Part shown: positions 1-64,000 of the stretch, piece after piece
How positions within the stretch are numbered: position 1 is the stretch's first letter
How the letters are laid out: every line of letters begins with the position of its first letter
DNA from: Polytrichum commune
Lineage: Eukaryota; Streptophyta; Polytrichopsida; Polytrichales; Polytrichaceae
Reading direction: 5' to 3'
Assembly: GCA_950295325.1 (NCBI GenBank)
Contig: OX485803.1
Coordinates: 2,790,001-2,854,000 of the forward strand
DNA length: 64,000 bases
The notes under the pieces: model-generated
What the model saw: only the letters and a program-made list of their open reading frames with translations
Databases searched by the model: none
Told to the model about the DNA's origin: nothing
Position numbers and translations under genes: made by a program

Positions 1-960
1 TATTTTTTGGTCACCTCACTAAAAGGCAAAAAGGAGGGCTAGTCAACACCTCCCAAAAAGACAAGGGTCATAGGAGGCATGTTGCTAAATATTGAAATAT
101 GTGCAATTAGGACTAGTACATGGACAAAAACAATACAAAAATGGATTTAGTGACACGCTTCCTATGACTCTTGTCATTTTGGAGATATTGTCCAACCCCC
201 TTTTGCTTGTAGCGTTGGTTCTTTTGGTGCAACCTACATGTTCCTATCTTAGTTTGTTTTTATGTTATGGGATCATGTGTTGTTGGGTCCATATTAAAAC
301 TTGTATCAATAGTACCAGTAAGCCTCTCTCATGTCAAAAACAAGTGATCTACATAAAGCTTCCCCGGCCACATGGCTCATGACAACATGTCAAAAGTAAA
401 CAACATCAACTTATTGAGCATATTAGAATTGAATAAGTTTGCCTACATAATACCATAATATGTCACCCGTTTCCATGTCTCTTGATACTCTAAGATATAA
501 AATACTCCAACCAATCATCAATGTATTTATCCATAAGATAAAAGTTTAATGTGCATAGCACCTTGAAACTTGTTGGGTGTAACGTGTGTGTGCCTATTGT
601 GAACAACTCTAAGATACTCTAAACATGACTACTGAAACACTGAAGATGTCTCAATAGGCCTCCAAATTATTGTTAGGTGGTTTTCATCAAAGGCCATTTT
701 CATTGAAGTTAGAGCATTTGATTTCATTGCAAGCTTAAACATTGTCGCTTGCAGAGAGAAAGAACTCCGGTCTCCTTTAGGGGGCCGGAGTGAATAAAGT
801 GTCTGTTCGTAGAACACCCTTGGCCATTACCCCAGGGTAATGGCGTTGGGTGTAATACTACTTCACCCTTTGCAGGGAGTAGACACTATATTAGTGACAG
901 TTGTTTTACCGGTGAACCGGTAATATATTATTATTATTGTTCTTATTGTTATATGTTATT
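1..960. other. Non-coding left edge, no gene seen
   Basis: I see no supportable gene here. The open frames are short and show no recognisable domain. Two small palindromes stand out: a GC-rich hairpin at about 767-790 (CTCCGG versus CCGGAG around a short loop) and the perfect inverted repeat TTACCGGTGAACCGGTAA at about 906-923. The latter is followed by an (ATT/ATA)-rich run that probably forms the 3' tail of the minus-strand LINE. Confidence 0.5.
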
Positions 961-987
961 ATCATTATTTTGACTTTATTATTTATC

Positions 988-2130
988 TTATGTGTGGTTT
1001 TGTATGTCTGTGATAGGTTGTCTATTTTCTATTCGCCTTTTATGGACTAGTATTAGGTGTGCATATTGTATGGCAATTAAGTTAATTTGTTTAAATGTGT
1101 TCCGAATTTGTGGGGGTGGAAGTTTAAGCTTTGTTTCGAGTTCTTTCATCGAGGGGATATGAGTGGTGGCCCTGGCACCTGCTGCTAGTACTATGAGTGG
1201 AGCGGTGTTCCATCCCCTTGCTATGATGTTGTTAATGAGTGGTTGATATTTTGTGGTTTTCCTTTCTCTAGTTTCAGCAGTAAACCTGTCATTGCAATAT
1301 GTGAATTCTATAAATTGGATAGTAATTTCTGGTGTAGGGGTGTCTGGTGGTGGATGGTTATATGGATGACCTATGACGCATAGTATGTCCGGTTTGAATC
1401 TAGCGTTGCAATGGCATCTCTGGGTACCACATGTACATGGTAGTAGCCATGTTGGTACTGTGTTTTCTTGGGGTATTTCATTGTATGTTCCTGCATTCAT
1501 GAGTATGTAGTGCCTTGAGACTTTATTTGAGATGAGGAGTTTACGTATTTCCCAAACTGCTTTGTTATGTCGTTTTGTTATTAATGCATGGATGTGTTGT
1601 TGTTTGCATTTAAGGAGTACATGTAACCATGTGTCTGCTTCTAAGGAGTTGCAGATGGGGCATGTATGGGATGGGTATGCGTCTCTACCGAAGAAAAGTT
1701 GTTTCCGAGCATGTCCCATATATTGTCCAGTTCTAAATTTTACTAGGCACGTTTTTTGTTTATCAGTGATGACATGACTATTCCAAAAATCATTTGAGAG
1801 TGTTTTGTCGATGTCTTTGTTATCAAGCCACTTGTGCAATTGGTGGGTTTGAGTGGCTATGATTTCAAGGTTATGTTTTTTGTCATGTTTAAGGATGTAT
1901 TTGCCAAGGTGTCTGATGGGACCTTTGTCAGGCGTTTCTTGCATTGAGTGCCACCAATCTCTTTGAAGGTAGTATGGTGTAGGGTGTGCGTGTTCATATG
2001 TTTCTACGGCGTCTCTATGGTCTAAGTTACAACCCATTTTTGCTAATTTGTCTGCTTCTTCATTGCCACTTATGTTTGTGTGGGCTTTGACTTTATGCAG
2101 TGTGGTTGGTTGTGTACGAGCCTGCAACAT
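988..2130 (-). pseudogene. LINE C-terminal piece: end of RNase H, CCHC zinc finger, restriction-like endonuclease (REL)
   Basis: This 380-residue open stretch starts inside the element, so its first Met is unlikely to be a real start. Residues 13-34 are the last RNase H motif (KVKAH then GNEEADKLA, with catalytic Asp27). A CCHC finger follows, with Cys157, Cys160, His170 and Cys175. About 70 residues later there is a Cys/His-rich stretch (233-241), then KPDIL with Asp248, FIEFTY with Glu275, and KYQPL with Lys294. CCHC followed by PD-(D/E)xK-like residues is the arrangement of the REL endonuclease of R2-type and Dualen LINEs, which nicks target DNA to prime reverse transcription. The assignment rests on motif spacing only. 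The frame is open throughout, unlike the upstream pieces. Confidence 0.65.
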
Positions 2131-2260
2131 TTTAATTATAGATTCAAGAATGGTCTTGTCTGGGTGATTGTTATGTAGGGTTGGGTGTTTTGTTTGTGTG
2201 TTAAGAAGGTATAAGACGTTAAGACAGTCTGTGAAGATATGTGCTGGCTCGTTTGGGTAT

Positions 2261-3934
2261 TTAGTAGTGGAGGCGTAGGGTGTGGTATATGGCCATCAAC
2301 TCAGCTCGTAATATATTTGGGAGTCCGGGTAACCTTTCTGCAATTTTTATGTTTTTAAAGGGGTTGTATATTCCGTATCCAGCTTTTTCTCTCCTCCAAT
2401 TCTCTTGGGTTATTTCTTTGGGTGGTATAAATGATCCGTCCGTGTAGTAACAATATTGTGGTTGGTATTTAAGGGGTAGGCATATGTCTTGGTTGGTGAG
2501 TGGTGGGGTATAGGCGTTTTGAGTGGCAGGTGGGGTGGCTGGATATGCAAGTTGAGACCAGTTTCTACTGTGGTTTACTGGGGTATTTATTGGTGTGGGT
2601 GGTGCGATTGTGCTAAATGTTGTGGGTATTTGCAAGTTATTGCAGATAATATCCATGTGTTGTGCATATCCCCTTGGGCCAATGGGTGTGGTTTTGTGGT
2701 GTATACATAATATCCATATGTCTCGGTTTTCTATTCGTGGTTCAATTCTTAATTCTGGTGGTATTGTGGGTTCGTCATATGTAATGGTGTCCGCTTTGAG
2801 GTGTGTGATAACGTGTGAGTCAGGGAATGGGCCATCATGAGGGTTGAGATTGTGGTACCAATTTGGGTCAGATGTTACGAGTATTGTAATTGTGTCAGGG
2901 TTGTTTTTGGCTGCCAGTCTTGCCCAGTGAAGGGCTTGTTGGGTGTCGTCCTCTGTATGTGGGTGGGCGTATCCGTGTCCTATCCATTTGTGTTGAAATG
3001 CCGATCCTATTGATCCGAAGACTTTGTCTCGGGGGAATGGTGAGGAGAATTGTCTCAACGTGGTGGGGCATGTTACTGGTGAGGAAAAGTAGGAGTGTGT
3101 GATGTGGAAGGAGTTAAGGATGTGTTCAAGGATGGGGTTGGGGAGCGTGTATTGTGAGAGTTTGAGGGGGTCGTTTTTAGGCATTCTATATTTGTACCGT
3201 TGGTACAACCATGCAACTTCTTGTTCAAATGTTTGTGTGGGGGGTTCTAGGTTATGTGGCTTATTTAAGGCATTTTGGTATTGTTTCCATAGCCATTGTA
3301 ATCTTACTTCGGGAATGGTGATTAAGTGGCGACCGTCGTTGTTGTAAATGTGTAATTCACCATGTTGGCTTTGGATGACATTTTCTGTATAGGCTATGTC
3401 ATTATCTGGGTTGCACTCATTAATAGTGATGTGGCATAAGGGCATGATCTGTGGCGGGGGAATGTATCGGGGGTCTCTCGTTTGTTCTGCGTTGAAGTTT
3501 GATTGTAAAATGTTGGTGAAGTGTTGGTTTTGCTTATGGGTATAATATTGTGTTAAAAGTAGAATGTTGTGGTTTATGGTGTTTTGGTTGTTCCATGGGA
3601 ACAAGTCTCTTTGGGGGAGCCATTTGTGGTAGATTGTTTCGTTTGGGAGTAGCCATTGACATAGGTAGGATGTGTATTTTTTGGTAATTTGGTGTTTGTC
3701 TTTGTAGGTGTTTAGGCGGTCCTTTATTATAGAGTGTATTGGGAATTGTATGTGGTTTTTTAGGATGTGTGAGGGTGGCTTTGGGTGTTCCGGTGTTGGG
3801 GGTGGTGGGGGGTTTATATTTTGTCTTCTTGTGTGTAGGTGATGGTTTGGTATTTTGTATTCATCCTTGAGGGTGTTTGGGGTGGCGTGTATTATACAGT
3901 TATTTGGGCAGTTGTAGTTAGTTTTTGCTCTCAC
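2261..3934 (-). pseudogene. LINE middle piece: linker, FGS-motif domain, first half of RNase H
   Basis: This is an open frame of 557 residues between the RT and the C-terminal piece. Residues 40-60 are proline-rich. Residues about 300-405 form a distinct block beginning PRDKVFGSIGSAF, followed by AHPHTEDD and an ILVTSDPNWY segment. The pattern recalls the PCIF1/phage-type adenine methyltransferase fold (FGS motif, NPPF-like loop), but the loop here is not canonical and the call is speculative. Residues 493-557 are the start of RNase H, with YTDGS (Asp499) and LRAELMAI (Glu545). The frame stops at 2261. The next RNase H motif (IFTDC) follows within about 30 bases in another frame, so a small indel splits the domain. 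Confidence 0.6.
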
Positions 3935-6010
3935 TTAAATAACCCAAAAACCCAGGGTACAGACTCTCAAGGAAGACTTAACTGGTGTCTATTACAGGCA
4001 TTTGTCACTTCATAGTTCATTAATTAGACCAAAGGGTTGTTGTCTTCACTCTAAAACATGACTGGTATATCTTTCACTCTCTTTCTCTCTCTTGGTTTCC
4101 TCTCACTATATCTCATTCAGTAGGGTATGTGTGTCAGTCTCGGTAGTAACCATCTCGTCATGAGATTTTGTAGAACAATAGTCAAGAGAGAACAATAGTC
4201 TTTGAGTAACACAATTGTCTTTTGATAACCATTGGCCAATGCATCTTCAATTCAAAGCAATTCCTTTATTACTTGGTCAATGTTAATTCCAATACAAAGC
4301 AATTGTTTATTCCTTATCTTCGGATTTAATCTCTACTCACAACTCATGCAATTAACAAGGTCAACAGTCAGCTATAGTCTTGGTCGCCCTGCACAACCTG
4401 CAACAACAACAACCAGGGTAACACACAAGACAATAGTTGAAAGGATTAAATCACATTCCATACTCAAAGATCTCTCCTCGTGACTAATTATCAATTAAAA
4501 CTTAATTAAGATGAGATTAACTTATGCCTAGATTCCCTTATAATCCAAAGTTAATCTTATTTGACTTACACTTGATCTCTCTTGCGCTCCTTACTCTTTC
4601 CTCTAATCAACTGATCAGAAGTGATTTCTCATCACTTCAGTTGATTAGGGCTATCTCTCTTAAATTCCATTCTTCTCAATTATAAATCTATCAGCCTAAT
4701 TGCAAAGTTTAGCTATAATCTCAAGTGGATGAACTATTAGCTTTTTATGTCCTCTGCCTCTCACAGGCCTTAACAATCGTCCATTGTGTCATTCACAAAC
4801 TCTGGACCCTTAGACTTCCTCACTTTGTCCGACACATGCTAACAATAGTCCACAGTTTTTCTCACAGGCTGACACTTGGCCTTACATCTTCCCCTCTGCC
4901 TATAGTATACCTTAACTATAGTCCATAATTAAACTTCACCCAGGCTAACGCTCAACTGGTACGACTTCTCCCTCTCACAGGTAATCGAAGGGTCACTCAG
5001 CAAGGCTTCCTGTTCCCTCAGACTATAGTTCGACTTCCCTTCACTCTCGATCACCCATGGCTCTGCTCTTCAATGACACCAGCCCATAGTTGCACTTGCT
5101 TCAATCTCGGGTACTGATCTTCTCACGTTCCCCATTTAGGTTTCACCTTCTTCGGCCAAGGATTTCACATACGCTCATAGTGTCAGAGGTTTCTCTCAAC
5201 TCAATTTTACTCTTCACGTACTCAATGTCCGCTCTCTGACTCCTAATCCTCATTTGCTCGACCATGTACGATCGCTTATGCTCAGGCAATAGTTACACAA
5301 TAGTCGTCTTGACTGCTCATAGTGTTTTACTCTGCATTTCTCCTTCAGATTCTTCCTTCCTTTCAGATCATTCCATTATTGCTCACTTCCTCATTATTTA
5401 TTCATCTTTCTCCTTCACGCCCTCTTTCACTCAGAGGTTGATTATTTCTCTCTTAGGCTCTCAATTCTCCTCGCACTTTGAAGTCATCCAGTTCCTCTCT
5501 CACTCTTGCATTGCCCTCTGCAATTCACACTCAATTAATTCTATTCTTACTTCAAGTCTCAGTCCCGGCCAATCCTGCCAACTGACAATCGTTTTCCATT
5601 TCACATTAACATAAACAAAACAAGAAAATAGTTCAACAAGGCTTCTGCCCTTCAATCGACTCAACATTCAAAATCACAATAAGCTTCAATAGGAAACAAT
5701 GTCCCGCAATCACTGCGGCGATCACTATGTTTACGTAGAAGATAGTTCAACAATTATCCTCGCCCGCTCTCGGTGCTGAGGGAGACTAGCCAATAGTTTT
5801 TTCTCTGCGCTCAACTATATTCGAAGACTGTCTGGCTTCTCCTTCCTCGGCCGCCATCTTACGGTGGCGAGGAGAAGATCGTTTTCATAACTACCTACTA
5901 AGGCCTCCTATGGCCGTGACAATAGTTATAACTACCTACTGAGCCTATTGTTCAACTATTTCCATTCATCTGGATGAGTTTCATCCCAGCTTCTAACCTA
6001 AGCCTATAGT
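3935..6010. mobile_element. CT-rich non-coding block that appears inserted in the LINE
   Basis: LINE coding similarity on the minus strand stops near 6010-6030 and resumes at 3934. The roughly 2 kb between is pyrimidine-rich, has no long ORF, and repeats short words such as caatagtc, ctatagtc and agttcaac. It looks like the LTR or untranslated part of a retrotransposon, or a large non-autonomous element, but I find no TG...CA ends, target duplication or primer binding site. A similar CT-rich block with catagtc words lies at about 59.1-61.6 kb. The boundaries are estimates from where the LINE frame is lost. Confidence 0.35.
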
Positions 6011-6152
6011 TGAACAATTCGGCCACAAATTTTGGCTTACAGCAGTGGTTGTAGCATGTTGGTTTGCAGAAGAGTATTCTTGCTAAGTCTAGGGCGGTTT
6101 TAATTATTTTGGTGGGGGTGTCGTAATAGTGTTTGAATTCATCGTTCGTCAT
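5952..6152 (-). pseudogene. LINE piece immediately upstream of the interruption
   Basis: This is a 66-residue open frame on the LINE strand. It contains ARILFCKPTCYNHCCKPKF, a Cys/His-rich stretch that seems to belong to the polyprotein between the RT thumb region and the middle ORF. The last residues, after about 6015, read into the CT-rich block and are probably not LINE sequence. The piece supports the view that the CT-rich block interrupts the element. Confidence 0.4.
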
Positions 6153-6368
6153 TAATTGTGTTCCATTGGGGTGAGTTATTTGCTTTAGTTAGGTTATGTT
6201 GTGTAGTATTAATTTATGTAGATATTTGAGGGATATTGTAGGTGTTAGGGTTGGTATATTATGTGTTTGGCGCATCCATTGTGTTTCCAATGATGTAGGG
6301 AGGAGGGGAAATTTTTGGAGTTTGCTTCTAAGGTGGATACCGCTCGTTGTTTTAAGTAAAAATAATGA

Positions 6369-6734
6369 TCATGTGATTGGTGATCTTATGCAGTCATGAT
6401 GGGATATCCGTGGTAGTTGTAATAATCCACTATGTTTGGCGAGTATATGTTTTGTTAGTCCGTTATATATTTTCCCGAGTCTCCCTTTGTCGTTAAGGGC
6501 ATTTATAAGTTGTTCCCCTATGCAGGTAATGTATGCGTTTTTTAGTGAGAAAGCTTTTGTGCCGAACATATCATGTGGTAGTTGTGTAACTGCATTTGAC
6601 ATGCATTTCGGTAGACCGCATATAGTTTTGTGGAGAGCAATTACTCTTCTATCTAGTTTTTTGATGGCGGGGAGTGAGTATGGGACAACGTAGAAACTAT
6701 AGGCGATACCAGCCTGTAAAACTGTGTCTATCAT
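6369..6734 (-). pseudogene. LINE piece: post-RT (thumb) region
   Basis: This is a 121-residue frame beginning IDTVLQAGIAYSFYVVPYS, a typical sequence just after the RT palm where LINEs have an L..G..Y....P.S motif. It is separated from the RT piece upstream by a stop (about 6826) and a small frameshift near 6740. It continues, less clearly, through about 6150 in another frame. Catalytic function is lost with the breaks. Confidence 0.6.
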
Positions 6735-6825
6735 TTATAATTTTTTGTTTCATAGTGGCTGGATTTGCAATTAGAAGTTTGCATTGTTTGATTAGTTTGG
6801 TCGTTGTTATGTATGTTTGTATTTT

Positions 6826-7491
6826 CTATTGTAGCGATGGGACTAGGCTAATTCCAAGGTAGACATATGGCTCATGTTGGCTTAGAATAGGTATGGGTTG
6901 ATTCCTAAAGTTGATGTTTATTGTTTGTAATTGGATTTTAAAGGCTTGAGGGTTTAGTTTTGATTTATTGGGGCATCTTGTGACCGCACATTTTGGGATA
7001 CCCAGGTCCATTCCCGCCCATTCGTAATATTTGTCGAGTTTGTTTAGTTGGTGTTGAAGGGATGTTAGTTTGTTGGATATGGCTGCTAGATCATCTGCAT
7101 AAGCAGCAGCGCTTAGTTCTACATTAGAGGTGTTAAAGGAGTATCCATTGTTTCCTCTTTCTAGCCATCTGAGGAGTGGTTCAAGAAAGATGATAAAGAG
7201 ATACGGGCTTAGTGTATCACCTTGTATAGTTCCTCTTTGTATAGGTATCGGTTGTGTTTTGTCGAAATGTTCACCAATAAATGTAGTAGTGGATTGTGAG
7301 TAAATATTACCTACTAGTGCTACGGCATCATTTGGATAGCCAAGGTCTTTCATAATGGCAAGGAGTCTGGCGTGATCTATAGAGCCGAAGGCATTTTTGA
7401 AGTCAATGTATAGTATATATATATATCTTGATTGGTGAGCCTCGCGTCTTCTAATGCTGGTATAAGAGTTTGTAGTTGTCTGGCGGTACAC
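6826..7491 (-). pseudogene. LINE reverse transcriptase core (YADD)
   Basis: From about 7420 downward the protein reads ILYIDFKNAFGSIDH (RT motif A with catalytic Asp), then TIQGDTLSPYLF (motif B), then YADDLAA at 7090-7101 (motif C, catalytic Asp pair). This is a non-LTR-type RT palm with all three catalytic aspartates. The first 22 residues of this frame are not RT sequence: the true frame comes from the upstream ORF and is shifted at an (AT)n tract near 7415-7425. The frame ends in a TAG at 6826-6828 where the family would continue. Confidence 0.8.
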
Positions 7492-7497
7492 ATTTCA

Positions 7498-8118
7498 GCT
7501 CAAAAACCCTCTTGGCTGTCATGTAGGATTTGGTATTTCTCCCCGTATGTGGAAAGTATGCTTATAAGTGTGGTAGTGAATAGTTTATATATTGTGTTGG
7601 CGAGTGCAATTGGTCTATGATTGGTAAGGTGATGAGGGTTTTTTTTTTTGTATAAAAGTATTGTGTGGCTAGTTTTCCAGGATTCCGGTATTTGTTTTTG
7701 TTTGTAGCAGTGGGTAAAAAATAATAACAGAAGTGTGTGGAATCGAGGTGGCATATTTTTTAATATGGCGTTAGGAATTTTATCAGGGCCAGGGGTTTTT
7801 CCATTGGCTAGGTTTTTAAAACATATATCATATGTTTCTTGGTCAATATATGTATGTAACGGGGTTAGTGGTTCACCTCTCTTCTCGATATTGAATCCAT
7901 TTAAATCATGCCACGGGTATTGTCGGACTCCACACGTGCAGTGTTGTATATGATCTGGTTGGTAGTGACATGTTGGGACGGTTGGTCTATTATTGATTGA
8001 CTGTTGGCCGAATATTTATTGTGCAATGTCGTTAGGGCTCGTGAGAATGTTGTTAAATTTGTCTACGATATAGTCTAGCGGGGGAGTGTCGTTATTTTTG
8101 TCGCTTGCATGTCTAACT
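7498..8118 (-). pseudogene. LINE RT fingers, N-terminally truncated
   Basis: Reading down from about 8118, the sequence carries the RT fingers region: NGKTPGPDKIPNAILKN at about 7820-7760, then HRPIALANTIYKLFTTTL and QEGF. A TGA at 7498-7500 replaces the expected Arg codon after QEGF, which fits decay of a CGA codon. After the stop the same frame continues with CTARQLQTLIPALEDAR, as expected for LINE RTs. LINE similarity disappears at about 8118, which I take as the 5' truncation point. Confidence 0.65.
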
Positions 8119-9235
8119 TAACCAATGACAAGAGGGAATCAATCATATTCTTGGGTAGGTTAGAGTCAAGGAGTGCATGGGCCTTCTTTTTGGCTTTCTC
8201 TTGGCCATACCTTTAGATGAGGGTCACCCAAAAGCCCCTTCCCCTTAGGATCATAAGATACATCAATGCTATTAATGGTAGGGGCTTCTATTGAACAAAA
8301 CTATTAAATAATTAAATAAAACGTGATATTAATCAAAAAAAGGTTTGGCATATGTTAGAATAACCACTTGCACTGAATAGCATGAGTTTCCAATTGATTT
8401 TGTCCTTAGAGAGTCTCCCTTCTAGTTGCCAAAAATCCATGATAACTTAGGTTAGATTGTCAGATACAACACCCTCAACCACTTGCTCCAAGGTAAGGAG
8501 CATTGGAACTCACTCCCAATTGTGGACATAGTAGGCCGAAATGGATACTTATGACTAATTGCCTATGGTAGTGACCTAATCTGTAGTGATATATAGAAGT
8601 CAACACTCTACAAGGTTCTATTCAATCTTTTTTCAACTTGCGAATAAAGGCATACTGCCACAACCTAGCATGCAATATCTCATCATTAAAAAATTAGGGG
8701 CTTTGGGAATGCTCATAATGGAGAACATGGGTACAATAAATTCACACTCTAACACACATACACCAACATGTGGAAGATTGCACCAAATTACAACCGTTTA
8801 TGAGCTCTCTCACCTTTCACAATGGTCACATGGGCAACCACAATGTGAAGATTGCGAGAGGCATAATGCGTTCATTGTGCACGTGTTTGCAATTTTATCC
8901 TATGTACCACTAACCCTTCCTCACATTCAAGTGAGGCATGTTTATTTAACCTTACGACAACCATAGTCTTTTTTCAATGTATCCCATTTTGGGAGCAAGT
9001 ACCTTGGGTGTCTCTTTGATGTTTGTGCACATTAGACATTTTACATAATGATACAACATGTCTAGAGTGCCTATAGACATCTCCACCCCATGCAACCTTG
9101 CCCACTAGGTCTCCTAGAATTTCCACAAGGCCTCATATGGACTTTTTGGCGGCCATGGAGTCGGATTGATCGTAAGAGTCCTTAGTGCCCAACGCAAGTG
9201 GCATTTTGGAAGACTACGAGTCGATGACAACAATC
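8119..9235. other. Intergenic, no gene seen
   Basis: Unremarkable AT-rich spacer. The longest frame (about 126 residues near 8586-8966) has no recognisable domain or codon signature, and I do not call it. Confidence 0.5.
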
Positions 9236-9237
9236 TT

Positions 9238-9665
9238 GACATTATTCAGTTGCATGCTTGTGCTCTATTCTATATTCAATATTTGACATGGGTCTCCAAT
9301 ATCTTACCTTCATGAGAAGAATCTTAGAAAATAAGAAGAAACTAACATCGGTATGAATGATGAATAGTGCCAGTATGAATAGCAAGAAAATTGTGAATAA
9401 TGTGGGTTTTTGCATTGATAAGGCGGCTATGAATAGTTTTTTAAGGGCATAATATTGGGATGGACGGTGTTTCTTGCGTATATTCCCTGGATGAACAATG
9501 AATCGTGCGCATAGTGCCGGGAATATTACTCTACCCAAATTTCCAAGTGTCAGTTTGAATGTATGAATAGTAAATGAATATTCTTACTTTGTTCACATGG
9601 GACTGCATAATATAATTGACATATTCCAAGGTATGGAACCAACCCACATGACTGAATAATGTGAT
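9238..9665 (-). mobile_element. Repeat family D (tattca-rich element), copy 1
   Basis: Starts CATTATTCAGTTGCATG and ends with CATGACTGAATAATG, a terminal inverted repeat of about 12 bp. The interior contains many spaced copies of gaata/tattca words (gaatagtgcc, gaacaatgaatc). Related copies occur at 11.25-11.59, 43.80-44.20 and 44.25-44.70 kb, and a fragment at 37.42-37.51 kb. It is non-coding, so probably a non-autonomous DNA element; the superfamily is not determined. Confidence 0.6.
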
Positions 9666-9837
9666 GATGGTGGCGGCACTAGTGGACAATTCATTAACCG
9701 AAGAGGTGTAGAGTTTGGCGGTGGAGGAGGTGTTAGTGAGGAGCCTCACAAGCTCCCTGCTCCTTTGGGCATTTTGCTACAGGTCGGGTTTTTTTTCAAT
9801 GCATGCGGAGTTAATGCTACTTCATAACTTCAGCTTC

Positions 9838-10228
9838 AAGATGCTTCCCTAAATATTGTATGTAGTTGTCATATGGTATTTTATGTCATTGTGGCAACTT
9901 TACTAGTGGCAATTCATATGAATAAGCTTACAAAGTATTGTCATCCCGACTTACTTTAGTGCACCCAAGAAAGAAAGTTTGGTATATTGTACATCCTAAC
10001 TCTTTTTTTTGTGATGAAGCATTGTCATGGATGACTGGAATTTGCATGAAAATTCACTTAAGTAAGCGTCAGTAATTGCAACATATTTTTTTATATAACA
10101 CCCAAAACATTCTACAAGGAATGACAAACAATGTTGGGTTTACATTTGGTGTTGGCGACACTACACGGGCGATTTGCAATTATTAATGAGGAAGACACAT
10201 AAAATTGGTGACACTAAATACAACAATT
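9838..10228 (+). mobile_element. MITE family A, diverged copy
   Basis: Shares the family's internal words: tcatatggtattttatgtcat, tgaataagcttacaaa, attgtcatggatgactgg, gacaaacaatgttgggttt and, at the right end, ttggtgacactaaatac. The left terminal repeat is eroded. See the copy at 49780 for the best-preserved ends. Confidence 0.65.
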
Positions 10229-10229
10229 C

Positions 10230-11240
10230 AAGGACTACGAGGAACTAAAGGTGCTACCAAAGGACTTGTAGCCCTGCCACACCGGAGTTGGCTAGGGCGG
10301 CTCAGTGTGGTAGGGCACCCACCGGACCAACAGGACCACTTGCGGGGCTTTGTCTCCAGCTCCCACGCTAGCTACCACCTACTACAGGGGGCTCCGAACC
10401 GGGGGGACTAGCTGGTTGGGACATTGGTCCCCCCGGTGTGGTAGGGGTATCAAAAGCACTATGGCCATGGGAGAAGTATTGGGAGACACACTTCACACAC
10501 GAGACTGAGAGCCCGTGACCACTACACTTCAAGCACTTTCATTGGTGGAAAAAGGCAAAGCCGGTCCAACTTCGCTTCACACTACGCTTGAGGGGCCAAC
10601 GGAGTATGTGAATGCAAGATGGATGGAAAGTCTACATGGATCCCTACATGGCATCGAATGGATCATGTTTCATGGTCACTTGAACTATTTTCAAAAACCA
10701 CCTCTTGGAGGTAGGCCTAACACAAAACCGGGAGACCATGGCACTCCGAATGCTCACAACCGTTGATTTATTCTATTTTATCATGTGTGAGAACCCGCAT
10801 GAATAAACATTCATTGAAATAACAATTGGTTGAGAGCCTAGTCACATATGACTTCACATTACACTTGAGGGTTCGTGACCACACTACATGATTTTAGAGG
10901 TGCCTTGGGACGGCCTTTAGACACTTTCTTTTAGGCTCTCACAATCTCATGGTCACGCCTCTTGGCTTGTGTGTGAAGTGGCCCTTACGCTGCAACCCCT
11001 CCCATTTTCGAACTCGCCACTCCTCCCCTCCCTAACCTCGTGAGGAATCACCTCACTCTTCATTATAAGGCCATCATCCAGCCTTTCTATGCACATTTGT
11101 CAACTCTTATTCTACTAATCCTCTACCTGGGTGTAGATTGGCGTTAATAAGCCAATAAGCGTAATCAACACCTGACTAAGTTACACAAGAAGAGGCGATG
11201 GCGAGGCGAAATACTTGGGCGCTTGGGGGATATATTATCG
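10230..11240. other. Intergenic, no gene seen
   Basis: A GC-richer patch at 10260-10420 contains an inverted pair around cccaccggacc/ggtccccccggtgtggtaggg (10263-10300 against 10415-10450), so it may be the core of an old foldback element. No coding sequence is supported. Confidence 0.35.
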
Positions 11241-11247
11241 CAAATAT

Positions 11248-11590
11248 GGTCAAATCGTTATTCAGCTGCATGGTTGTGTTCCATTCTATGTTTAGCATCT
11301 GACATGGGCCTCCATTATCTTACCTTCGTGGAAAGAGACTTAGAAAATAAGAAGAAACTATCCCTGGTGCAGATAATGAATAGTGCCAGTTTGAATAGTA
11401 TGAATATTGTGAATAGTGTCGGTAATTTTAGTGATAGCGCTAGTATGAATAGAGTTTTCAATGAATAATACCGGGATGAACAATGATTCATGTGAATAGT
11501 GCCAAGAGTATAACTCCACCCAAGTTTTCCAGTGTCAGCCTGAATCTATGAATAATAATCGAATATTCTTACTTTGTTTGGGGGCCCCTG
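11248..11590 (-). mobile_element. Repeat family D, copy 2
   Basis: Colinear with the copy at 9238-9665 in the same orientation: gttattcagctgcatgg, a cttagaaaataagaagaaac block, then gaatagtgcc-type words and gaatattcttactttgtt. The right terminal repeat is missing, so the copy is truncated. Confidence 0.6.
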
Positions 11591-13325
11591 GTGTGGCTAG
11601 CATATGAACCTTGGCGCCTATATCCGCATAGGGGTGGCATTTCAAGCACCCTTGTTTCCAATTTATAAGGATTTTACATAGTGTAAAAGGAAGGTCATTT
11701 TTTTTTAGCTTTTTGGCTCTCTTCTTTCTTTCTTTCTTTTTGTGAGGGGGAAGAGGAGTATTGGATATCAATAGGACTAGAGAGAAGATTGCACAAGCAT
11801 ATACACATACACAAAGGCATATGAACAATGCTTGGAGTAAGATGGTCTCATGCTCTCCTTGCTTTGCGTTTAATTGCTTTTCTTATTTTCCTTGGCTCAT
11901 ACAAACAATATGGAATAACTCCTAGCCCTCTCGGACTAGCATTGTAGCCTTATTCTAACCTTATTGTTTCTGATGCTTATTCCATTACATTTCTAATGAC
12001 TATGGGCAATCTAATGCTCTGTCTTCTACAACAACCTTATTCCTTCTAGTATTACATTTCTATTAACTACAAGCAATCTAATGCTCCACCTTTAACAAGG
12101 AGGAGGAGCTAACATTAAGGTCCAAGTCCAAGAAAATTGGGGTCTAAAACGCCCCTTAGTGGACCTATTTTTTGGACTTGAGACTAGACCCAAGCCCAAA
12201 TTTTGGTATTACAAGTTGGGTGGAATATTTTCTTGAGTTGGGGCCAATGAGATTCAGTGGAAAACTTGTACCGCATTAACATCGCTTCAATTTCTCATAC
12301 TTTGAGGGTGCAAATTATCTTACCACAAACCACATACGATTGCTCCTTTTTTGAGTTTTTTATGACCTTGGACCCTGACATAAACCCATCTTCATCATAT
12401 ACTTCAATAATGCAAACTCGTTTCAAATTCTTGTATATCAAATACTCCTATCGGTGGGGGCCACAACAGTTCTCTAGAATCCACATTAATTCTCAACCAA
12501 AACCAAATCCCTACATTCCAAACCCATATGGGCCACAATTAATTAAGTTTGAAGGGAAAACCTGGGGTTTTGGACCCACTCTATTTCCACCGCAACTAGA
12601 CAATTAGAGAGGGCCCAAGTTAGTTATTTCCACACTAATTTCCCACCCACACTAATAGGACTATTTAGTGTACCTTCCGTACCAAGAAAGTTATGTTGTT
12701 TTACACCTCTAAACAACCATAAATGCCATTTGTTGTCAAGACACATGACAAGGATGAGGGGAATGGGAAAAAGGGGCCCAAAAGGAAAAGTGATTGGATT
12801 TGAGATACCATAGTGCCAAATGTTCACTTTATGGTGATGATGGTGGGTGGCAAGTTGCCACGTGGCTTGATGGCCACCCACCAGAAGAGCCAGTGACAGT
12901 CTGGCATGGGAGCACATGGGGAACGTGGGAATCTAACACAAGGAACTCGTTCCCAAATATTCAGCTTTAAAGTAAAGGCCATGGCCAAGGACTCTCCGAC
13001 TTTATTACTCTCCACGGAATCAGGGAAGCCAAATTAGCCAACCAAATTCATTCCCCCTTCCTACCTACCCTTCTTTGGTAATTGGTTAATTCGTAATAGT
13101 AACATTTAAATAGTGTGGCCTTTTTATAATAATAAAAACTTTTAGGCATTGTAGAGTCAAAATGATGGTGTTCCCCGAAATTCCCATTGACAAAGATACA
13201 AATACATCACACAAGACACCTTGGGAACTCCAAAATGGGCTTAGGAGGCTTATATCATGCTCACATCAAGATCATTGATTGGTCCACACCAGTGGGAGAG
13301 TTTCCATATTGATTCTTTGTCTTGT
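11591..13325. other. Intergenic with MITE fragments, no gene seen
   Basis: Near 12610-12680 is the end of a repeat also found near 17.2 kb and 45.5 kb (cacactaataggactatttagtg). A long purine/pyrimidine patch at 11690-11760 and the rest show no ORF with recognisable domains. Confidence 0.4.
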
Positions 13326-13329
13326 ATGC

Positions 13330-13710
13330 ATTGGCAAAATTTTAGTACACTACATCTAATGAGGTTATTGTGAATAAGATGAAAATCTTTAATGATAGCA
13401 GTAAATTTCAAAATAGAGATGCACTTTCCCTATCAAGAGGGACTCCTACCGCCCATGATTACATTGTTTTGTCTAATTAGTGTGGGCTATCATTTGGAGT
13501 TACACATTGCGACGGCATTTGATTGAGAGTATCATTTCTTACCTAAATACCATAAGTAGATAGTACTTACACTGAAGAATATGATATGACTTAGTTGGTA
13601 AAAAAATGATAATGTTGGTGTAAAGTTATAGTAGCACATAACTCTGAATGGTAACCCACACTAATCAGACAAAATAGTGTAGCAATTGGCCCTAGTGTAG
13701 GCATGGTATT
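13330..13710 (+). repeat. Dispersed repeat interrupted by a MITE
   Basis: Sequence at 13330-13466 and 13675-13710 matches 18740-18895 (ctttccctatcaagagggact and ttggccctagtg are shared landmarks). The copy here is interrupted by the small element at 13467-13674; the 18.8 kb copy is not. Confidence 0.6.
13467..13674. mobile_element. Short MITE (family E), about 208 bp
   Basis: Ends are TTTTGTCTAATTAGTGTGGG on the left and, reverse-complemented from the right, TTTTGTCTGATTAGTGTGGG: a 20-bp terminal inverted repeat with one mismatch. The interior is non-coding. Related ends (TAGTGTGGGCT) are seen at about 16966 and 45330. The paralogous sequence at 18848-18880 lacks the insertion. Confidence 0.65.
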
Positions 13711-14166
13711 AAGTTGGGAACATGGAGAACGATAAGACCATCCACAAATTGTACATGAAGAACCACACTAATAAAGTCAAAGAAAAGAGAGAGAGGAGAG
13801 AGACGACGCTACATGGGTTGGTGTGAATGAGGGACACTTCACTTTGATCATATCCGTGAGCTCATATGTGAACCTGAGGCAGGTTTACAAAGTCAAGAAC
13901 CATAGATAATAACATGGGGGTTGACATCAATGAGAGATGCTTCACATATGATCACAACTACAAACTGCAAATGTAAAACTTAAGTGAGCAATACACACTA
14001 GTAGTTTATATATATATTTATTTATTTATTTATAATCATGAGTATGCTTTGTATCAGAAAAGTTACATGACAAGTCACAAAGACCACTCTATTTTACAAT
14101 GGCACACAAACAATATTGCCACATTGAATCTTACGTTTAATGTAGAATCCTCAAGTAGGGAGCCTT

Positions 14167-14181
14167 GGGGGGGGGGGGGGA
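14167..14181. repeat. Poly-G tract
   Basis: A homopolymer run of about 14 G in AT-rich DNA. Similar G or C runs occur at 17797-17810, 20357-20365 and 56627-56639. Length is likely variable or uncertain in sequencing. Confidence 0.8.
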
Positions 14182-15450
14182 GGATTCACATTAGTGACTA
14201 TTTATGACCACCCCCACCTACCATGTGTACGGTGAAAATGCACCAAAACATTTGGGGAAAAAAAGTAGTTTGATGGAATGTAGACTTCTTGCTCTTAAAA
14301 AGCCAATAAAATGCCACATACATTTATTTTATTTTATTTTTGAATTAAACACACAACGTCTTATATCAGACTTTAACATGTTAAAATGAACAATTGAAAT
14401 AATCATCTTTTCTTTCTTTCTTTCAAGTGAAACACACACACACAGAGAAACACACAGAATGGCATTCCTTTCATGAATTATAAAGAAACAACTAGTTTAG
14501 GTTCAAGTACATGGGGAGCATTGTTATTAAAATTCATTCACATGAGTCATGGCCGCCTACGTACATTGAGTGCACCCTTGGGGTAGGGAGTAATGCAAAT
14601 TACGAATATCTTAAAAGTTGTAAATGATCAAGGTGACAAGTGAATATGAAATATATAAGCAACCTTCTATCAAATATGAAAAATGTAGCAAAAATGATGA
14701 CAAAGCTATCATTTCAACTGGAAGAGGTTGCCAAAACCATCACCTCACCAAAACCAAGTTCCAACATTCCACAATCTTGCACAATAAGGACATATCAAGA
14801 TTTGGTTGGGATTGTACATCACACTAACATCAGGCTCCCATGATAATTTTGGGTCCTTCGAACCCTCATAACTTTTGCATATGGAATCCAAACACAACAC
14901 AACACATGTTTGCGACTTTGAAACCATGTTTGACTACGTATTGTTAATTGTTTGTTAGTCTAATAAAACACCTTATATTCCAAACAATGATCATGAAATC
15001 ACTCAGTGGTATGGACCCTCAAAATATAACAATGGGATGATGGGAGTTCAGTTTAAATCTAAGTCTCCACATACGAATTTTCGAGCATCCCACTGTTATA
15101 TTCCGAGGACCCATAAAATGAGAGTTGAATGTTGGGTAATGTTATAATCTTCACGTTGATGAAAAAGAAGATGTTCATATGAGCTTTGAAAATCATGAGG
15201 AAAATAACGATGGCCTCAATTTGGAAAAAGTGTACATCTTGGACTTGTTCACCTTAAGTTAGTCCATTTGTAATGCGAAAGGCCAAAAGCTGACCTGGTG
15301 TAAGTCTAGGCATCTTATGTTCTTTCTAAAAGCATAATGGATGTCGAGATCACCCCGATTGCTCAAGTGGCAATTTTGTCCAAGTCAACTTGTGCTTCTC
15401 TCAAATAAGGACACCATATATATTAGTTCGTCTCTTAGAGAACGGTCTAA
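14182..15450. other. Intergenic, no gene seen
   Basis: Spacer with CA and CTTT microsatellite patches (14405-14450). The segment near 15155-15240 resembles part of repeat family J (gttcatatgagctttgaaaatcatgagg). No gene is supported. Confidence 0.4.
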
Positions 15451-15459
15451 ACTAGGTTG

Positions 15460-15985
15460 CTAGAGGTCTAGAAGGGTCATCTTGCTAGTTGTCAACACAA
15501 CACTATTTGTCAATAGAAGTAGATTTGAAACGCATATTTATTGACATTATGACATTCAAGGTAGCATAGTAGAGTATTTGAGATGATGGCGCTGCATCAT
15601 GGGTAACCGTGATCAACATATGGCTAACGGGCTCACATTCATGCCAATACCTGGATACGGCGTTGCTTTTATATGAGACGATGGGGGTTTACGTTTGAGT
15701 ATGCAAGAGGAAGATATTATCAAGCATATTGATGCCAACTGTCAAGTCGTCTCAACTTATGATCAACATGTAGATCATTATGTCATCTAGGTAATATGAA
15801 TACACCTCATAATACTTTCAAGCATACTCATGCCAAGATATTAGTAAGCATATTAATGTTAATTGTTGTATGGTTACACTAGGTAATGGTCAAGATGTTG
15901 ATCATTCGTGTAACTTACACATAGACCTCATAAGAGGGTGAGTGACAATTAATATCATAAACAATGTACCACGTGTTTTTCACTA
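15460..15985 (+). repeat. Dispersed repeat family I, copy 1
   Basis: Colinear with 40545-41012: ctagaggtct, attatgacattcaaggtagca, agtatgcaagaggaaga, and a shared end around gtgacaattaatatcataaacaatg. No ORF. Type of element unknown. Confidence 0.55.
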
Positions 15986-15988
15986 CCG

Positions 15989-16608
15989 TAGCACCATAGC
16001 TGGTTCGTGCACCTCAAAACGAACATTTGTTTATTTAAAAAAAAAAAAGGTTTGTCAACTAAAAATATAATTTATGAAAGTCCTATAATTTAAAAATATT
16101 TAAATCACTTTTTTTGGTGAGGTCCATCATTACCAGAAGTAGGTTGTTGTTTTTTTCATTCATTCGTGGCGGCTTCTTGGCCTTAAACCTAAAGTATCCA
16201 CCTTAGCCTTACTAAGTGTTGCTCTTGTTTGTCTTTGCACAGTGTATGTGTTAAGTCTTTTGTATGTATTTGCACTTTGACATGTGTGAGATGAATGTTA
16301 GAAATTGCACCAAAACAACAACGGGTTGATAATGCTTTTATCCCTATTAGCAAGGAGGAGAGGGAGATGGATATAGAAAGAGAGTTTGCCGCTTTGAGTC
16401 AGCCGGGCATTGAGCCATTAACACGTTAGCATGCAACCTCTTATGATGTGTTGACGTGGTTGGAGCTTAGAAGAGTCCAAAATTTCCATTAATTAGTTTT
16501 TTCCCTAATACAAATTTTCACTTATTCTTTTGATTGGGTTCATAATTTTGATTTTTCTTTCAATTTTTTATTTGAGAATTTTTTTTGCACGAACCAGCTA
16601 TGGTGCTA
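15989..16608. mobile_element. TIR element of about 620 bp with TA ends
   Basis: A perfect 23-bp inverted repeat brackets this segment: left arm 15989-16011 beginning TAGCACCATAGCTGGTTCGT, right arm 16586-16608. Taking the outermost TA on each side as target duplication leaves a 21-bp terminal inverted repeat starting GCACCATAGC, as in Tc1/mariner-type non-autonomous elements. No 8- or 9-bp duplication is present. The interior is AT-rich and non-coding. The superfamily call is an inference from the TA. Confidence 0.65.
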
Positions 16609-18170
16609 TTGTATGTGAGTCAAATCGGACCATGGCTTACAAGTACTGCTTGCCAAGAGACAAGAAAATAGCTCATGTGATCATTCAAACCCCTCATGCA
16701 CATGAGAGAATCACTTTGATCAATGATTCCTTGTTGAGCCACCGGCCCACCGGAGGAGCCTTGAAATTCCTCCCTAGTTTTAGGCCAAATCAAGCCTACC
16801 ATAGTTCACCAAGGCATTCCAAATCACTTGATGCACCGGTCACATGGTCCGGTGGAAAATAAGGTCATTTTTATCCTTCCATATGATTCAAGGAGTAGAA
16901 CTACACAAAATAATTGAAGTATACCAAAGTTTCTAATATCTTTGGCACGTACACCAAACAACCCTATTAGTGTGGGCTGCAATGACAATTATTTTGGGCC
17001 ATGTTGATGTCGAACTGACGCAAAATCTTTAGTTTAAACTAGCGTGAGCCACGTTGATTGTTTTCTAGGTGGGTGATTTTCTTTTTAAAAAAAAATTTAC
17101 GCTAATTTTGATGTAACCTGACTATTTGAACAATTTAAGGTATTGGTCACAACTCTCATGGAAGATTGAGGGGAAGACCCAAGGTCTTCAACCAACATTA
17201 TTCCCACATGACTAGATAATTAGAGTGGCCCATGTTAATTATTTCTCCACTCTAAATTTCCACCCACACCAAGAACAATGTTACTATGATGTGTTTTCCA
17301 CATACTATGAATCAAAGCTTGGATATATGTCATTCCTAGATATCAATTTCAAATTGGATCTCTCTCTCTCTCTTTCTCTTATATATATATATATATATAT
17401 ATATGTCAAGGTCTCTCAAAATCAACAAATGAAAATGGATAGAACCTGAACACATATACACCACTCACACATGAGGACTTGTAAGCTCGAAATGGTGCGC
17501 AACAAGGAAGTAATTCCTGTGTGTCTCTTGTTGGTTTAGACCGAAAATGCGTTTGGAGTATTGAACAACCAGCATCAAAATTCCAAAAACCTGTCACTTG
17601 GTTTTGATTTGAGTGTTGTTTCTGTTGGCAAAAGAGACGAGTGCCTTGAATGAGTTTTGTCTTTGTGCATAATTGACAGCTATAATAACCCACCAGCAAA
17701 CGCAATAGAGGCCAGACAAGTGAGCATGCGAAGGCACCCACATTGCTCTTAAGTATCTACCAACCCTAGTACTCAATAACAAACAAGAACCCATCCCCCC
17801 CCCCCCCCCCTCACATAACAAACAAATAGGTAAGATGACCCCTGCATACAAGAGCCCACCTACCGTAAGGTAGGCAGTAAGCCCTATCATGCACCAAGGG
17901 GACTCTTGAGCATGATATGGCCAACATGCTCAAATTCATGTCAGTTTGACTTACGTCAAATTTATTTATTTATTTTCTTTCTTTTCGTGCAAAGGGACTC
18001 GTGTCCCGATCACAACAAACTTTCCGTCTGGTTCCAACTGTGAAATTGTTGGGGAACTATGTTGAGAAATAGATGTTGGCCCACCACTTTTCACACTATT
18101 ACAAACCAGAGATGTTGACAGTTGGTGCCAGAATTGACTGGTGTGATCAACCCCTCACCGGTAAAGTTCA
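16609..18170. other. Intergenic with simple repeats, no gene seen
   Basis: Contains a family-E-like end at about 16966 (ctattagtgtgggctgc), a (CT)n then (TA)n microsatellite at 17360-17404 and a poly-C run at 17797-17810. Short open frames here, for example at 16530-16862, have no recognisable domain. Confidence 0.45.
17360..17404. repeat. Compound (CT)n/(TA)n microsatellite
   Basis: An interrupted CT dinucleotide run followed directly by about 11 TA repeats. Confidence 0.9.
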
Positions 18171-18177
18171 AACAAGA

Positions 18178-18412
18178 CAATGAATGGAGAGAACCGACTG
18201 CTAGTTACAGGTGAACCGGTTAAATTTGAAAAAAAACCGGTTGAAGTTCAAGACTTCAGGAAAACTGCCGATCATTTTAGAGGAATTTAGAGGATATGCC
18301 TCAAGTTCATAAAGGAACGACCGAAAGATGTCCACATGTAACCGGTCGGACTTGGAAACGCTCGGATCTCGACCGATTATGCCCCAAAATCTCTCCGGAT
18401 AGTCAAGCACGG
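18178..18412 (+). mobile_element. hAT-type MITE family B, old copy
   Basis: Begins caatgaatggagagaacc and contains the family landmarks aaccggtt, ttgaagttcaagact, cgatcattttagaggaatt, tgtaaccggtcggacttg and accgattatgcc. Ends are degraded compared with the intact copies at 49111-49341 and 50213-50438, and no target duplication is recognisable. Confidence 0.7.
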
Positions 18413-18739
18413 ACGAAGCTTGCATTGAATGCATCATGGCAATGCGATTCGTGACATTTATCACACCTGCTGCCACAACACAAGAAAATGCCCGATCAAC
18501 TTAGCAATGAATTTGTGGTAACTCTACGTACTAATAAAAATGCGTTTCTCAATGCTTCTTTCAAATCATCATCCGGATCCATGTCCACATCTTCAAGACT
18601 TGAAGCTCTCCCCATTTTTGAAGCATGACCACTCATCGCATGCCCACACTAGGACCAACGACTTTGTCCTCAACAATAAGAGAGTTTCCATCGTCATAGG
18701 AGTTTTATGTCTTGTGTGCAGTGAAGTGAATGGGCGCAA

Positions 18740-18895
18740 CTGCATTACATTACTTTTGGTGAGGTTACTGTGAGTAGGAAGAAAAATCCTTACTGTTAGC
18801 AATAAACTTCGGAATACGATGAACTTTCCCTATCAAGAGGGACTCGTCTTGTTGGTAAAGGAGTAGTGGTTGGCCCTAGTGTGGGCATGGCATAA
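18740..18895 (+). repeat. Dispersed repeat, uninterrupted copy
   Basis: Matches 13330-13710 but without the 208-bp MITE; it acts as a paralogous empty site. Confidence 0.55.
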
Positions 18896-18899
18896 GATG

Positions 18900-21375
18900 T
18901 GTGGGTGTTATTCTTCCTTTTCTTTTCTTTGAAAAAATGAATGAAAATGTTCTCCAACTTCTTCCGATTAGACTTATACTATCAAACTTGTGTTGCAATA
19001 TCGAATTTATCTATGATGACACGTCAACAAAAACTGGATCTAAAATCATACCTCCCCTAATCTAGTTATGGTTATTGGAAGTGCATGTTTGTTGATTTCT
19101 TGACTAAATACATAGGTCCTCTTAGTTGTGTTCACCATTGAATGCGGGGTTGCTAAGAAAAATTGAAGATGTAGTCTGATCTCTTTTTATACATGTGGTT
19201 TCTTTTGGTGTTTGTTCAACTTCGATCCTCACCAAACCCCACACCAATCAAATTGAGGTATTCGCTTAAGAAAACTAACCAAGTAACACCCACATGCCTT
19301 ATTTGTAAGGCATCATGTTGGCCACTTCGAACTCCATAGACAACTTCAACCATTGCATTGCATCGCGGATGGCCTCCTCGCTTGAGCAATTGCAAATCAC
19401 AAGGATCATTGTTCAAATTCAAAATCAGATTTGAAATGAAAATTTTGAGGACTTTCGTTACTCTTTAGATGATCACGTAGGCCTTCCTAATTGTGTTACA
19501 TATAACATCTGGAATGGTGTCTATTTTTTGAGCACATTGTCCAATTTCATCATCACAAGTGTCTATTTGGGTTTCACTCTTAACTATGAGCCTTGCTATA
19601 TACCACTCAAATATGTATGTCTAATTAAGAAGAGTCACCACATAAGGTCCACATACCTTATGCCAAACCCCAAAGGAGAATCATCTCACCTCTTAGAGAA
19701 AGCATGTAGTGTTGGATGTGCTGGATTTGTTGTAGTGACATGCTCAAGTTAAGTGTATCGACATTGTTTCAAGAGTTGTTGTGCTTGAAGAGTGGTTTAC
19801 AATACAAAAGGTGGTTGTGGTGGTGGTGATGGTTAGCCACCACAATGAACCAAAACTTCTTACAGTTCTTCTTTTACTCACACTCGTAGACCATGAATCT
19901 ATGCATTTGTGGTTGATGGTGGGGCCAATTCATCAAATTGCAGTTTATCTTGGTTAAGGTCTTTAAATTAAGAGGAAAATAATGATTTGTTATGTTGGTT
20001 GGCTTTGTATTACTGTGGTAAAGTGGTTGCCTCCTCAACTTTCTCCAAGGACCTTGGCCTTGAAGCTCTCTAGCGGTGGTTAGCCACTCCGAGCAGTGGG
20101 GTTCATGGCATAGATGGTAGTTATGGTTTACTTTGGCATTATCTCCATGGAAAAGGCATAACAAAGGAATATGAGAGTTGATCTTGCTATTTCTTTGGAG
20201 TCAACATGAATTATATCTTCAAAAATTCTTGAAGTGAAAGTTATAGCTAACCTATAATCATTTGGTTTTATGTTGGATGAATTATTATAAAATTGAGTTT
20301 GCACTATATCTAGAACCCATCATATATCATTAGAGGTCATTGTCCACATAAGGAAGGGGGGGGGGTTCAAACTATGATTGGAGTGATGCTATGGGTTTAG
20401 TTTATTCAAGGTGCTCAATGTCACTAAAGGTTAAACCTTGCAAATGTATGCAAATGGGTGTAAGCACAATAAAGTGGGTAGATTGATGTCCCTATGAAGG
20501 TTTCAATGAAAGTGACTCAACACTATATACTAACTTTGAATTTTTTTCAAGATAAGAATCATAAAAATATACAAACCATGTTTATTCACATAGCCAAGAA
20601 ATGTATGATGACAACGACAATTGTTTTAAGAACATACATAGTTTGAAAAACAATGCCAATGTTGCAAGTAAGTGATATTGAACAAGTAATTTTATTATTA
20701 TTATTGTTATAAATATGACAACATTGCATTACATGTATGATTTTACCTTTTTTAATTTAAGCCCTCAAGTTTATGATTCAAGGAATAGTTAAAGTTTGAA
20801 ATATTGAAGGTCATGAAATTCCCGTTCAGGTTTAGCCATTTGCTTTTCAACATAACATTAATGATGAGTTTTGAGGAATTCATCTTGATATTCTATATTT
20901 CAATACTTGGCACAAAAATAAAGGGCACCATATGAAAAACAATCTATCAATTTCAGATGTTTGACCATAAAAACCATGACTTTAATATATCGGAGCACTT
21001 GTTTGGTCCATTTTACCATGCTTACACCTAAATACATGCAAGATGACGCGACTCTTTTTTAGACTTAAGCCTCTTCATTTTCCTACATGAACATTCAACC
21101 ACGATCATAACATTGTGAAGGCTTAGGGACAACCCACTATCATTCTCAATTTTGAACAATTCACTTAGTTATCGACTCATTAAAGTGACATCTTTGGATA
21201 CAATGGCTTTATGTGCTGAAGTTTTATTCCAAGTTACAAATGTAAAGCCAATTTCACTTATTGACATGGTCTCAACATGCAAAATTGTGTGAGTGTGTTT
21301 GAATTTGTTGTATAAATGTGTCTTTTTACTCGTTTTTTTGTAGTATAATGGTTTCTACAATAAATATGGTCCATT
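18900..21375. other. Gene-free spacer
   Basis: About 2.5 kb of AT-rich sequence. Part of 19190-19270 resembles repeat family J. A poly-G run is at 20357-20365. I see no gene, RNA gene or intact element. Confidence 0.45.
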
Positions 21376-21389
21376 ATTATAAGCACCAT

Positions 21390-21970
21390 CTAAGGACGTG
21401 CACATCCAACCACCATGGCCCATGAAGGCGTCCCAAGGCCCTATAAACTTGTGATTGGCTGTTGGACTCGTCCTGGGACCACTTTGGTATACACCAAGGA
21501 ATTTTTGTCATAGTGGTCATGGAGTTCTAGGTCCCCAAAAGACATATTTTAAGGCCTATGTTATTCAATGACATGCTCCAACAGGTTTTGTAGTGGGAAA
21601 GGCAAAAGAGGTGCTTTGATTAAAAAAAAAAGGCAGGGCCCAAGGTAGAGAAATGATGTTGTAGTATTGTTTTAATGGAGTGTATTTTGAGGAAGAAAAG
21701 ATGAAGACAATAGAAGACAATGAATGGTCAAACTTGATTTTTTTTCTTTTTTTCTTTCAAAACTGCCTTTTTTGGGCATGTATTATAAAAAACAACACAT
21801 TCACTTTTGGTGCATGATCATTCCTCTTGGTCGACATTCAGTGTACACCTAGTGAGGGGCCCAACGGCTTTATAAATTATTTTTTAAAGAAATCGGACCT
21901 TGGAAGTTGGACCATCAAGTCGGACCATGGAAAAAAGACCATCTTCCATGGTCCAACTTCGTGATCCATG
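21390..21970 (-). mobile_element. Tourist-like MITE family C, old diverged copy
   Basis: Related to the intact copy at 26352-26796: ccatggcccatgaaggcgtccc near the left, gtgtacacctagtgaggggccc and the closing ccatggtccaacttcgtgatccatggtgtaa. It also has an internal palindrome of ggaccatgg words at 21900-21970. The terminal GGGGCGG is lost. Confidence 0.6.
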
Positions 21971-21974
21971 GTGT

Positions 21975-22205
21975 AAGCCAACCCTTTAGTTACAAATGGA
22001 CCAGTTGAGTTTGAGCAATGACCGGTTTGAGTTCAAGACTTTAAACAGGTCACGGATCATGTTAGAGATCATCCATGGAATATACCTTACCACATCAACT
22101 AAGAATATATGAAACTAAAAACCAACTTGTAACCGATTGCACTTGGAAACACGATGATCCTTGATTGATTTTGCCCAAATTCTTCCCCGCTCATTGAGCA
22201 TCGTT
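21975..22205 (+). mobile_element. hAT-type MITE family B, very old copy
   Basis: Recognisable by agttacaaatggaccagttgagtttgag, gaccggtttgagttcaagact and cttgtaaccgattgcacttgg. It directly abuts the family C copy. Ends are not preserved. Confidence 0.55.
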
Positions 22206-22434
22206 ACATTGAAATTGTAGGTTTTAGTATATTTGTGTATCCTCGGGAAGATTCAAAGCCCAACTTAAAAACACGCCGTAGATGGAAACAACTTGGGGAA
22301 ACCCTCTCTCTCTCTCCAACCGCTTCAACCTTGTATGCAACACACGGACCAATCAAATCGATATAATTAACTCCACACTAAAATATCGACATTCCATACT
22401 ATTCTAAATATTTACTACCATGTTACAAAGGTAG

Positions 22435-22790
22435 ACATGTCTAAGTCGGTTACTTATCTTAACTGGACACGTGTATTTGAGTGGTAAGTGGCGTGGTTTC
22501 AAGAACGATACCAAAAAGACACGTGTTTAAAAGACATTGGACTGCTTGGCCAAAACATATGATAACCATTCTAGGTTCAATAATCAACATAATTGGGTGG
22601 AGGGAAACTTATTTGACCAGTTATCGAGCACGGAAATCTTCACTTCAAAAATGAAGAAAACGTTCATACGAGCTTCGAAAATCATCAAGAAAGCGGCCAC
22701 AACCTCGATTTGGATTTGCTCACCATCTCGTGCTAATCGCATGGTTCAAATCCCATAAGAAGTGGGCTAAGTCAAAAGCAATAACCATTT
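22435..22790 (+). repeat. Dispersed repeat family J, copy 1
   Basis: Shares gacacgtgtttaaaagac, accattctaggttca, atcttcact and gagcttcgaaaatcat with 43185-43490. The reverse orientation is seen at 27290-27550 and 28080-28370. Non-coding; the short frame at 22537-22758 lies wholly inside the repeat. Confidence 0.55.
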
Positions 22791-22921
22791 TAAGACACAT
22801 CTACTTAGTTGCACACAACCATCATTGTAAGGAACCAAACTACTGCACTAACCTATCTAAGTTGTTACCGAAGAAATTTTCCTCTTATTGACATGTGGGC
22901 TGGGGCGAACCAACCCATACA

Positions 22922-23245
22922 CTACACAAAATATGATATTTAGTGTTTGATACACTAAATACGAAAGCATACACTAAATATCAATAACCCTATGAAAGTA
23001 AGTAACATTAAATGTAAACTCAAACACTAAATATCAACTATGGTAATATGTGGAAGTTACATGTTTGAATTTAATGTTAGTAAGGATATGAAAAAAATGA
23101 TATAATAAGGGAGGTGGCAGTAGGGAAGGCAGCGGCACATATATGTCTAACACTAAGTGTCAAAGAATTGAAAATTGGTGTTGAGCATGGTAGGGTGGTA
23201 ACAACACTAAATGTAATCAAACACTAAATATCATATTTTGTGTAG
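22922..23245. mobile_element. MITE family A subfamily, 324 bp, perfect 30-bp TIR
   Basis: Left 22922-22951 begins CTACACAAAATATGATATTT and the right end 23216-23245 is its exact reverse complement over 30 bases. The ends read CTA...TAG, so the element can be parsed as TA target duplications around CACAAAATA...TATTTTGTG. The interior repeats acactaaatatc words. Outside it, a further inverted pair (gggcgaaccaacc, 22905-22918 against 23293-23308) suggests it lies inside, or is part of, a larger foldback structure. Confidence 0.8.
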
Positions 23246-23862
23246 TTCCTTGGAGGCAAGGGTTCAGGCATCCAACAGGGAACAAGTGTACAGGTTGGTT
23301 CGCCCAAATCATGACACGTGGAGTTGTGTGACGATGTCTTGTTAATTATTCATGGAAGTAATTGTGAATACTATTATATTAGTGGATTTATTGCATCGAA
23401 TGTATAAAATAGTGTGGATGTTACGATGAAACTTTGGGAAATTTGATTGCGCCCTTTGATAACTTGAAACACAGCCGATGACGCCAAGTGTGAACACGTG
23501 AATGCAAAATAGATACTTCATACAGAGTTGACAGCTCACTTGATTCTTATTTGTTTCCGTGTGGCATTCTAAAAACTGGGTTGACTAGATTGGACCCACG
23601 GTTTTTGGCGGCCCTATGTTGCTCAAATAGGGGAGTGAGCAAAAACATTCTTCCCTTGCTTGTGGACCTTCGGGGACACTTCTTCATTAAAATAACTTCT
23701 AGACTTGATGAGAAGATCAGCGGTTGGTTTGCAGTGACGGTTGGTTGCGAGGCTAAGTTAAGTTAAGGGGACCTTTTTCTATGAGGATTGTGGGGCCGGC
23801 TAGATCTACATAGTGAGAACACAATTGGTGTGGATTCGACTCGACACACATAACATTATTAA

Positions 23863-24428
23863 GGGCCGGTTTCACACCATGGACTATGAAATGGGATCAT
23901 GGAAGATGGCCTTTTCCCGCAATTCGATTTGATGGTCCAACATTCATGGTCTGATTTAAAAAAAAAAACAATTTACAAAGTTTTTGGACCCTTCACTAGG
24001 TGTAAACCGAATGTGGATCAAGAGGAATGACCATGCACCAAAGGTGAATGTGCTATTTTTTTATTTTTTTATTTTTTGGATATATGTCAAGAAAGGGCAG
24101 TTTTGAATTTTTTTTTGCAAGTCTAACCATTCTCTTGTCTTCGTCTTCTCTTCCCCAAAATACATTTCATTAAAGAAAAATGTTTTAACATCGTTTCTTT
24201 GCCACATGCCTTCATTTTTTTCTTCTTCTACAAGAGCACCTCTTTTGTCTCTCCCACTACAAACCCCGTTGGACCATGTCAATGGATAACATAGGCTTGA
24301 ACTCCATGAGCACTCTGACAATTTTCCCTTGGTGTAAACCAAAGTTGTCCGGGGACGAGTTCAAGAGCTAATCACATGTTTTACAAGGCCTTGGGACGAC
24401 TTTCATAGTCCATGATGTAAACAACCCC
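23863..24428 (-). mobile_element. Tourist-like MITE family C, copy 2
   Basis: Begins GGGCCGGTTTCACACCATGGAC and closes with tagtccatgatgtaaacaacccc, a decayed version of the terminal repeat of the 26352 copy. It is flanked not by a 3-bp duplication but by a 22-bp direct repeat (tcgacacacataacattatt... at 23841-23862, and 24429-24450, two G/A differences). The internal 93-residue minus-strand frame shows no transposase motif. Confidence 0.7.
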
Positions 24429-24499
24429 TCGACACACGTAACATTATTGAGTTGCATTGAGCCGTCCCTTCTAAAATGAATGAACTATAGTTGGGGCCA

Positions 24500-24719
24500 C
24501 TACACTAAATATTGTATTTAGTGTCACTTATTATGTGGAACTACACAAAGCTATAATTATTTGTATATCTCATTTTGGCCAACAGAGGTCAAATTCGTTG
24601 TCTAGACATTTCCAAAACATTAACATCTTTACTTGGTAAAAAATTACATCCATATCAAAAAATAATAGCATTGTGTAATTCCAAATAGTAAGTGACATTA
24701 AATCCAACATTAAGTGTAG
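24500..24719. mobile_element. MITE family A subfamily, 220 bp, long TIR
   Basis: CTACACTAAATATTGTATTT on the left and its imperfect complement on the right extend into terminal inverted repeats of about 55 bp (about 45 matching), leaving a short centre. Ends are again CTA...TAG. Confidence 0.75.
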
Positions 24720-24724
24720 TTTAT

Positions 24725-26340
24725 CAGGCTGAATCTACTACTAACAAGCATCCCGGAGGTATAATTCTCAAACCTTATATGACAAACTCATGGCCCCACC
24801 CAACTTGGTCACTCAGCTGGATAATGCTATGCATGTGAATGGGGTCATGTCGCAATGACCATCCGTGTCAAATGGAAAGTGTGTTCTAGGGCCATGTTTT
24901 GTAATTGTGTATGTTTTTCTTAGCACTCAACAATTACACATGAAAAGTAATATGCTGAAAATTACCTTGTTTAAAAAATAATTCCATTTGAAGTTACAAG
25001 CCATTTTGGGATACTTCATCGTGTCTAGGGTAAAGTACACAATTATTCTAGTGAATTGTTTTTATCATGTCTTGGGTCAAACCTTACCCTTGGAGTGGGG
25101 TCACTCTTGTTGGTTGATTTGACTCCAACACGAAGTCCCAACTTTTTGGCACCAAATTTGCCACAATGTAGGATATCCATACTGCAAATACTGTAAAGAT
25201 TTTTCTCTTCATTAATCACATTGCTTGAACAAAGTGGGAGTTAAGAATCATGATGTAGTGTAAAGCGGTTTTTAGTTTAAAATGACTATGAACACTTACA
25301 TTGAAGTAGTATCGGACATACCGTAAAAGATGCCATCCCTTGTACATGCTTCATCCGCAACGGACATATTTACATAGACGCCATAAATCCAAGCACAAGG
25401 GACCAATATACAATTTTGATATACATTTATGATATAACTAATTATGATATACAATTTAGGCGTTAACTTCACAATTGCCCTCCCCTTAACAAAACACCAA
25501 AATACACCTTGTACGAAACAACATACTTTCCTTCAAACAAGTCATATATTTGATTGTACCAAATTGACATTTTGTGTTGGTCTAGTTGAATACTTTGGCC
25601 TTTCCTACCAATAGGGTTGAATTCTTGCACCTTTCAAGATTGTGTAACTTTAACTCTATATGTGCACGTGCCCAAAACACAAAAAAACAACATATCAAAT
25701 ACGTACACCCAAAAGCAACATACGAACGTGAAGAACCAAATCTATGACCCTAGTACATAGTGTTGCTAATCGGGTATGCCTACCTTACATAGATCAATAA
25801 CAAAAGCACCATTGTCCGGCTTCTTCTTCTTCTTCTTCTTGTCCTTGGCCCACCACATGTTTGAATCGAGCATAGTCACCTCGTTCCTTGTGTCTCTAGC
25901 AAGAGTTGACCGGATTAAGGAAACTCTGTTGAAAATCACATTGAAATGATCCAAATTGCCTTGGCATGGGCCGCCCTTAAGCTTATCCATATGACAAGTA
26001 AGGTACATTGCATTGCTTTTGTGATAAAATGTCATTCTAGGGATAGAACTGGCTCTAGGAGATAAATAAAGATACAATCTACACGATAATAGTATACACG
26101 CAATTTAAGTGACGGGTGTTAAGCATAGTACCATCTATGTTAATAGGTTGTTATTTTCGTAAGTGGGTTGCTAATTGTACACCTACATGACGGTACCTCC
26201 TTAAAATGGCTCATGGTTTATTGAAGGTAAAATAAGTACATTTCATCATGGAACACATGAATAATGTGGGGTGTTTCTCCAAGGCATCATTATAGAGCTT
26301 CAAGGCCATGGTCCAAGGAGAAAGTCGAGGAGGCAACCAC
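24725..26340. other. Intergenic, no gene seen
   Basis: AT-rich spacer. A minus-strand frame of 103 residues at 25766-26077 includes a run of lysines encoded by a (CTT)n microsatellite (25820-25840). No domain is recognised, and I do not call it as a gene. Confidence 0.4.
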
Positions 26341-26351
26341 TTCGACACTAA

Positions 26352-26796
26352 GGGGCGGTTTACACTATGGACCATGAAGTCGTCCCACGTAAGAGGCCTA
26401 TTTTGCGTGGGACGACTTCATGGGACGACTTCCATGGTCCGAGTTACTAAAATATTAGTTTTCATGGTTCATGGGCCCTTCACTAGGTGTAAACCGAATG
26501 TGGACCATGAAGAATGACCATGCACCAAAAAGGCTTAAAACGGCATTTTTCTGACATGGGCCCTTGCTCTTTTTCCCGGACCACCTCTTTTGCTTGTCCC
26601 AACGGAAAACCCGTTGGACCATGGCAGTGGATAGAGTAGGCTTAAAAAATAATATTTTGTGGACCTCAACCTCCGTGGTCACTCTGCCATTTTTTCCTTG
26701 GTGTAAACCCAAGTCGTCCCGGGACGACTTCAACGTCCAATCACATCGCTTAGACGGCCGTGGGACGACTTCATGGTCCATAGTGTAAACCGCCCC
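26352..26796. mobile_element. PIF/Harbinger Tourist-like MITE, 445 bp, perfect TIR and TAA target duplication
   Basis: The first 38 bases (26352-26389, beginning GGGGCGGTTTACACTATGGA) are exactly the reverse complement of the last 38 (26759-26796). Both sides are flanked by TAA (26349-26351 and 26797-26799), the 3-bp target typical of PIF/Harbinger elements. The interior has further inverted copies of gtcgtccca/tgggacgac and no transposase frame. Perfect ends suggest recent activity. Confidence 0.85.
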
Positions 26797-26799
26797 TAA

Positions 26800-28480
26800 G
26801 GGCATATGTTATACGAAAGCTATTATGTCGTGGCTCTTGAGAATCCTTGATTTGTCATTGGTTGAGAGTGTCATGGGCTCACGCTTTAGGTTTACATGAA
26901 GGTAATTTTGGACCACGACTCCTAACATCTTTATTGAAAATTTCACATGGAATTCCACATGGCAAATACATACGATGTTGGTTGGGATTTTAGAGAGTTT
27001 TTGGGCTGGCTCTTGAAGGTAAGGTATGCCCTATATTTGTCATCTACATGTTGAGCCATTTTATTTATTTATGTACATGAGCGTTTGGCATGGAATTCTT
27101 TTCCATGTAGAGGGAGTGAACACAAATCTACCTTACTTATTTGATTTTAGTTTTTCATTTTTGAATTAGTTTTGAAATTATAATGTATTATGCTAGAGTG
27201 TTCTATGATAGATTTCACAAGGTCTCATTTTAGAAGCGAACAACTCTTATTACAGAAGCAAATAAGTCAGAGCCAATTTCCTCATAAATTTTGGAGCTCA
27301 TGAATATCATATTCATATTCAAAGTGAAGGATCATGTGCTTGTCAAGTGGTTATATAGGTCATCCCAATTCTGTTGAATGTTGAGCCTTGCACAATTATG
27401 AAATTTTGAGCACGCAATGCAATCCCTTTAAAGACACACTTGTCTTTGGTATCTGTTCTTGGAGCCACACCTAACCAAATAATACTCAAAACATAGGTGC
27501 CCTATTAAGATAAGTAAGTCGATTGGGCACATGTACCTCAAACAACCCATGAAAAGGCAACACTTGATGTTTCATGGATCAAGATCACAGGTGAATAAGG
27601 CACTAGGAATGTACTTGACAAGAGGGTTCTTCGACACATACAAGTGTTGAATCCAAATCATATACTTGTGTAGGCCAGGGCTACAAACCACTTGTCTGAG
27701 CTGGAGCCCTACCATTATTACCAAGGTAAAAGGGGTTTAGTAAACAATGACTCCCATAAGTTTGTGGTTTGTTCATCTCACGTGGGTCCATGTAGACTAA
27801 TTTGGGTTTCTTTAATGATACTTTTAAGATAAGAATATCCAACAAATATATTCTACATGCTATAATAGAATTGCATGTGCTTTCACCATTGGGTAATAAT
27901 GCTGGGGGCCCAATTCAAAGAGGTGAGCGTCTAGCCCCAACTTGCTTGAGTAGATGTCTATGGGATTGATGATAAGCAACGGTAAGCATGCCTAATTCAC
28001 ATACTTTTCTCTCCACCCTCAATTCTAGTAAGATATGAAACACATGATTTGTGCGAGATGATTAGCAAATCCAAACGTCACCTATAGTCATTTGCCTTGT
28101 AATTTTCGAAGCTCGTTTGAATATCTTATGCATTATTAGAGTGAAGATTCTTGTGCTCATTAAGTGGTCATACACCCCCCCAAATTATGTTGACTATTCC
28201 ACTTAGAATGGTCAACATATTTTGAGCACGTAGTCCAATCTCTTTTAAACACATGTCTCTTTGGTGTTTATTCTTAGATCCACACCCTCACCACATACCA
28301 TTCAATCATAGGTGTCCAAATTAAGGTAGATGGGTCTTAAGTGGCTCGTTTTTTTAATCAGACCCCCATATTCGATTGGTATGTGGTTCGGTGAAGATCA
28401 AAGAGCAAACGTCATGCACATGTTTACAAGAGATTGACTACGTCTCCAAATATCCATGACTACTCTACAGTCAACAACGA
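26800..28480. other. Intergenic with two copies of repeat family J
   Basis: 27290-27550 and 28080-28370 are minus-orientation relatives of 22435-22790, with shared landmarks ttttgagcacg, cataggtgtcc and acacttgtctttggt/acatgtctctttggt. No gene is supported. Confidence 0.5.
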
Positions 28481-28490
28481 AGACAACTGA

Positions 28491-28703
28491 GAGGACCTAT
28501 GTATCCAGTTAAGAAATCAATAAACACGCACTTCCGATAGCCATAACTAAAGCAGGGGAGGTCCGATTTTCAGTCCAGTTTTTGCAGATGTTTCATTATG
28601 GATTTGCTAATGCACCACCAACCTATTAAGTAGATGTTGGAGAACATGAAATGCAAACCAAACAACACCCACATACTTGATTGTTGTGTTGGAATTAGGC
28701 ACG

Positions 28704-28776
<73 letters not shown>

Positions 28777-29027
28777 CACAAGTGAGAGGACCTATGTATC
28801 CAGTTAAGAAATCAACAAACACGCACTTCCAATAGCCATAACCAAAGCAGGGGAGGTCCGATATTCAATCCGGTTTTTGCAGATGTTTCATCATGGATTT
28901 GCCAATGCACCACCAATCTAATAAGTAGATGTTGGAGAACATGAAATGCAAACTAAACAACACCCACATACTTGATTGTTGTGTTGGAATTGGGCACGTG
29001 TACGAGAGAGAGAGAGAGAGAGAGAGA
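28491..29027. repeat. Tandem duplication carrying (GA)n arrays
   Basis: Unit 1 (28491-28773) and unit 2 (28786-29027) both start gaggacctatgtatccagtt and end in a GA dinucleotide array. Between units only scattered substitutions are seen outside the arrays. The GA array is about 33 repeats in unit 1 (28707-28773) and about 12 in unit 2 (29004-29027). A diverged third relative is at 41519-41655. The arrays lie 1.5-1.8 kb upstream of the first coding exon of the MoCo-sulfurase-like gene. Confidence 0.85.
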
Positions 29028-29659
29028 CCTCCCCAGCATATTAGCTCCTCTGTCAGTCGCTGTCTCCGAGACCCAGTGTTCGCAGGTGGAAGGTTCAGGC
29101 TTCTCTTGAGTCTTTGGTTGCTTGCAGGGCCCACGGTTCTACTCCCGAGCGCACACGAAACCTACCGTTAACTTAGCCCTCGCAATTCCCCGCAGTCTGG
29201 TTTTCCACCGCAGTGCTTTGCAAAACACTTACTCACCTCGTAGGCAGCTTCGCCCAAAGACCGACCAAGCCAGGAGCTGAGCTGAGCTGAGCTGAGATGA
29301 GCTCAGGAGTCTCCCAATTGAGGAGTCACCGTCTTTAACTTAGATCGCATGTCAGGCATCTTGTACAATTCATCACATCACCTGTGACGAATTTATTTTC
29401 TCTCTGTCAAGAGCAGTGTCGTGAGGGATGAATCAGAGTTGTGGAGTGCCCCAAGGGGTGGCGATGCGCGGAACGGTGTTTGGAGGTTATGTGATGTGAG
29501 GTGAATTTAGCTTGAAGGGAGCTTGCTTAAGGTGACTGTTGCGGGGACTAATAGGTAGATTGTTGGAGTTTTGGTGCTCGTTGAAGTCGTAGACTAGTGT
29601 TGAGCCCATTTTGAAGCGGCTGCCTCCTGCACCGATTTTTTATTTTAAAAAAAACATAA

Positions 29660-30335
29660 AGTTGGAGTGGAGTTTACTCCATATTCACCGAACCGGACGT
29701 GTTGTTGTTGCAGTTTGGTTCTTTGTAAACATCTGCTTAGAACGAGTCTCCGAGGGGTTTCAGAAAATGTGCAACTTCCGAAGTGTTCGGAGATTTTTTT
29801 TGGGGTGTGCGTTTTGGAAGAAAACTTGAAGGAGCTCTTGATCCGGAGTGTACACTAAATTCACCGAACTGGACGTGTCTGCGAGAATTGTTGCAGTCTT
29901 CTGTGGACAGTTTACTAGCTTAGGACAAGCAGAATGCGCAGAGTGTAAGGTGTTAAAAGGACTTGGGCTCCCGGTGAGTGATTTCATAGTCTTGGAGGGG
30001 TTTTAGAACAACGGCAATTCATGGAAAGTTTGGAGATTTTTGTGATTTGAGGTGTGCTTCTTGAATTAAACCTGGAACTCTTGATACGGGCCTCATTGTT
30101 GACGTTTCTGCATTTTCAACCGCCCTCTAGGGGGGACGTAGAACCGATTTCAGCATTCTTTCTTCGCTGGAGTGGAGTGTACTCCATCACCGAAGCGGAC
30201 GTCTTTGCGATTGTTGACACATCTGCTTAGTACAAGCAGCAAGACAAGGCCTTTGAGTGCGTAGAGTGGGTGGTCAAAGGATTTGGAAGCCCGAACGGAC
30301 GAACGACAAGCCTTAGAATTTTTTATCAAAGTTCG
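29660..30335 (+). repeat. Tandemly repeated leader/promoter region of the MoCo-sulfurase-like gene
   Basis: Three imperfect units each start with a gagt(g/t)tactccat...caccgaa.cggacgt block, at about 29672, 29848 and 30172. Later landmarks include ctgcttag.ac, aagcag and gtttggagatttt. Given its position just upstream of the first coding exon, this region probably contains the promoter and 5' untranslated leader; no TATA box or transcription start can be fixed by eye. Confidence 0.6.
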
Positions 30336-30485
30336 TGAAAAACCACGGTGGGGAAGACTAGTGAGAGTGTTCTGGATCGATCTACACGCAGCGAAGAAGG
30401 CTTTGGGAATTGTAAATGCTCTGCAACACTGTTGATGGTGCACGGAAAGGAGTCAGAGCGGAAGTGAATTGAAGAAAGTAGCAAA

Positions 30486-33400
30486 ATGTTTTCCAAATTT
30501 TCCAAGTTTCGGTCCAAAGGCAGTTCCCATTGGGGGGTCCCCAATCAGGTACCTACCATCTCTCTGCCGTCTTGTTGAATCACACTTGAGAGTGCTTACA
30601 TCTCTTGAACCCATCCGGAGGGTTTTTGGTTTCCGCACAAATTTGTTTCGGAAAAGTTAACTTTGTGAAAGCCGTCCACAACCTTTCAATTATCTGTTAA
30701 CCCCTATACGCTTTCAGCAGTTTTATACTGTGTATTCTCTCTACAGTATACTAGATTACATCCGACCTATGTCAAACTTTTTCCAGGTTGTTTTGTGTGG
30801 ATGCCAAGAAGCTTAATCTTCGAAGAAAACAACCTTATCATTCTCTACCAAATAATCGTATCACAATGTATATTCACGTTGTACAATTTCAAAATACTGT
30901 GTGGTCGAGAGGCCCAAATCGGGTTCCGAAAGGGGTTAAGAGAGGTAATTGTGGAGCGGCTAATCTGCGTTATCTGTTGGGGGTAGAGCAAGAGAGCAAG
31001 AGATAGCTCTCTCTCTCTCTCTCCCCTCTTGCTGAATCTTGAAATTTCCACTTAAGAGTGCTCACCCATTTCTTGAACCATGCGGAGGGTTATGGTGTCC
31101 ACGACTCTTTCCCTCCACGTCGGCAATCACTGCATATAATTAACTCCCCGAAAGCCGTCCACAGGCCTTTATTTCTCTGTTGACAGAGCTAATTGTGGAG
31201 TGGTCAAATTTTACTGTTATCTGTTGAGAACAAACTTGACTATTGATCTAAGAAACACAATTGCTTCAATGATGACGTCTCCTTCAAATGTTGTTTTTTC
31301 TCCACAAACAAACACTTCATGTTGTAGACCTTCTCAAGACCTTTCCATAGACACCAATGTCGCCTCCCAACTCTTATCCCTACTCTTCATTTGGATTTGT
31401 GATGTTTTCTCGCTCAATTCTTGGACTTAGGAAGTGAGAGTGTGCTCTTTGGATCTGCCTTCATTAAACAATTTCACTTAATATTTGTTTCTCTGAATAG
31501 CACTAAATGGAATACCTAAGTAGATGATGTAGTAGAATCTTGTGTGCGCCTGAAGTAGTGTTGGGGTTAAGTATTGATTTTGCATTTTGATTCTTGAAAA
31601 CAGGACCTCATCAGCAACGGCAGCTTCTCCAGCAACCACGACGGGCATCCCGTGGTAGCATCACCTGATTCCCCGTTGTCTCCCAAAACTCCACCACAAA
31701 TCATACAGAAAATCTATACCTCACCCAATGGGAAACACGGACACAAACCCTCTCTCCCCATCGCACCAACTGCAGAGTTCATGGACGATGACTCCGACTT
31801 GGAATCGAACATCTCTTTCGCAGAGACTTTGTTTCCTGTGACTCCCCTGCACGATGGGGGTCGCCCCCGAAAATTAAATGGAAGCTCCATGATGATGGAA
31901 GAAGGGGGGTCATCCCCTGACCTCGAGTCAAGACTAAAACTATCTCCAGCTGTGAGGAATCCTTTACGAAACAACCTTCAAGAGGGTCGGAGAAGCCCGG
32001 GGAGTAGGAAGTCATGGGACATGGACAACAGCAATATTGGGGAGCTTGATTCTGTCAGCAAGAGGAGTTGGAACCAATCTGAGAGCAATAAAATGAGGAG
32101 CTATGAAATCAACAGCAACATCAAGAGAGGAGGATCCTTTCCAAGTGGTATGCCGGGAAGAATGAGCACAACATCATCCTCTGTGCCTGAGGAAGAGGAG
32201 ATTGACATTGGTCCTGCAGTTTTGCCATCCTATGATGATGCTGAAGAGGATTTCTTGGATGAGTTTGATGACTATTTTGATAATCTGGGTGTGGATAATG
32301 TACGCCGAGAGCAATACCCGAAACTGGATGAGCAGAGGCTTGTGTACCTTGATTATGCTAGTTTCGCCCTTTACTCACGCTTTCAGGTATGGGTACTATC
32401 ATCTATCCGCAGTCTCATCATTTTGTAATTTCTCGTTTTCTTGAGCTCGAATTGATACCTGTTGCTTCGATCACACCATAAGGGGTTGTAACCAGTGTTG
32501 AACGGGTATGTTGTAAAGTGCATATAGGGGAGGCCTGGTTTTTGAAAATTTCTTGGAAATGTAGAACATCGAGGTATTGATATTACAAAGGTTTTGTATT
32601 TTCAAGGTAGGGTATGTGTATGTGGTCTTGTCAAATTTCTTGAATTTTAGGGTACGTGTTATGGTGTGATTTTTTTTCATATACCAGGGTGCCCAGTGCA
32701 AGGGTATGGTATGTCATTTTAAGGTTTTTAAGAGAGAATTTAATTAATTAATAATTTAATTTAAAATAAAATAAAAAATCCAAAACAGATGAAGCATGAA
32801 CTTGAGCAAACTGATCAAATTGAATCATGATTTGAATTTATCAAATTGTCATGCTTGACTAAGTATTGACTCCATGGCGACAAATCTCACTCCCCTAAAC
32901 ACCCTAAGCAATCTCCTAAATCCTAACCCAGAATCACTAAACTTGTTTAGCAAACACAAACCCTAGTTGTTATATGAAGTTGGTGCTTCAAGCAAAGACA
33001 AAACGGAATTACCTCTTCTTGAAGGTGCAACACCCTCTCTCCCACATTAATCAACGTTGCTAGCTTAACCCCAACAACAAAGCTCCACTACCTGTAGTAC
33101 GCTGTGCACACAACAAACCCGTACATCGCCGGAAGCAGGCATAATGAACAAAGACGTGCATGTTTAAGGGTTTCCAAGCTCATCATTGAGCAAGGTACGG
33201 GTTAGTGACCAGGTTTAGGGTTGGCAGTGAGTCCAGGGCCCGGGTATGAACCTGGTATTTGCGCATTGCTTGGTAGTTCAAGCTGGTATCACAAACCAAT
33301 GTACATACCCTTTTACAGACCCGTGTGCGGGACAGATACCCGTTCAACACTGGTTGTAACCTAGGCTTCTACCCTTTGCCCCAAGGGTGTTTGTAATTAC

Positions 33401-36095
33401 AATGTCTCAATGTGCATGTTCCAATGTGGTCCAATGCAATTTTCCCAGAAAATACAGAGAATTATGGATTTGAGACAGGTGTAAAAGAGTGCATTAATGA
33501 CCCAAAACTCCATTTTTTTCTTCATCATTCTGCAGTTCCTTGTTATCTTGAGCTCGAATTGATACCTATTGTATCGGAAATATCAGAAGGGCTTGAGACC
33601 CTAGATTTGTACCCTGTGGGTGTTGTTTGTGACTACAATGTCTATGTGCATGTTCCAATGGGGTCCAGTGCAATTTTTCCAGCCAACACAGAGCATTATG
33701 GGTTGAAGCAGGTGTAAAAGGGTGCATAGACTACTCAAAACATCATTCATTTGTTATTCGGACGTTGTATGTTTCTTCATGTTAACGCATTCAACCGTGT
33801 TTACCAGGTGGAGGAGCACATGAAGATTCTTCTGGAAGAAGGTCCATGCCTCGGCTCTGCATTCATGTCAGCCCACGAGTCTCGACTTTTCACCTACGTT
33901 TCAGACACGCAAGAGCGTCTTCTGAGGATGCTCAACACGAACAGAATGGACTATTCGATCATCTTCACTGCTGGCTTCCAAGAAAGCTTTCAGGTGGTAG
34001 CTGAAGCTTACCCATTTCAAAGAGGCAGCCCTCTTCTTGTCTGTCAAGATAACCATGCAGCTGTGCGCCAGGTGAGAAACGAATTGAAACCAACGCCCTT
34101 GTACCTCTCGGTCCTGAATTGATGTCAGTCTTGTACCAGTGATTTCGGGAAGGCTTTTTTTGAAAGAGCTTATCTGAATGCTCACAAGTGGGAGCGGAGT
34201 AGGATAGAATGTGCATTCTTGAGTTATGAAGTTATGCATCTCATCAGAGAGGTGCTTTCTTGGCTAACAGAAGCTTTGAGACATGACTTCTAAACATTCC
34301 TATGTGCGTTTAAATGTCTTGTACAAACTCCTTTCAAGCTCCAGTTTAAGTTTGTGGAATTCGAGCTTAAACACCATGAGCTCCTACTTTCTCAAACCTG
34401 AACTGATGAATGTGCACAGTTATGAGTAGATACTTCTGTTTCTCCCAGCTCTGGTGCTCCATTTTCCTCAAACTTTCTTGGACTTTAGATGCAGACAGGA
34501 ATTTTGAAGGGTGGGCATACAATGTGCATTCTTAAGTTATGAGGTTATGCATGTGAAGCTCTGCGAAGTGTCTATTTCATCAGCAAGGTGCTTTCTTAAA
34601 TAGAACAGAAGCCTGAGAACAACTTCCGAATTTCCCTATATCTACAAATCCCCTACAAGCTCCAGTCCAAATTTGTGGGAATTGAGCTTTGAAACCAGAA
34701 GCTGCTACTTTTCTCAAACCCGAATTGATGAGGGTACACAGAGATGAGTAGATGCATCTGTTGTGCCTACTCTGGTGTTCCATTTTCTTAAGACTCTCGG
34801 ATCTCATATGCAGACGGAGTATTTGGAAGAGTGGGCATATAATATGCATTGATGAGTTAAAAAGTTATGCATGTGAAGTTCTGGAAAGTATACATCTCAT
34901 CAGTAAGGTGCTGCCTTAACTAGAACAGAAACTTGAAAACAATTTGCAAACATTATTACTACTTTCTTTAATCCAAACTGATGAGGATAGACAGACATTC
35001 CGAGATCTGGTGTTCCACTTTCTTCAGACTTCTTTGGATTCTAGATGCAAACGAGAATTTGGAAGATTAGGCACTTAGTTCGGAACCCGTATCCTTGTGC
35101 AGGTGATAATCTGTGCAGACAGAGCTGGAGGGAAGCCAGCACTTGCACCAGTTGCAGACAGGGATCTCACATTCCACAGCCACGAGCTTCGAAGACTCCT
35201 GAAGAGGCAGGCAGGTCGGCACATAAGCAACGGAGGCCTCTTCATCTACCCAGCACAATCAAATCTCACTGGAATTCGTCACTCGCTGAACTGGGTAGCC
35301 GAGGCACAACAGAACGGATGGCATGTATGTGTGGATGCCACCACTCTCCTCCCAACTGGATCCATAGACCTCAAGCTCCTTCAGCCCGACTTTCTTGTTG
35401 GCTCATTCCATCACATGGTAGGGTACCCATCTGGGATGGGGTTTCTCTTGGTGAAGAGAGATTCATTTTGTGTGCAAGCTTTGAGCTCAGGGAAGGTGGA
35501 GCTTGTACGGAACCAACCGGCGGATCAAGGAGAAGATTGTCACCTTATGTGTCCGACTGACAACAGCATGAATCTGCTCCAATTTGCTGCTTTAGGGTTG
35601 GGTTTACGGCAGCTAGAAACGATTGGATTGGTTGCTATCCAGAAACGAGTGAACACATTGTCGAAGTGGCTTCTACAGCGGTTACGCACTTTGCGACATA
35701 AGGATGAGGAAGCGGCTTACCTCATCCGTGTGTATGGATCACACGCAACTCAAAATAGAGGAAGCATCGTTTCATTCAACGTGATAGACTCCACAGGCAC
35801 CGTGCTCCCGCCTGACATCGTTCGGAAGCTGGCGTTGCGATGCAACATCACTTTGTCGGTGGGGAATTTCAATAATCCGGGGCTGGCGAATGCCTTGGGC
35901 ATGCCGAATGAGAGGTCACACGATGTTGGCGTCGTTATGGGGAACTGGGGTTTCATGGCAGTTCGAGCTTCCCTCGGTCCTGTGTCCAATTTCTCCGATG
36001 TTTACAGGCTGGTGCACTTCTTGTCAAGGTTCAGGGATGAAGAATACCTGTCCACGGCAGCCATGGAATTCATTGAGGAGAGAAACCAAAAATGA
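30486..36095 (+). CDS. Molybdenum-cofactor-sulfurase-like PLP-fold protein (four coding exons, about 700 aa)
   Basis: Proposed exons: 30486-30548, 31604-32386, 33808-34071 and 35103-36095, all phase 0 with GT...AG introns, giving 21+261+88+330 residues. Exon 1 (MFSKFSKF...) is inferred from an ATG and a donor in phase; the other three are strongly supported. Residues about 22-250 are low-complexity and end in an acidic stretch (EEEEIDIG, EEDFLDEFDDYFD). From about 255 the aminotransferase class V fold begins: YPKLDEQRLVYLDYASFALYS, FTAGFQESFQ, LFIYPAQSNLTG, WHVCVDATT (Asp448) and GSFHHMVGYPSGMGFLLVKRD. The position of the PLP lysine (SFYK in MOCS/ABA3-type enzymes) is His474, so sulfurase activity is doubtful. 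It resembles the plant family of MoCo-sulfurase-like 'PLP-dependent transferases' (At2g23520 and At5g51920 type). No MOSC domain follows. Confidence 0.8.
30549..31240 (+). repeat. Tandem duplication within intron 1
   Basis: 30560-31004 and 31010-31240 share tcttg.tgaatc..., cttaagagtgct, ttgaaccatgcggagggtt, gaaagccgtccaca and taattgtggag.gg. The period is about 455 bp. It lies in the proposed first intron (30549-31603). Confidence 0.6.
32425..33750 (+). repeat. Tandem duplication within intron 2
   Basis: Both units contain cttgagctcgaattgatacct, then gtgcatgttccaatg.ggtcca.tgcaattttccc and caggtgtaaaag.gtgcat. Unit 1 (32436-32484 plus 33361-33525) is split by the hAT element at 32493-33352; unit 2 (33536-33735) is not. 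Confidence 0.75.
32493..33352. mobile_element. hAT-type non-autonomous transposon, 860 bp, in intron 2
   Basis: Ends are CAGTGTTGAACGGGTAT and its exact 17-bp reverse complement. The flanks are the perfect 8-bp direct repeat GTTGTAAC (32485-32492 and 33353-33360). CAG...CTG ends with an 8-bp duplication are hAT hallmarks. The interior is non-coding; 33240-33350 repeats parts of the end sequence (acccgt/acgggt words). The other unit of the intron duplication lacks it. It lies wholly in the intron, so the exons are not disturbed. Confidence 0.9.
34205..35085 (+). repeat. Three tandem units of about 315 bp in intron 3
   Basis: Each unit starts with gcatt.(t/a)gagtta....gttatgcat, at about 34211, 34524 and 34844. 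The shared order is catcag..aggtgct, agaacagaagc, aagctccagt, ctg(a)tga, tctggtg.tccattttc and atgcaga. The third unit has an internal loss of about 90 bp and ends just before the acceptor of the last exon. Confidence 0.8.
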
Positions 36096-36145
36096 TTTCA
36101 CTGAGAATTAACGATCAAATGATTAGCACTGTCTAATGCATAGTC

Positions 36146-36300
36146 ATGGGGAACTAGGGTTTCATGGCAGTCCAAATTTCTCCGATGTGTACAGGCTGGT
36201 GCGTTTCCTGTCAAGGTTCAGGGCTGCATAGTACCTGTCCACGGAAGCTATAGAAGTCATTGAGGAGAGAATCCAAAATTGAATTCACCGAGGATCCATG
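36146..36300 (+). pseudogene. Tandem copy of the gene's last coding segment
   Basis: Repeats 35935-36110 (ggggaact.gggtttcatggcag, ttctccgatgt.tacaggctggtgc, cattgaggagaga) with an internal loss of about 25 bp and an in-frame TAG in place of the GAA of RDEEY. It lies 50 bp after the stop codon, probably within the 3' untranslated region. It is a partial tandem duplication, not a functional exon. Confidence 0.8.
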
Positions 36301-38084
36301 AACAATCATCGCTGTTCAATGCAAGTCACAGCATTTGGGAGGGTGAGTGAATGAGCTCTCAAGCCAAAATCTGGGTCGGCAAGGCATGGAAATTCCGGAA
36401 AGCGGAAGTGGTGTTGCTCGAGCGGATCAAGTTATGTGGACACGCAATTTGAGCTAATTGATCAACTCAACTGTGTGATCACTCAAGCATCCTTTACATT
36501 CCTCTACACAAGCACTGACGGTAAATCTCCTACTACTGGAGGTGAGAATGTTAAGCCTTGGATTTTTTACACTTGGGGATTTCGTTTACAAGACTAGCTC
36601 CTCTCCAAGCAACCTATGATTTGACCGCAAGAATTCTCTCGCTAGTGAAGGATTCAATTCCGCAATCTAATTCACAGAAGATACAAAATTCGCATCAACT
36701 TGCAGGTTAGTAAGGAATATTTTGTAGTTTGATCAAGCTACAAAATGGCGCTTGCTTAGAGGTTTGTTAGCAAGAAGGTATGTATATTAAGTTTTACTTG
36801 TATTTTCACAAGTATTTCAACAATAGGATATAGTAGAAGGTGCATAAGATTTTTACTGTCTTCGGACCAGATTTTGATTCATACGTGATTATTGTACCAT
36901 AAATTCAAGAGTGCAGTATTTTATATACTCTCACAGCGTTCATCCACATTTAATGCCTTTGGCTTACCAGTGACAGATTTGCCTTTCCTCCCACGTAAGT
37001 ACTCATCACAAGTTGAAGCTGCTCTATGATTAAAAAAACAAAAAATGGCCTGCAGCGCTGGCAGGCCTCACAATTCGTTTCACTTATCACCTCCTGCTTT
37101 TTGCAAGCACCCCATCATTAATTTTTACATAAATTTTCACCTCATTCCCATTTTCCAATACAGACTATTTTACGGGATCTGCGGTTTCATCGTTCACACT
37201 GGTCTTGATTCTCTGAAAACTGCCTGTCATGAGTCGCTCGCTGAACTCCATGCTTTCTGGGTGGTTCCCAGGGTATGCTTAACTTAACCCAAGATTACAG
37301 ATGTTGGCCATCAGATGAGCTCAACCCACAGCAGATTGAATTTGCATTCCCACTGTTTCTTGACTGGATTTACAATACAACTGATTCGCAAATCACTACA
37401 ACTCAATGTTGGTGAAATCCATATCCTTTATTCAGCCATGTAGGTCGGATCCATGACCCTGGAAAATGTCAGTTATATTCTGTGGGGCCTGCGAACAAAG
37501 TAAGAATGTTACAAACACTTAACATGAAGTCTATGTACCAAGAAAGATTCGCAGCAGTCTAATAACGTAATTTGGGAGAGGATTGAGAGGCCCAGGGATT
37601 GATCATCTTACCTTGGGAAGATGATGGTGGGTCATCTGGCAATTGTGGAAGGTGCAATTCAAGTCAATTCAACTATGATCACAGATGTTCCACTGAAATA
37701 CGAGCTTTCTATGTTTCCACTGTTTCTTGACCAGATTTAAGATACAACTGATGAACACTAACTTAATGCTACAGAAATGACAAGATTAAGAACAATTTGG
37801 GAGAGTTTCCATGTAGGTTGTCGCCCACTAGATCCTAGATAATGGTGGGTCAGAGGTGTTTGCATGTAGTTAATCACAAGCCACCATCCAACCACATTTT
37901 GGCGGCCTGCTAGACTTCCATGTGCCCACTAAAGAATCTTTAATCTACAAGTGCTAGTGCTAGTCACAAAAAGATTAAGACCGCTTGAAGACTCAAGAGA
38001 ATCAATGTTGGTCTAGAACTTCATCCTTGGTAACCGGGAGGAGTAGGTTAGTAGGTGGGCCTAGATTTGAGAAGATGGGAGTAG
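36301..38084. other. Intergenic, with a family D fragment
   Basis: 37418-37510 is the first about 90 bp of repeat family D (ttcagccatgtaggtcggatccatgacc, gcgaacaaagtaagaatgtt). A short repeat of a gatttacaatacaact/gatttaagatacaactga segment occurs at 37367 and 37732. No gene is supported. Confidence 0.45.
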
Positions 38085-38450
38085 CTACACTAAATAAGAT
38101 ATTTAGTGTCATATGGCATTAATATCACTATGGTAGCTTTTTGGATGACACTTCTTATGAATAAGTTTACAAATAATTGTCATGGATGATGGATGCGTTC
38201 ATCCATTGGCCAAAAACCCTACGTTCTCTTGCCAGCAACTTGTGATGAAATATTGTCATGGACGATTGAAATTTGGATGAGAAATCACTTGATAAGTGAC
38301 AGTAATTGCAACACTGTAAATCTATAATCCCCCAGAAATTTACAAGGAGTGACAAACAATGTTGGGTTAACATTTGGTGTTGGTGACACGACGCCACGGT
38401 TTACAATCTGTATTGAGCAAGACGATTGGAATTGGTGACACGAAATGCCA
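38085..38450 (+). mobile_element. MITE family A copy
   Basis: Begins CTACACTAAATAAGATATTT. Internal landmarks are tgtcatatggcatta, atgaataagtttacaaataattg, attgtcatggacgattg and gacaaacaatgttgggtta. The right terminal repeat is worn (ggtgacacgaaatgc). Confidence 0.7.
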
Positions 38451-39034
38451 TGCTTAGTCTAGCTTAGCCATAAGCAGGGAGAAGATTGAGGACTCGAGGC
38501 CCGTCTTGAGACTAATTCAGTGAGATTTGCATTGGATTAGCGTGATGAGGTAGCTTACTTAACGTTCGTAAGATGTTGCGAACATAATTCGGGAGGAGGA
38601 ATGCGAGGTCCAGATTGAGCGGCTAGCCCGTGGGGTTGAATCTGGTGGGCCATCCATGTGTCGAATGGGGAAGGTGCAAATCATCAGTCCGCCAGTGCCG
38701 GAAATGGGATAATATCTGGCTTGCTGGAGACTGGAGATTGCTTTGTAGACCGGCGTGACCCCACGCCCTGCTTTGCAAGAGTTGCCAAGTGGCTGGTCGT
38801 CTTCATCGCCTGCCCACACCCAACGTAAGCTTGCCACCTTCGTCCCCTAAGCCCAGCCCCAGCAGCGGTGGATTTCGTCGCTGCGTGGTAAGAATCTGGT
38901 AGCATGTGGCTTGCCAAGGTCTGTAACACGCTGGTACATAACTTGGCCCTTCCTCCCTCTCGACCCAGCAAAGAACACCACCATCGAATTATTTTCACTA
39001 CTTCTTTCCTCTTTGGCCTCTTCCATCCACCAAC

Positions 39035-39300
39035 CGTATGCTGCAGCAAAAACCGTGAACGAGGAAGTTTGCAAGAGTGTGAAATTGGTAAGGTTGTATC
39101 ATATTTTCGAGGAATTTTTTTTCTTTCCGGAGATAGACCTTGCATTTCTTGTTCGAGCAAAGGAACAGCTACTCGAGTGCAGGAGCAGTGTTGCAGTATT
39201 TCTTCGGCCCTCAAACCATCCAGTGTTGCAGCGAAAACTGTGAACGAGGGAGTCTTGTGGGTGTGTGATTTGAGTGTGGGAGGAATTTCTCTAGATTTTC
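39035..39300 (+). repeat. Duplicated leader segment upstream of the 39399 gene
   Basis: tgcagcaaaaaccgtgaacgagg at about 39043 recurs as tgcagcgaaaactgtgaacgagg at about 39228, with further similarity downstream; the period is about 185 bp. Confidence 0.6.
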
Positions 39301-39398
39301 CGTTTTTGCAGTCACGGGGGAGTGGTCTTGCCATATTCGAAGTTGTGACTGCAGAGGGAAGTTTGTATTTCCAGGGACATATTTTGGGTTTTGAGAAG

Positions 39399-40046
39399 AT
39401 GGCACTTAAGTCGCAGTCCGCGGTTGCACAAGCAGTGAGCAGCTTGCTAGTCACAGACCCCAAGATTTCGGCTCCCGCCAGCAAGTCCCCCGGTGTGGTT
39501 CCTTTGTCTGTGAAGCCCAAGCTCCAGAGCTCCCAACTGCGGAGAACAAAGTCCCGGAAGCCTGTTAAGGTCAACTCAAAGGTAACCTCTGCCCTGCAAG
39601 TGGCACCATCCAATACTAATGCATCAGACGCAGCGGCCAAGATCGGAGAGGAGATTGCAACTTCGGCTGAAGGAATTTTGGGTGCAGTGCGGACATCCGT
39701 AGCTCAAGATGGATCTACCAGCAACATGCATGTCAAGAAATCCCCGGGCAAGGCAACCACGAAGACATCAAGGCGGAGGGCGTTAGCAATGTGCTTGGCC
39801 CTGGGCATGGTTGGTCCACGTGTGAGTAATGCATCGGCTGCGAGTAGCAATCCGGCAGCGTCACCAAATGCAACAGATCTTCGGAGAACTGTGTCTGCAA
39901 TTCCGTTGCGGAGGACTGCATCTTCATCTATGGCGTTTAGGATGCCTAGCCAGCTTGTAAGTCAAGTATCTCTGGCTACGTCTTTGAAGCAGACGAACCT
40001 ACTTGGGGAGAAGGAAGATATGCAGAAGCTTACTACTATTCAATAA
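39399..40046 (+). CDS. Unknown plant protein, 215 aa; paralogue of the gene at 46359-47033
   Basis: I do not recognise this family. The open frame extends upstream to 38904. I start at 39399 (GAGAAGATGGC, a good plant start context) because the upstream part is made of the duplicated leader and has no counterpart in the paralogue. The protein is Ser/Ala/Lys-rich, basic and probably largely disordered. A short helix-like stretch lies at 78-100 (DAAAKIGEEIATSAEGILGAV). The strongest block is SRRRALAMCLALG at 124-136, followed by a basic Ser-rich tail with LRRTASSSMAFRMPSQLVSQVS at 170-191. The N-terminus (MALKSQSAVAQAVSS) might be an organelle-targeting peptide, but this is not decisive. Two of its tail motifs recur in the 46 kb gene, which supports real coding. 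Confidence 0.6.
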   Translation: MALKSQSAVAQAVSSLLVTDPKISAPASKSPGVVPLSVKPKLQSSQLRRTKSRKPVKVNSKVTSALQVAPSNTNASDAAAKIGEEIATSAEGILGAVRTSVAQDGSTSNMHVKKSPGKATTKTSRRRALAMCLALGMVGPRVSNASAASSNPAASPNATDLRRTVSAIPLRRTASSSMAFRMPSQLVSQVSLATSLKQTNLLGEKEDMQKLTTIQ

Positions 40047-40055
40047 CAGGATTAT

Positions 40056-40490
40056 TTAGGTGTATTCAAGTCTGCGTTGATTGATAGAAAGTTGTAGGTT
40101 TCTTGCACTCAGGGTTTCAAGAATTGAACGATCTTGCAGTTCGATAGATTTGTTATTGCTCCGGGCGAGGCATTATCGCTTGCACAGTTTAGTTGGGTGA
40201 CTACATATCATTCTTGTATCATATCTCTCTTAGAGAATTTAAATTCAGATTCATATTTCTCTCAAGGGGTGGTATCTTTCTGGTCACATTGAATCTTGGG
40301 GCGATTACCATCCCATAACATCATTAACATTTAGATACATTGAATGTGGGTTGATTGATAGAAATTTGTTGGTTTCTTGCACTCAGTTTATCAAGAATTG
40401 AACTGTCTTGCAGTTAGTTAGATTTGTTTCCACTCCTGGCGAGCAAGGGATTGTTGGATTGAATGACTACATATCATCCTTGCATACTAC
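40056..40490 (+). repeat. Tandem duplication in the 3' flank of the 39399 gene
   Basis: gttgattgatagaaagttgtaggtttcttgcactcag (about 40076) recurs as gttgattgatagaaatttgttggtttcttgcactcag (about 40351). Both are followed by tcaagaattgaac, tcttgcagtt, tagatttgtt and gactacatatcat. The period is about 275 bp. It probably lies in the transcribed 3' region. Confidence 0.75.
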
Positions 40491-40544
40491 TACATGGTTT
40501 ATGGCATTTAGTCTCACTTACACTATTTGCAAAGGGCCGAAACT

Positions 40545-41012
40545 ACATGTCTAGAGGTCTCAAAAGTGTCATGCTTGCTAATTGCCAATATGACTCCATT
40601 CGTCAACATAAGTAACTTAAGTGAATTTTTTTCTACATTATGACATTTAGAGTAGCACATTGGGATATGTTAGATGACAGTCTTGCATTTGAATATGTAA
40701 AGGGAACATATTTTGGAACGAAGTAATGGCAAGTGTCATGTGTTTACATTTTAGTATGCAAGAGGAAGAAATTCTTGAGCATATTGATGGCAAGTGTCAT
40801 TTGTGTATACTTTAGTCAACTTGTAGACTCATGACACTATTGAACATGCTCATATCAAAGTATTAGTAAGTGCATTTGAACACCAAGTGTCATGAGGTGA
40901 CAATTATGATGAAGTTGTTAACAATCAATGTAACCTACCATATGCCTCAAAATAGGGTAAGTGACAGTATTACACATGTGACAATAAATACCATAAACGG
41001 TGCACTTCTCCA
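40545..41012 (+). repeat. Dispersed repeat family I, copy 2
   Basis: See 15460-15985; shared words include agtatgcaagaggaaga, gagcatattgatgg.aa.tgtca and accataaacggtgca. Confidence 0.5.
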
Positions 41013-41689
41013 TGAACTTGATTTCAGATACAGACTTCTTAAGCTAGCATCTCCATAATTTCACGCGAGTGACCACAATTCTCCTTCTTCAACAAAATGT
41101 TGAATGTGATGTGTCTCTGCTTCATCGTTGTCCTGCCAGACTAATTAACTCTTAGAGTTTGCAAATGAAACACACGTGATTGAACTGAGATGCTTCCATA
41201 TTTTACAGTGTGATGGAGTGTTTGCTGCCTTGGAATGAGGAAATTCTTTATGATGATACTGTAGAGGGCACTCTATTTCATCTTTCATGTAGTGTCCTCG
41301 TAAGATGCAAGTGAGTCTCAATCAATCTAGGAATGACATGCGGCCCAATTGAGTGATTCATTTATGTTTTTGTTGTAAGATTTTCTTCAAAATAGAGAGC
41401 CCTCTTTCGTAGTTGGTTATCTACCATAATCAAGATGTCATGTTTCTTTATCTGTATAAAAGAGTTTGGATTACCTCTTCAAGTTTTAATAACCACTCCA
41501 CACTCAATAATGAACATAATTGGGAGGACCTATGTATTTAGTGAAGACATCAACAAACTTGCACTTCCGATGACCATAAATAAAATAAGGGGAGGTCTGA
41601 TTTACAATCCGTTTTTTTGCTGATACTTCATAGTTGATTTGTTGATGCAACACAAGAAATTTCATTGTGTAAGTACACCCTAACCTCCG

Positions 41690-42035
41690 TAATGTCACCC
41701 TCAAATATGTCACTCCCTCTCTTATATCCCCAAACCCTAGGGAATGGATGTGCTTAGTTTAAATCTCCCTCCTCATCGTCACATTTTCCTCTCATATATC
41801 ATGAAGTTTCGTGTCAAAATAATCCACCAAAGAACTCAAACCATATGCTTGCACTCATCACATTATCATCATTCCAATTATTGTCGTTATTGCAATGTTG
41901 ACTTTGTGTTATTCCATGATGTCACATGCTTCACTAATTCTCTATTATCACGCATCCATGTAAACATTGCAGACCTCCTTCATATCACGTGCACTTTGGT
42001 TGCCACAGGCGTGATATCAGGGAGGTTGGACTCTA
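41690..42035 (+). repeat. Dispersed repeat family G, copy 1
   Basis: About 345 bp, closely matching 45595-45950: ctcttatatccc, aatccaccaaagaa, attattgtcgttattgcaa, tcacatgctt, attctctattatca and gtgcactttggttgccacagg. The match appears in frame in a short ORF in both copies only because both are copies of one repeat; no protein family is recognised. Confidence 0.7.
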
Positions 42036-42039
42036 CATG

Positions 42040-43180
42040 ATATTGGTAGAAGTTGGAGAACATGAAAAATGAACTGAATAATACCTAATGAACTGTAAGA
42101 TTTGACAAGTGATCGGTATTATGTTGAGGCAATGAAATTGTGTCTAGTTTAGGGGTGGGGTCAAAAGTAAATATATGCTCCATGTTAAGAGCATAATCAT
42201 GCAATTTTTTGACAGTTTATTGTTGTTTGAAGCATTGGATGTCAAGGCCTTAAGCCTCCCCACTCAAATGTCAAATAAGTGTCAAAACCGATAGATTTCT
42301 CAATGTCATCCCAAGGTAGAAATCCTTTGGAACTATGATGAAAGCCCAACTCTGTAAATGATATCACCAAGTGTAGTACGGAGAGAGGGAATTTCTCATA
42401 TACAAGCGGATTCTCATTTACTTCAACATAAAAGCCTTGAAATAGTATGCAACCCAGAGGTTTTTGTTTTTTGATTATCTGGTTGATTGGACACCGGAAA
42501 TTGCTTTAAAGACCCCGAATTAGTGTACTTGAGGTTCCTTGAGATAAATCAGCGACAAATTTATAGGGGGTTGAGTTATTATGTTGGATGGATGAGAGGT
42601 ACGCTCATATACAATAATTCACTCTATGTATATGCAAAACATTATGCCTATCTAACCCAAGCCAAGTACTGCAACTCCAAACTCTTGATATATCAACCAA
42701 TTGAGCGAAAGATTAGTAAGCAAGTGCATAAACTCCAAAAGCCTTCAAGACAATGATGATTCCAAACATTTTCATAGGTAAGTATAATATATTAAACACA
42801 AAAATGAACACAATAGAGGAATCCTTAATGCCTCTCAAAAACTCATCATGGTTTGGTGGGGAGTTTTGACCCACTTTCGGCATTTTATAATGTTTAAGGA
42901 GTTGTCAAGTGGTGTCAAAACCCCCACTTGTAACAAAATGAAGGGAAGCATTTGACTTTGGCCGATAGACATATGGCTTATATAAAAGTGAACTCATTAT
43001 CAAACTTTCGAGAGCGCCATTGTAGGTGCTTTCAAAAGTGTTTCCACGAAATTCACTTTTTCAATCCCCACTAAGCCATGAGCTTTTGAGAGACTTCAAA
43101 GGATAACCCTGATGCGCTTAAATTCAATCTCATTAATTTTGCAATAGCTGCAATGATTTCACTATTGTATTGTTGAATAA
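42040..43180. other. Intergenic, no gene seen
   Basis: AT-rich spacer without recognisable element or coding region. The 89-residue frame at 42487-42756 has no domain. Confidence 0.4.
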
Positions 43181-43184
43181 AATA

Positions 43185-43490
43185 GACATGCCTAAATCGA
43201 ACATAGTCATAATCTACACTTGTATTTGCATGGCATGTGGTATTTGTGAATCTAAAAAGAGACACCATAAAGACACGTATTTAAAAGACTAAATTGACTG
43301 AGTGCTCAAAATATGCTCACCATTCTAGGCTGCATAGCCAACATGATTTTGGGGGAGGGGGGACCTATATGACCACGAGAATGACCACGAGAATCTTCAC
43401 TTTGATAATGAACAAGATATTCATATGAGCTTTGAGAATCACGAAGCAAATGGTTACATGCACGATTTAGATTTGCTAATCATATTATCG
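43185..43490 (+). repeat. Dispersed repeat family J, copy 2
   Basis: Colinear with 22435-22790, including agacacgtatttaaaagac, accattctagg and atgagctttgagaatcac. Confidence 0.55.
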
Positions 43491-43797
43491 CACTAAATGC
43501 AATCTCCATAATGCAAATTTCTCACTTATATTGTGTGTTTCATATCCTACGAGATTCAATGGGTGTAGAGAGAGGAAAAAAAAGGGTATTTGAAAAATAC
43601 ATGTCTCTACCTCTACAAGCTCAAACTATGAAACTGCATGATGCAGAACCACACATTGATACAGGCTACAACTGCAAGTTCCTCAACATATGTAAAGGTC
43701 ATACTGTACTTGAAAGAATTCCATCTCATTAATGTTGAGGCACAAGAATCACAGGTGTCACTTTAAGGACAACCTCCTTATCTCAAATGGAACTGAG

Positions 43798-44200
43798 CCT
43801 ACATATCATATTCAGCCATGTGGATCGGTTCCATGACTTTGGAATATGTCATTTATATTTTGCGGGCCCCACAAACAAAGTAAGAATATTTGTTTACTAT
43901 TCATATAGTGGGGCTGACACTAGGATATTTGGGTGGAGTTATACTCCCGGCATTATACACACGATTCATTGTTCATCCCGGCTTTACTATAGGAAACATT
44001 GTTCATCCTGGTATTATTCATTGAAATGCTTGCACTGTTCACAATATTCATATTATTCAGGCTGTCACGATTCAAATTTGTACTTTCGTTGGTTTCTTCC
44101 TATTTTCTAAGTTTCTTCCCACAAAGGTAAGATAGTGGAGGCTCATGTTAGATGCTAAATATAAAACGAAGCACAACCATTCAACTGAATTATATTATGT
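43798..44200 (+). mobile_element. Repeat family D, copy 3
   Basis: Starts attcagccatgtggatcggttccatgac, followed by gtgg/cgggccccacaaacaaagtaagaatatt and repeated gttcatcccggc/tattattca words, ending near accattcaactgaatta. Opposite orientation to copies 1 and 2. Confidence 0.65.
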
Positions 44201-44254
44201 ATTTATTTATTTATTCAATCGAGTAAAGTTGATTATGAAGGAATGTTTTCATGA

Positions 44255-44705
44255 TATTATTCGACCATGTGGGTCGGTTTCATGACCTTGGAAAATGTCA
44301 ATTATATATTGTGGGCCCCTCGTACAAAGTAAGAATATTCATTTACTGTTCATACATTCAACTTGACATTTGGGTATTTGGTTGACTCCCAACATTATTC
44401 ACAGTAATCATTATTCATCCCGGCATTATTCACATGAAACATTGTTCATCCTGGTATTATTCACATGAAACATTGTTCATCCTGGTATTATTCACTAAAA
44501 TAACTATTCATAGCAACATTATCACTAGAAATACCGACCCAATTCACAATATTCATAACTATTCCTACTAGCATTATTCATTATTTGTATCGACGTCAAT
44601 TTCTTCCTATTTCTAAGTTTCTTCCCATGAAGGTAAGATAGTGGAGGCCCATGTCAGATGCCAAATAAACAATGGAACACGACCATTTAGCTGAGTAATG
44701 TTATG
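44255..44705 (+). mobile_element. Repeat family D, copy 4, with internal tandem expansion
   Basis: ttattcgaccatgtgggtcgg on the left and gaccatttagctgagtaatg on the right. Inside, cattgttcatcctggtattattcacatgaaa is repeated in tandem (44420-44510), so the copy is longer than its neighbour only 60 bp away. Confidence 0.7.
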
Positions 44706-44783
44706 TCGGGCCCACATGGTATCGATATCGTATTTCTTACTTTACAAGGTCACTGCATATTCTAGAAGATACACTAAAGATTG

Positions 44784-45312
44784 GTTCACATGGGGTCCAA
44801 GTCTCAAGTCCCACTCATGTTAGCAAGTCCCAACTTGCACAATACATTAATGAGCACACCTTTCAATTGGGTGGGCCACAAAGCCTAGGAGTATAATCAC
44901 AACAACTTGCAAATTTTTTACTCCACGTTACATTATCAACATGATGATGTAGGAAGACCTCTACTTTTCTAAATAATGTTATGAAGGCAAAGTCCCAACT
45001 TTTGAGCCTTAGGAAACCATTAAAATATGGCTTATATTCTTTAGAGTCGGATCCAGTTGATTACTTTTTGCAAACTTCTCGGAACTTGTGTTGAGAGTTG
45101 GATTGAGTTTTTTGCTCGACCCAATCCTCAACACAAGTCCCAAGCCTCACCTCCAAAAAGTGTTGCCATGTGAACATCCATGTCATACCTAGGTCTAAGG
45201 ACTTGGGAGGCTGTGTGAAATGGTAACTCCCAACTTCCATGCTGTCAACGGTTGAGAATGCATGGATCGACCTCAAGTGACTTGGGACTTAGGACTTGGA
45301 ACCCATCGTGAA
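44784..45312. mobile_element. Foldback-type element (family F), about 530 bp
   Basis: Outer ends GTTCACATGGGGTCCAAGTC and, from the right, GTTCACGATGGGTTCCAAGTCC are imperfect inverted repeats of about 35 bp. The centre forms a second hairpin: ggaacttgtgttgagagttgg (45080-45102) pairs with ccaatcctcaacacaagtccc (45120-45142). Non-coding. A second copy lies at about 48030-48355. Confidence 0.7.
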
Positions 45313-45324
45313 CTAGTCTTAATT

Positions 45325-45562
45325 ATTCCTATTATTGTGGGCTAAAAATTAGCCTGGACATAATTCATGTGGGCCACATTAATTTGGTAGTTGAGGTGGA
45401 AATAACATGGGTCCAAGACCCAGAGTCTTCCCCAAACTCTTTTTGAAGATTTATGATCAACACATTAAGAATTAGTTATAGGATATAAGTTGCATATAAC
45501 AAATTAATCATCCACATTACTTTTCTATTAGAAAATCACTGTGGCCCACAACAATAGGACTA
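45325..45562. mobile_element. Family E-like MITE, about 235 bp
   Basis: TCCTATTATTGTGGGCTA on the left against TCCTATTGTTGTGGGCCA read from the right end: an 18-bp terminal inverted repeat with two mismatches. It is followed by actatttagtgta, as at 12.65 kb. Target duplication is unclear. Confidence 0.6.
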
Positions 45563-45594
45563 TTTAGTGTAACTTTCAACTACACCCTAATTTT

Positions 45595-45950
45595 TGTAAT
45601 ATCACCCTTTGGAATACCACCCTCCATGATGTTACTTCTTCTCTTATATCCCAAAACATTAAGGAAAGGGATGTGCTCAGTTCAGATCTCCCTCGTTATC
45701 ACATTTCCCTTCCATATATCATGGATCTCGACATTAAAACAATCCACCAAAGAAATCAAACCACATGCTTGCACACATCACGTTGTCATCATTGTAATTA
45801 TTGTCATTATTGCAACGTTGACTTTGTATTATTCTATAATGTCACATGCTACACTAATTCTCTATTATCAGGCATCCACATTAACACTACATAACTCAAT
45901 ATCCCGTGCACTTTGGTTGCCACAGGTGTGATATTAGGGAGGTTAGAGAG
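45595..45950 (+). repeat. Dispersed repeat family G, copy 2
   Basis: See 41690-42035. Both copies end at gtgatat(c/t)agggaggtt. Confidence 0.7.
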
Positions 45951-46358
45951 TACAATATTTTTACAAATTGTAAAAAAGGTGAATTTTCACACTCTTTACT
46001 AAATTACATCGCATCAAATTTGATGCATTTCAATGTCCTTCCACAAAAGTTGGGATCATCTTCAATTCCAAGCCTGCAGGATGGTGGGTGTAGAAATTTC
46101 GAACTACATAACTAACCTCATTTCAGTGCAACTAAATTCGTGATGGCAGCCAAACCGAAAGCCTAAAAATCTCGCACTAATGGATTTTAACTACAAATTG
46201 ATTTTGAAGATACAAATGGAGTATCAGGCTGCTCCTGTGTTTGATGGGTTTTGATCATTTCCCTATAGAACTTCGAACCCTAATTACAACTTTTGGATAC
46301 AGAATTCAAATGAGGATGGATTTATCCCTTTTTCAAATTGCTGACAAGATACAACAAT

Positions 46359-47033
46359 CTAAATCACTGTGTCTGTCTGATCACTGACATGCTTGGATGC
46401 TCCGAACGACACTTGTGATGCGAGCTTCCAAGTTGTTGCAAAACTTGAAGAGGAATTGCTTCGAAGGTTGGGTGTCCTCTGATAATTATTCTGGGACATG
46501 ATTATATCCTCAGTATGCTTTCGAAGGCCACCGAGAGCCAGACAGACGATTAAAGCCCTCCGTTTCATCGGCCGGGGCGTCGTCCTGCCTGTCTCCTTCA
46601 AGTAATTTTGGCCATCGACGAAGTCTGCAAGTACAGCATTGACAGTGTTGACAAAATATTCGTTGCTCACTTCACCCTCGTCGCCATTGGATGCACCCAG
46701 ATCAGGAGAATTTGTTGTTGTAATCTTCTCTTCATCGTGGAACTTTGCATGCGATGTTGTTGCCATGTTCAGCACCATAGGATTAGCGCTGCGGACCAGA
46801 CCGCCATTTGCCCTGATTGTAGGTGTGGCAAATGTTCGGAATGATGATGATGGACGACGGCGATCGACCGAAAGCCTCATCGACTTAATTCTCTTGTAAC
46901 TCAACCGGCTCGAATGTTTCTGTAACTTATCAGTGCTGCCGAGGAATGTCGGAACAAGTTTTGGCAGATTTGGAGGGGTCAACCTACTTGTAAGGGTTTC
47001 TGAGGGGATTAGAGAAACCCCCACCTCCGCCAT
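46359..47033 (-). CDS. Unknown plant protein, 224 aa; paralogue of the gene at 39399-40046
   Basis: I do not recognise the family. I start at 47033 (CCATGGCGGAGG, a strong context); the frame is open for 23 more codons upstream. Residues 1-85 are rich in Ser, Thr, Arg and Pro with few acids, compatible with a chloroplast or mitochondrial targeting peptide. An acidic stretch lies at about 100-125, then a possible helix (EYFVNTVNAVLADFV, 125-139). The block KRRALIVCLALGGLRK (157-172) and the tail LRSNSSSSFATTWKLASQVS (190-209) match SRRRALAMCLALG and LRRTASSSMAF...LVSQVS of the 39.4 kb gene in the same order. The two genes are 6.3 kb apart in opposite orientation, convergent. Divergence is high, so the duplication is old. 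Confidence 0.6.
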   Translation of the reverse strand: MAEVGVSLIPSETLTSRLTPPNLPKLVPTFLGSTDKLQKHSSRLSYKRIKSMRLSVDRRRPSSSFRTFATPTIRANGGLVRSANPMVLNMATTSHAKFHDEEKITTTNSPDLGASNGDEGEVSNEYFVNTVNAVLADFVDGQNYLKETGRTTPRPMKRRALIVCLALGGLRKHTEDIIMSQNNYQRTPNLRSNSSSSFATTWKLASQVSFGASKHVSDQTDTVI

Positions 47034-47094
47034 GGCCAGAAGAGTGCTGATCACCTTCCAAACAAGTATTAACCTGCAAAACTCGTGCGTAGAA

Positions 47095-47870
47095 TCCTGC
47101 AACCGAAAGAAATTCGCTGTTTCTTGATGGTTTTTTGATGTGTTGTTAGAGTCAGCAGGCCGGCGGATCCAGGAATCTGCAATTGAATGTGTGTACCTCG
47201 GACGACGACGAGAACCACCTCACGAGACTAATAGAATATCCCAGAAGATTCCTTCACCAAGTAAACTTTTCCCAACATTGGTTGAAGAACAATCCTAATG
47301 CAACCGAAAGAAATTGCCTGTATCTTGATGGCTTATGTACTGTTAAAGTAGCAGCGCTCCAGATTCACCAATCTCCAACCATAAATATACCTCGGACGAC
47401 ACCAGAAATAACCTCGCAAGGCTAATGAAAATATCGCAAAATTCTTCACGAAGATTTGCTCCAATTGCACCTTTCACAGAATTGAGCCAGTCGAAGAACA
47501 ATCCTCAGGCACCCGAAAGAAGTGATTCCTTGTGATTTCTTCGTGATGTTATTGTACAACAAGCAGCATCCAGATTCGCCAATCCCCAATCCAATCTATA
47601 TATTCGTCGAACAACAACGACAACTTCTTCCAACCATTCAAGAACCACGTCAAATCTTGTCTGCAACGGATTCACAGTCCCTGGTTCTGATGGATTTCAA
47701 TTATGTGCAACAAGAAGCAGTAGCAAGCAGCAGGCAGATTCACCCATCTTCAATTCAATATATAGTTGGGTATTTATCTCGGAGGACAACAACAACAACC
47801 TCGCAAGACTAATTAATAGTAGAAGAAGATCCCAGAGACGCTTCACAAACACTCCAACCAATTCACACTA
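47095..47870 (-). repeat. Three tandem units upstream of the 46359-47033 gene
   Basis: (c/a)ccgaaagaaat starts units at about 47100, 47302 and 47511. Each contains tcttgatgg or tcttcgtgatg, cagattc(a/g)ccaatc, tacctcggacgac (absent or altered in unit 3), cctcgcaag.ctaat and atttcttcac/gcttcacaa. The units are 200-290 bp long. They lie in the 5' flank or leader of the gene. Confidence 0.7.
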
Positions 47871-48029
47871 AGCTTCGCAAGGCAGTACCCGATCATCACT
47901 CCCACAAACGAACCTACCACGCGGGGTTCGGTATGGCGGCTTATGATGTCAATCTCTTTGACCCAATGAAATGGATCTGGGATAAGAGTTGACTTTAAGG
48001 TCCGGGAATCCACAAGGTTTATGGGACTT

Positions 48030-48355
48030 AAGGGCCGCTTCCATGGGCCCCCAGTCCTAAGTCCCACTCAAGTTACCAACTTCCAACACGGAGAGGCAAA
48101 GTCCCAACTTTTGAGCCCCAAGGAACCATTAGAATACGGTTTCTATTCTTTAAAGTCGGATCTACAGTAGTTGATTATTTTTTGCAAAAAAATTCTCGGG
48201 ACTTGTGTTGAGAGTTGGGTTCAATTTTTTGCTCGATCCAATTCTCAACACAAGTCCGAAGCCTCACCTCCGAAAAGTGTTGCCATGTGAGCATCCACGT
48301 CATACTTGGGAGTACGGACTTGGGAGCCTATGTGAAATGGTAAGTCCCAACTTCA
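48030..48355. mobile_element. Foldback-type element (family F), second copy
   Basis: Shares gcaaagtcccaacttttgagcc, the central hairpin ggacttgtgttgagagttgg/ccaattctcaacacaagtcc (48200-48258) and tgttgccatgtgagcatcca with 44784-45312. The right end is truncated before the second outer repeat. Confidence 0.65.
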
Positions 48356-48359
48356 TTGA

Positions 48360-49095
48360 TGAACACTTCCATGACAATCATTCCTCCTTCTTGCAACATG
48401 TACTTAGTCATCCTACAACATGTACTCAGTAATGGCGTAGACTAACATTTGGTGTGATGAAACTGTATTATCCATCCAATGCTCTAGTATGATTTTGAAG
48501 TCAAATTTCCTAGTAAATTTTAGTAGCCACAAATTTGGGTACACATGATCAACCATGGCCCACCTGTAGACAATTCTTGAGCACAGTAAAAAACTGACAA
48601 GCGTTGTGCATGAGAGTTTGAGAATAATACACATAATACTGCAAGTGCACACTTAACGAATGACACACCAAGTGATAAGTAAATGTTAACACATTTTCAT
48701 AAATTAACAAACACTCAACACGTCTACACAATCTAATGTTATGAAACATATGATGTTCACTTCATGTTAAGCAAAGTGGTACGATATCACTTAATGCTAA
48801 CTTATCATTATTAGCTCATATTGTTAAATTGCAAGGCTTAGTGCAGAATGAGGTGAATTTTTTTTATTTCCCAAAAATAAAACCAATAAAGTCAAACGTA
48901 AACTTCACCGTTGTGACATGTGGACACGTGAATGTTATGACAACACTAATAATGGCATAGATGTTAACAATGATAAGTTTAAAGTGTCATTTCCAATTGC
49001 TGTGGGGCCCTTAACATTGTAGATGACCATTACTTGAGTGTGACTAGACATTAAGTTCACAGGTTGAGGGCAGCGCCGAGATTGACGGAGCACAA
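48360..49095. other. Intergenic, no gene seen
   Basis: AT-rich spacer; short frames only, and no element recognised. Confidence 0.4.
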
Positions 49096-49110
49096 AATTG
49101 TTAGAAAGTG

Positions 49111-49341
49111 CAATGATCGGGGAGAACCGGCAGTCAGTTACAGATGAACCGATTGAGTTTGAGAAATAACCAGTTGAAGTTCAAGACTGCAGGAGAATTA
49201 CCGATCACTTTAGAGGAATTTATGGAATATACCTCAAATTAATATAGAAAAACCCGAAGGATGTCAACATGTAACCGGTTGGACTTGCAAACACTACCTA
49301 GGATCTCAACCGATCATGCCCTAAAATCTCCCTGATCACTG
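49111..49341 (+). mobile_element. hAT-type MITE family B, intact copy, 231 bp
   Basis: CAATGATCGGGGAGAACCGG at the left and CTCCCTGATCACTG at the right give a short inverted repeat (CA(A/G)TGATC(G/A)GGGAG). It is flanked by the perfect 8-bp duplication AGAAAGTG (49103-49110 and 49342-49349). The interior repeats accggtt words. It is too short to code for anything. Confidence 0.85.
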
Positions 49342-49578
49342 AGAAAGTGTGAGAGCCTCCTTGACTTGTTGACGTGGTAATCTAGCAGTCAAAGGTGGGT
49401 GAGTCTCATCAGCTGCATGTGCACTTTCTACAATCTTAACGCGTTATATTTGCATCACGAAAAATTCAAATGATTGCCACTTTTTCTGTCAGATCATGTG
49501 GCATTGGACATGGTATTAAAATAGAGTTTAATTTCAGACCTACAGGGTGGTTTGACTCAACTGCAACAATGTGTGGCA

Positions 49579-50179
49579 CAGTGTCGACAGAGTTTTTTTT
49601 GGGCATAGTCAGTCAAAATCCTCGCAATTCCAAGTCCAACCGGTTACGTGTTGACATCTCTCGATTCTTCTCAATGAAATCAGGGTATCTTCTTGAAATT
49701 CCTCTAGAATGATGGCTAAATTTCCTGAAGTCTTGAACTTCAACTGGTCGTTCCTCAGTCTCTGTTGGTTCATCTGTAACTACACTAAATATTGTATTTA
49801 GTGTCATATGGTATTTTATGTCACTGTGGTAATTTTTCTAATGACACTCCTTATGAATAAGTTACAAATATTGTCATCTCAAATTACTTAGTTCATCATT
49901 TTTGGTATATTCTGCATCCTTATGTTTTCGTAATTAGATATTTTCATGAATGATTGAAATTTGGATTAGAAAAATCACTCAGTAAGCGACAATAGTTACA
50001 ACATTGTAAATCTATAGTGCCCAAGGTTTTTTTTTTACAAGGATTGACAAATAGTGGTAGGTTTACATTTGGTGTTGGTGTCACTGCACAGGCGGTTTCC
50101 AATTAATTAGAGCAAGATAAATAGGATTAGTCACACTAACTACAATATTTAGTGTCGCAGCCAGTTCTCCCATTCATTG
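49579..50179 (-). mobile_element. hAT-type MITE family B, reverse copy interrupted by a family A MITE
   Basis: The left end CAGTGTCGACAGAG and the right end ccagttctcccattcattg correspond to the family B ends. The body at 49600-49779 is colinear with the complement of 49111-49341 (tccaaccggttacgtgttgacat, tcttgaacttcaact). It is split by the family A element at 49780-50158. Flanks gtgtggca and acatggca may be a decayed 8-bp duplication. Confidence 0.75.
49780..50158 (+). mobile_element. MITE family A, nested in a family B element
   Basis: Left end CTACACTAAATATTGTATTT, itself palindromic; right end tcacactaactacaatatttagtgtc. Internal landmarks are tcatatggtattttatgtcac, atgaataagttacaaatattg and gacaaatagtggtaggtttacatttggtg. 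Inserted into the family B copy between gttcatctgtaa and cagccagttctccc. Confidence 0.8.
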
Positions 50180-50212
50180 ACATGGCAAATTAGGAGTCTG
50201 GTGGGTTTGGAA

Positions 50213-50438
50213 CAATGATCGGGAAGAACCGGTAGTTAGTTACAAATGTACCGGTTGAGTTTGAGAAATAACCGGTTGAAGTTCAAGACTGCAGGAAAAT
50301 TACCGATCATTTAAGAGGAATTTATAGAATATACCCCAATTTAATAAAGGAAAACCGGGGAATGTCAACTTGTAACCGGTTGGACTTGCAAACCCTAGGA
50401 TCTTAACCGGTTATGCTCAAAAACGTCCCCGATCACTG
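50213..50438 (+). mobile_element. hAT-type MITE family B, intact copy, 226 bp
   Basis: Ends CAATGATCGGG and CCCCGATCACTG. Flanked by the perfect 8-bp duplication GTTTGGAA (50205-50212 and 50439-50446). Highly similar to the copy 1.1 kb upstream. Confidence 0.9.
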
Positions 50439-50469
50439 GTTTGGAACACAAGAAGGCAGCTCCTTGGGC

Positions 50470-51330
50470 ATGTGCCGAGCACCAGATTATGAGCCATTCT
50501 CATTGGTTCCAGTTTTTCCTCAATAATCTGGTGAACAAATAATAAGGCAGTTTTTAGCATGATGCAAGTATCGTTGCATTTATGTTACAAGTGAGGTCAG
50601 TCCTAGAAACTAATGAGGCTCTGATTCTTGGATATTGGCCCCTGATAAATCCATGCTGTCAAGCAACCCAACCTGACTTCTGATTAACATTGAACGAAAA
50701 AACAAATAGGTAACCTTGCACGACAATATTTCGTTCCTGTAAGGAACGTCTCCATCATATTGACAAGAAATCAGTGAAAGGAAATTAAAAGCTCAAATCC
50801 TCCAACTCATCAACTAGATCGTGTCGTTTAAGATGTCAAACCACTGTACACCACATGTGATCAGTGTCATGTTTAATTAATGTGCACATCCAAGCAAATC
50901 CTCCTCTCAATCGATTACAAGTGAGCTGCACTAATATGCAATGTGGCAAAAAGGCCCGGTGGATGGAACATCGATCGTCCAGTTTTTGCCCAACAATTTG
51001 GACATGAAGTCGGTCCTAGAAAATAATGTGGCCCAATTCTTGGATATTGACCGCTATTAATTCCATGTCTTAAAGCAACCCAACATGCCTTCTGATGTCG
51101 GTGCGCAGTGTAATAGATAGCCTGCATGATCAACATTAATTGGGTCTCTGTAACCTCTCCATCATTCTGGCCTGAAATTAGAGGAAGAAAAATGCATCCT
51201 TGAGTCCTACACCCAATCAACAAAATCATCTGGTTTAAGGATATAAAACATAAACTACATCTGAGGATTCTCATGTTTAATGTGGAAATCTCCTTGCTCC
51301 CAATGAATCGCAAGTGAGATGAAATAAGCA
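50470..51330 (-). repeat. Tandem duplication at the 3' end of the OMA1-like gene
   Basis: Shared order in 50570-50935 and 50985-51315: gtcagtcctagaaa.taatg, ttcttggatattg, aagcaacccaac, ctgtaa..aacctctccatcat, tcatgtttaat and ctcctctcaatcgattacaagtgag/ctccttgctcccaatgaatcgcaagtgag. The proximal unit overlaps the last about 25 codons of the OMA1-like frame, so the distal unit holds a degraded copy of the coding tail. Confidence 0.75.
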
Positions 51331-52201
51331 TGGTAAATTTGGATGGCCTGAAGCATGATTGAGAAATTCCGAAGGTGATGGCCTCTTTCCTCACTTGAAG
51401 GGTGCAAGGTGGAGGTCCGAAAATCGCCTGATTCACGAGGCCTCTGCTCATCGTGGCTTTGCAGTAAATCAAAAAACCCAGGTGCCGATCTAGGGTTAAA
51501 CCCCGCGCTCGCCATCAATATTAACCCCATTTGATCTGCCTCAAGCTCGGCTTTGCGCACCCAAGGATGCAGCCATGGGATCATTATGAAATTCTTGAAA
51601 TTATCATCAGTCAAAAATTTGCTCAAAAATAATGACGCTGCCCATCTACCCATCGTTTCTCGCTCCATCCCATGCCGCGCCAATAAATGTGCAACCTCAT
51701 GCGCCAGTATGGCTGCAAGGTCATCCTCGGTACGACAATTTTCAGCAGCCCTGTGTACAATACAATTGACCCTCCTGGAAATGAGTGTACATTAACCACA
51801 TTCGCATCTACAACCACCAGTATCCAATTCAACTTTTGATGGAAATGGTGCATGAATCCCATCTCAGAATTATAATATCCCTGTATCGCTCTTTGAATGA
51901 GCCTCTCTGCAACACTGCGCACCCAAATGCTGTCAGGATGATAGTGTTGCAGGATCATGTAATTTCGCTTGAGCCACACCATGTATTTTTTGAAATCACG
52001 TCGTCCTATGAGGATTTCCTGAGGGACAGAAGCTTGTATGAAATGCTTGCGACAGGTGATTGGAATTGTTTCCGACGTCCTGAAGAATGTGTGGACGAAG
52101 TACAGTAGCCTCAAGATTGTGCGGATTAGCCCCAAAAAATTGATTCCACCCAAATGGCCATAATTAACCTCCTCGGGTTGGTCTGATGCAAGCGTAATAT
52201 T
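51255..52201 (-). pseudogene. OMA1-like: OMA1-like M48 metalloprotease, peptidase-domain exon with a one-base frameshift
   Basis: OMA1 is a zinc metallopeptidase of the mitochondrial inner membrane. The exon starts at 52201 after an acceptor (tttctttattgttag). It encodes a hydrophobic segment (FLGLIRTILRLLYFVHTFF), then ETIPITCRKHFI, PDSIWVRSVAERLI and VVDANVVNVHSFPGGSIVLYTGLL, all in the order expected of OMA1. At 51743-51745 the frame slips: the continuation ENCRTEDDLAAILAHEVAHLLARHG is in the next frame, consistent with loss of one base. Zinc ligands HEVAH (51687-51701) and the third-ligand Glu in KAELEAD (51546-51548) are intact, as is HPSSEER. Upstream exons with the targeting sequence were not found. 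Either a recent pseudogene or a sequencing error. Confidence 0.75.
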
Positions 52202-52329
52202 CTAACAATAAAGAAACCCTGAAACTATTTTTTCATTTCTTTCTTGGTAGATTTTCGTGGTCAGCTCCTTGATCAAAAGAACTCCTGATGATGTACATAA
52301 ACACAGTATAATTGCGATGCTCAAATTCC

Positions 52330-53600
52330 ACCCAGATCGAGCAATTTTCATCTCCTGATGAGATCCCAACCCTCCAAATGCAAGAGACTACAAATCATTG
52401 AAATTGCAAACAGCCTGCAGTAGTGTGGAACTGATCGTCCCAGAATTAGGGTTAAGGGTCTGTGGTCTAATCTGCGAGAGTAGCAGGTTGAGAGACGATC
52501 TCTGATGAAGGAAATTCTCCAAACATATTTTGAATTCATGTAATAACATTAAATATGAACCCCAACAATAAGCTCCCAATTCACATCACAATTGACCCAG
52601 GGCTGCAGGTATGCCACAAACCCATAAAATCCATTAACCCAGGCTCCCAGAATCACTCTCCATAGACAGAAATTAAATCTGGAAAAGCTTTTGGAATGTG
52701 CTCAAATCCTCTGATCCTGCAAACACATGACTGCCTCTGAATGCCTTGATCTGTTTGTATCCATCCCTAAAGAACATGAGCATTAATGTGACTCTTACCT
52801 GAGAGGACCGCAGATTGAGAAATGATCTCTGGTGAAGTTTTCCAAACAGGATGTGATTCCATGGAATTTCATTAGATTTCTTCAACAGCGATCTCCCGAT
52901 TGAACTCACAATCGACCGATGGCTGCAATTATGCCATAAACCCATATACCTACTCAGGCTCCTTCAAGAAATCCTCTTCAGAAACACAATTCTGGGATCC
53001 CCTTTGGAATGTGCTCAAATCCTCGGATCCTGCAAAACACATGACTATCTAAGAACGCCTTGATCTGTTTGTTCCCATCCCTAAACAACACGAGCATTAG
53101 TGTGACTCTAATCTGGGAGGCCCGCAGACTGAGAAATGACCTCAGGTGAAGAATTTTTTCCAAACAGGGCGTGATTCCATGGAACTTCATGCGATTTCAC
53201 ATATATATGTACCCAACAACAATCTCCCAATCGACCGACGGCTGCAAATATGCCATAAACCCTTATACCTACTCAAACTCCTCAAGAAATCCTATCTACA
53301 ATCACAAATCTGCTAGTCCCCTCGGATTAATATGCTCAAATCCTCTGATCCTGGAAACACATGACTGCCTCTGAATGCCTTGATCCTGTTTGCATTCAAC
53401 TGCCCAATCGAGCAAGGCATCACTCACTCCAATCAATCATTTCCTGATGAGTTCTGGATTGTTGTTAAGTGCAGGTTCAGAGATAGTCTCTGATGAAGGA
53501 AATTCTCCAAACATTTTCTTGAATTATTGTACTAATTTCAAGTATAAGTTGCAACAATTTGAATCTCCTATTTTATGAGAGCCTGTGAATCACATCAATG
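52330..53600 (-). repeat. Four tandem units of about 315 bp upstream of the OMA1-like exon
   Basis: Landmark ggaatgtgctcaaatcctc.gatcctgcaa occurs near 52692 and 53007, with a relative near 53322. Other shared words are tgccttgatctgtttg, agcatta.tgtgactct, tctc(t)gatgaag, ttccaaacagg.(t)gtgattccatgga and ggctgcaa.tatgccataaaccc. The unit at 52340-52680 is the most diverged. This is upstream or intronic relative to the gene. Confidence 0.75.
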
Positions 53601-53960
53601 TGATTCCGGAGGACCCACTTTTAGATGGTACGGAAAATTCCAACCTCATCACACCCAAAACAAAACAAACTATGTTTCTTGATCATACATTGACTCGTAC
53701 CCAAGGATTTTTTCCCCATTTTTTCTTTTGTTTTTTAAAAGGTGAGTATGGTGTATTTGTTTCATAACATTACTCAGCACCCACAGTTTGTTCAATGGAC
53801 CCTCAGAATCTGACAATCGGATGCTCAATAAGTTGAGTCTCATGCTCAGCTTTTCGAACAATTGATCGTTATAATTTGAAGGCCCACTGAACAAACAAGG
53901 AATATTATGTTAAGGAGGAGGATGGGAGATATTGTATTTCAAGTGAATCTTGGTATGTAG
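53601..53960. other. Intergenic, no gene seen
   Basis: No recognisable gene or element. Confidence 0.4.
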
Positions 53961-53964
53961 TGTC

Positions 53965-54352
53965 TCAGTTTTTACGCTAAATGAATGTATTTAGTGTCAT
54001 ATGGTATTTTATGTCACTATAATAACTTTCTAATGCCACTTCCTATAAATAAGTCTACAAGTATTGTCATGGATGATTGAAATTTGGATGAAATCCATGC
54101 CACTTACTGAAACAAAGTTTGGTGTATCTTGCATCCTAATATTTCTGTAATAATGTGTCATGGATGATTGAAATTTGGATGAAAAATCACTTAGTAAATG
54201 ATTTTTTTTTGAAACATCATATATCTATAATGTCCAAAAAAATTTCACAAGGAATGACAAATAATGCTAGGTTTACGTTCAATGTTGGTGACACTACATG
54301 GGTGGCTCACAATTAGTATTAAGCAATACAATTGAAATTCGTGACACTAATG
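53965..54352 (+). mobile_element. MITE family A copy with internal duplication
   Basis: acgctaaatgaatgtatttagtgtcatatggtatttt at the left and cgtgacactaatgcc at the right. The segment catggatgattgaaatttggatga occurs twice (about 54069 and 54159). Confidence 0.7.
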
Positions 54353-54354
54353 CC

Positions 54355-55870
54355 CCCTTCCCACTTGACTTTAGCTTAGCCTAGTAAAGGTTTGTTCTAA
54401 AAACACGGCCTTCACACCATCGACACTTATCTAGTCCCGAGCCTGAGTGGCAAAGGATGTGACATGGTTTAAAAGCATAGGTTTGAAGCTTCAAACACTG
54501 ACCCTCTCATTAGTACCTAGAGATAAGGCAAGAATGTAGGATCTTTGAAAGTGTTGCCTCCGATCCTTATGATTGGTTGTTTTTAGTCTTAGCTATGGGG
54601 ACACAAGGAGCTCCATTAACAAAAAACTGATTGTAAGATAGATTAGTGGTAAAGGCATTTGAGGATGGGACACAAACTATCCAACATGTCATAGTTCCTC
54701 AGTAGATAAAATAATGAGCATGTGTGAAAGCTACTTAACCAAAACCTACTTGAAAACTCTGGATCAAGTCCTTGTAGGTGCACTAGGATGGTTGACTGCC
54801 TCCTCTATAACCAAAAGAGCTTTACCCGGTTTTTAGGAAAGACTTTGGTTATTTGGTAAAGCCATGTGGAGATGGGCCTTGAATACAATACTTAGTATAG
54901 TTATAGGAAGTTGGGGTTGAAATCACGGGTGGGTTGACCATCTCACAAATAACTATGTTGGAAATTAGTGTTTAGAATTTTATGTATTTATGTCCAACAA
55001 AAACTTCATTGTCAATTTTTTGCTTTGTTGTAACTTTCACTTGTACATTTGCATTTGCAATGTACTCCTCGGACAATACAAAATGTGCATTGACTAGCAA
55101 TGTAAAATCCTCCAAGTATAAGGTTTTTTTTGGGGGGGGGGAGGGACAAGAGTTATTATTGTACCACTCAATCATTCTATTGCTTCTACATTATACTTTA
55201 TAGAATTTGATGGCATCTTAACACTAGCCACTACACCTTTCACACCTAAAATTTGTGGGCTAAAAGTTAGCATGGGTAGAAAATACCGTTGCTCACTGCA
55301 TTTTTATGTATTGGGGCCATTCACGGTTGGGGTACTACTTTTGGCCGTCTAACGGAAAACGGACTTTTTTGGATAACTTCACATGCTTGGTATGCTTAGA
55401 TTTGTATTGTGAAGCATATTTTGGATCATACCTACATTTCATACTCCATATCGAGTACACTGACAAAGTTAATTTAGAAGGAATAGGGTCATCTAAGATA
55501 TCCTTTTGATTCCTTAAAGGACATTCAGGAGTGTTGTCTTAATTGTTCACCTTAGGATCAAAGAATGAAAAGGACAACAAGAATCAATCGAAACGATCCC
55601 AAATTTTTTCCTCACACTCATCGTTCAAGTGTGTACCAATAGAACCAAATATGTATTGAATAGCAATTGCCCAACTTTACATGTGGTACCAAACATGTCC
55701 AAATATACATATATTCACGGCCACACGTAAAAGGAATGTCTAGTATTAGAATTGGACAAAAAAATTTATATGAATGGACACATGACACTTTTACCAAGGT
55801 ACCAAGATACATAACAAGAAATAATTGACCACCAATGCACACCTAAATAGCAAAAAAATGCCACTGATGT
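54355..55870. other. Intergenic, no gene seen
   Basis: Low-complexity spacer with a T/G homopolymer at 55124-55142. None of the short frames shows a domain. Confidence 0.4.
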
Positions 55871-55874
55871 GGCC

Positions 55875-55908
55875 TAGGGTTTAGGGTTTAGGGTTTAGGG
55901 TTTAGGGT
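55875..55908 (+). repeat. Interstitial telomere-type repeat (TTTAGGG)n
   Basis: Five consecutive units of the plant telomere heptamer (first one partial: TAGGG), uninterrupted. Too short for a telomere; an interstitial trace. Confidence 0.9.
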
Positions 55909-55909
55909 G

Positions 55910-56480
55910 ATTATTAAATAATAATAAAAATCTTTCTTGATAAAGCTTATGAACTATCTACTTATTTATGTAAAATTTATTAATCAAATAATAATAAATC
56001 ATGATAAAAACCAAGATCAATGCGACAAAGTCCTTAAGTCCTTTGTCCCTTAAGTAGTACCTCAACCGTGAATGCCCCCTATTCAAATTGAAATTAGTGT
56101 GGCTTATAAATCAACAAAATCTCAATATTTAGATACAAATTATAATTTAAACTCTTTAATTATAGATTAGTATGAAATGTGCATTTGCGTTTGGTAAAAC
56201 TAAGTTTACGTGAATATCATAGATTCTAGAAGAGATATATGAGATTCTATGGAGGGCATGAATTGGATAATATCCCAAAGTGCGGGCGCTCATATAGAAA
56301 TCCATAAATTCCGGAAGATATATCTAGACCAATATCATCCACAAGTCTTGCAAGTTTCTCCAATAATGATCTTTACATGGTTTTGACTTCATCAAAGCCC
56401 CTAGTGATATTTTTCTAAACGAATCATTCGAACAATGTTAAGTGATAATGTGTCCTTGAACCTATTACCGACCTCTCGCC
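55910..56480. other. Intergenic, no gene seen
   Basis: Very AT-rich; nothing recognised. Confidence 0.4.
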
Positions 56481-56485
56481 AACAT

Positions 56486-56882
56486 CTACACTAAATGTGC
56501 TATTTAGTGTCACCAATTCTAGTTGTCTTGCTCAAAACTAATTGTAAACCGCGGTGTAGTGTCACAAACACTAAATGTTAACCCAACATTATCTGTCATT
56601 CCTTTGTAAGTTTTTTTTTTTTTTTTTGGGGGGGGGGGGATTATAGGTCTAGAGTCTTGCAATTATTGTCACTTACCAAGTGTTTTTCCATCCAAATTTC
56701 AATCATCCATGACAATATTTCATCACAAGTTGCTGACAAGAGAAGGTAGGGTGTTGGCCAACGGATGAACACATCCATCATCCATGACAATATTTGTAAA
56801 CTTATTCACAAGAAGTGTCATCCAAAAAATTACCATAGTGACATCAAATACCATATGACACTAAATATCATATTTAGTGTAG
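56486..56882 (-). mobile_element. MITE family A, reverse copy, 397 bp
   Basis: CTACACTAAATGTGCTATTT at the left and tgacactaaatatcatatttagtgtag at the right. Inside are the complements of the family landmarks (catccatgacaatatttcatcac, aacccaacattatctgtcattcc) and a poly-T/poly-G run at 56611-56639. Ends parse as TA duplications around CACTAAAT...ATTTAGTG. Confidence 0.8.
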
Positions 56883-57059
56883 TTTTCATCCAAAAACGGT
56901 GCACAATATCATTGTGAATGGATCCCGTTTGATCTAACGTGGCTGCATTTAACGGATGTAGAGATAGAATCATAGTGCAAACGCATGTGGGAATGGAACC
57001 CCCTACTTGACCAAATTTATTTATTTAAATTAAAAAATGAAAAAGAAGAATGAAATTTA

Positions 57060-58460
57060 AAAAATTTAATCTTCAAGTGACGTTTTTTGTAGGGCAATAT
57101 CATTTTATTAGTTTTGGATCTGTACTGTGCACTTCTCATACATTTGTTAAGTTGCCAAAATTTTGTGGATTTTTTTCTGACTTTTGTAAAGCCACCAAGA
57201 AGGAGAGATTGCGGGAAGTGTCACTTTGAAGCACATGTACCTTACCTTAGTGATAGGATCCAAGAGACCATTGTTGTAAAAATAAAAGGCAACAAAGTGT
57301 AGGTATGAAAGCCTTGATGTTCACCCTAAGGAAAGAAGCAGTAGTTGGAGACTGGAGTCACATGTTGGGAACCCAAATCCCATCTATTTCAAGGCTTTGG
57401 TGCTTTCAACTACTACATATGGCATTGAAATGTGGGGAGGTGACTTGAAGAACTCTCATTGGAAGGTTTTTGAGAAAGGCATGAAGATAAATATGATATC
57501 TCACGTCAAAGCACGTTCTTCAACAACCTACCATATTTCGCTAGTTGAATATGGAGAACTTCCTATGGAATTATATGCTATTAAGCTAAGTATGGGTTTT
57601 AACAACAACTTACCCACTTACCCATCTCTTGGGTGGTTAGTCAAGCAACCTCACTATCTTGACACCTTGCCAAGCAAGGATTTAGCATTTGGCATAAATT
57701 GACGACCATGTGGAAGGCATCATGGGGGTTTATTTCACAGGGAGATGCAGGACAACTCAATGCCAACGAAAATCAAATTTGAGGATCTCAAGGAGGTTTT
57801 TCTTGCTAACGCAGTGGACGGAGGAGATCAAGGGAGGAGGGTTACATCGGTCAAATCCAACGGTCGAGAAAGCACAGGCAATGTGGCCTCACCAGAAGCC
57901 AGAAGTTGCTTTCATCGCCCATAGACTTCTTCTCGAAGAGTGGAACTCTTCCTATCTCTCGGGGGAGAAACTAGATTACCTCCACCTCAAGGGTTTTCTC
58001 AAATACGAATGTGAATTGTACTTGAAGCAACCATTGACACCACCACAACGCAAGATCATTTATGCTTACTGCACATGAAATCATATATTTTCCATTGAAA
58101 TTGGATGGTGGTTGATTATTTCTATCTCTATAGATAATAGAACATTGTTATTTTTTCTCTTATAATGTAGTTGAAATTGAGGCACACATCGTGTTGGAGT
58201 GTCCCCTATTCAACTCCATCAGGGATAAGTTCCCAACACTTTTTGAAATTCTAGTGTTAGGGAGTCTCAAGTCTTTCTTTCAATTGGACTATCACACCAA
58301 TATTAACCTTTATCTCATGAAGGCTATTGCACTCCACCACTCTAGGGAAATCGCCAGTTTTACACCATTCTTATGTACCTTTAGTCCCATAAGCCTTTTG
58401 GCTTCCCGGACCCTAAAATCAGTTGCATTTCGTTTCATTGCACATGCCCTTTGAGAACCT
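57060..58460 (+). pseudogene. LINE 3' fragment (post-RT region and C-terminal finger), degenerate
   Basis: Three frames in order look like the C-terminal third of a different LINE: YLSDRIQETI... near 57240, LSTTTYGIEMWGGDLKNSHWK (57400-57465; the L.YG.E.WGG motif after RT) with TTYHISLVEYGELPMELYA, then 57710-58078 and a final EIEAHIVLECPLFNSIRDKFPTLFE (58170-58250; the H...EC finger remnant). Frameshifts and stops separate them, and no RT core remains. It is unrelated in detail to the element at the left end. Confidence 0.65.
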
Positions 58461-59060
58461 ATATATCAATCTAATCTAGCATCGGTAAGGTACATAAGGT
58501 AGAAGCGCCTCTCGTGAAAGTTTCGAGCACCACCTTACAGTCCCTAACCTAACCCAAGCAAATTATCCAATATTTTATTTGGATTAGTAACCATCTTATG
58601 AGCACAACAATATTAATGTCACATGACTCATAATATATCTAATTCCTATGGAAATCTTCAAACTCACAAACTTCATTTGACCCTTCCAAGTCAAATAAAA
58701 CAACCAAAATGGATAGCAATGGTCGTTGATGTTTTGTCTCCTTCAACCATTGAGTTGCGTTTTTAGTCTTTAGAGTAAAACAATTAATGTAATCTTGGAA
58801 TACTAATTCCCCACTTTGGAGGAAGAGTATGTGTTGGAATTAGGGTTACTAATGGAATTGGGTGATCCAATTGTGAGGGGTAGTAAGGGCCACTTCACAC
58901 ACAAGCCAAGGGCCATGACCATGGAATGTGTAGATAGGTTTTTAGATTGGGTTCCAATTAAGAAAACCACACAGGGAAGACTAAATGAGTGTCAGGTGTT
59001 ACATCTAGGGATCACCATTGAGTTAATTGATAGATTACAAGAGAATTAAGATGTATTTAG
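58461..59060. other. Spacer with an unassigned short ORF
   Basis: A 77-residue frame (58816-59049, EEEYVLELGLLMELGD...) is open but shows no family I recognise; it may belong to the flanking element. Confidence 0.3.
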
Positions 59061-61640
59061 AACAACAAACACAGGGAAAAAGACTTCTAGAGTGAGCTTT
59101 AGGATTGATTCAATTAAGGTTGAGGGTCACTCACAGCAGTACATGCAATTGATCAGTCACTCCCTCACAACCCACTCTCATCAGTAACATCACTCTTATA
59201 ATGTGTTTTGCAATTCAGGGAGTCACAACTCAGCCATAGACATTTGAGTACGCCATAGTCTCAGAAACCCAAGGTAAAAAACTCCTTGAGGTGACCATAG
59301 TCTCTCCAAATAAGTAACCAAGGACTATAGGCCATACCACAGTTAGTAAGGATATCATGTTCACACTTGACTCCTCCTATGGTTAAGTGATTGATTTAAT
59401 TAGATAAAGACCACAGAAATGAATTATTTCCTTAGTCAATTTTAGACTTAACACTTTCACAGTGGAATTTAATGCATTAAAATAAATTATGGAAATTAAC
59501 AAAAGTCTAACGTGTGACAGTAACCTAGTGACCGAGTCTAGAACCGAACCGGGACCGTAAGAGTCTAATCGCAGGACCATAGTCTACACGGCACGGCCAT
59601 AGTCTAGTCACCAATAACAATCACAAGTATCAAGTCACGTCTGAAAGGTAGGGCCATAGTCTGAGTAACCAGTAACAGTAGCCAGTAACCAGTCAGCGTC
59701 AAGTTCTCGACAAAGGAGCAGGCTACTTCTCCTTATAAGCTTGCCCTTCTCCTCTCACCCAAACCATATGGGTTAATGCTCCACGCTTCTCGCGCAGCTA
59801 CTTCCTCACGATCATACGCGTCGGCTCCGTCAGCAGACTCCACTTGCACGCAACATCTTCTTCTTCTTCGCTAGGCGCATCGTTCCTTTCACATGCAATC
59901 TTCTCCTTGTGAAATTGAACTGATACTTCGTCTCCACGTTTCTACCAGTGCACTCTTAGAGATTTCATGGAACTAATTCCGAAGTTCCACTAGCTCACAT
60001 CGAGAACTATCCTCATTAGTAGAAAAAGAGGACCATCACAGTCACTTTCTTGCTTCTCAAACTGCAATCCACCTTCATCGGGGAGAATCACTCTTCCGGT
60101 GGCATTTGATCGTTCTCCGATAAGGTGCTTTATTCATAATTTGATGAACGAACCAGGGTAACAATCTGCCACACTAGATGCTCTCATTTAATTCCTCACA
60201 AGATTCTAAAGTATTGTAAACTAACTATTCGAACACATTGTCTCCGGGATAGACACACTTAATTCCCTCGCAGGTAGTTTGCTGGTACGTCGTCTCACCC
60301 GGCCACTGTGCAGAGTAAATTCTCTCAACTGGGGAATGTAATTTCTAATAACCAAAGTTTATCACTTCGACCCCTACCCCCACTTTCTGATTGTCACCTA
60401 TGCCAATTTCAAGGCAATCTCCGAATCTTTGTCCGAGAGCAAGAGGTACCAAAGAAAGAACTTCACGCACTGAATTGATATAAGACTAGTGCCTACACAA
60501 ATTGACATTCCCAACAGTTTTTACATATCTCCTTTCATAAGGATATATACTATTCTTGCACTTACTTCGTATGAGTTACATGGGTGCTGGTTTGGTAAAG
60601 GTTACTCCTCTCTCAGGAGTTCAATTTCGAATCCTACACTCATATCCAGATTCGATCAAATTAGGACTTTTTACACATCAGGTTTCTTCCGAAGAATGAT
60701 GTGAGATCACTTCCATATGTGACTGATTCTTTTATCTCCTCCCGAGAGGATCACTATAACTTCCCTCGCTGTACTCACCTAAGTGAATGATGCAGTTACT
60801 CACGATGAAATTTCACATTCCACTTGTAAGTTATTGTCATGAATAAGAATATTGAAATGGAGACACTACCACTGTTTCACACAGTGTCAATCCTAACAAG
60901 CACTTACAGCAGTAAGTCACAATTGGGAATTTAAAGCTGCAGTAACTCATACCAGGATGTTTCTCCCCAAGAATTCCCAATTCGATCCAGAGTTTCACAC
61001 TCGATCTCTGTAACTGATATACTTGCAGAAATTAAGTTCTCACACCAAATAATTTACTCCCTTCACAAGAGTAAGATATCCCAGATTCTCCCTAGGTTCT
61101 TCCCGAACCAAGAAGAATACACTTTGACTTACTTGATTCAACACAAGCATCAACACCACAAGTTCAATTCTCACACACACAATTGATAAAAGAGCTTCAC
61201 GCTATTGTATTATGTAGAGTTTAAAATATACAATCAAAAAGGGCTTCACACCTAGGCTAGAATCGCTCAAAAAAATGCCAGACAAGGGAGACTCTCTTCT
61301 CGAGAGGTACTGCCTTTCTCCTCTCCCTCTTCTCCTCTATATCCCCTAAATTAACTACCTCGTCTCTTGGAATCAGATTTCATAAGGCTCTTCGACTTGG
61401 TCACATGTCTATTGCCCTACCCAAAAGACTCTTCCTCTTGGGATCTGTTTCATATGAACTAAATGTTTCACCCTTAGCTCATTTCGGATAATTGGTCACT
61501 AATGACTTACTTTAACGTCCATTTCACATTCTGAGTGCCAATATGAATTCACATCCTATCAAAATTCTAAAATGACTATTCTGAGACCAAAAATTGTACC
61601 ACAGAATGGTGAGGGCCTTTGAATTATCATCCAAAGGACG
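59060..61640. mobile_element. CT-rich non-coding block, possible LTR or large non-autonomous element
   Basis: About 2.5 kb rich in pyrimidines, with recurring ccatagtct, cagtaac and ctctc words and no ORF above about 70 codons. It contains aaccagggtaaca, also present in the block at 3935-6010 (aaccagggtaacac). No defined ends, target duplication or primer binding site was found. Classification is tentative. Confidence 0.3.
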
Positions 61641-61699
61641 TACCATGGGCGTTGGACTACTCATTGTGTGTGGGGACAAGTCCTTAAACATAATGTGAA

Positions 61700-63000
61700 G
61701 TGAGAATGGACCATGTTGAGAGACCGTTGCATATTTTATTAGTGGGAAGAGAGGGGCAACCCTACCTCACTAGCTACATATCTTCATTCTCTATTTTTTC
61801 CACTTTCTTTTTGAGTTTTACATTAGCGAGGAAGGATTCTTGTTGCATTGGCTTTATATTGGTGTTTGCACAAGATTGTGCAACATGTGCTTGATATGCA
61901 AGCATTGGCACTCAATGGAAAATGGAAAAATGCCTTGATTTTGAGCATTTGCTTGGAGGGTATGAAGATGAGCGATCGTAGTGTGTGGGCATTTGAGAGA
62001 AATGTAGGATTCACCAATAGGTTACTATTGGGTTCTTTCATGGAAAAAATGTTCAAACAAAGAACTTGTGTATGTCACAACACATTGAAGTTTTTGTGAG
62101 AGGTTAGGTCCGTATTTGCAAAGAAAGAATACACGTATGAAAGAGACAATTTCAGTTGAGAGTAGAATTGCAATGTCATCACAAAGGTTTGGGACTGGAA
62201 ATACTTTGTGAACTATAGGAGAGGTATACGAGGTGGCTGAAAGTCCAATTTCAGAAATAATTAGGATTTTTTATAGATTGCTAAGAATACATTGCAAGGG
62301 ACTTTTATACAATTTCCAAGTCCAGCTCAAGAATTAGAGGCCCTTCATGAAATTCCTCACATTATAGGAGCAATTGACAGATCTCACATTCCAATCCTTG
62401 CACTTGTAATTATTTTTGCAGGAAATCATTTCATTCGGCTCTATTGCAATGTATAGTAGATGCAAAATGTATCTTTTGGGATTATGAATTTGGATGATCA
62501 AGAAATATGCACAATTAGACAATATTTAAATTAACAAAAGTTGGAAAAAATTGCATAAAAGCAAATTCTTACTTTATAAGTTGATTGGAAATTACGCATA
62601 TCCAGTGCGGTTGTGAATTTACAGTCCATTCAAAGGGTGTGTAGAACATTTAGAAGGTTACAAAGCAAATTCGAATTTCATTCAAAGTTTAACTCATATG
62701 TGTGTAGAGCGTGCTCTCACATTCTTGAAAAACAAATGACGAATCATTATGAGAAGAGTTGATATACCATTATGGCATAAGATTGATATAGTTCCTACAT
62801 GTATTGTACTACACAATATGTGTACAATAGAAAAGGAATAATTTGATATAGAATGGATAGAAGAAGCAGAGAAACAATTGAATAGACCTATAGATAATAT
62901 ATTATTAAGAAATTAACAAGAAATGCGGGCTGAATTAGTAGTAATAAATGGCATAAAAAATATCAGTATTACAAAAAAAAAATGCAAGAAGAATAAAAGA
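61700..63000 (+). pseudogene. PIF/Harbinger transposase (ALP1-like) pseudogene
   Basis: Fragments in order match a plant Harbinger transposase: FERNVGFTNRLLLGSFMEKMFKQ (about 61990-62060), IPHIIGAIDRSHIPI (62352-62396; first catalytic Asp 62376-62378), IVDAKCIFWDYEFG (62453-62494; second Asp 62459-62461), then THMCVERALTFLKN (Glu 62707-62709) and DIVPTCIVLHNMCTIEKE (about 62785-62840). The three catalytic residues D, D and E are each intact but lie in three different frames, with several stops, so the gene is dead. Its terminal repeats are not identified. It is the only transposase coding sequence in the window, and of the same superfamily as the MITE at 26352. Confidence 0.75.
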
Positions 63001-64000
63001 AGTTGTCAAAGTCATTGAAAATTTCTTGATATTTTAAAATTAAAAAAATAAAAATTTATTGCTGGAAGTTACAAAAATGCATATAGCAATAGCCAAATTT
63101 TTGTCACAGAGAAAACTTAAAAAATATTCAAACCTACAATTTTAGGATATGGATATTGATACCAATACGAGTAAGTAGTTATAATTTTTATACAGATGTT
63201 GCCACATGAGCATCCGTATTTTTCAATAAATTTGTTGTTGCCCAAAAAGATGAAATCAAACTAGAAGAAGTACTAACTATCTATTCTAGAAAACCTTTCA
63301 TTATGCCTTGAATTTATTTCTTTTCATCTTTTGTGGTGTTTGCAAGTGAATTTGTTGTGTGGTCTGCATACTATGATGGTCATTATCTTCTTGAACACTT
63401 ACTGGCATATGTTTAAGTATATTGCACATTGTTCATTCCACATATATGTGCTCATAGTACTGACACTAATCTATCATGTTCTGAAATTTTATTTAAACGT
63501 TTGTCATTTTTGTATTCTATCAGTAGAACCTTGTATTTTTCTCTTATATGTCAACCAATTTCTTCAAAAATTGCACAAACTAAATATTGTACGAGCATGT
63601 AATTTGATACAAACATTCATTTTTAAGTTTAAGGCTATTTATATCTTTTTTATTTTTTATTTTTTATAATTAGGTTATTTTTTCATTATCGATGTAATTA
63701 GTTTTTATACCATATTATACATTTATCTTAAGTCTTTTTCTTATATACTTTATGCATTAAAACCGATTACATATTTTATGCATATATAATATAATGTATA
63801 CGAGGCGGGTTGCTCTTCATTTTGGGACTTCCACCCTAATGTGCCTTTATGACGGGATTTCCACCCCGATGGACCTGACTAACCCCCAAATCCTAAACCC
63901 TAATTGAATATAATAAAACATTTAGGTTACTTACTGCATATAACTAAAGTTCAATTAAAATTTAAATATCTGGTAGACTTAGTTGGATCTATATGTATTT
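63001..64000. other. AT-rich right edge, no gene seen
   Basis: Very AT-rich. A short tandem pair (gggacttccaccctaatg/gggatttccaccccgatg) lies at 63823-63871. The 112-residue frame at 63331-63669 is hydrophobic and Phe/Ile/Leu-rich because of base composition, and I do not call it as a gene. Confidence 0.4.

What the first reader, a model, noticed from the sequence alone, without database searches (positions are those of the whole stretch)
960..8118. Land-plant LINE with RT, RNase H, CCHC and restriction-like endonuclease
Seen: YADD RT core, the RNase H residues (YTDG, RAEL, FTDC, NEEAD), a CCHC finger, then KPD...FIEFT...KYQ. Known: plant LINEs described so far are mainly L1 and RTE types with an AP endonuclease; REL endonucleases occur in R2-like and, together with RNH, in Dualen elements of Chlamydomonas. 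Inference: this is a REL-bearing RNH LINE in a plant nuclear genome, an unusual lineage that may have survived from an algal ancestor or arrived by transfer.
Basis: partly seen in the sequence, partly recalled or inferred. Interest (0 to 1): 0.75.

Follow-up and report, generated by a model that had tools for sequence, protein, structure and literature searches.

The report
Moss jumping gene with two endonucleases
The window holds a dead, shortened copy of a large self-copying mobile element, most likely in a moss genome; fuller copies elsewhere in the genome encode two DNA-cutting enzymes, a reverse transcriptase, an RNase H and an unexpected domain related to the mRNA-cap methylase PCIF1.

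Summary
On the minus strand, 754-8097, lies a 5'-truncated, frameshifted non-LTR retrotransposon copy with a 12-bp target-site duplication, interrupted by about 2.1 kb of other DNA. APE plus REL marks the Dualen/RandI group in papers whose passages I read, reported there from green algae and cryptophytes. The RT lies outside L1. REL rests on motifs and a modest profile match to R2. The host is a land plant, most likely a moss (inference). The PCIF1-like domain lacks NPPF (44 of 45 stretches read AHP-x-x, one is frameshifted there), yet is under purifying selection; I infer RNA or cap binding rather than methylation. No Dualen reference sequence was available, so clade membership by tree, and vertical versus horizontal origin, remain untested.

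The parts
754..8097 (-). 5'-truncated LINE copy (element proper), not functional: frameshifts, one insertion
742..753 (.). target-site duplication, copy at the element's 3' end (TGCAAGCGACAA on the element strand)
8098..8109 (.). target-site duplication, copy at the element's 5' end
7500..8015 (-). ORF fragment: N-terminal part of the RT region
   Evidence: tblastn with the L021 RT: window 7958-7410
6826..7494 (-). ORF fragment: RT core with YADD (RVT_1 1.3e-21; best PDB match an R2 protein)
6369..6734 (-). ORF fragment directly downstream of the RT core
3919..6041 (.). about 2.1 kb of DNA inside the element that does not match the sister copy L022 (gap between the two matching stretches); not identified
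2882..3277 (-). PCIF1-like domain, Pfam PF12237; AHPHT where human PCIF1 has ANPPF
1993..2449 (-). RNase H domain, in two frames
1606..1662 (-). CCHC finger C-X2-C-X9-H-X4-C
1120..1572 (-). probable restriction-like endonuclease: RHNxxV, KPD, FIEF, K..KY, GAR
765..887 (-). conserved 3'-terminal RNA structure (closing stem, inner hairpins, terminal GC-rich hairpin)
754..764 (-). pyrimidine tail TTCTTTCTCTC ((TTC)n in sister copies)

Best explanation
The window holds a dead copy of an autonomous dual-endonuclease non-LTR retrotransposon with the Dualen/RandI plan in a land-plant, most likely moss, nuclear genome. Inferred cycle: the mRNA gives an ORF1 protein and an ORF2 polyprotein whose leader is released by 2A-type ribosome skipping; the RT complex recognises the conserved 3'-terminal RNA fold and short-repeat tail; one of the two endonucleases nicks a chromosomal target of no fixed sequence for target-primed reverse transcription, leaving duplications of about 8-14 bp and 5'-truncated copies. 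RNase H removes the template. The PCIF1-related domain between RT and RNase H is kept by selection although its NPPF motif is gone; most likely it binds RNA (perhaps the cap) rather than methylating it. Shown: domains, fold, tails, duplications, copies, selection. Inferred: all activities, 2A skipping, the role of the PCIF1-like domain, and which endonuclease makes which cut.
For: One uninterrupted 2169-aa frame (L021) holds APE (PF14529 5.3e-7; PF03372 7.4e-4, below its cut-off), RVT_1 2.5e-26, PCIF1_WW 1.6e-9 and RNase_H 8.3e-15; APE, RT and RNase H motif residues are in place (roles recalled). RT profile against the PDB: best R2 chain 4.8e-31, best chain named LINE-1 ORF2 3.7e-20; the tree puts 8 elements outside a group of the L1-like chain 8c8j and 3 L1s of this genome (support 99). 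REL: profile comparison with R2 REL stretches scored 20.4, maximum 9.8 in 160 column shuffles. PCIF1-like: 16 of 16 members match PF12237; PCIF1 chains are the only 2 PDB hits at E <= 1; profile score 48.7 against a maximum of 24.1 in 100 shuffles. Duplications of 11-14 bp in 5 of 13 loci printed and of 8 bp in one more, flanks all different. 3' fold: 9 of 36 pairs with changes on both sides, shuffle mean 3.4, 0 of 500; window copy z -5.0. Median dN/dS 0.07-0.19 in seven segments. 1455 matches to the 3' signature with up to 2 mismatches, reversed control 0.
Against: No Dualen/RandI sequence was available, so no tree tests the clade. Not all R2s are nearer than L1: the R2-type chains 8gh6 and 8ibw score 1.2e-18 and 2e-17, weaker than L1, and they were not in the tree. 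REL is not found by hmmsearch against the PDB nor by Pfam (SwaI-like, 0.096, in 1 of 12); the comparison tool's own run gave only E 0.057, probability about 1%, score 17.4, while the unrelated RT and PCIF1-like profiles scored 13.4 and 10.9. In that alignment R2's catalytic D does not fall opposite FIEF; that pairing is my reading by eye, and FIEF has E where R2 has D. One 3'-fold measure does not exceed shuffling (further pair types 19 against 18.1, 185 of 500). The cysteine protease that I recall for Chlamydomonas Dualen was not found. In 7 of 13 loci no duplication was seen; for 5 of these the aligned start is probably not the true 5' end, for L010 and L027 there is no such excuse. Median dS is above 1 in all seven segments, so dN/dS is rough. 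No expression or activity data.
Confidence: 0.8

Rival explanations
1. An APE-type LINE of another clade (for example of the I group) whose C-terminal CCHC region only resembles a REL by chance.
For: RNase H is reported from I-group clades and plant L1 as well as Dualen/RandI (passage of PMC4640811); REL is undetected by Pfam and by hmmsearch against the PDB; the tool's hhalign margin over unrelated profiles is small.
Against: The order KPD, K..KY, GAR matches R2 along 76-80 of 81 columns and beats 160 of 160 column shuffles; the region is under purifying selection (median dN/dS 0.134); the best RT match is R2.
Confidence: 0.14
2. A plant L1 element with an added C-terminal domain.
For: Plant-type L1 LINEs are common in the same genome (141 zf-RVT matches of 150 scored).
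Against: RT outside the L1 group (support 99), 21-22% identical to the L1s of this genome and 25-27% to two R2s in the two elements compared; REL-like and PCIF1-like domains present.
Confidence: 0.02
3. The PCIF1-like domain is an active methyltransferase with a changed active site (H for N in the NPPF-like motif) that methylates the element's own RNA or cDNA.
For: Domain under purifying selection (median dN/dS 0.155); A178, H179 and P180 invariant in 16 of 16 aligned members.
Against: N and F of NPPF are absent in 44 of 44 stretches readable there; in PCIF1 the motif is catalytic (recalled).
Confidence: 0.2

Closest known systems
Dualen / RandI non-LTR retrotransposons
   Same: APE and a PD-(D/E)xK-type endonuclease in one element (passages of PMC3636483 and PMC4640811) and RNase H (PMC4640811); short-repeat tails are also listed for Chlamydomonas SINEs that share RandI ends (PMC3747384).
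   Different: Host is a land plant (a survey table in PMC4438587 lists the group for green algae only; PMC12747079 reports it in cryptophytes); PCIF1-like domain and 2A-like leader are not mentioned in the passages I read; the cysteine protease I recall for Dualen was not found.
R2 group (REL LINEs)
   Same: CCHC finger followed by REL with KPD and K..KY; the best RT matches in the PDB are three R2 chains.
   Different: R2 lacks APE and RNase H and targets rDNA (recalled); these elements have both domains and varied flanks.
PCIF1/CAPAM, the mRNA cap m6Am methyltransferase
   Same: Shared stretch with LP, F, SP, C, FGS and G, and the A-x-P of the motif.
   Different: No NPPF; embedded in a retrotransposon polyprotein.
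Plant L1 LINEs
   Same: APE (recalled) and RT; L1s share this genome.
   Different: RT group, REL-like and PCIF1-like domains.

Membership tests
Dualen/RandI | AP endonuclease upstream of RT | tested here: met
   PF14529 5.3e-7 in L021 and 3.3e-9 in L022; lost from the window copy by 5' truncation
Dualen/RandI | restriction-like PD-(D/E)xK endonuclease downstream of RT | tested here: inconclusive
   motifs and profile comparison with R2 REL better than 160 of 160 shuffles speak for it; weak by the tool's own statistics and absent in hmmsearch and Pfam
Dualen/RandI | RNase H domain | tested here: met
   PF00075 8.3e-15
Dualen/RandI | RT clustering with known Dualen RTs | not testable with these tools
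   no Dualen reference sequence; the small tree shows only: outside L1, separate from two R2s
Dualen/RandI | cysteine protease domain (recalled for C. reinhardtii Dualen; not part of the definitions in the passages I read) | tested here: inconclusive
   no such Pfam hit at E <= 1 in L021 ORF2, in leader frames of L024, L022 and L023 or in two ORF1 pieces
plant L1 | RT inside the L1 clade | tested here: not met
R2 group | REL without APE and RNase H (recalled for RNase H) | tested here: not met
   APE and RNase H present
PCIF1/CAPAM methyltransferase | homology over the PF12237 region | tested here: met
   16 of 16 members, best E 1.2e-13
PCIF1/CAPAM methyltransferase | catalytic NPPF motif | tested here: not met
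   AHPHT 29, AHPHN 12, AHPPN 2, AHPDT 1 of 45 stretches; one (L018) frameshifted there
2A ribosome-skipping peptides | D[VI]ExNPGP (motif recalled) | tested here: met
   15 D-x-x-x-NPG-x motifs in 8 of the fetched loci, upstream of APE; 5 of 15 fit D[VI]ExNPGP strictly; skipping itself untested
LINE integrated by target-primed reverse transcription | target-site duplication and 5' truncation | tested here: met
   6 of 13 loci printed, 8-14 bp

The most novel reading that the evidence does not exclude
A LINE has taken up the cap-methylase fold of PCIF1 as a catalytically dead reader of the cap or leader RNA inside its reverse-transcription protein. By holding the 5' end of its own mRNA beside the RT it would enforce cis-preference or favour completion of full-length cDNA. 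This would be a cap-recognition part in a non-LTR retrotransposon, in a dual-endonuclease lineage that thrives in a land plant.
Probability: 0.2. Interest if true: 0.82.

Novelty: new variant of a known kind. Interest (0 to 1): 0.6.

Why it matters
Dual-endonuclease LINEs were proposed as the link between REL-type and APE-type retrotransposons (Kojima and Fujiwara 2005, recalled; a passage of PMC4640811 argues the same way). A land-plant genome with over a thousand 3' ends of such elements, in several families, two copies with ORF2 frames above 2900 aa, would extend their known range and give a place to ask why an element keeps two endonucleases. A conserved PCIF1-related domain in the same protein was not described in anything my paper searches listed, and makes a direct question testable: can a retrotransposon read or modify the cap of its own mRNA?

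Tried and rejected
Rejected: plant L1; REL-only R2-like element (APE present); chance motif hits (98 protein matches). Led nowhere: scans of viral contigs with the PCIF1-like, RT and REL alignments and with two R2 RT stretches and of genome contigs with the R2 stretches found no relative; Rfam on the window gave nothing at the gathering score, and on one 3' UTR one sub-threshold match (SNORA81, 0.37); no tRNA. My first script for the 3' ends printed nothing, redone. Paper searches for a PCIF1 domain or other methyltransferase domain in retroelements, for Dualen in mosses or plants and for a Polytrichum genome listed no such report; of their hits I saw listings only, and passages (not whole texts) of PMC4640811, PMC8226300, PMC12747079, PMC4438587, PMC3747384, PMC7824862 and PMC3636483. 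(PMC5890265 in the listing reports cytosine methyltransferases in retrotransposons, a different kind.) Most subscription journals are not held and listings were capped, so this shows little about what is in print. Rows dropped: PCIF1-like alignment A1 uses 16 of the 47 sequences matched; REL alignment A2 12 of 35, RT alignment A3 8 of 12; 3'-end alignment A4 13 of 25 usable tails. Left out were mostly near duplicates, copies with stops and split matches. Of the 47, three loci repeat places also held under another id (L001, L002, L013). In one search pairs with dS outside 0.25-3 were left out.
Full report
What is there. Pfam finds RVT_1 (1.3e-21) in 6826-7494, RNase_H (9.6e-7) in the 988-2295 frame and, unexpectedly, PCIF1_WW (1.5e-10) in the 2261-3934 frame. 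The copy is dead: the RT region is spread over three ORF fragments, RNase H over two frames, and about 2.1 kb that does not match the sister copy lies at about 3919-6041. It runs from 754 to 8097 between two copies of the 12-bp sequence TGCAAGCGACAA, so it is a 5'-truncated LINE insertion. The finding's 960-8118 is close to this.

The genome. The window is C1:2790001-2854000 of a 408-Mb assembly in 64 contigs; the REL-end protein has 98 matches there, a lower bound since 97 of 6149 candidates were scored. LEAFY is present (4 matches), and one LEAFY DNA-binding exon reads GLDYLFDLYEQC. The D there is, as I recall, the moss-type residue where most land plants have H. Window neighbours match aminotransferase class V (4.5e-17) and M48 peptidase (9.2e-14). 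I therefore read the host as a moss. This is inference; no named genome was compared.

Fuller plan of the element. L021 has one uninterrupted 2169-aa frame with APE (PF14529 5.3e-7; PF03372 7.4e-4, below its cut-off), RVT_1 (2.5e-26), PCIF1_WW (1.6e-9) and RNase_H (8.3e-15), followed by CCHC and REL-like motifs. APE, RT and RNase H motif residues are in place (roles recalled). Upstream lie an ORF1 frame (1186 aa in one copy; no Pfam match in the two pieces scanned) and a long ORF2 leader. Two copies have open frames of 2919 and 2924 aa. The leader carries one to three 2A-like motifs: 15 in 8 of the fetched loci, 5 of which fit D[VI]ExNPGP; in each of the 8 loci one motif (NPGP, NPGS in L024) directly precedes the ORF2 start MP(D/N)(L/I)L.

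Reverse transcriptase. A profile of 8 elements matches three R2 chains best in the PDB (4.8e-31 to 1.1e-27), then L1-type chains (1.4e-20 for 8c8j, named RNA-directed DNA polymerase and near-identical to L1 ORF2 in the printed stretch; 3.7e-20 for the best chain named LINE-1 ORF2), then two further R2-type chains, 8gh6 and 8ibw (1.2e-18, 2e-17). In a tree with two of the R2s, 8c8j and three L1s of the same genome, the L1s form one group (support 99) without these elements, and R2 is separate. The tree is small, lacks the weaker R2s, and says nothing about Dualen itself.

Restriction-like endonuclease. hmmsearch against the PDB and Pfam did not find it. With R2 REL stretches drawn from the PDB, hhalign aligned 76-80 of 81 columns starting at KPD. 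Its own statistics are weak: E 0.057 and score 17.4 in the tool, where the PCIF1-like and RT profiles scored 10.9 and 13.4 over 1 and 10 columns; E 0.00066 and score 20.4 in my run with other settings. That score exceeds all 100 shuffles of the R2 columns and all 60 of the element columns (maximum 9.8 each). The alignment does not put R2's catalytic D opposite FIEF; that reading is mine. I take REL as probable, not proven.

PCIF1-like domain. All 16 aligned members hit PF12237 (best 1.2e-13; one member also has an unrelated hit at 0.0071). The only PDB hits of the profile at E <= 1 are two PCIF1 sequences (0.0052 and 0.071), and a comparison with the printed PCIF1 stretches scores 48.7 against a maximum of 24.1 in 100 shuffles. 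The genome search scored 150 of 697 candidates, all above the cut-off; 0 of 14 control genomes ring. At the place of the catalytic motif PCIF1 has ANPPF; of 45 stretches that cover it, 44 read AHP followed by HT, HN, PN or DT, and one (L018) is frameshifted there. All 17 loci fetched on PF12237 matches align with the element's domain, and 16 of the 17 show RNase H sequence beyond it within the piece fetched, so these are elements; I saw no separate host PCIF1 gene among them. Median dN/dS is 0.155 here, against 0.071 for RT, 0.102 APE, 0.134 REL, 0.161 RNase H and 0.18-0.19 for the linkers; median dS is above 1, so these are rough.

3' end and integration. The families share a 3' terminus: a long stem, inner hairpins and a GC-rich terminal hairpin, then (TTC)n, or TATC-type repeats in two distant families. 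On 13 sequences, 9 of 36 pairs change on both sides (shuffle mean 3.4, 0 of 500) and sliding the partners lowers pairing from 95% to 31-49%; the count of further pair types does not exceed shuffling (185 of 500). The window copy folds at z -5.0. A 22-base signature of this end occurs 1455 times with up to 2 mismatches, reversed control 0. Target-site duplications of 11-14 bp appear in 5 of 13 loci printed and one of 8 bp in a sixth, with unrelated flanks. In five of the other seven the aligned start is probably not the true 5' end; in two (L010, L027) none was convincing. So insertion is not into one fixed sequence.

Comparison. Passages of PMC3636483 and PMC4640811 describe Dualen/RandI as encoding APE plus a PD-(D/E)xK-type endonuclease; the second also lists RNase H for it. 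A survey table (PMC4438587) lists the group only for green algae; PMC12747079 reports it in cryptophytes; PMC8226300 mentions it in Chlamydomonas and relatives. By plan the elements here are of this kind; by tree this is untested. PCIF1-like domain, 2A-like leader and a land-plant host set them apart from what I could read. PMC7824862 (passage) places a family of phage methylases nearest PCIF1, so relatives of this fold occur in mobile genomes.

Mechanism. Most likely target-primed reverse transcription with 3'-fold recognition, a leader released by 2A skipping, and two nucleases of which one may make the first and the other the second nick. The PCIF1-like part is best read as a dead methylase kept for RNA or cap binding. 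None of these activities was measured.

Noticed in passing
window 3919-6041: About 2.1 kb of inserted DNA in the element with scattered AATAGTTgAACAA-like repeats; a short piece of the target (CTACAAC) seems to stand on both sides. Not identified.
   Followed up: partly
3' UTR after the ORF2 stop in L008, L009, L011-L021, L023, L024, L028, L030: A further conserved block (TAGCTCAG...CCGG.TGGTTGGT...CCAAGTC...GAATCGAACCCGGACCG) that looks structured and partly tRNA-like; related blocks in L031-L033, missing in the window's subfamily. In L024 no tRNA hit and no Rfam hit above threshold.
   Followed up: partly
window 994-3934; L021 ORF2: Coding strand strongly A+C rich (window A 0.388, C 0.294, G 0.126, T 0.191; G 7.5% at third positions in L021), against a balanced rest of the window.
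   Followed up: partly
L031 6177-6297, L032 5957-6077: These distant families end in TATC-type repeats rather than (TTC)n, so the tail repeat differs between families.
   Followed up: no
window 38892-40046 (+) and 46359-47219 (-): Two ORFs in opposite orientation share stretches such as RRAL..CLALG and QVS (by eye); possibly a duplicated host gene pair.
   Followed up: no
G000 C24:11558-13828 and C3:874345-876615: Contig C24 repeats matches of C3 with identical scores and frame lengths, perhaps a duplicated or haplotypic contig.
   Followed up: no
L052 (G000 C1:40569930): LEAFY gene whose DNA-binding exon has D at the position I recall as 312 (moss type).
   Followed up: partly
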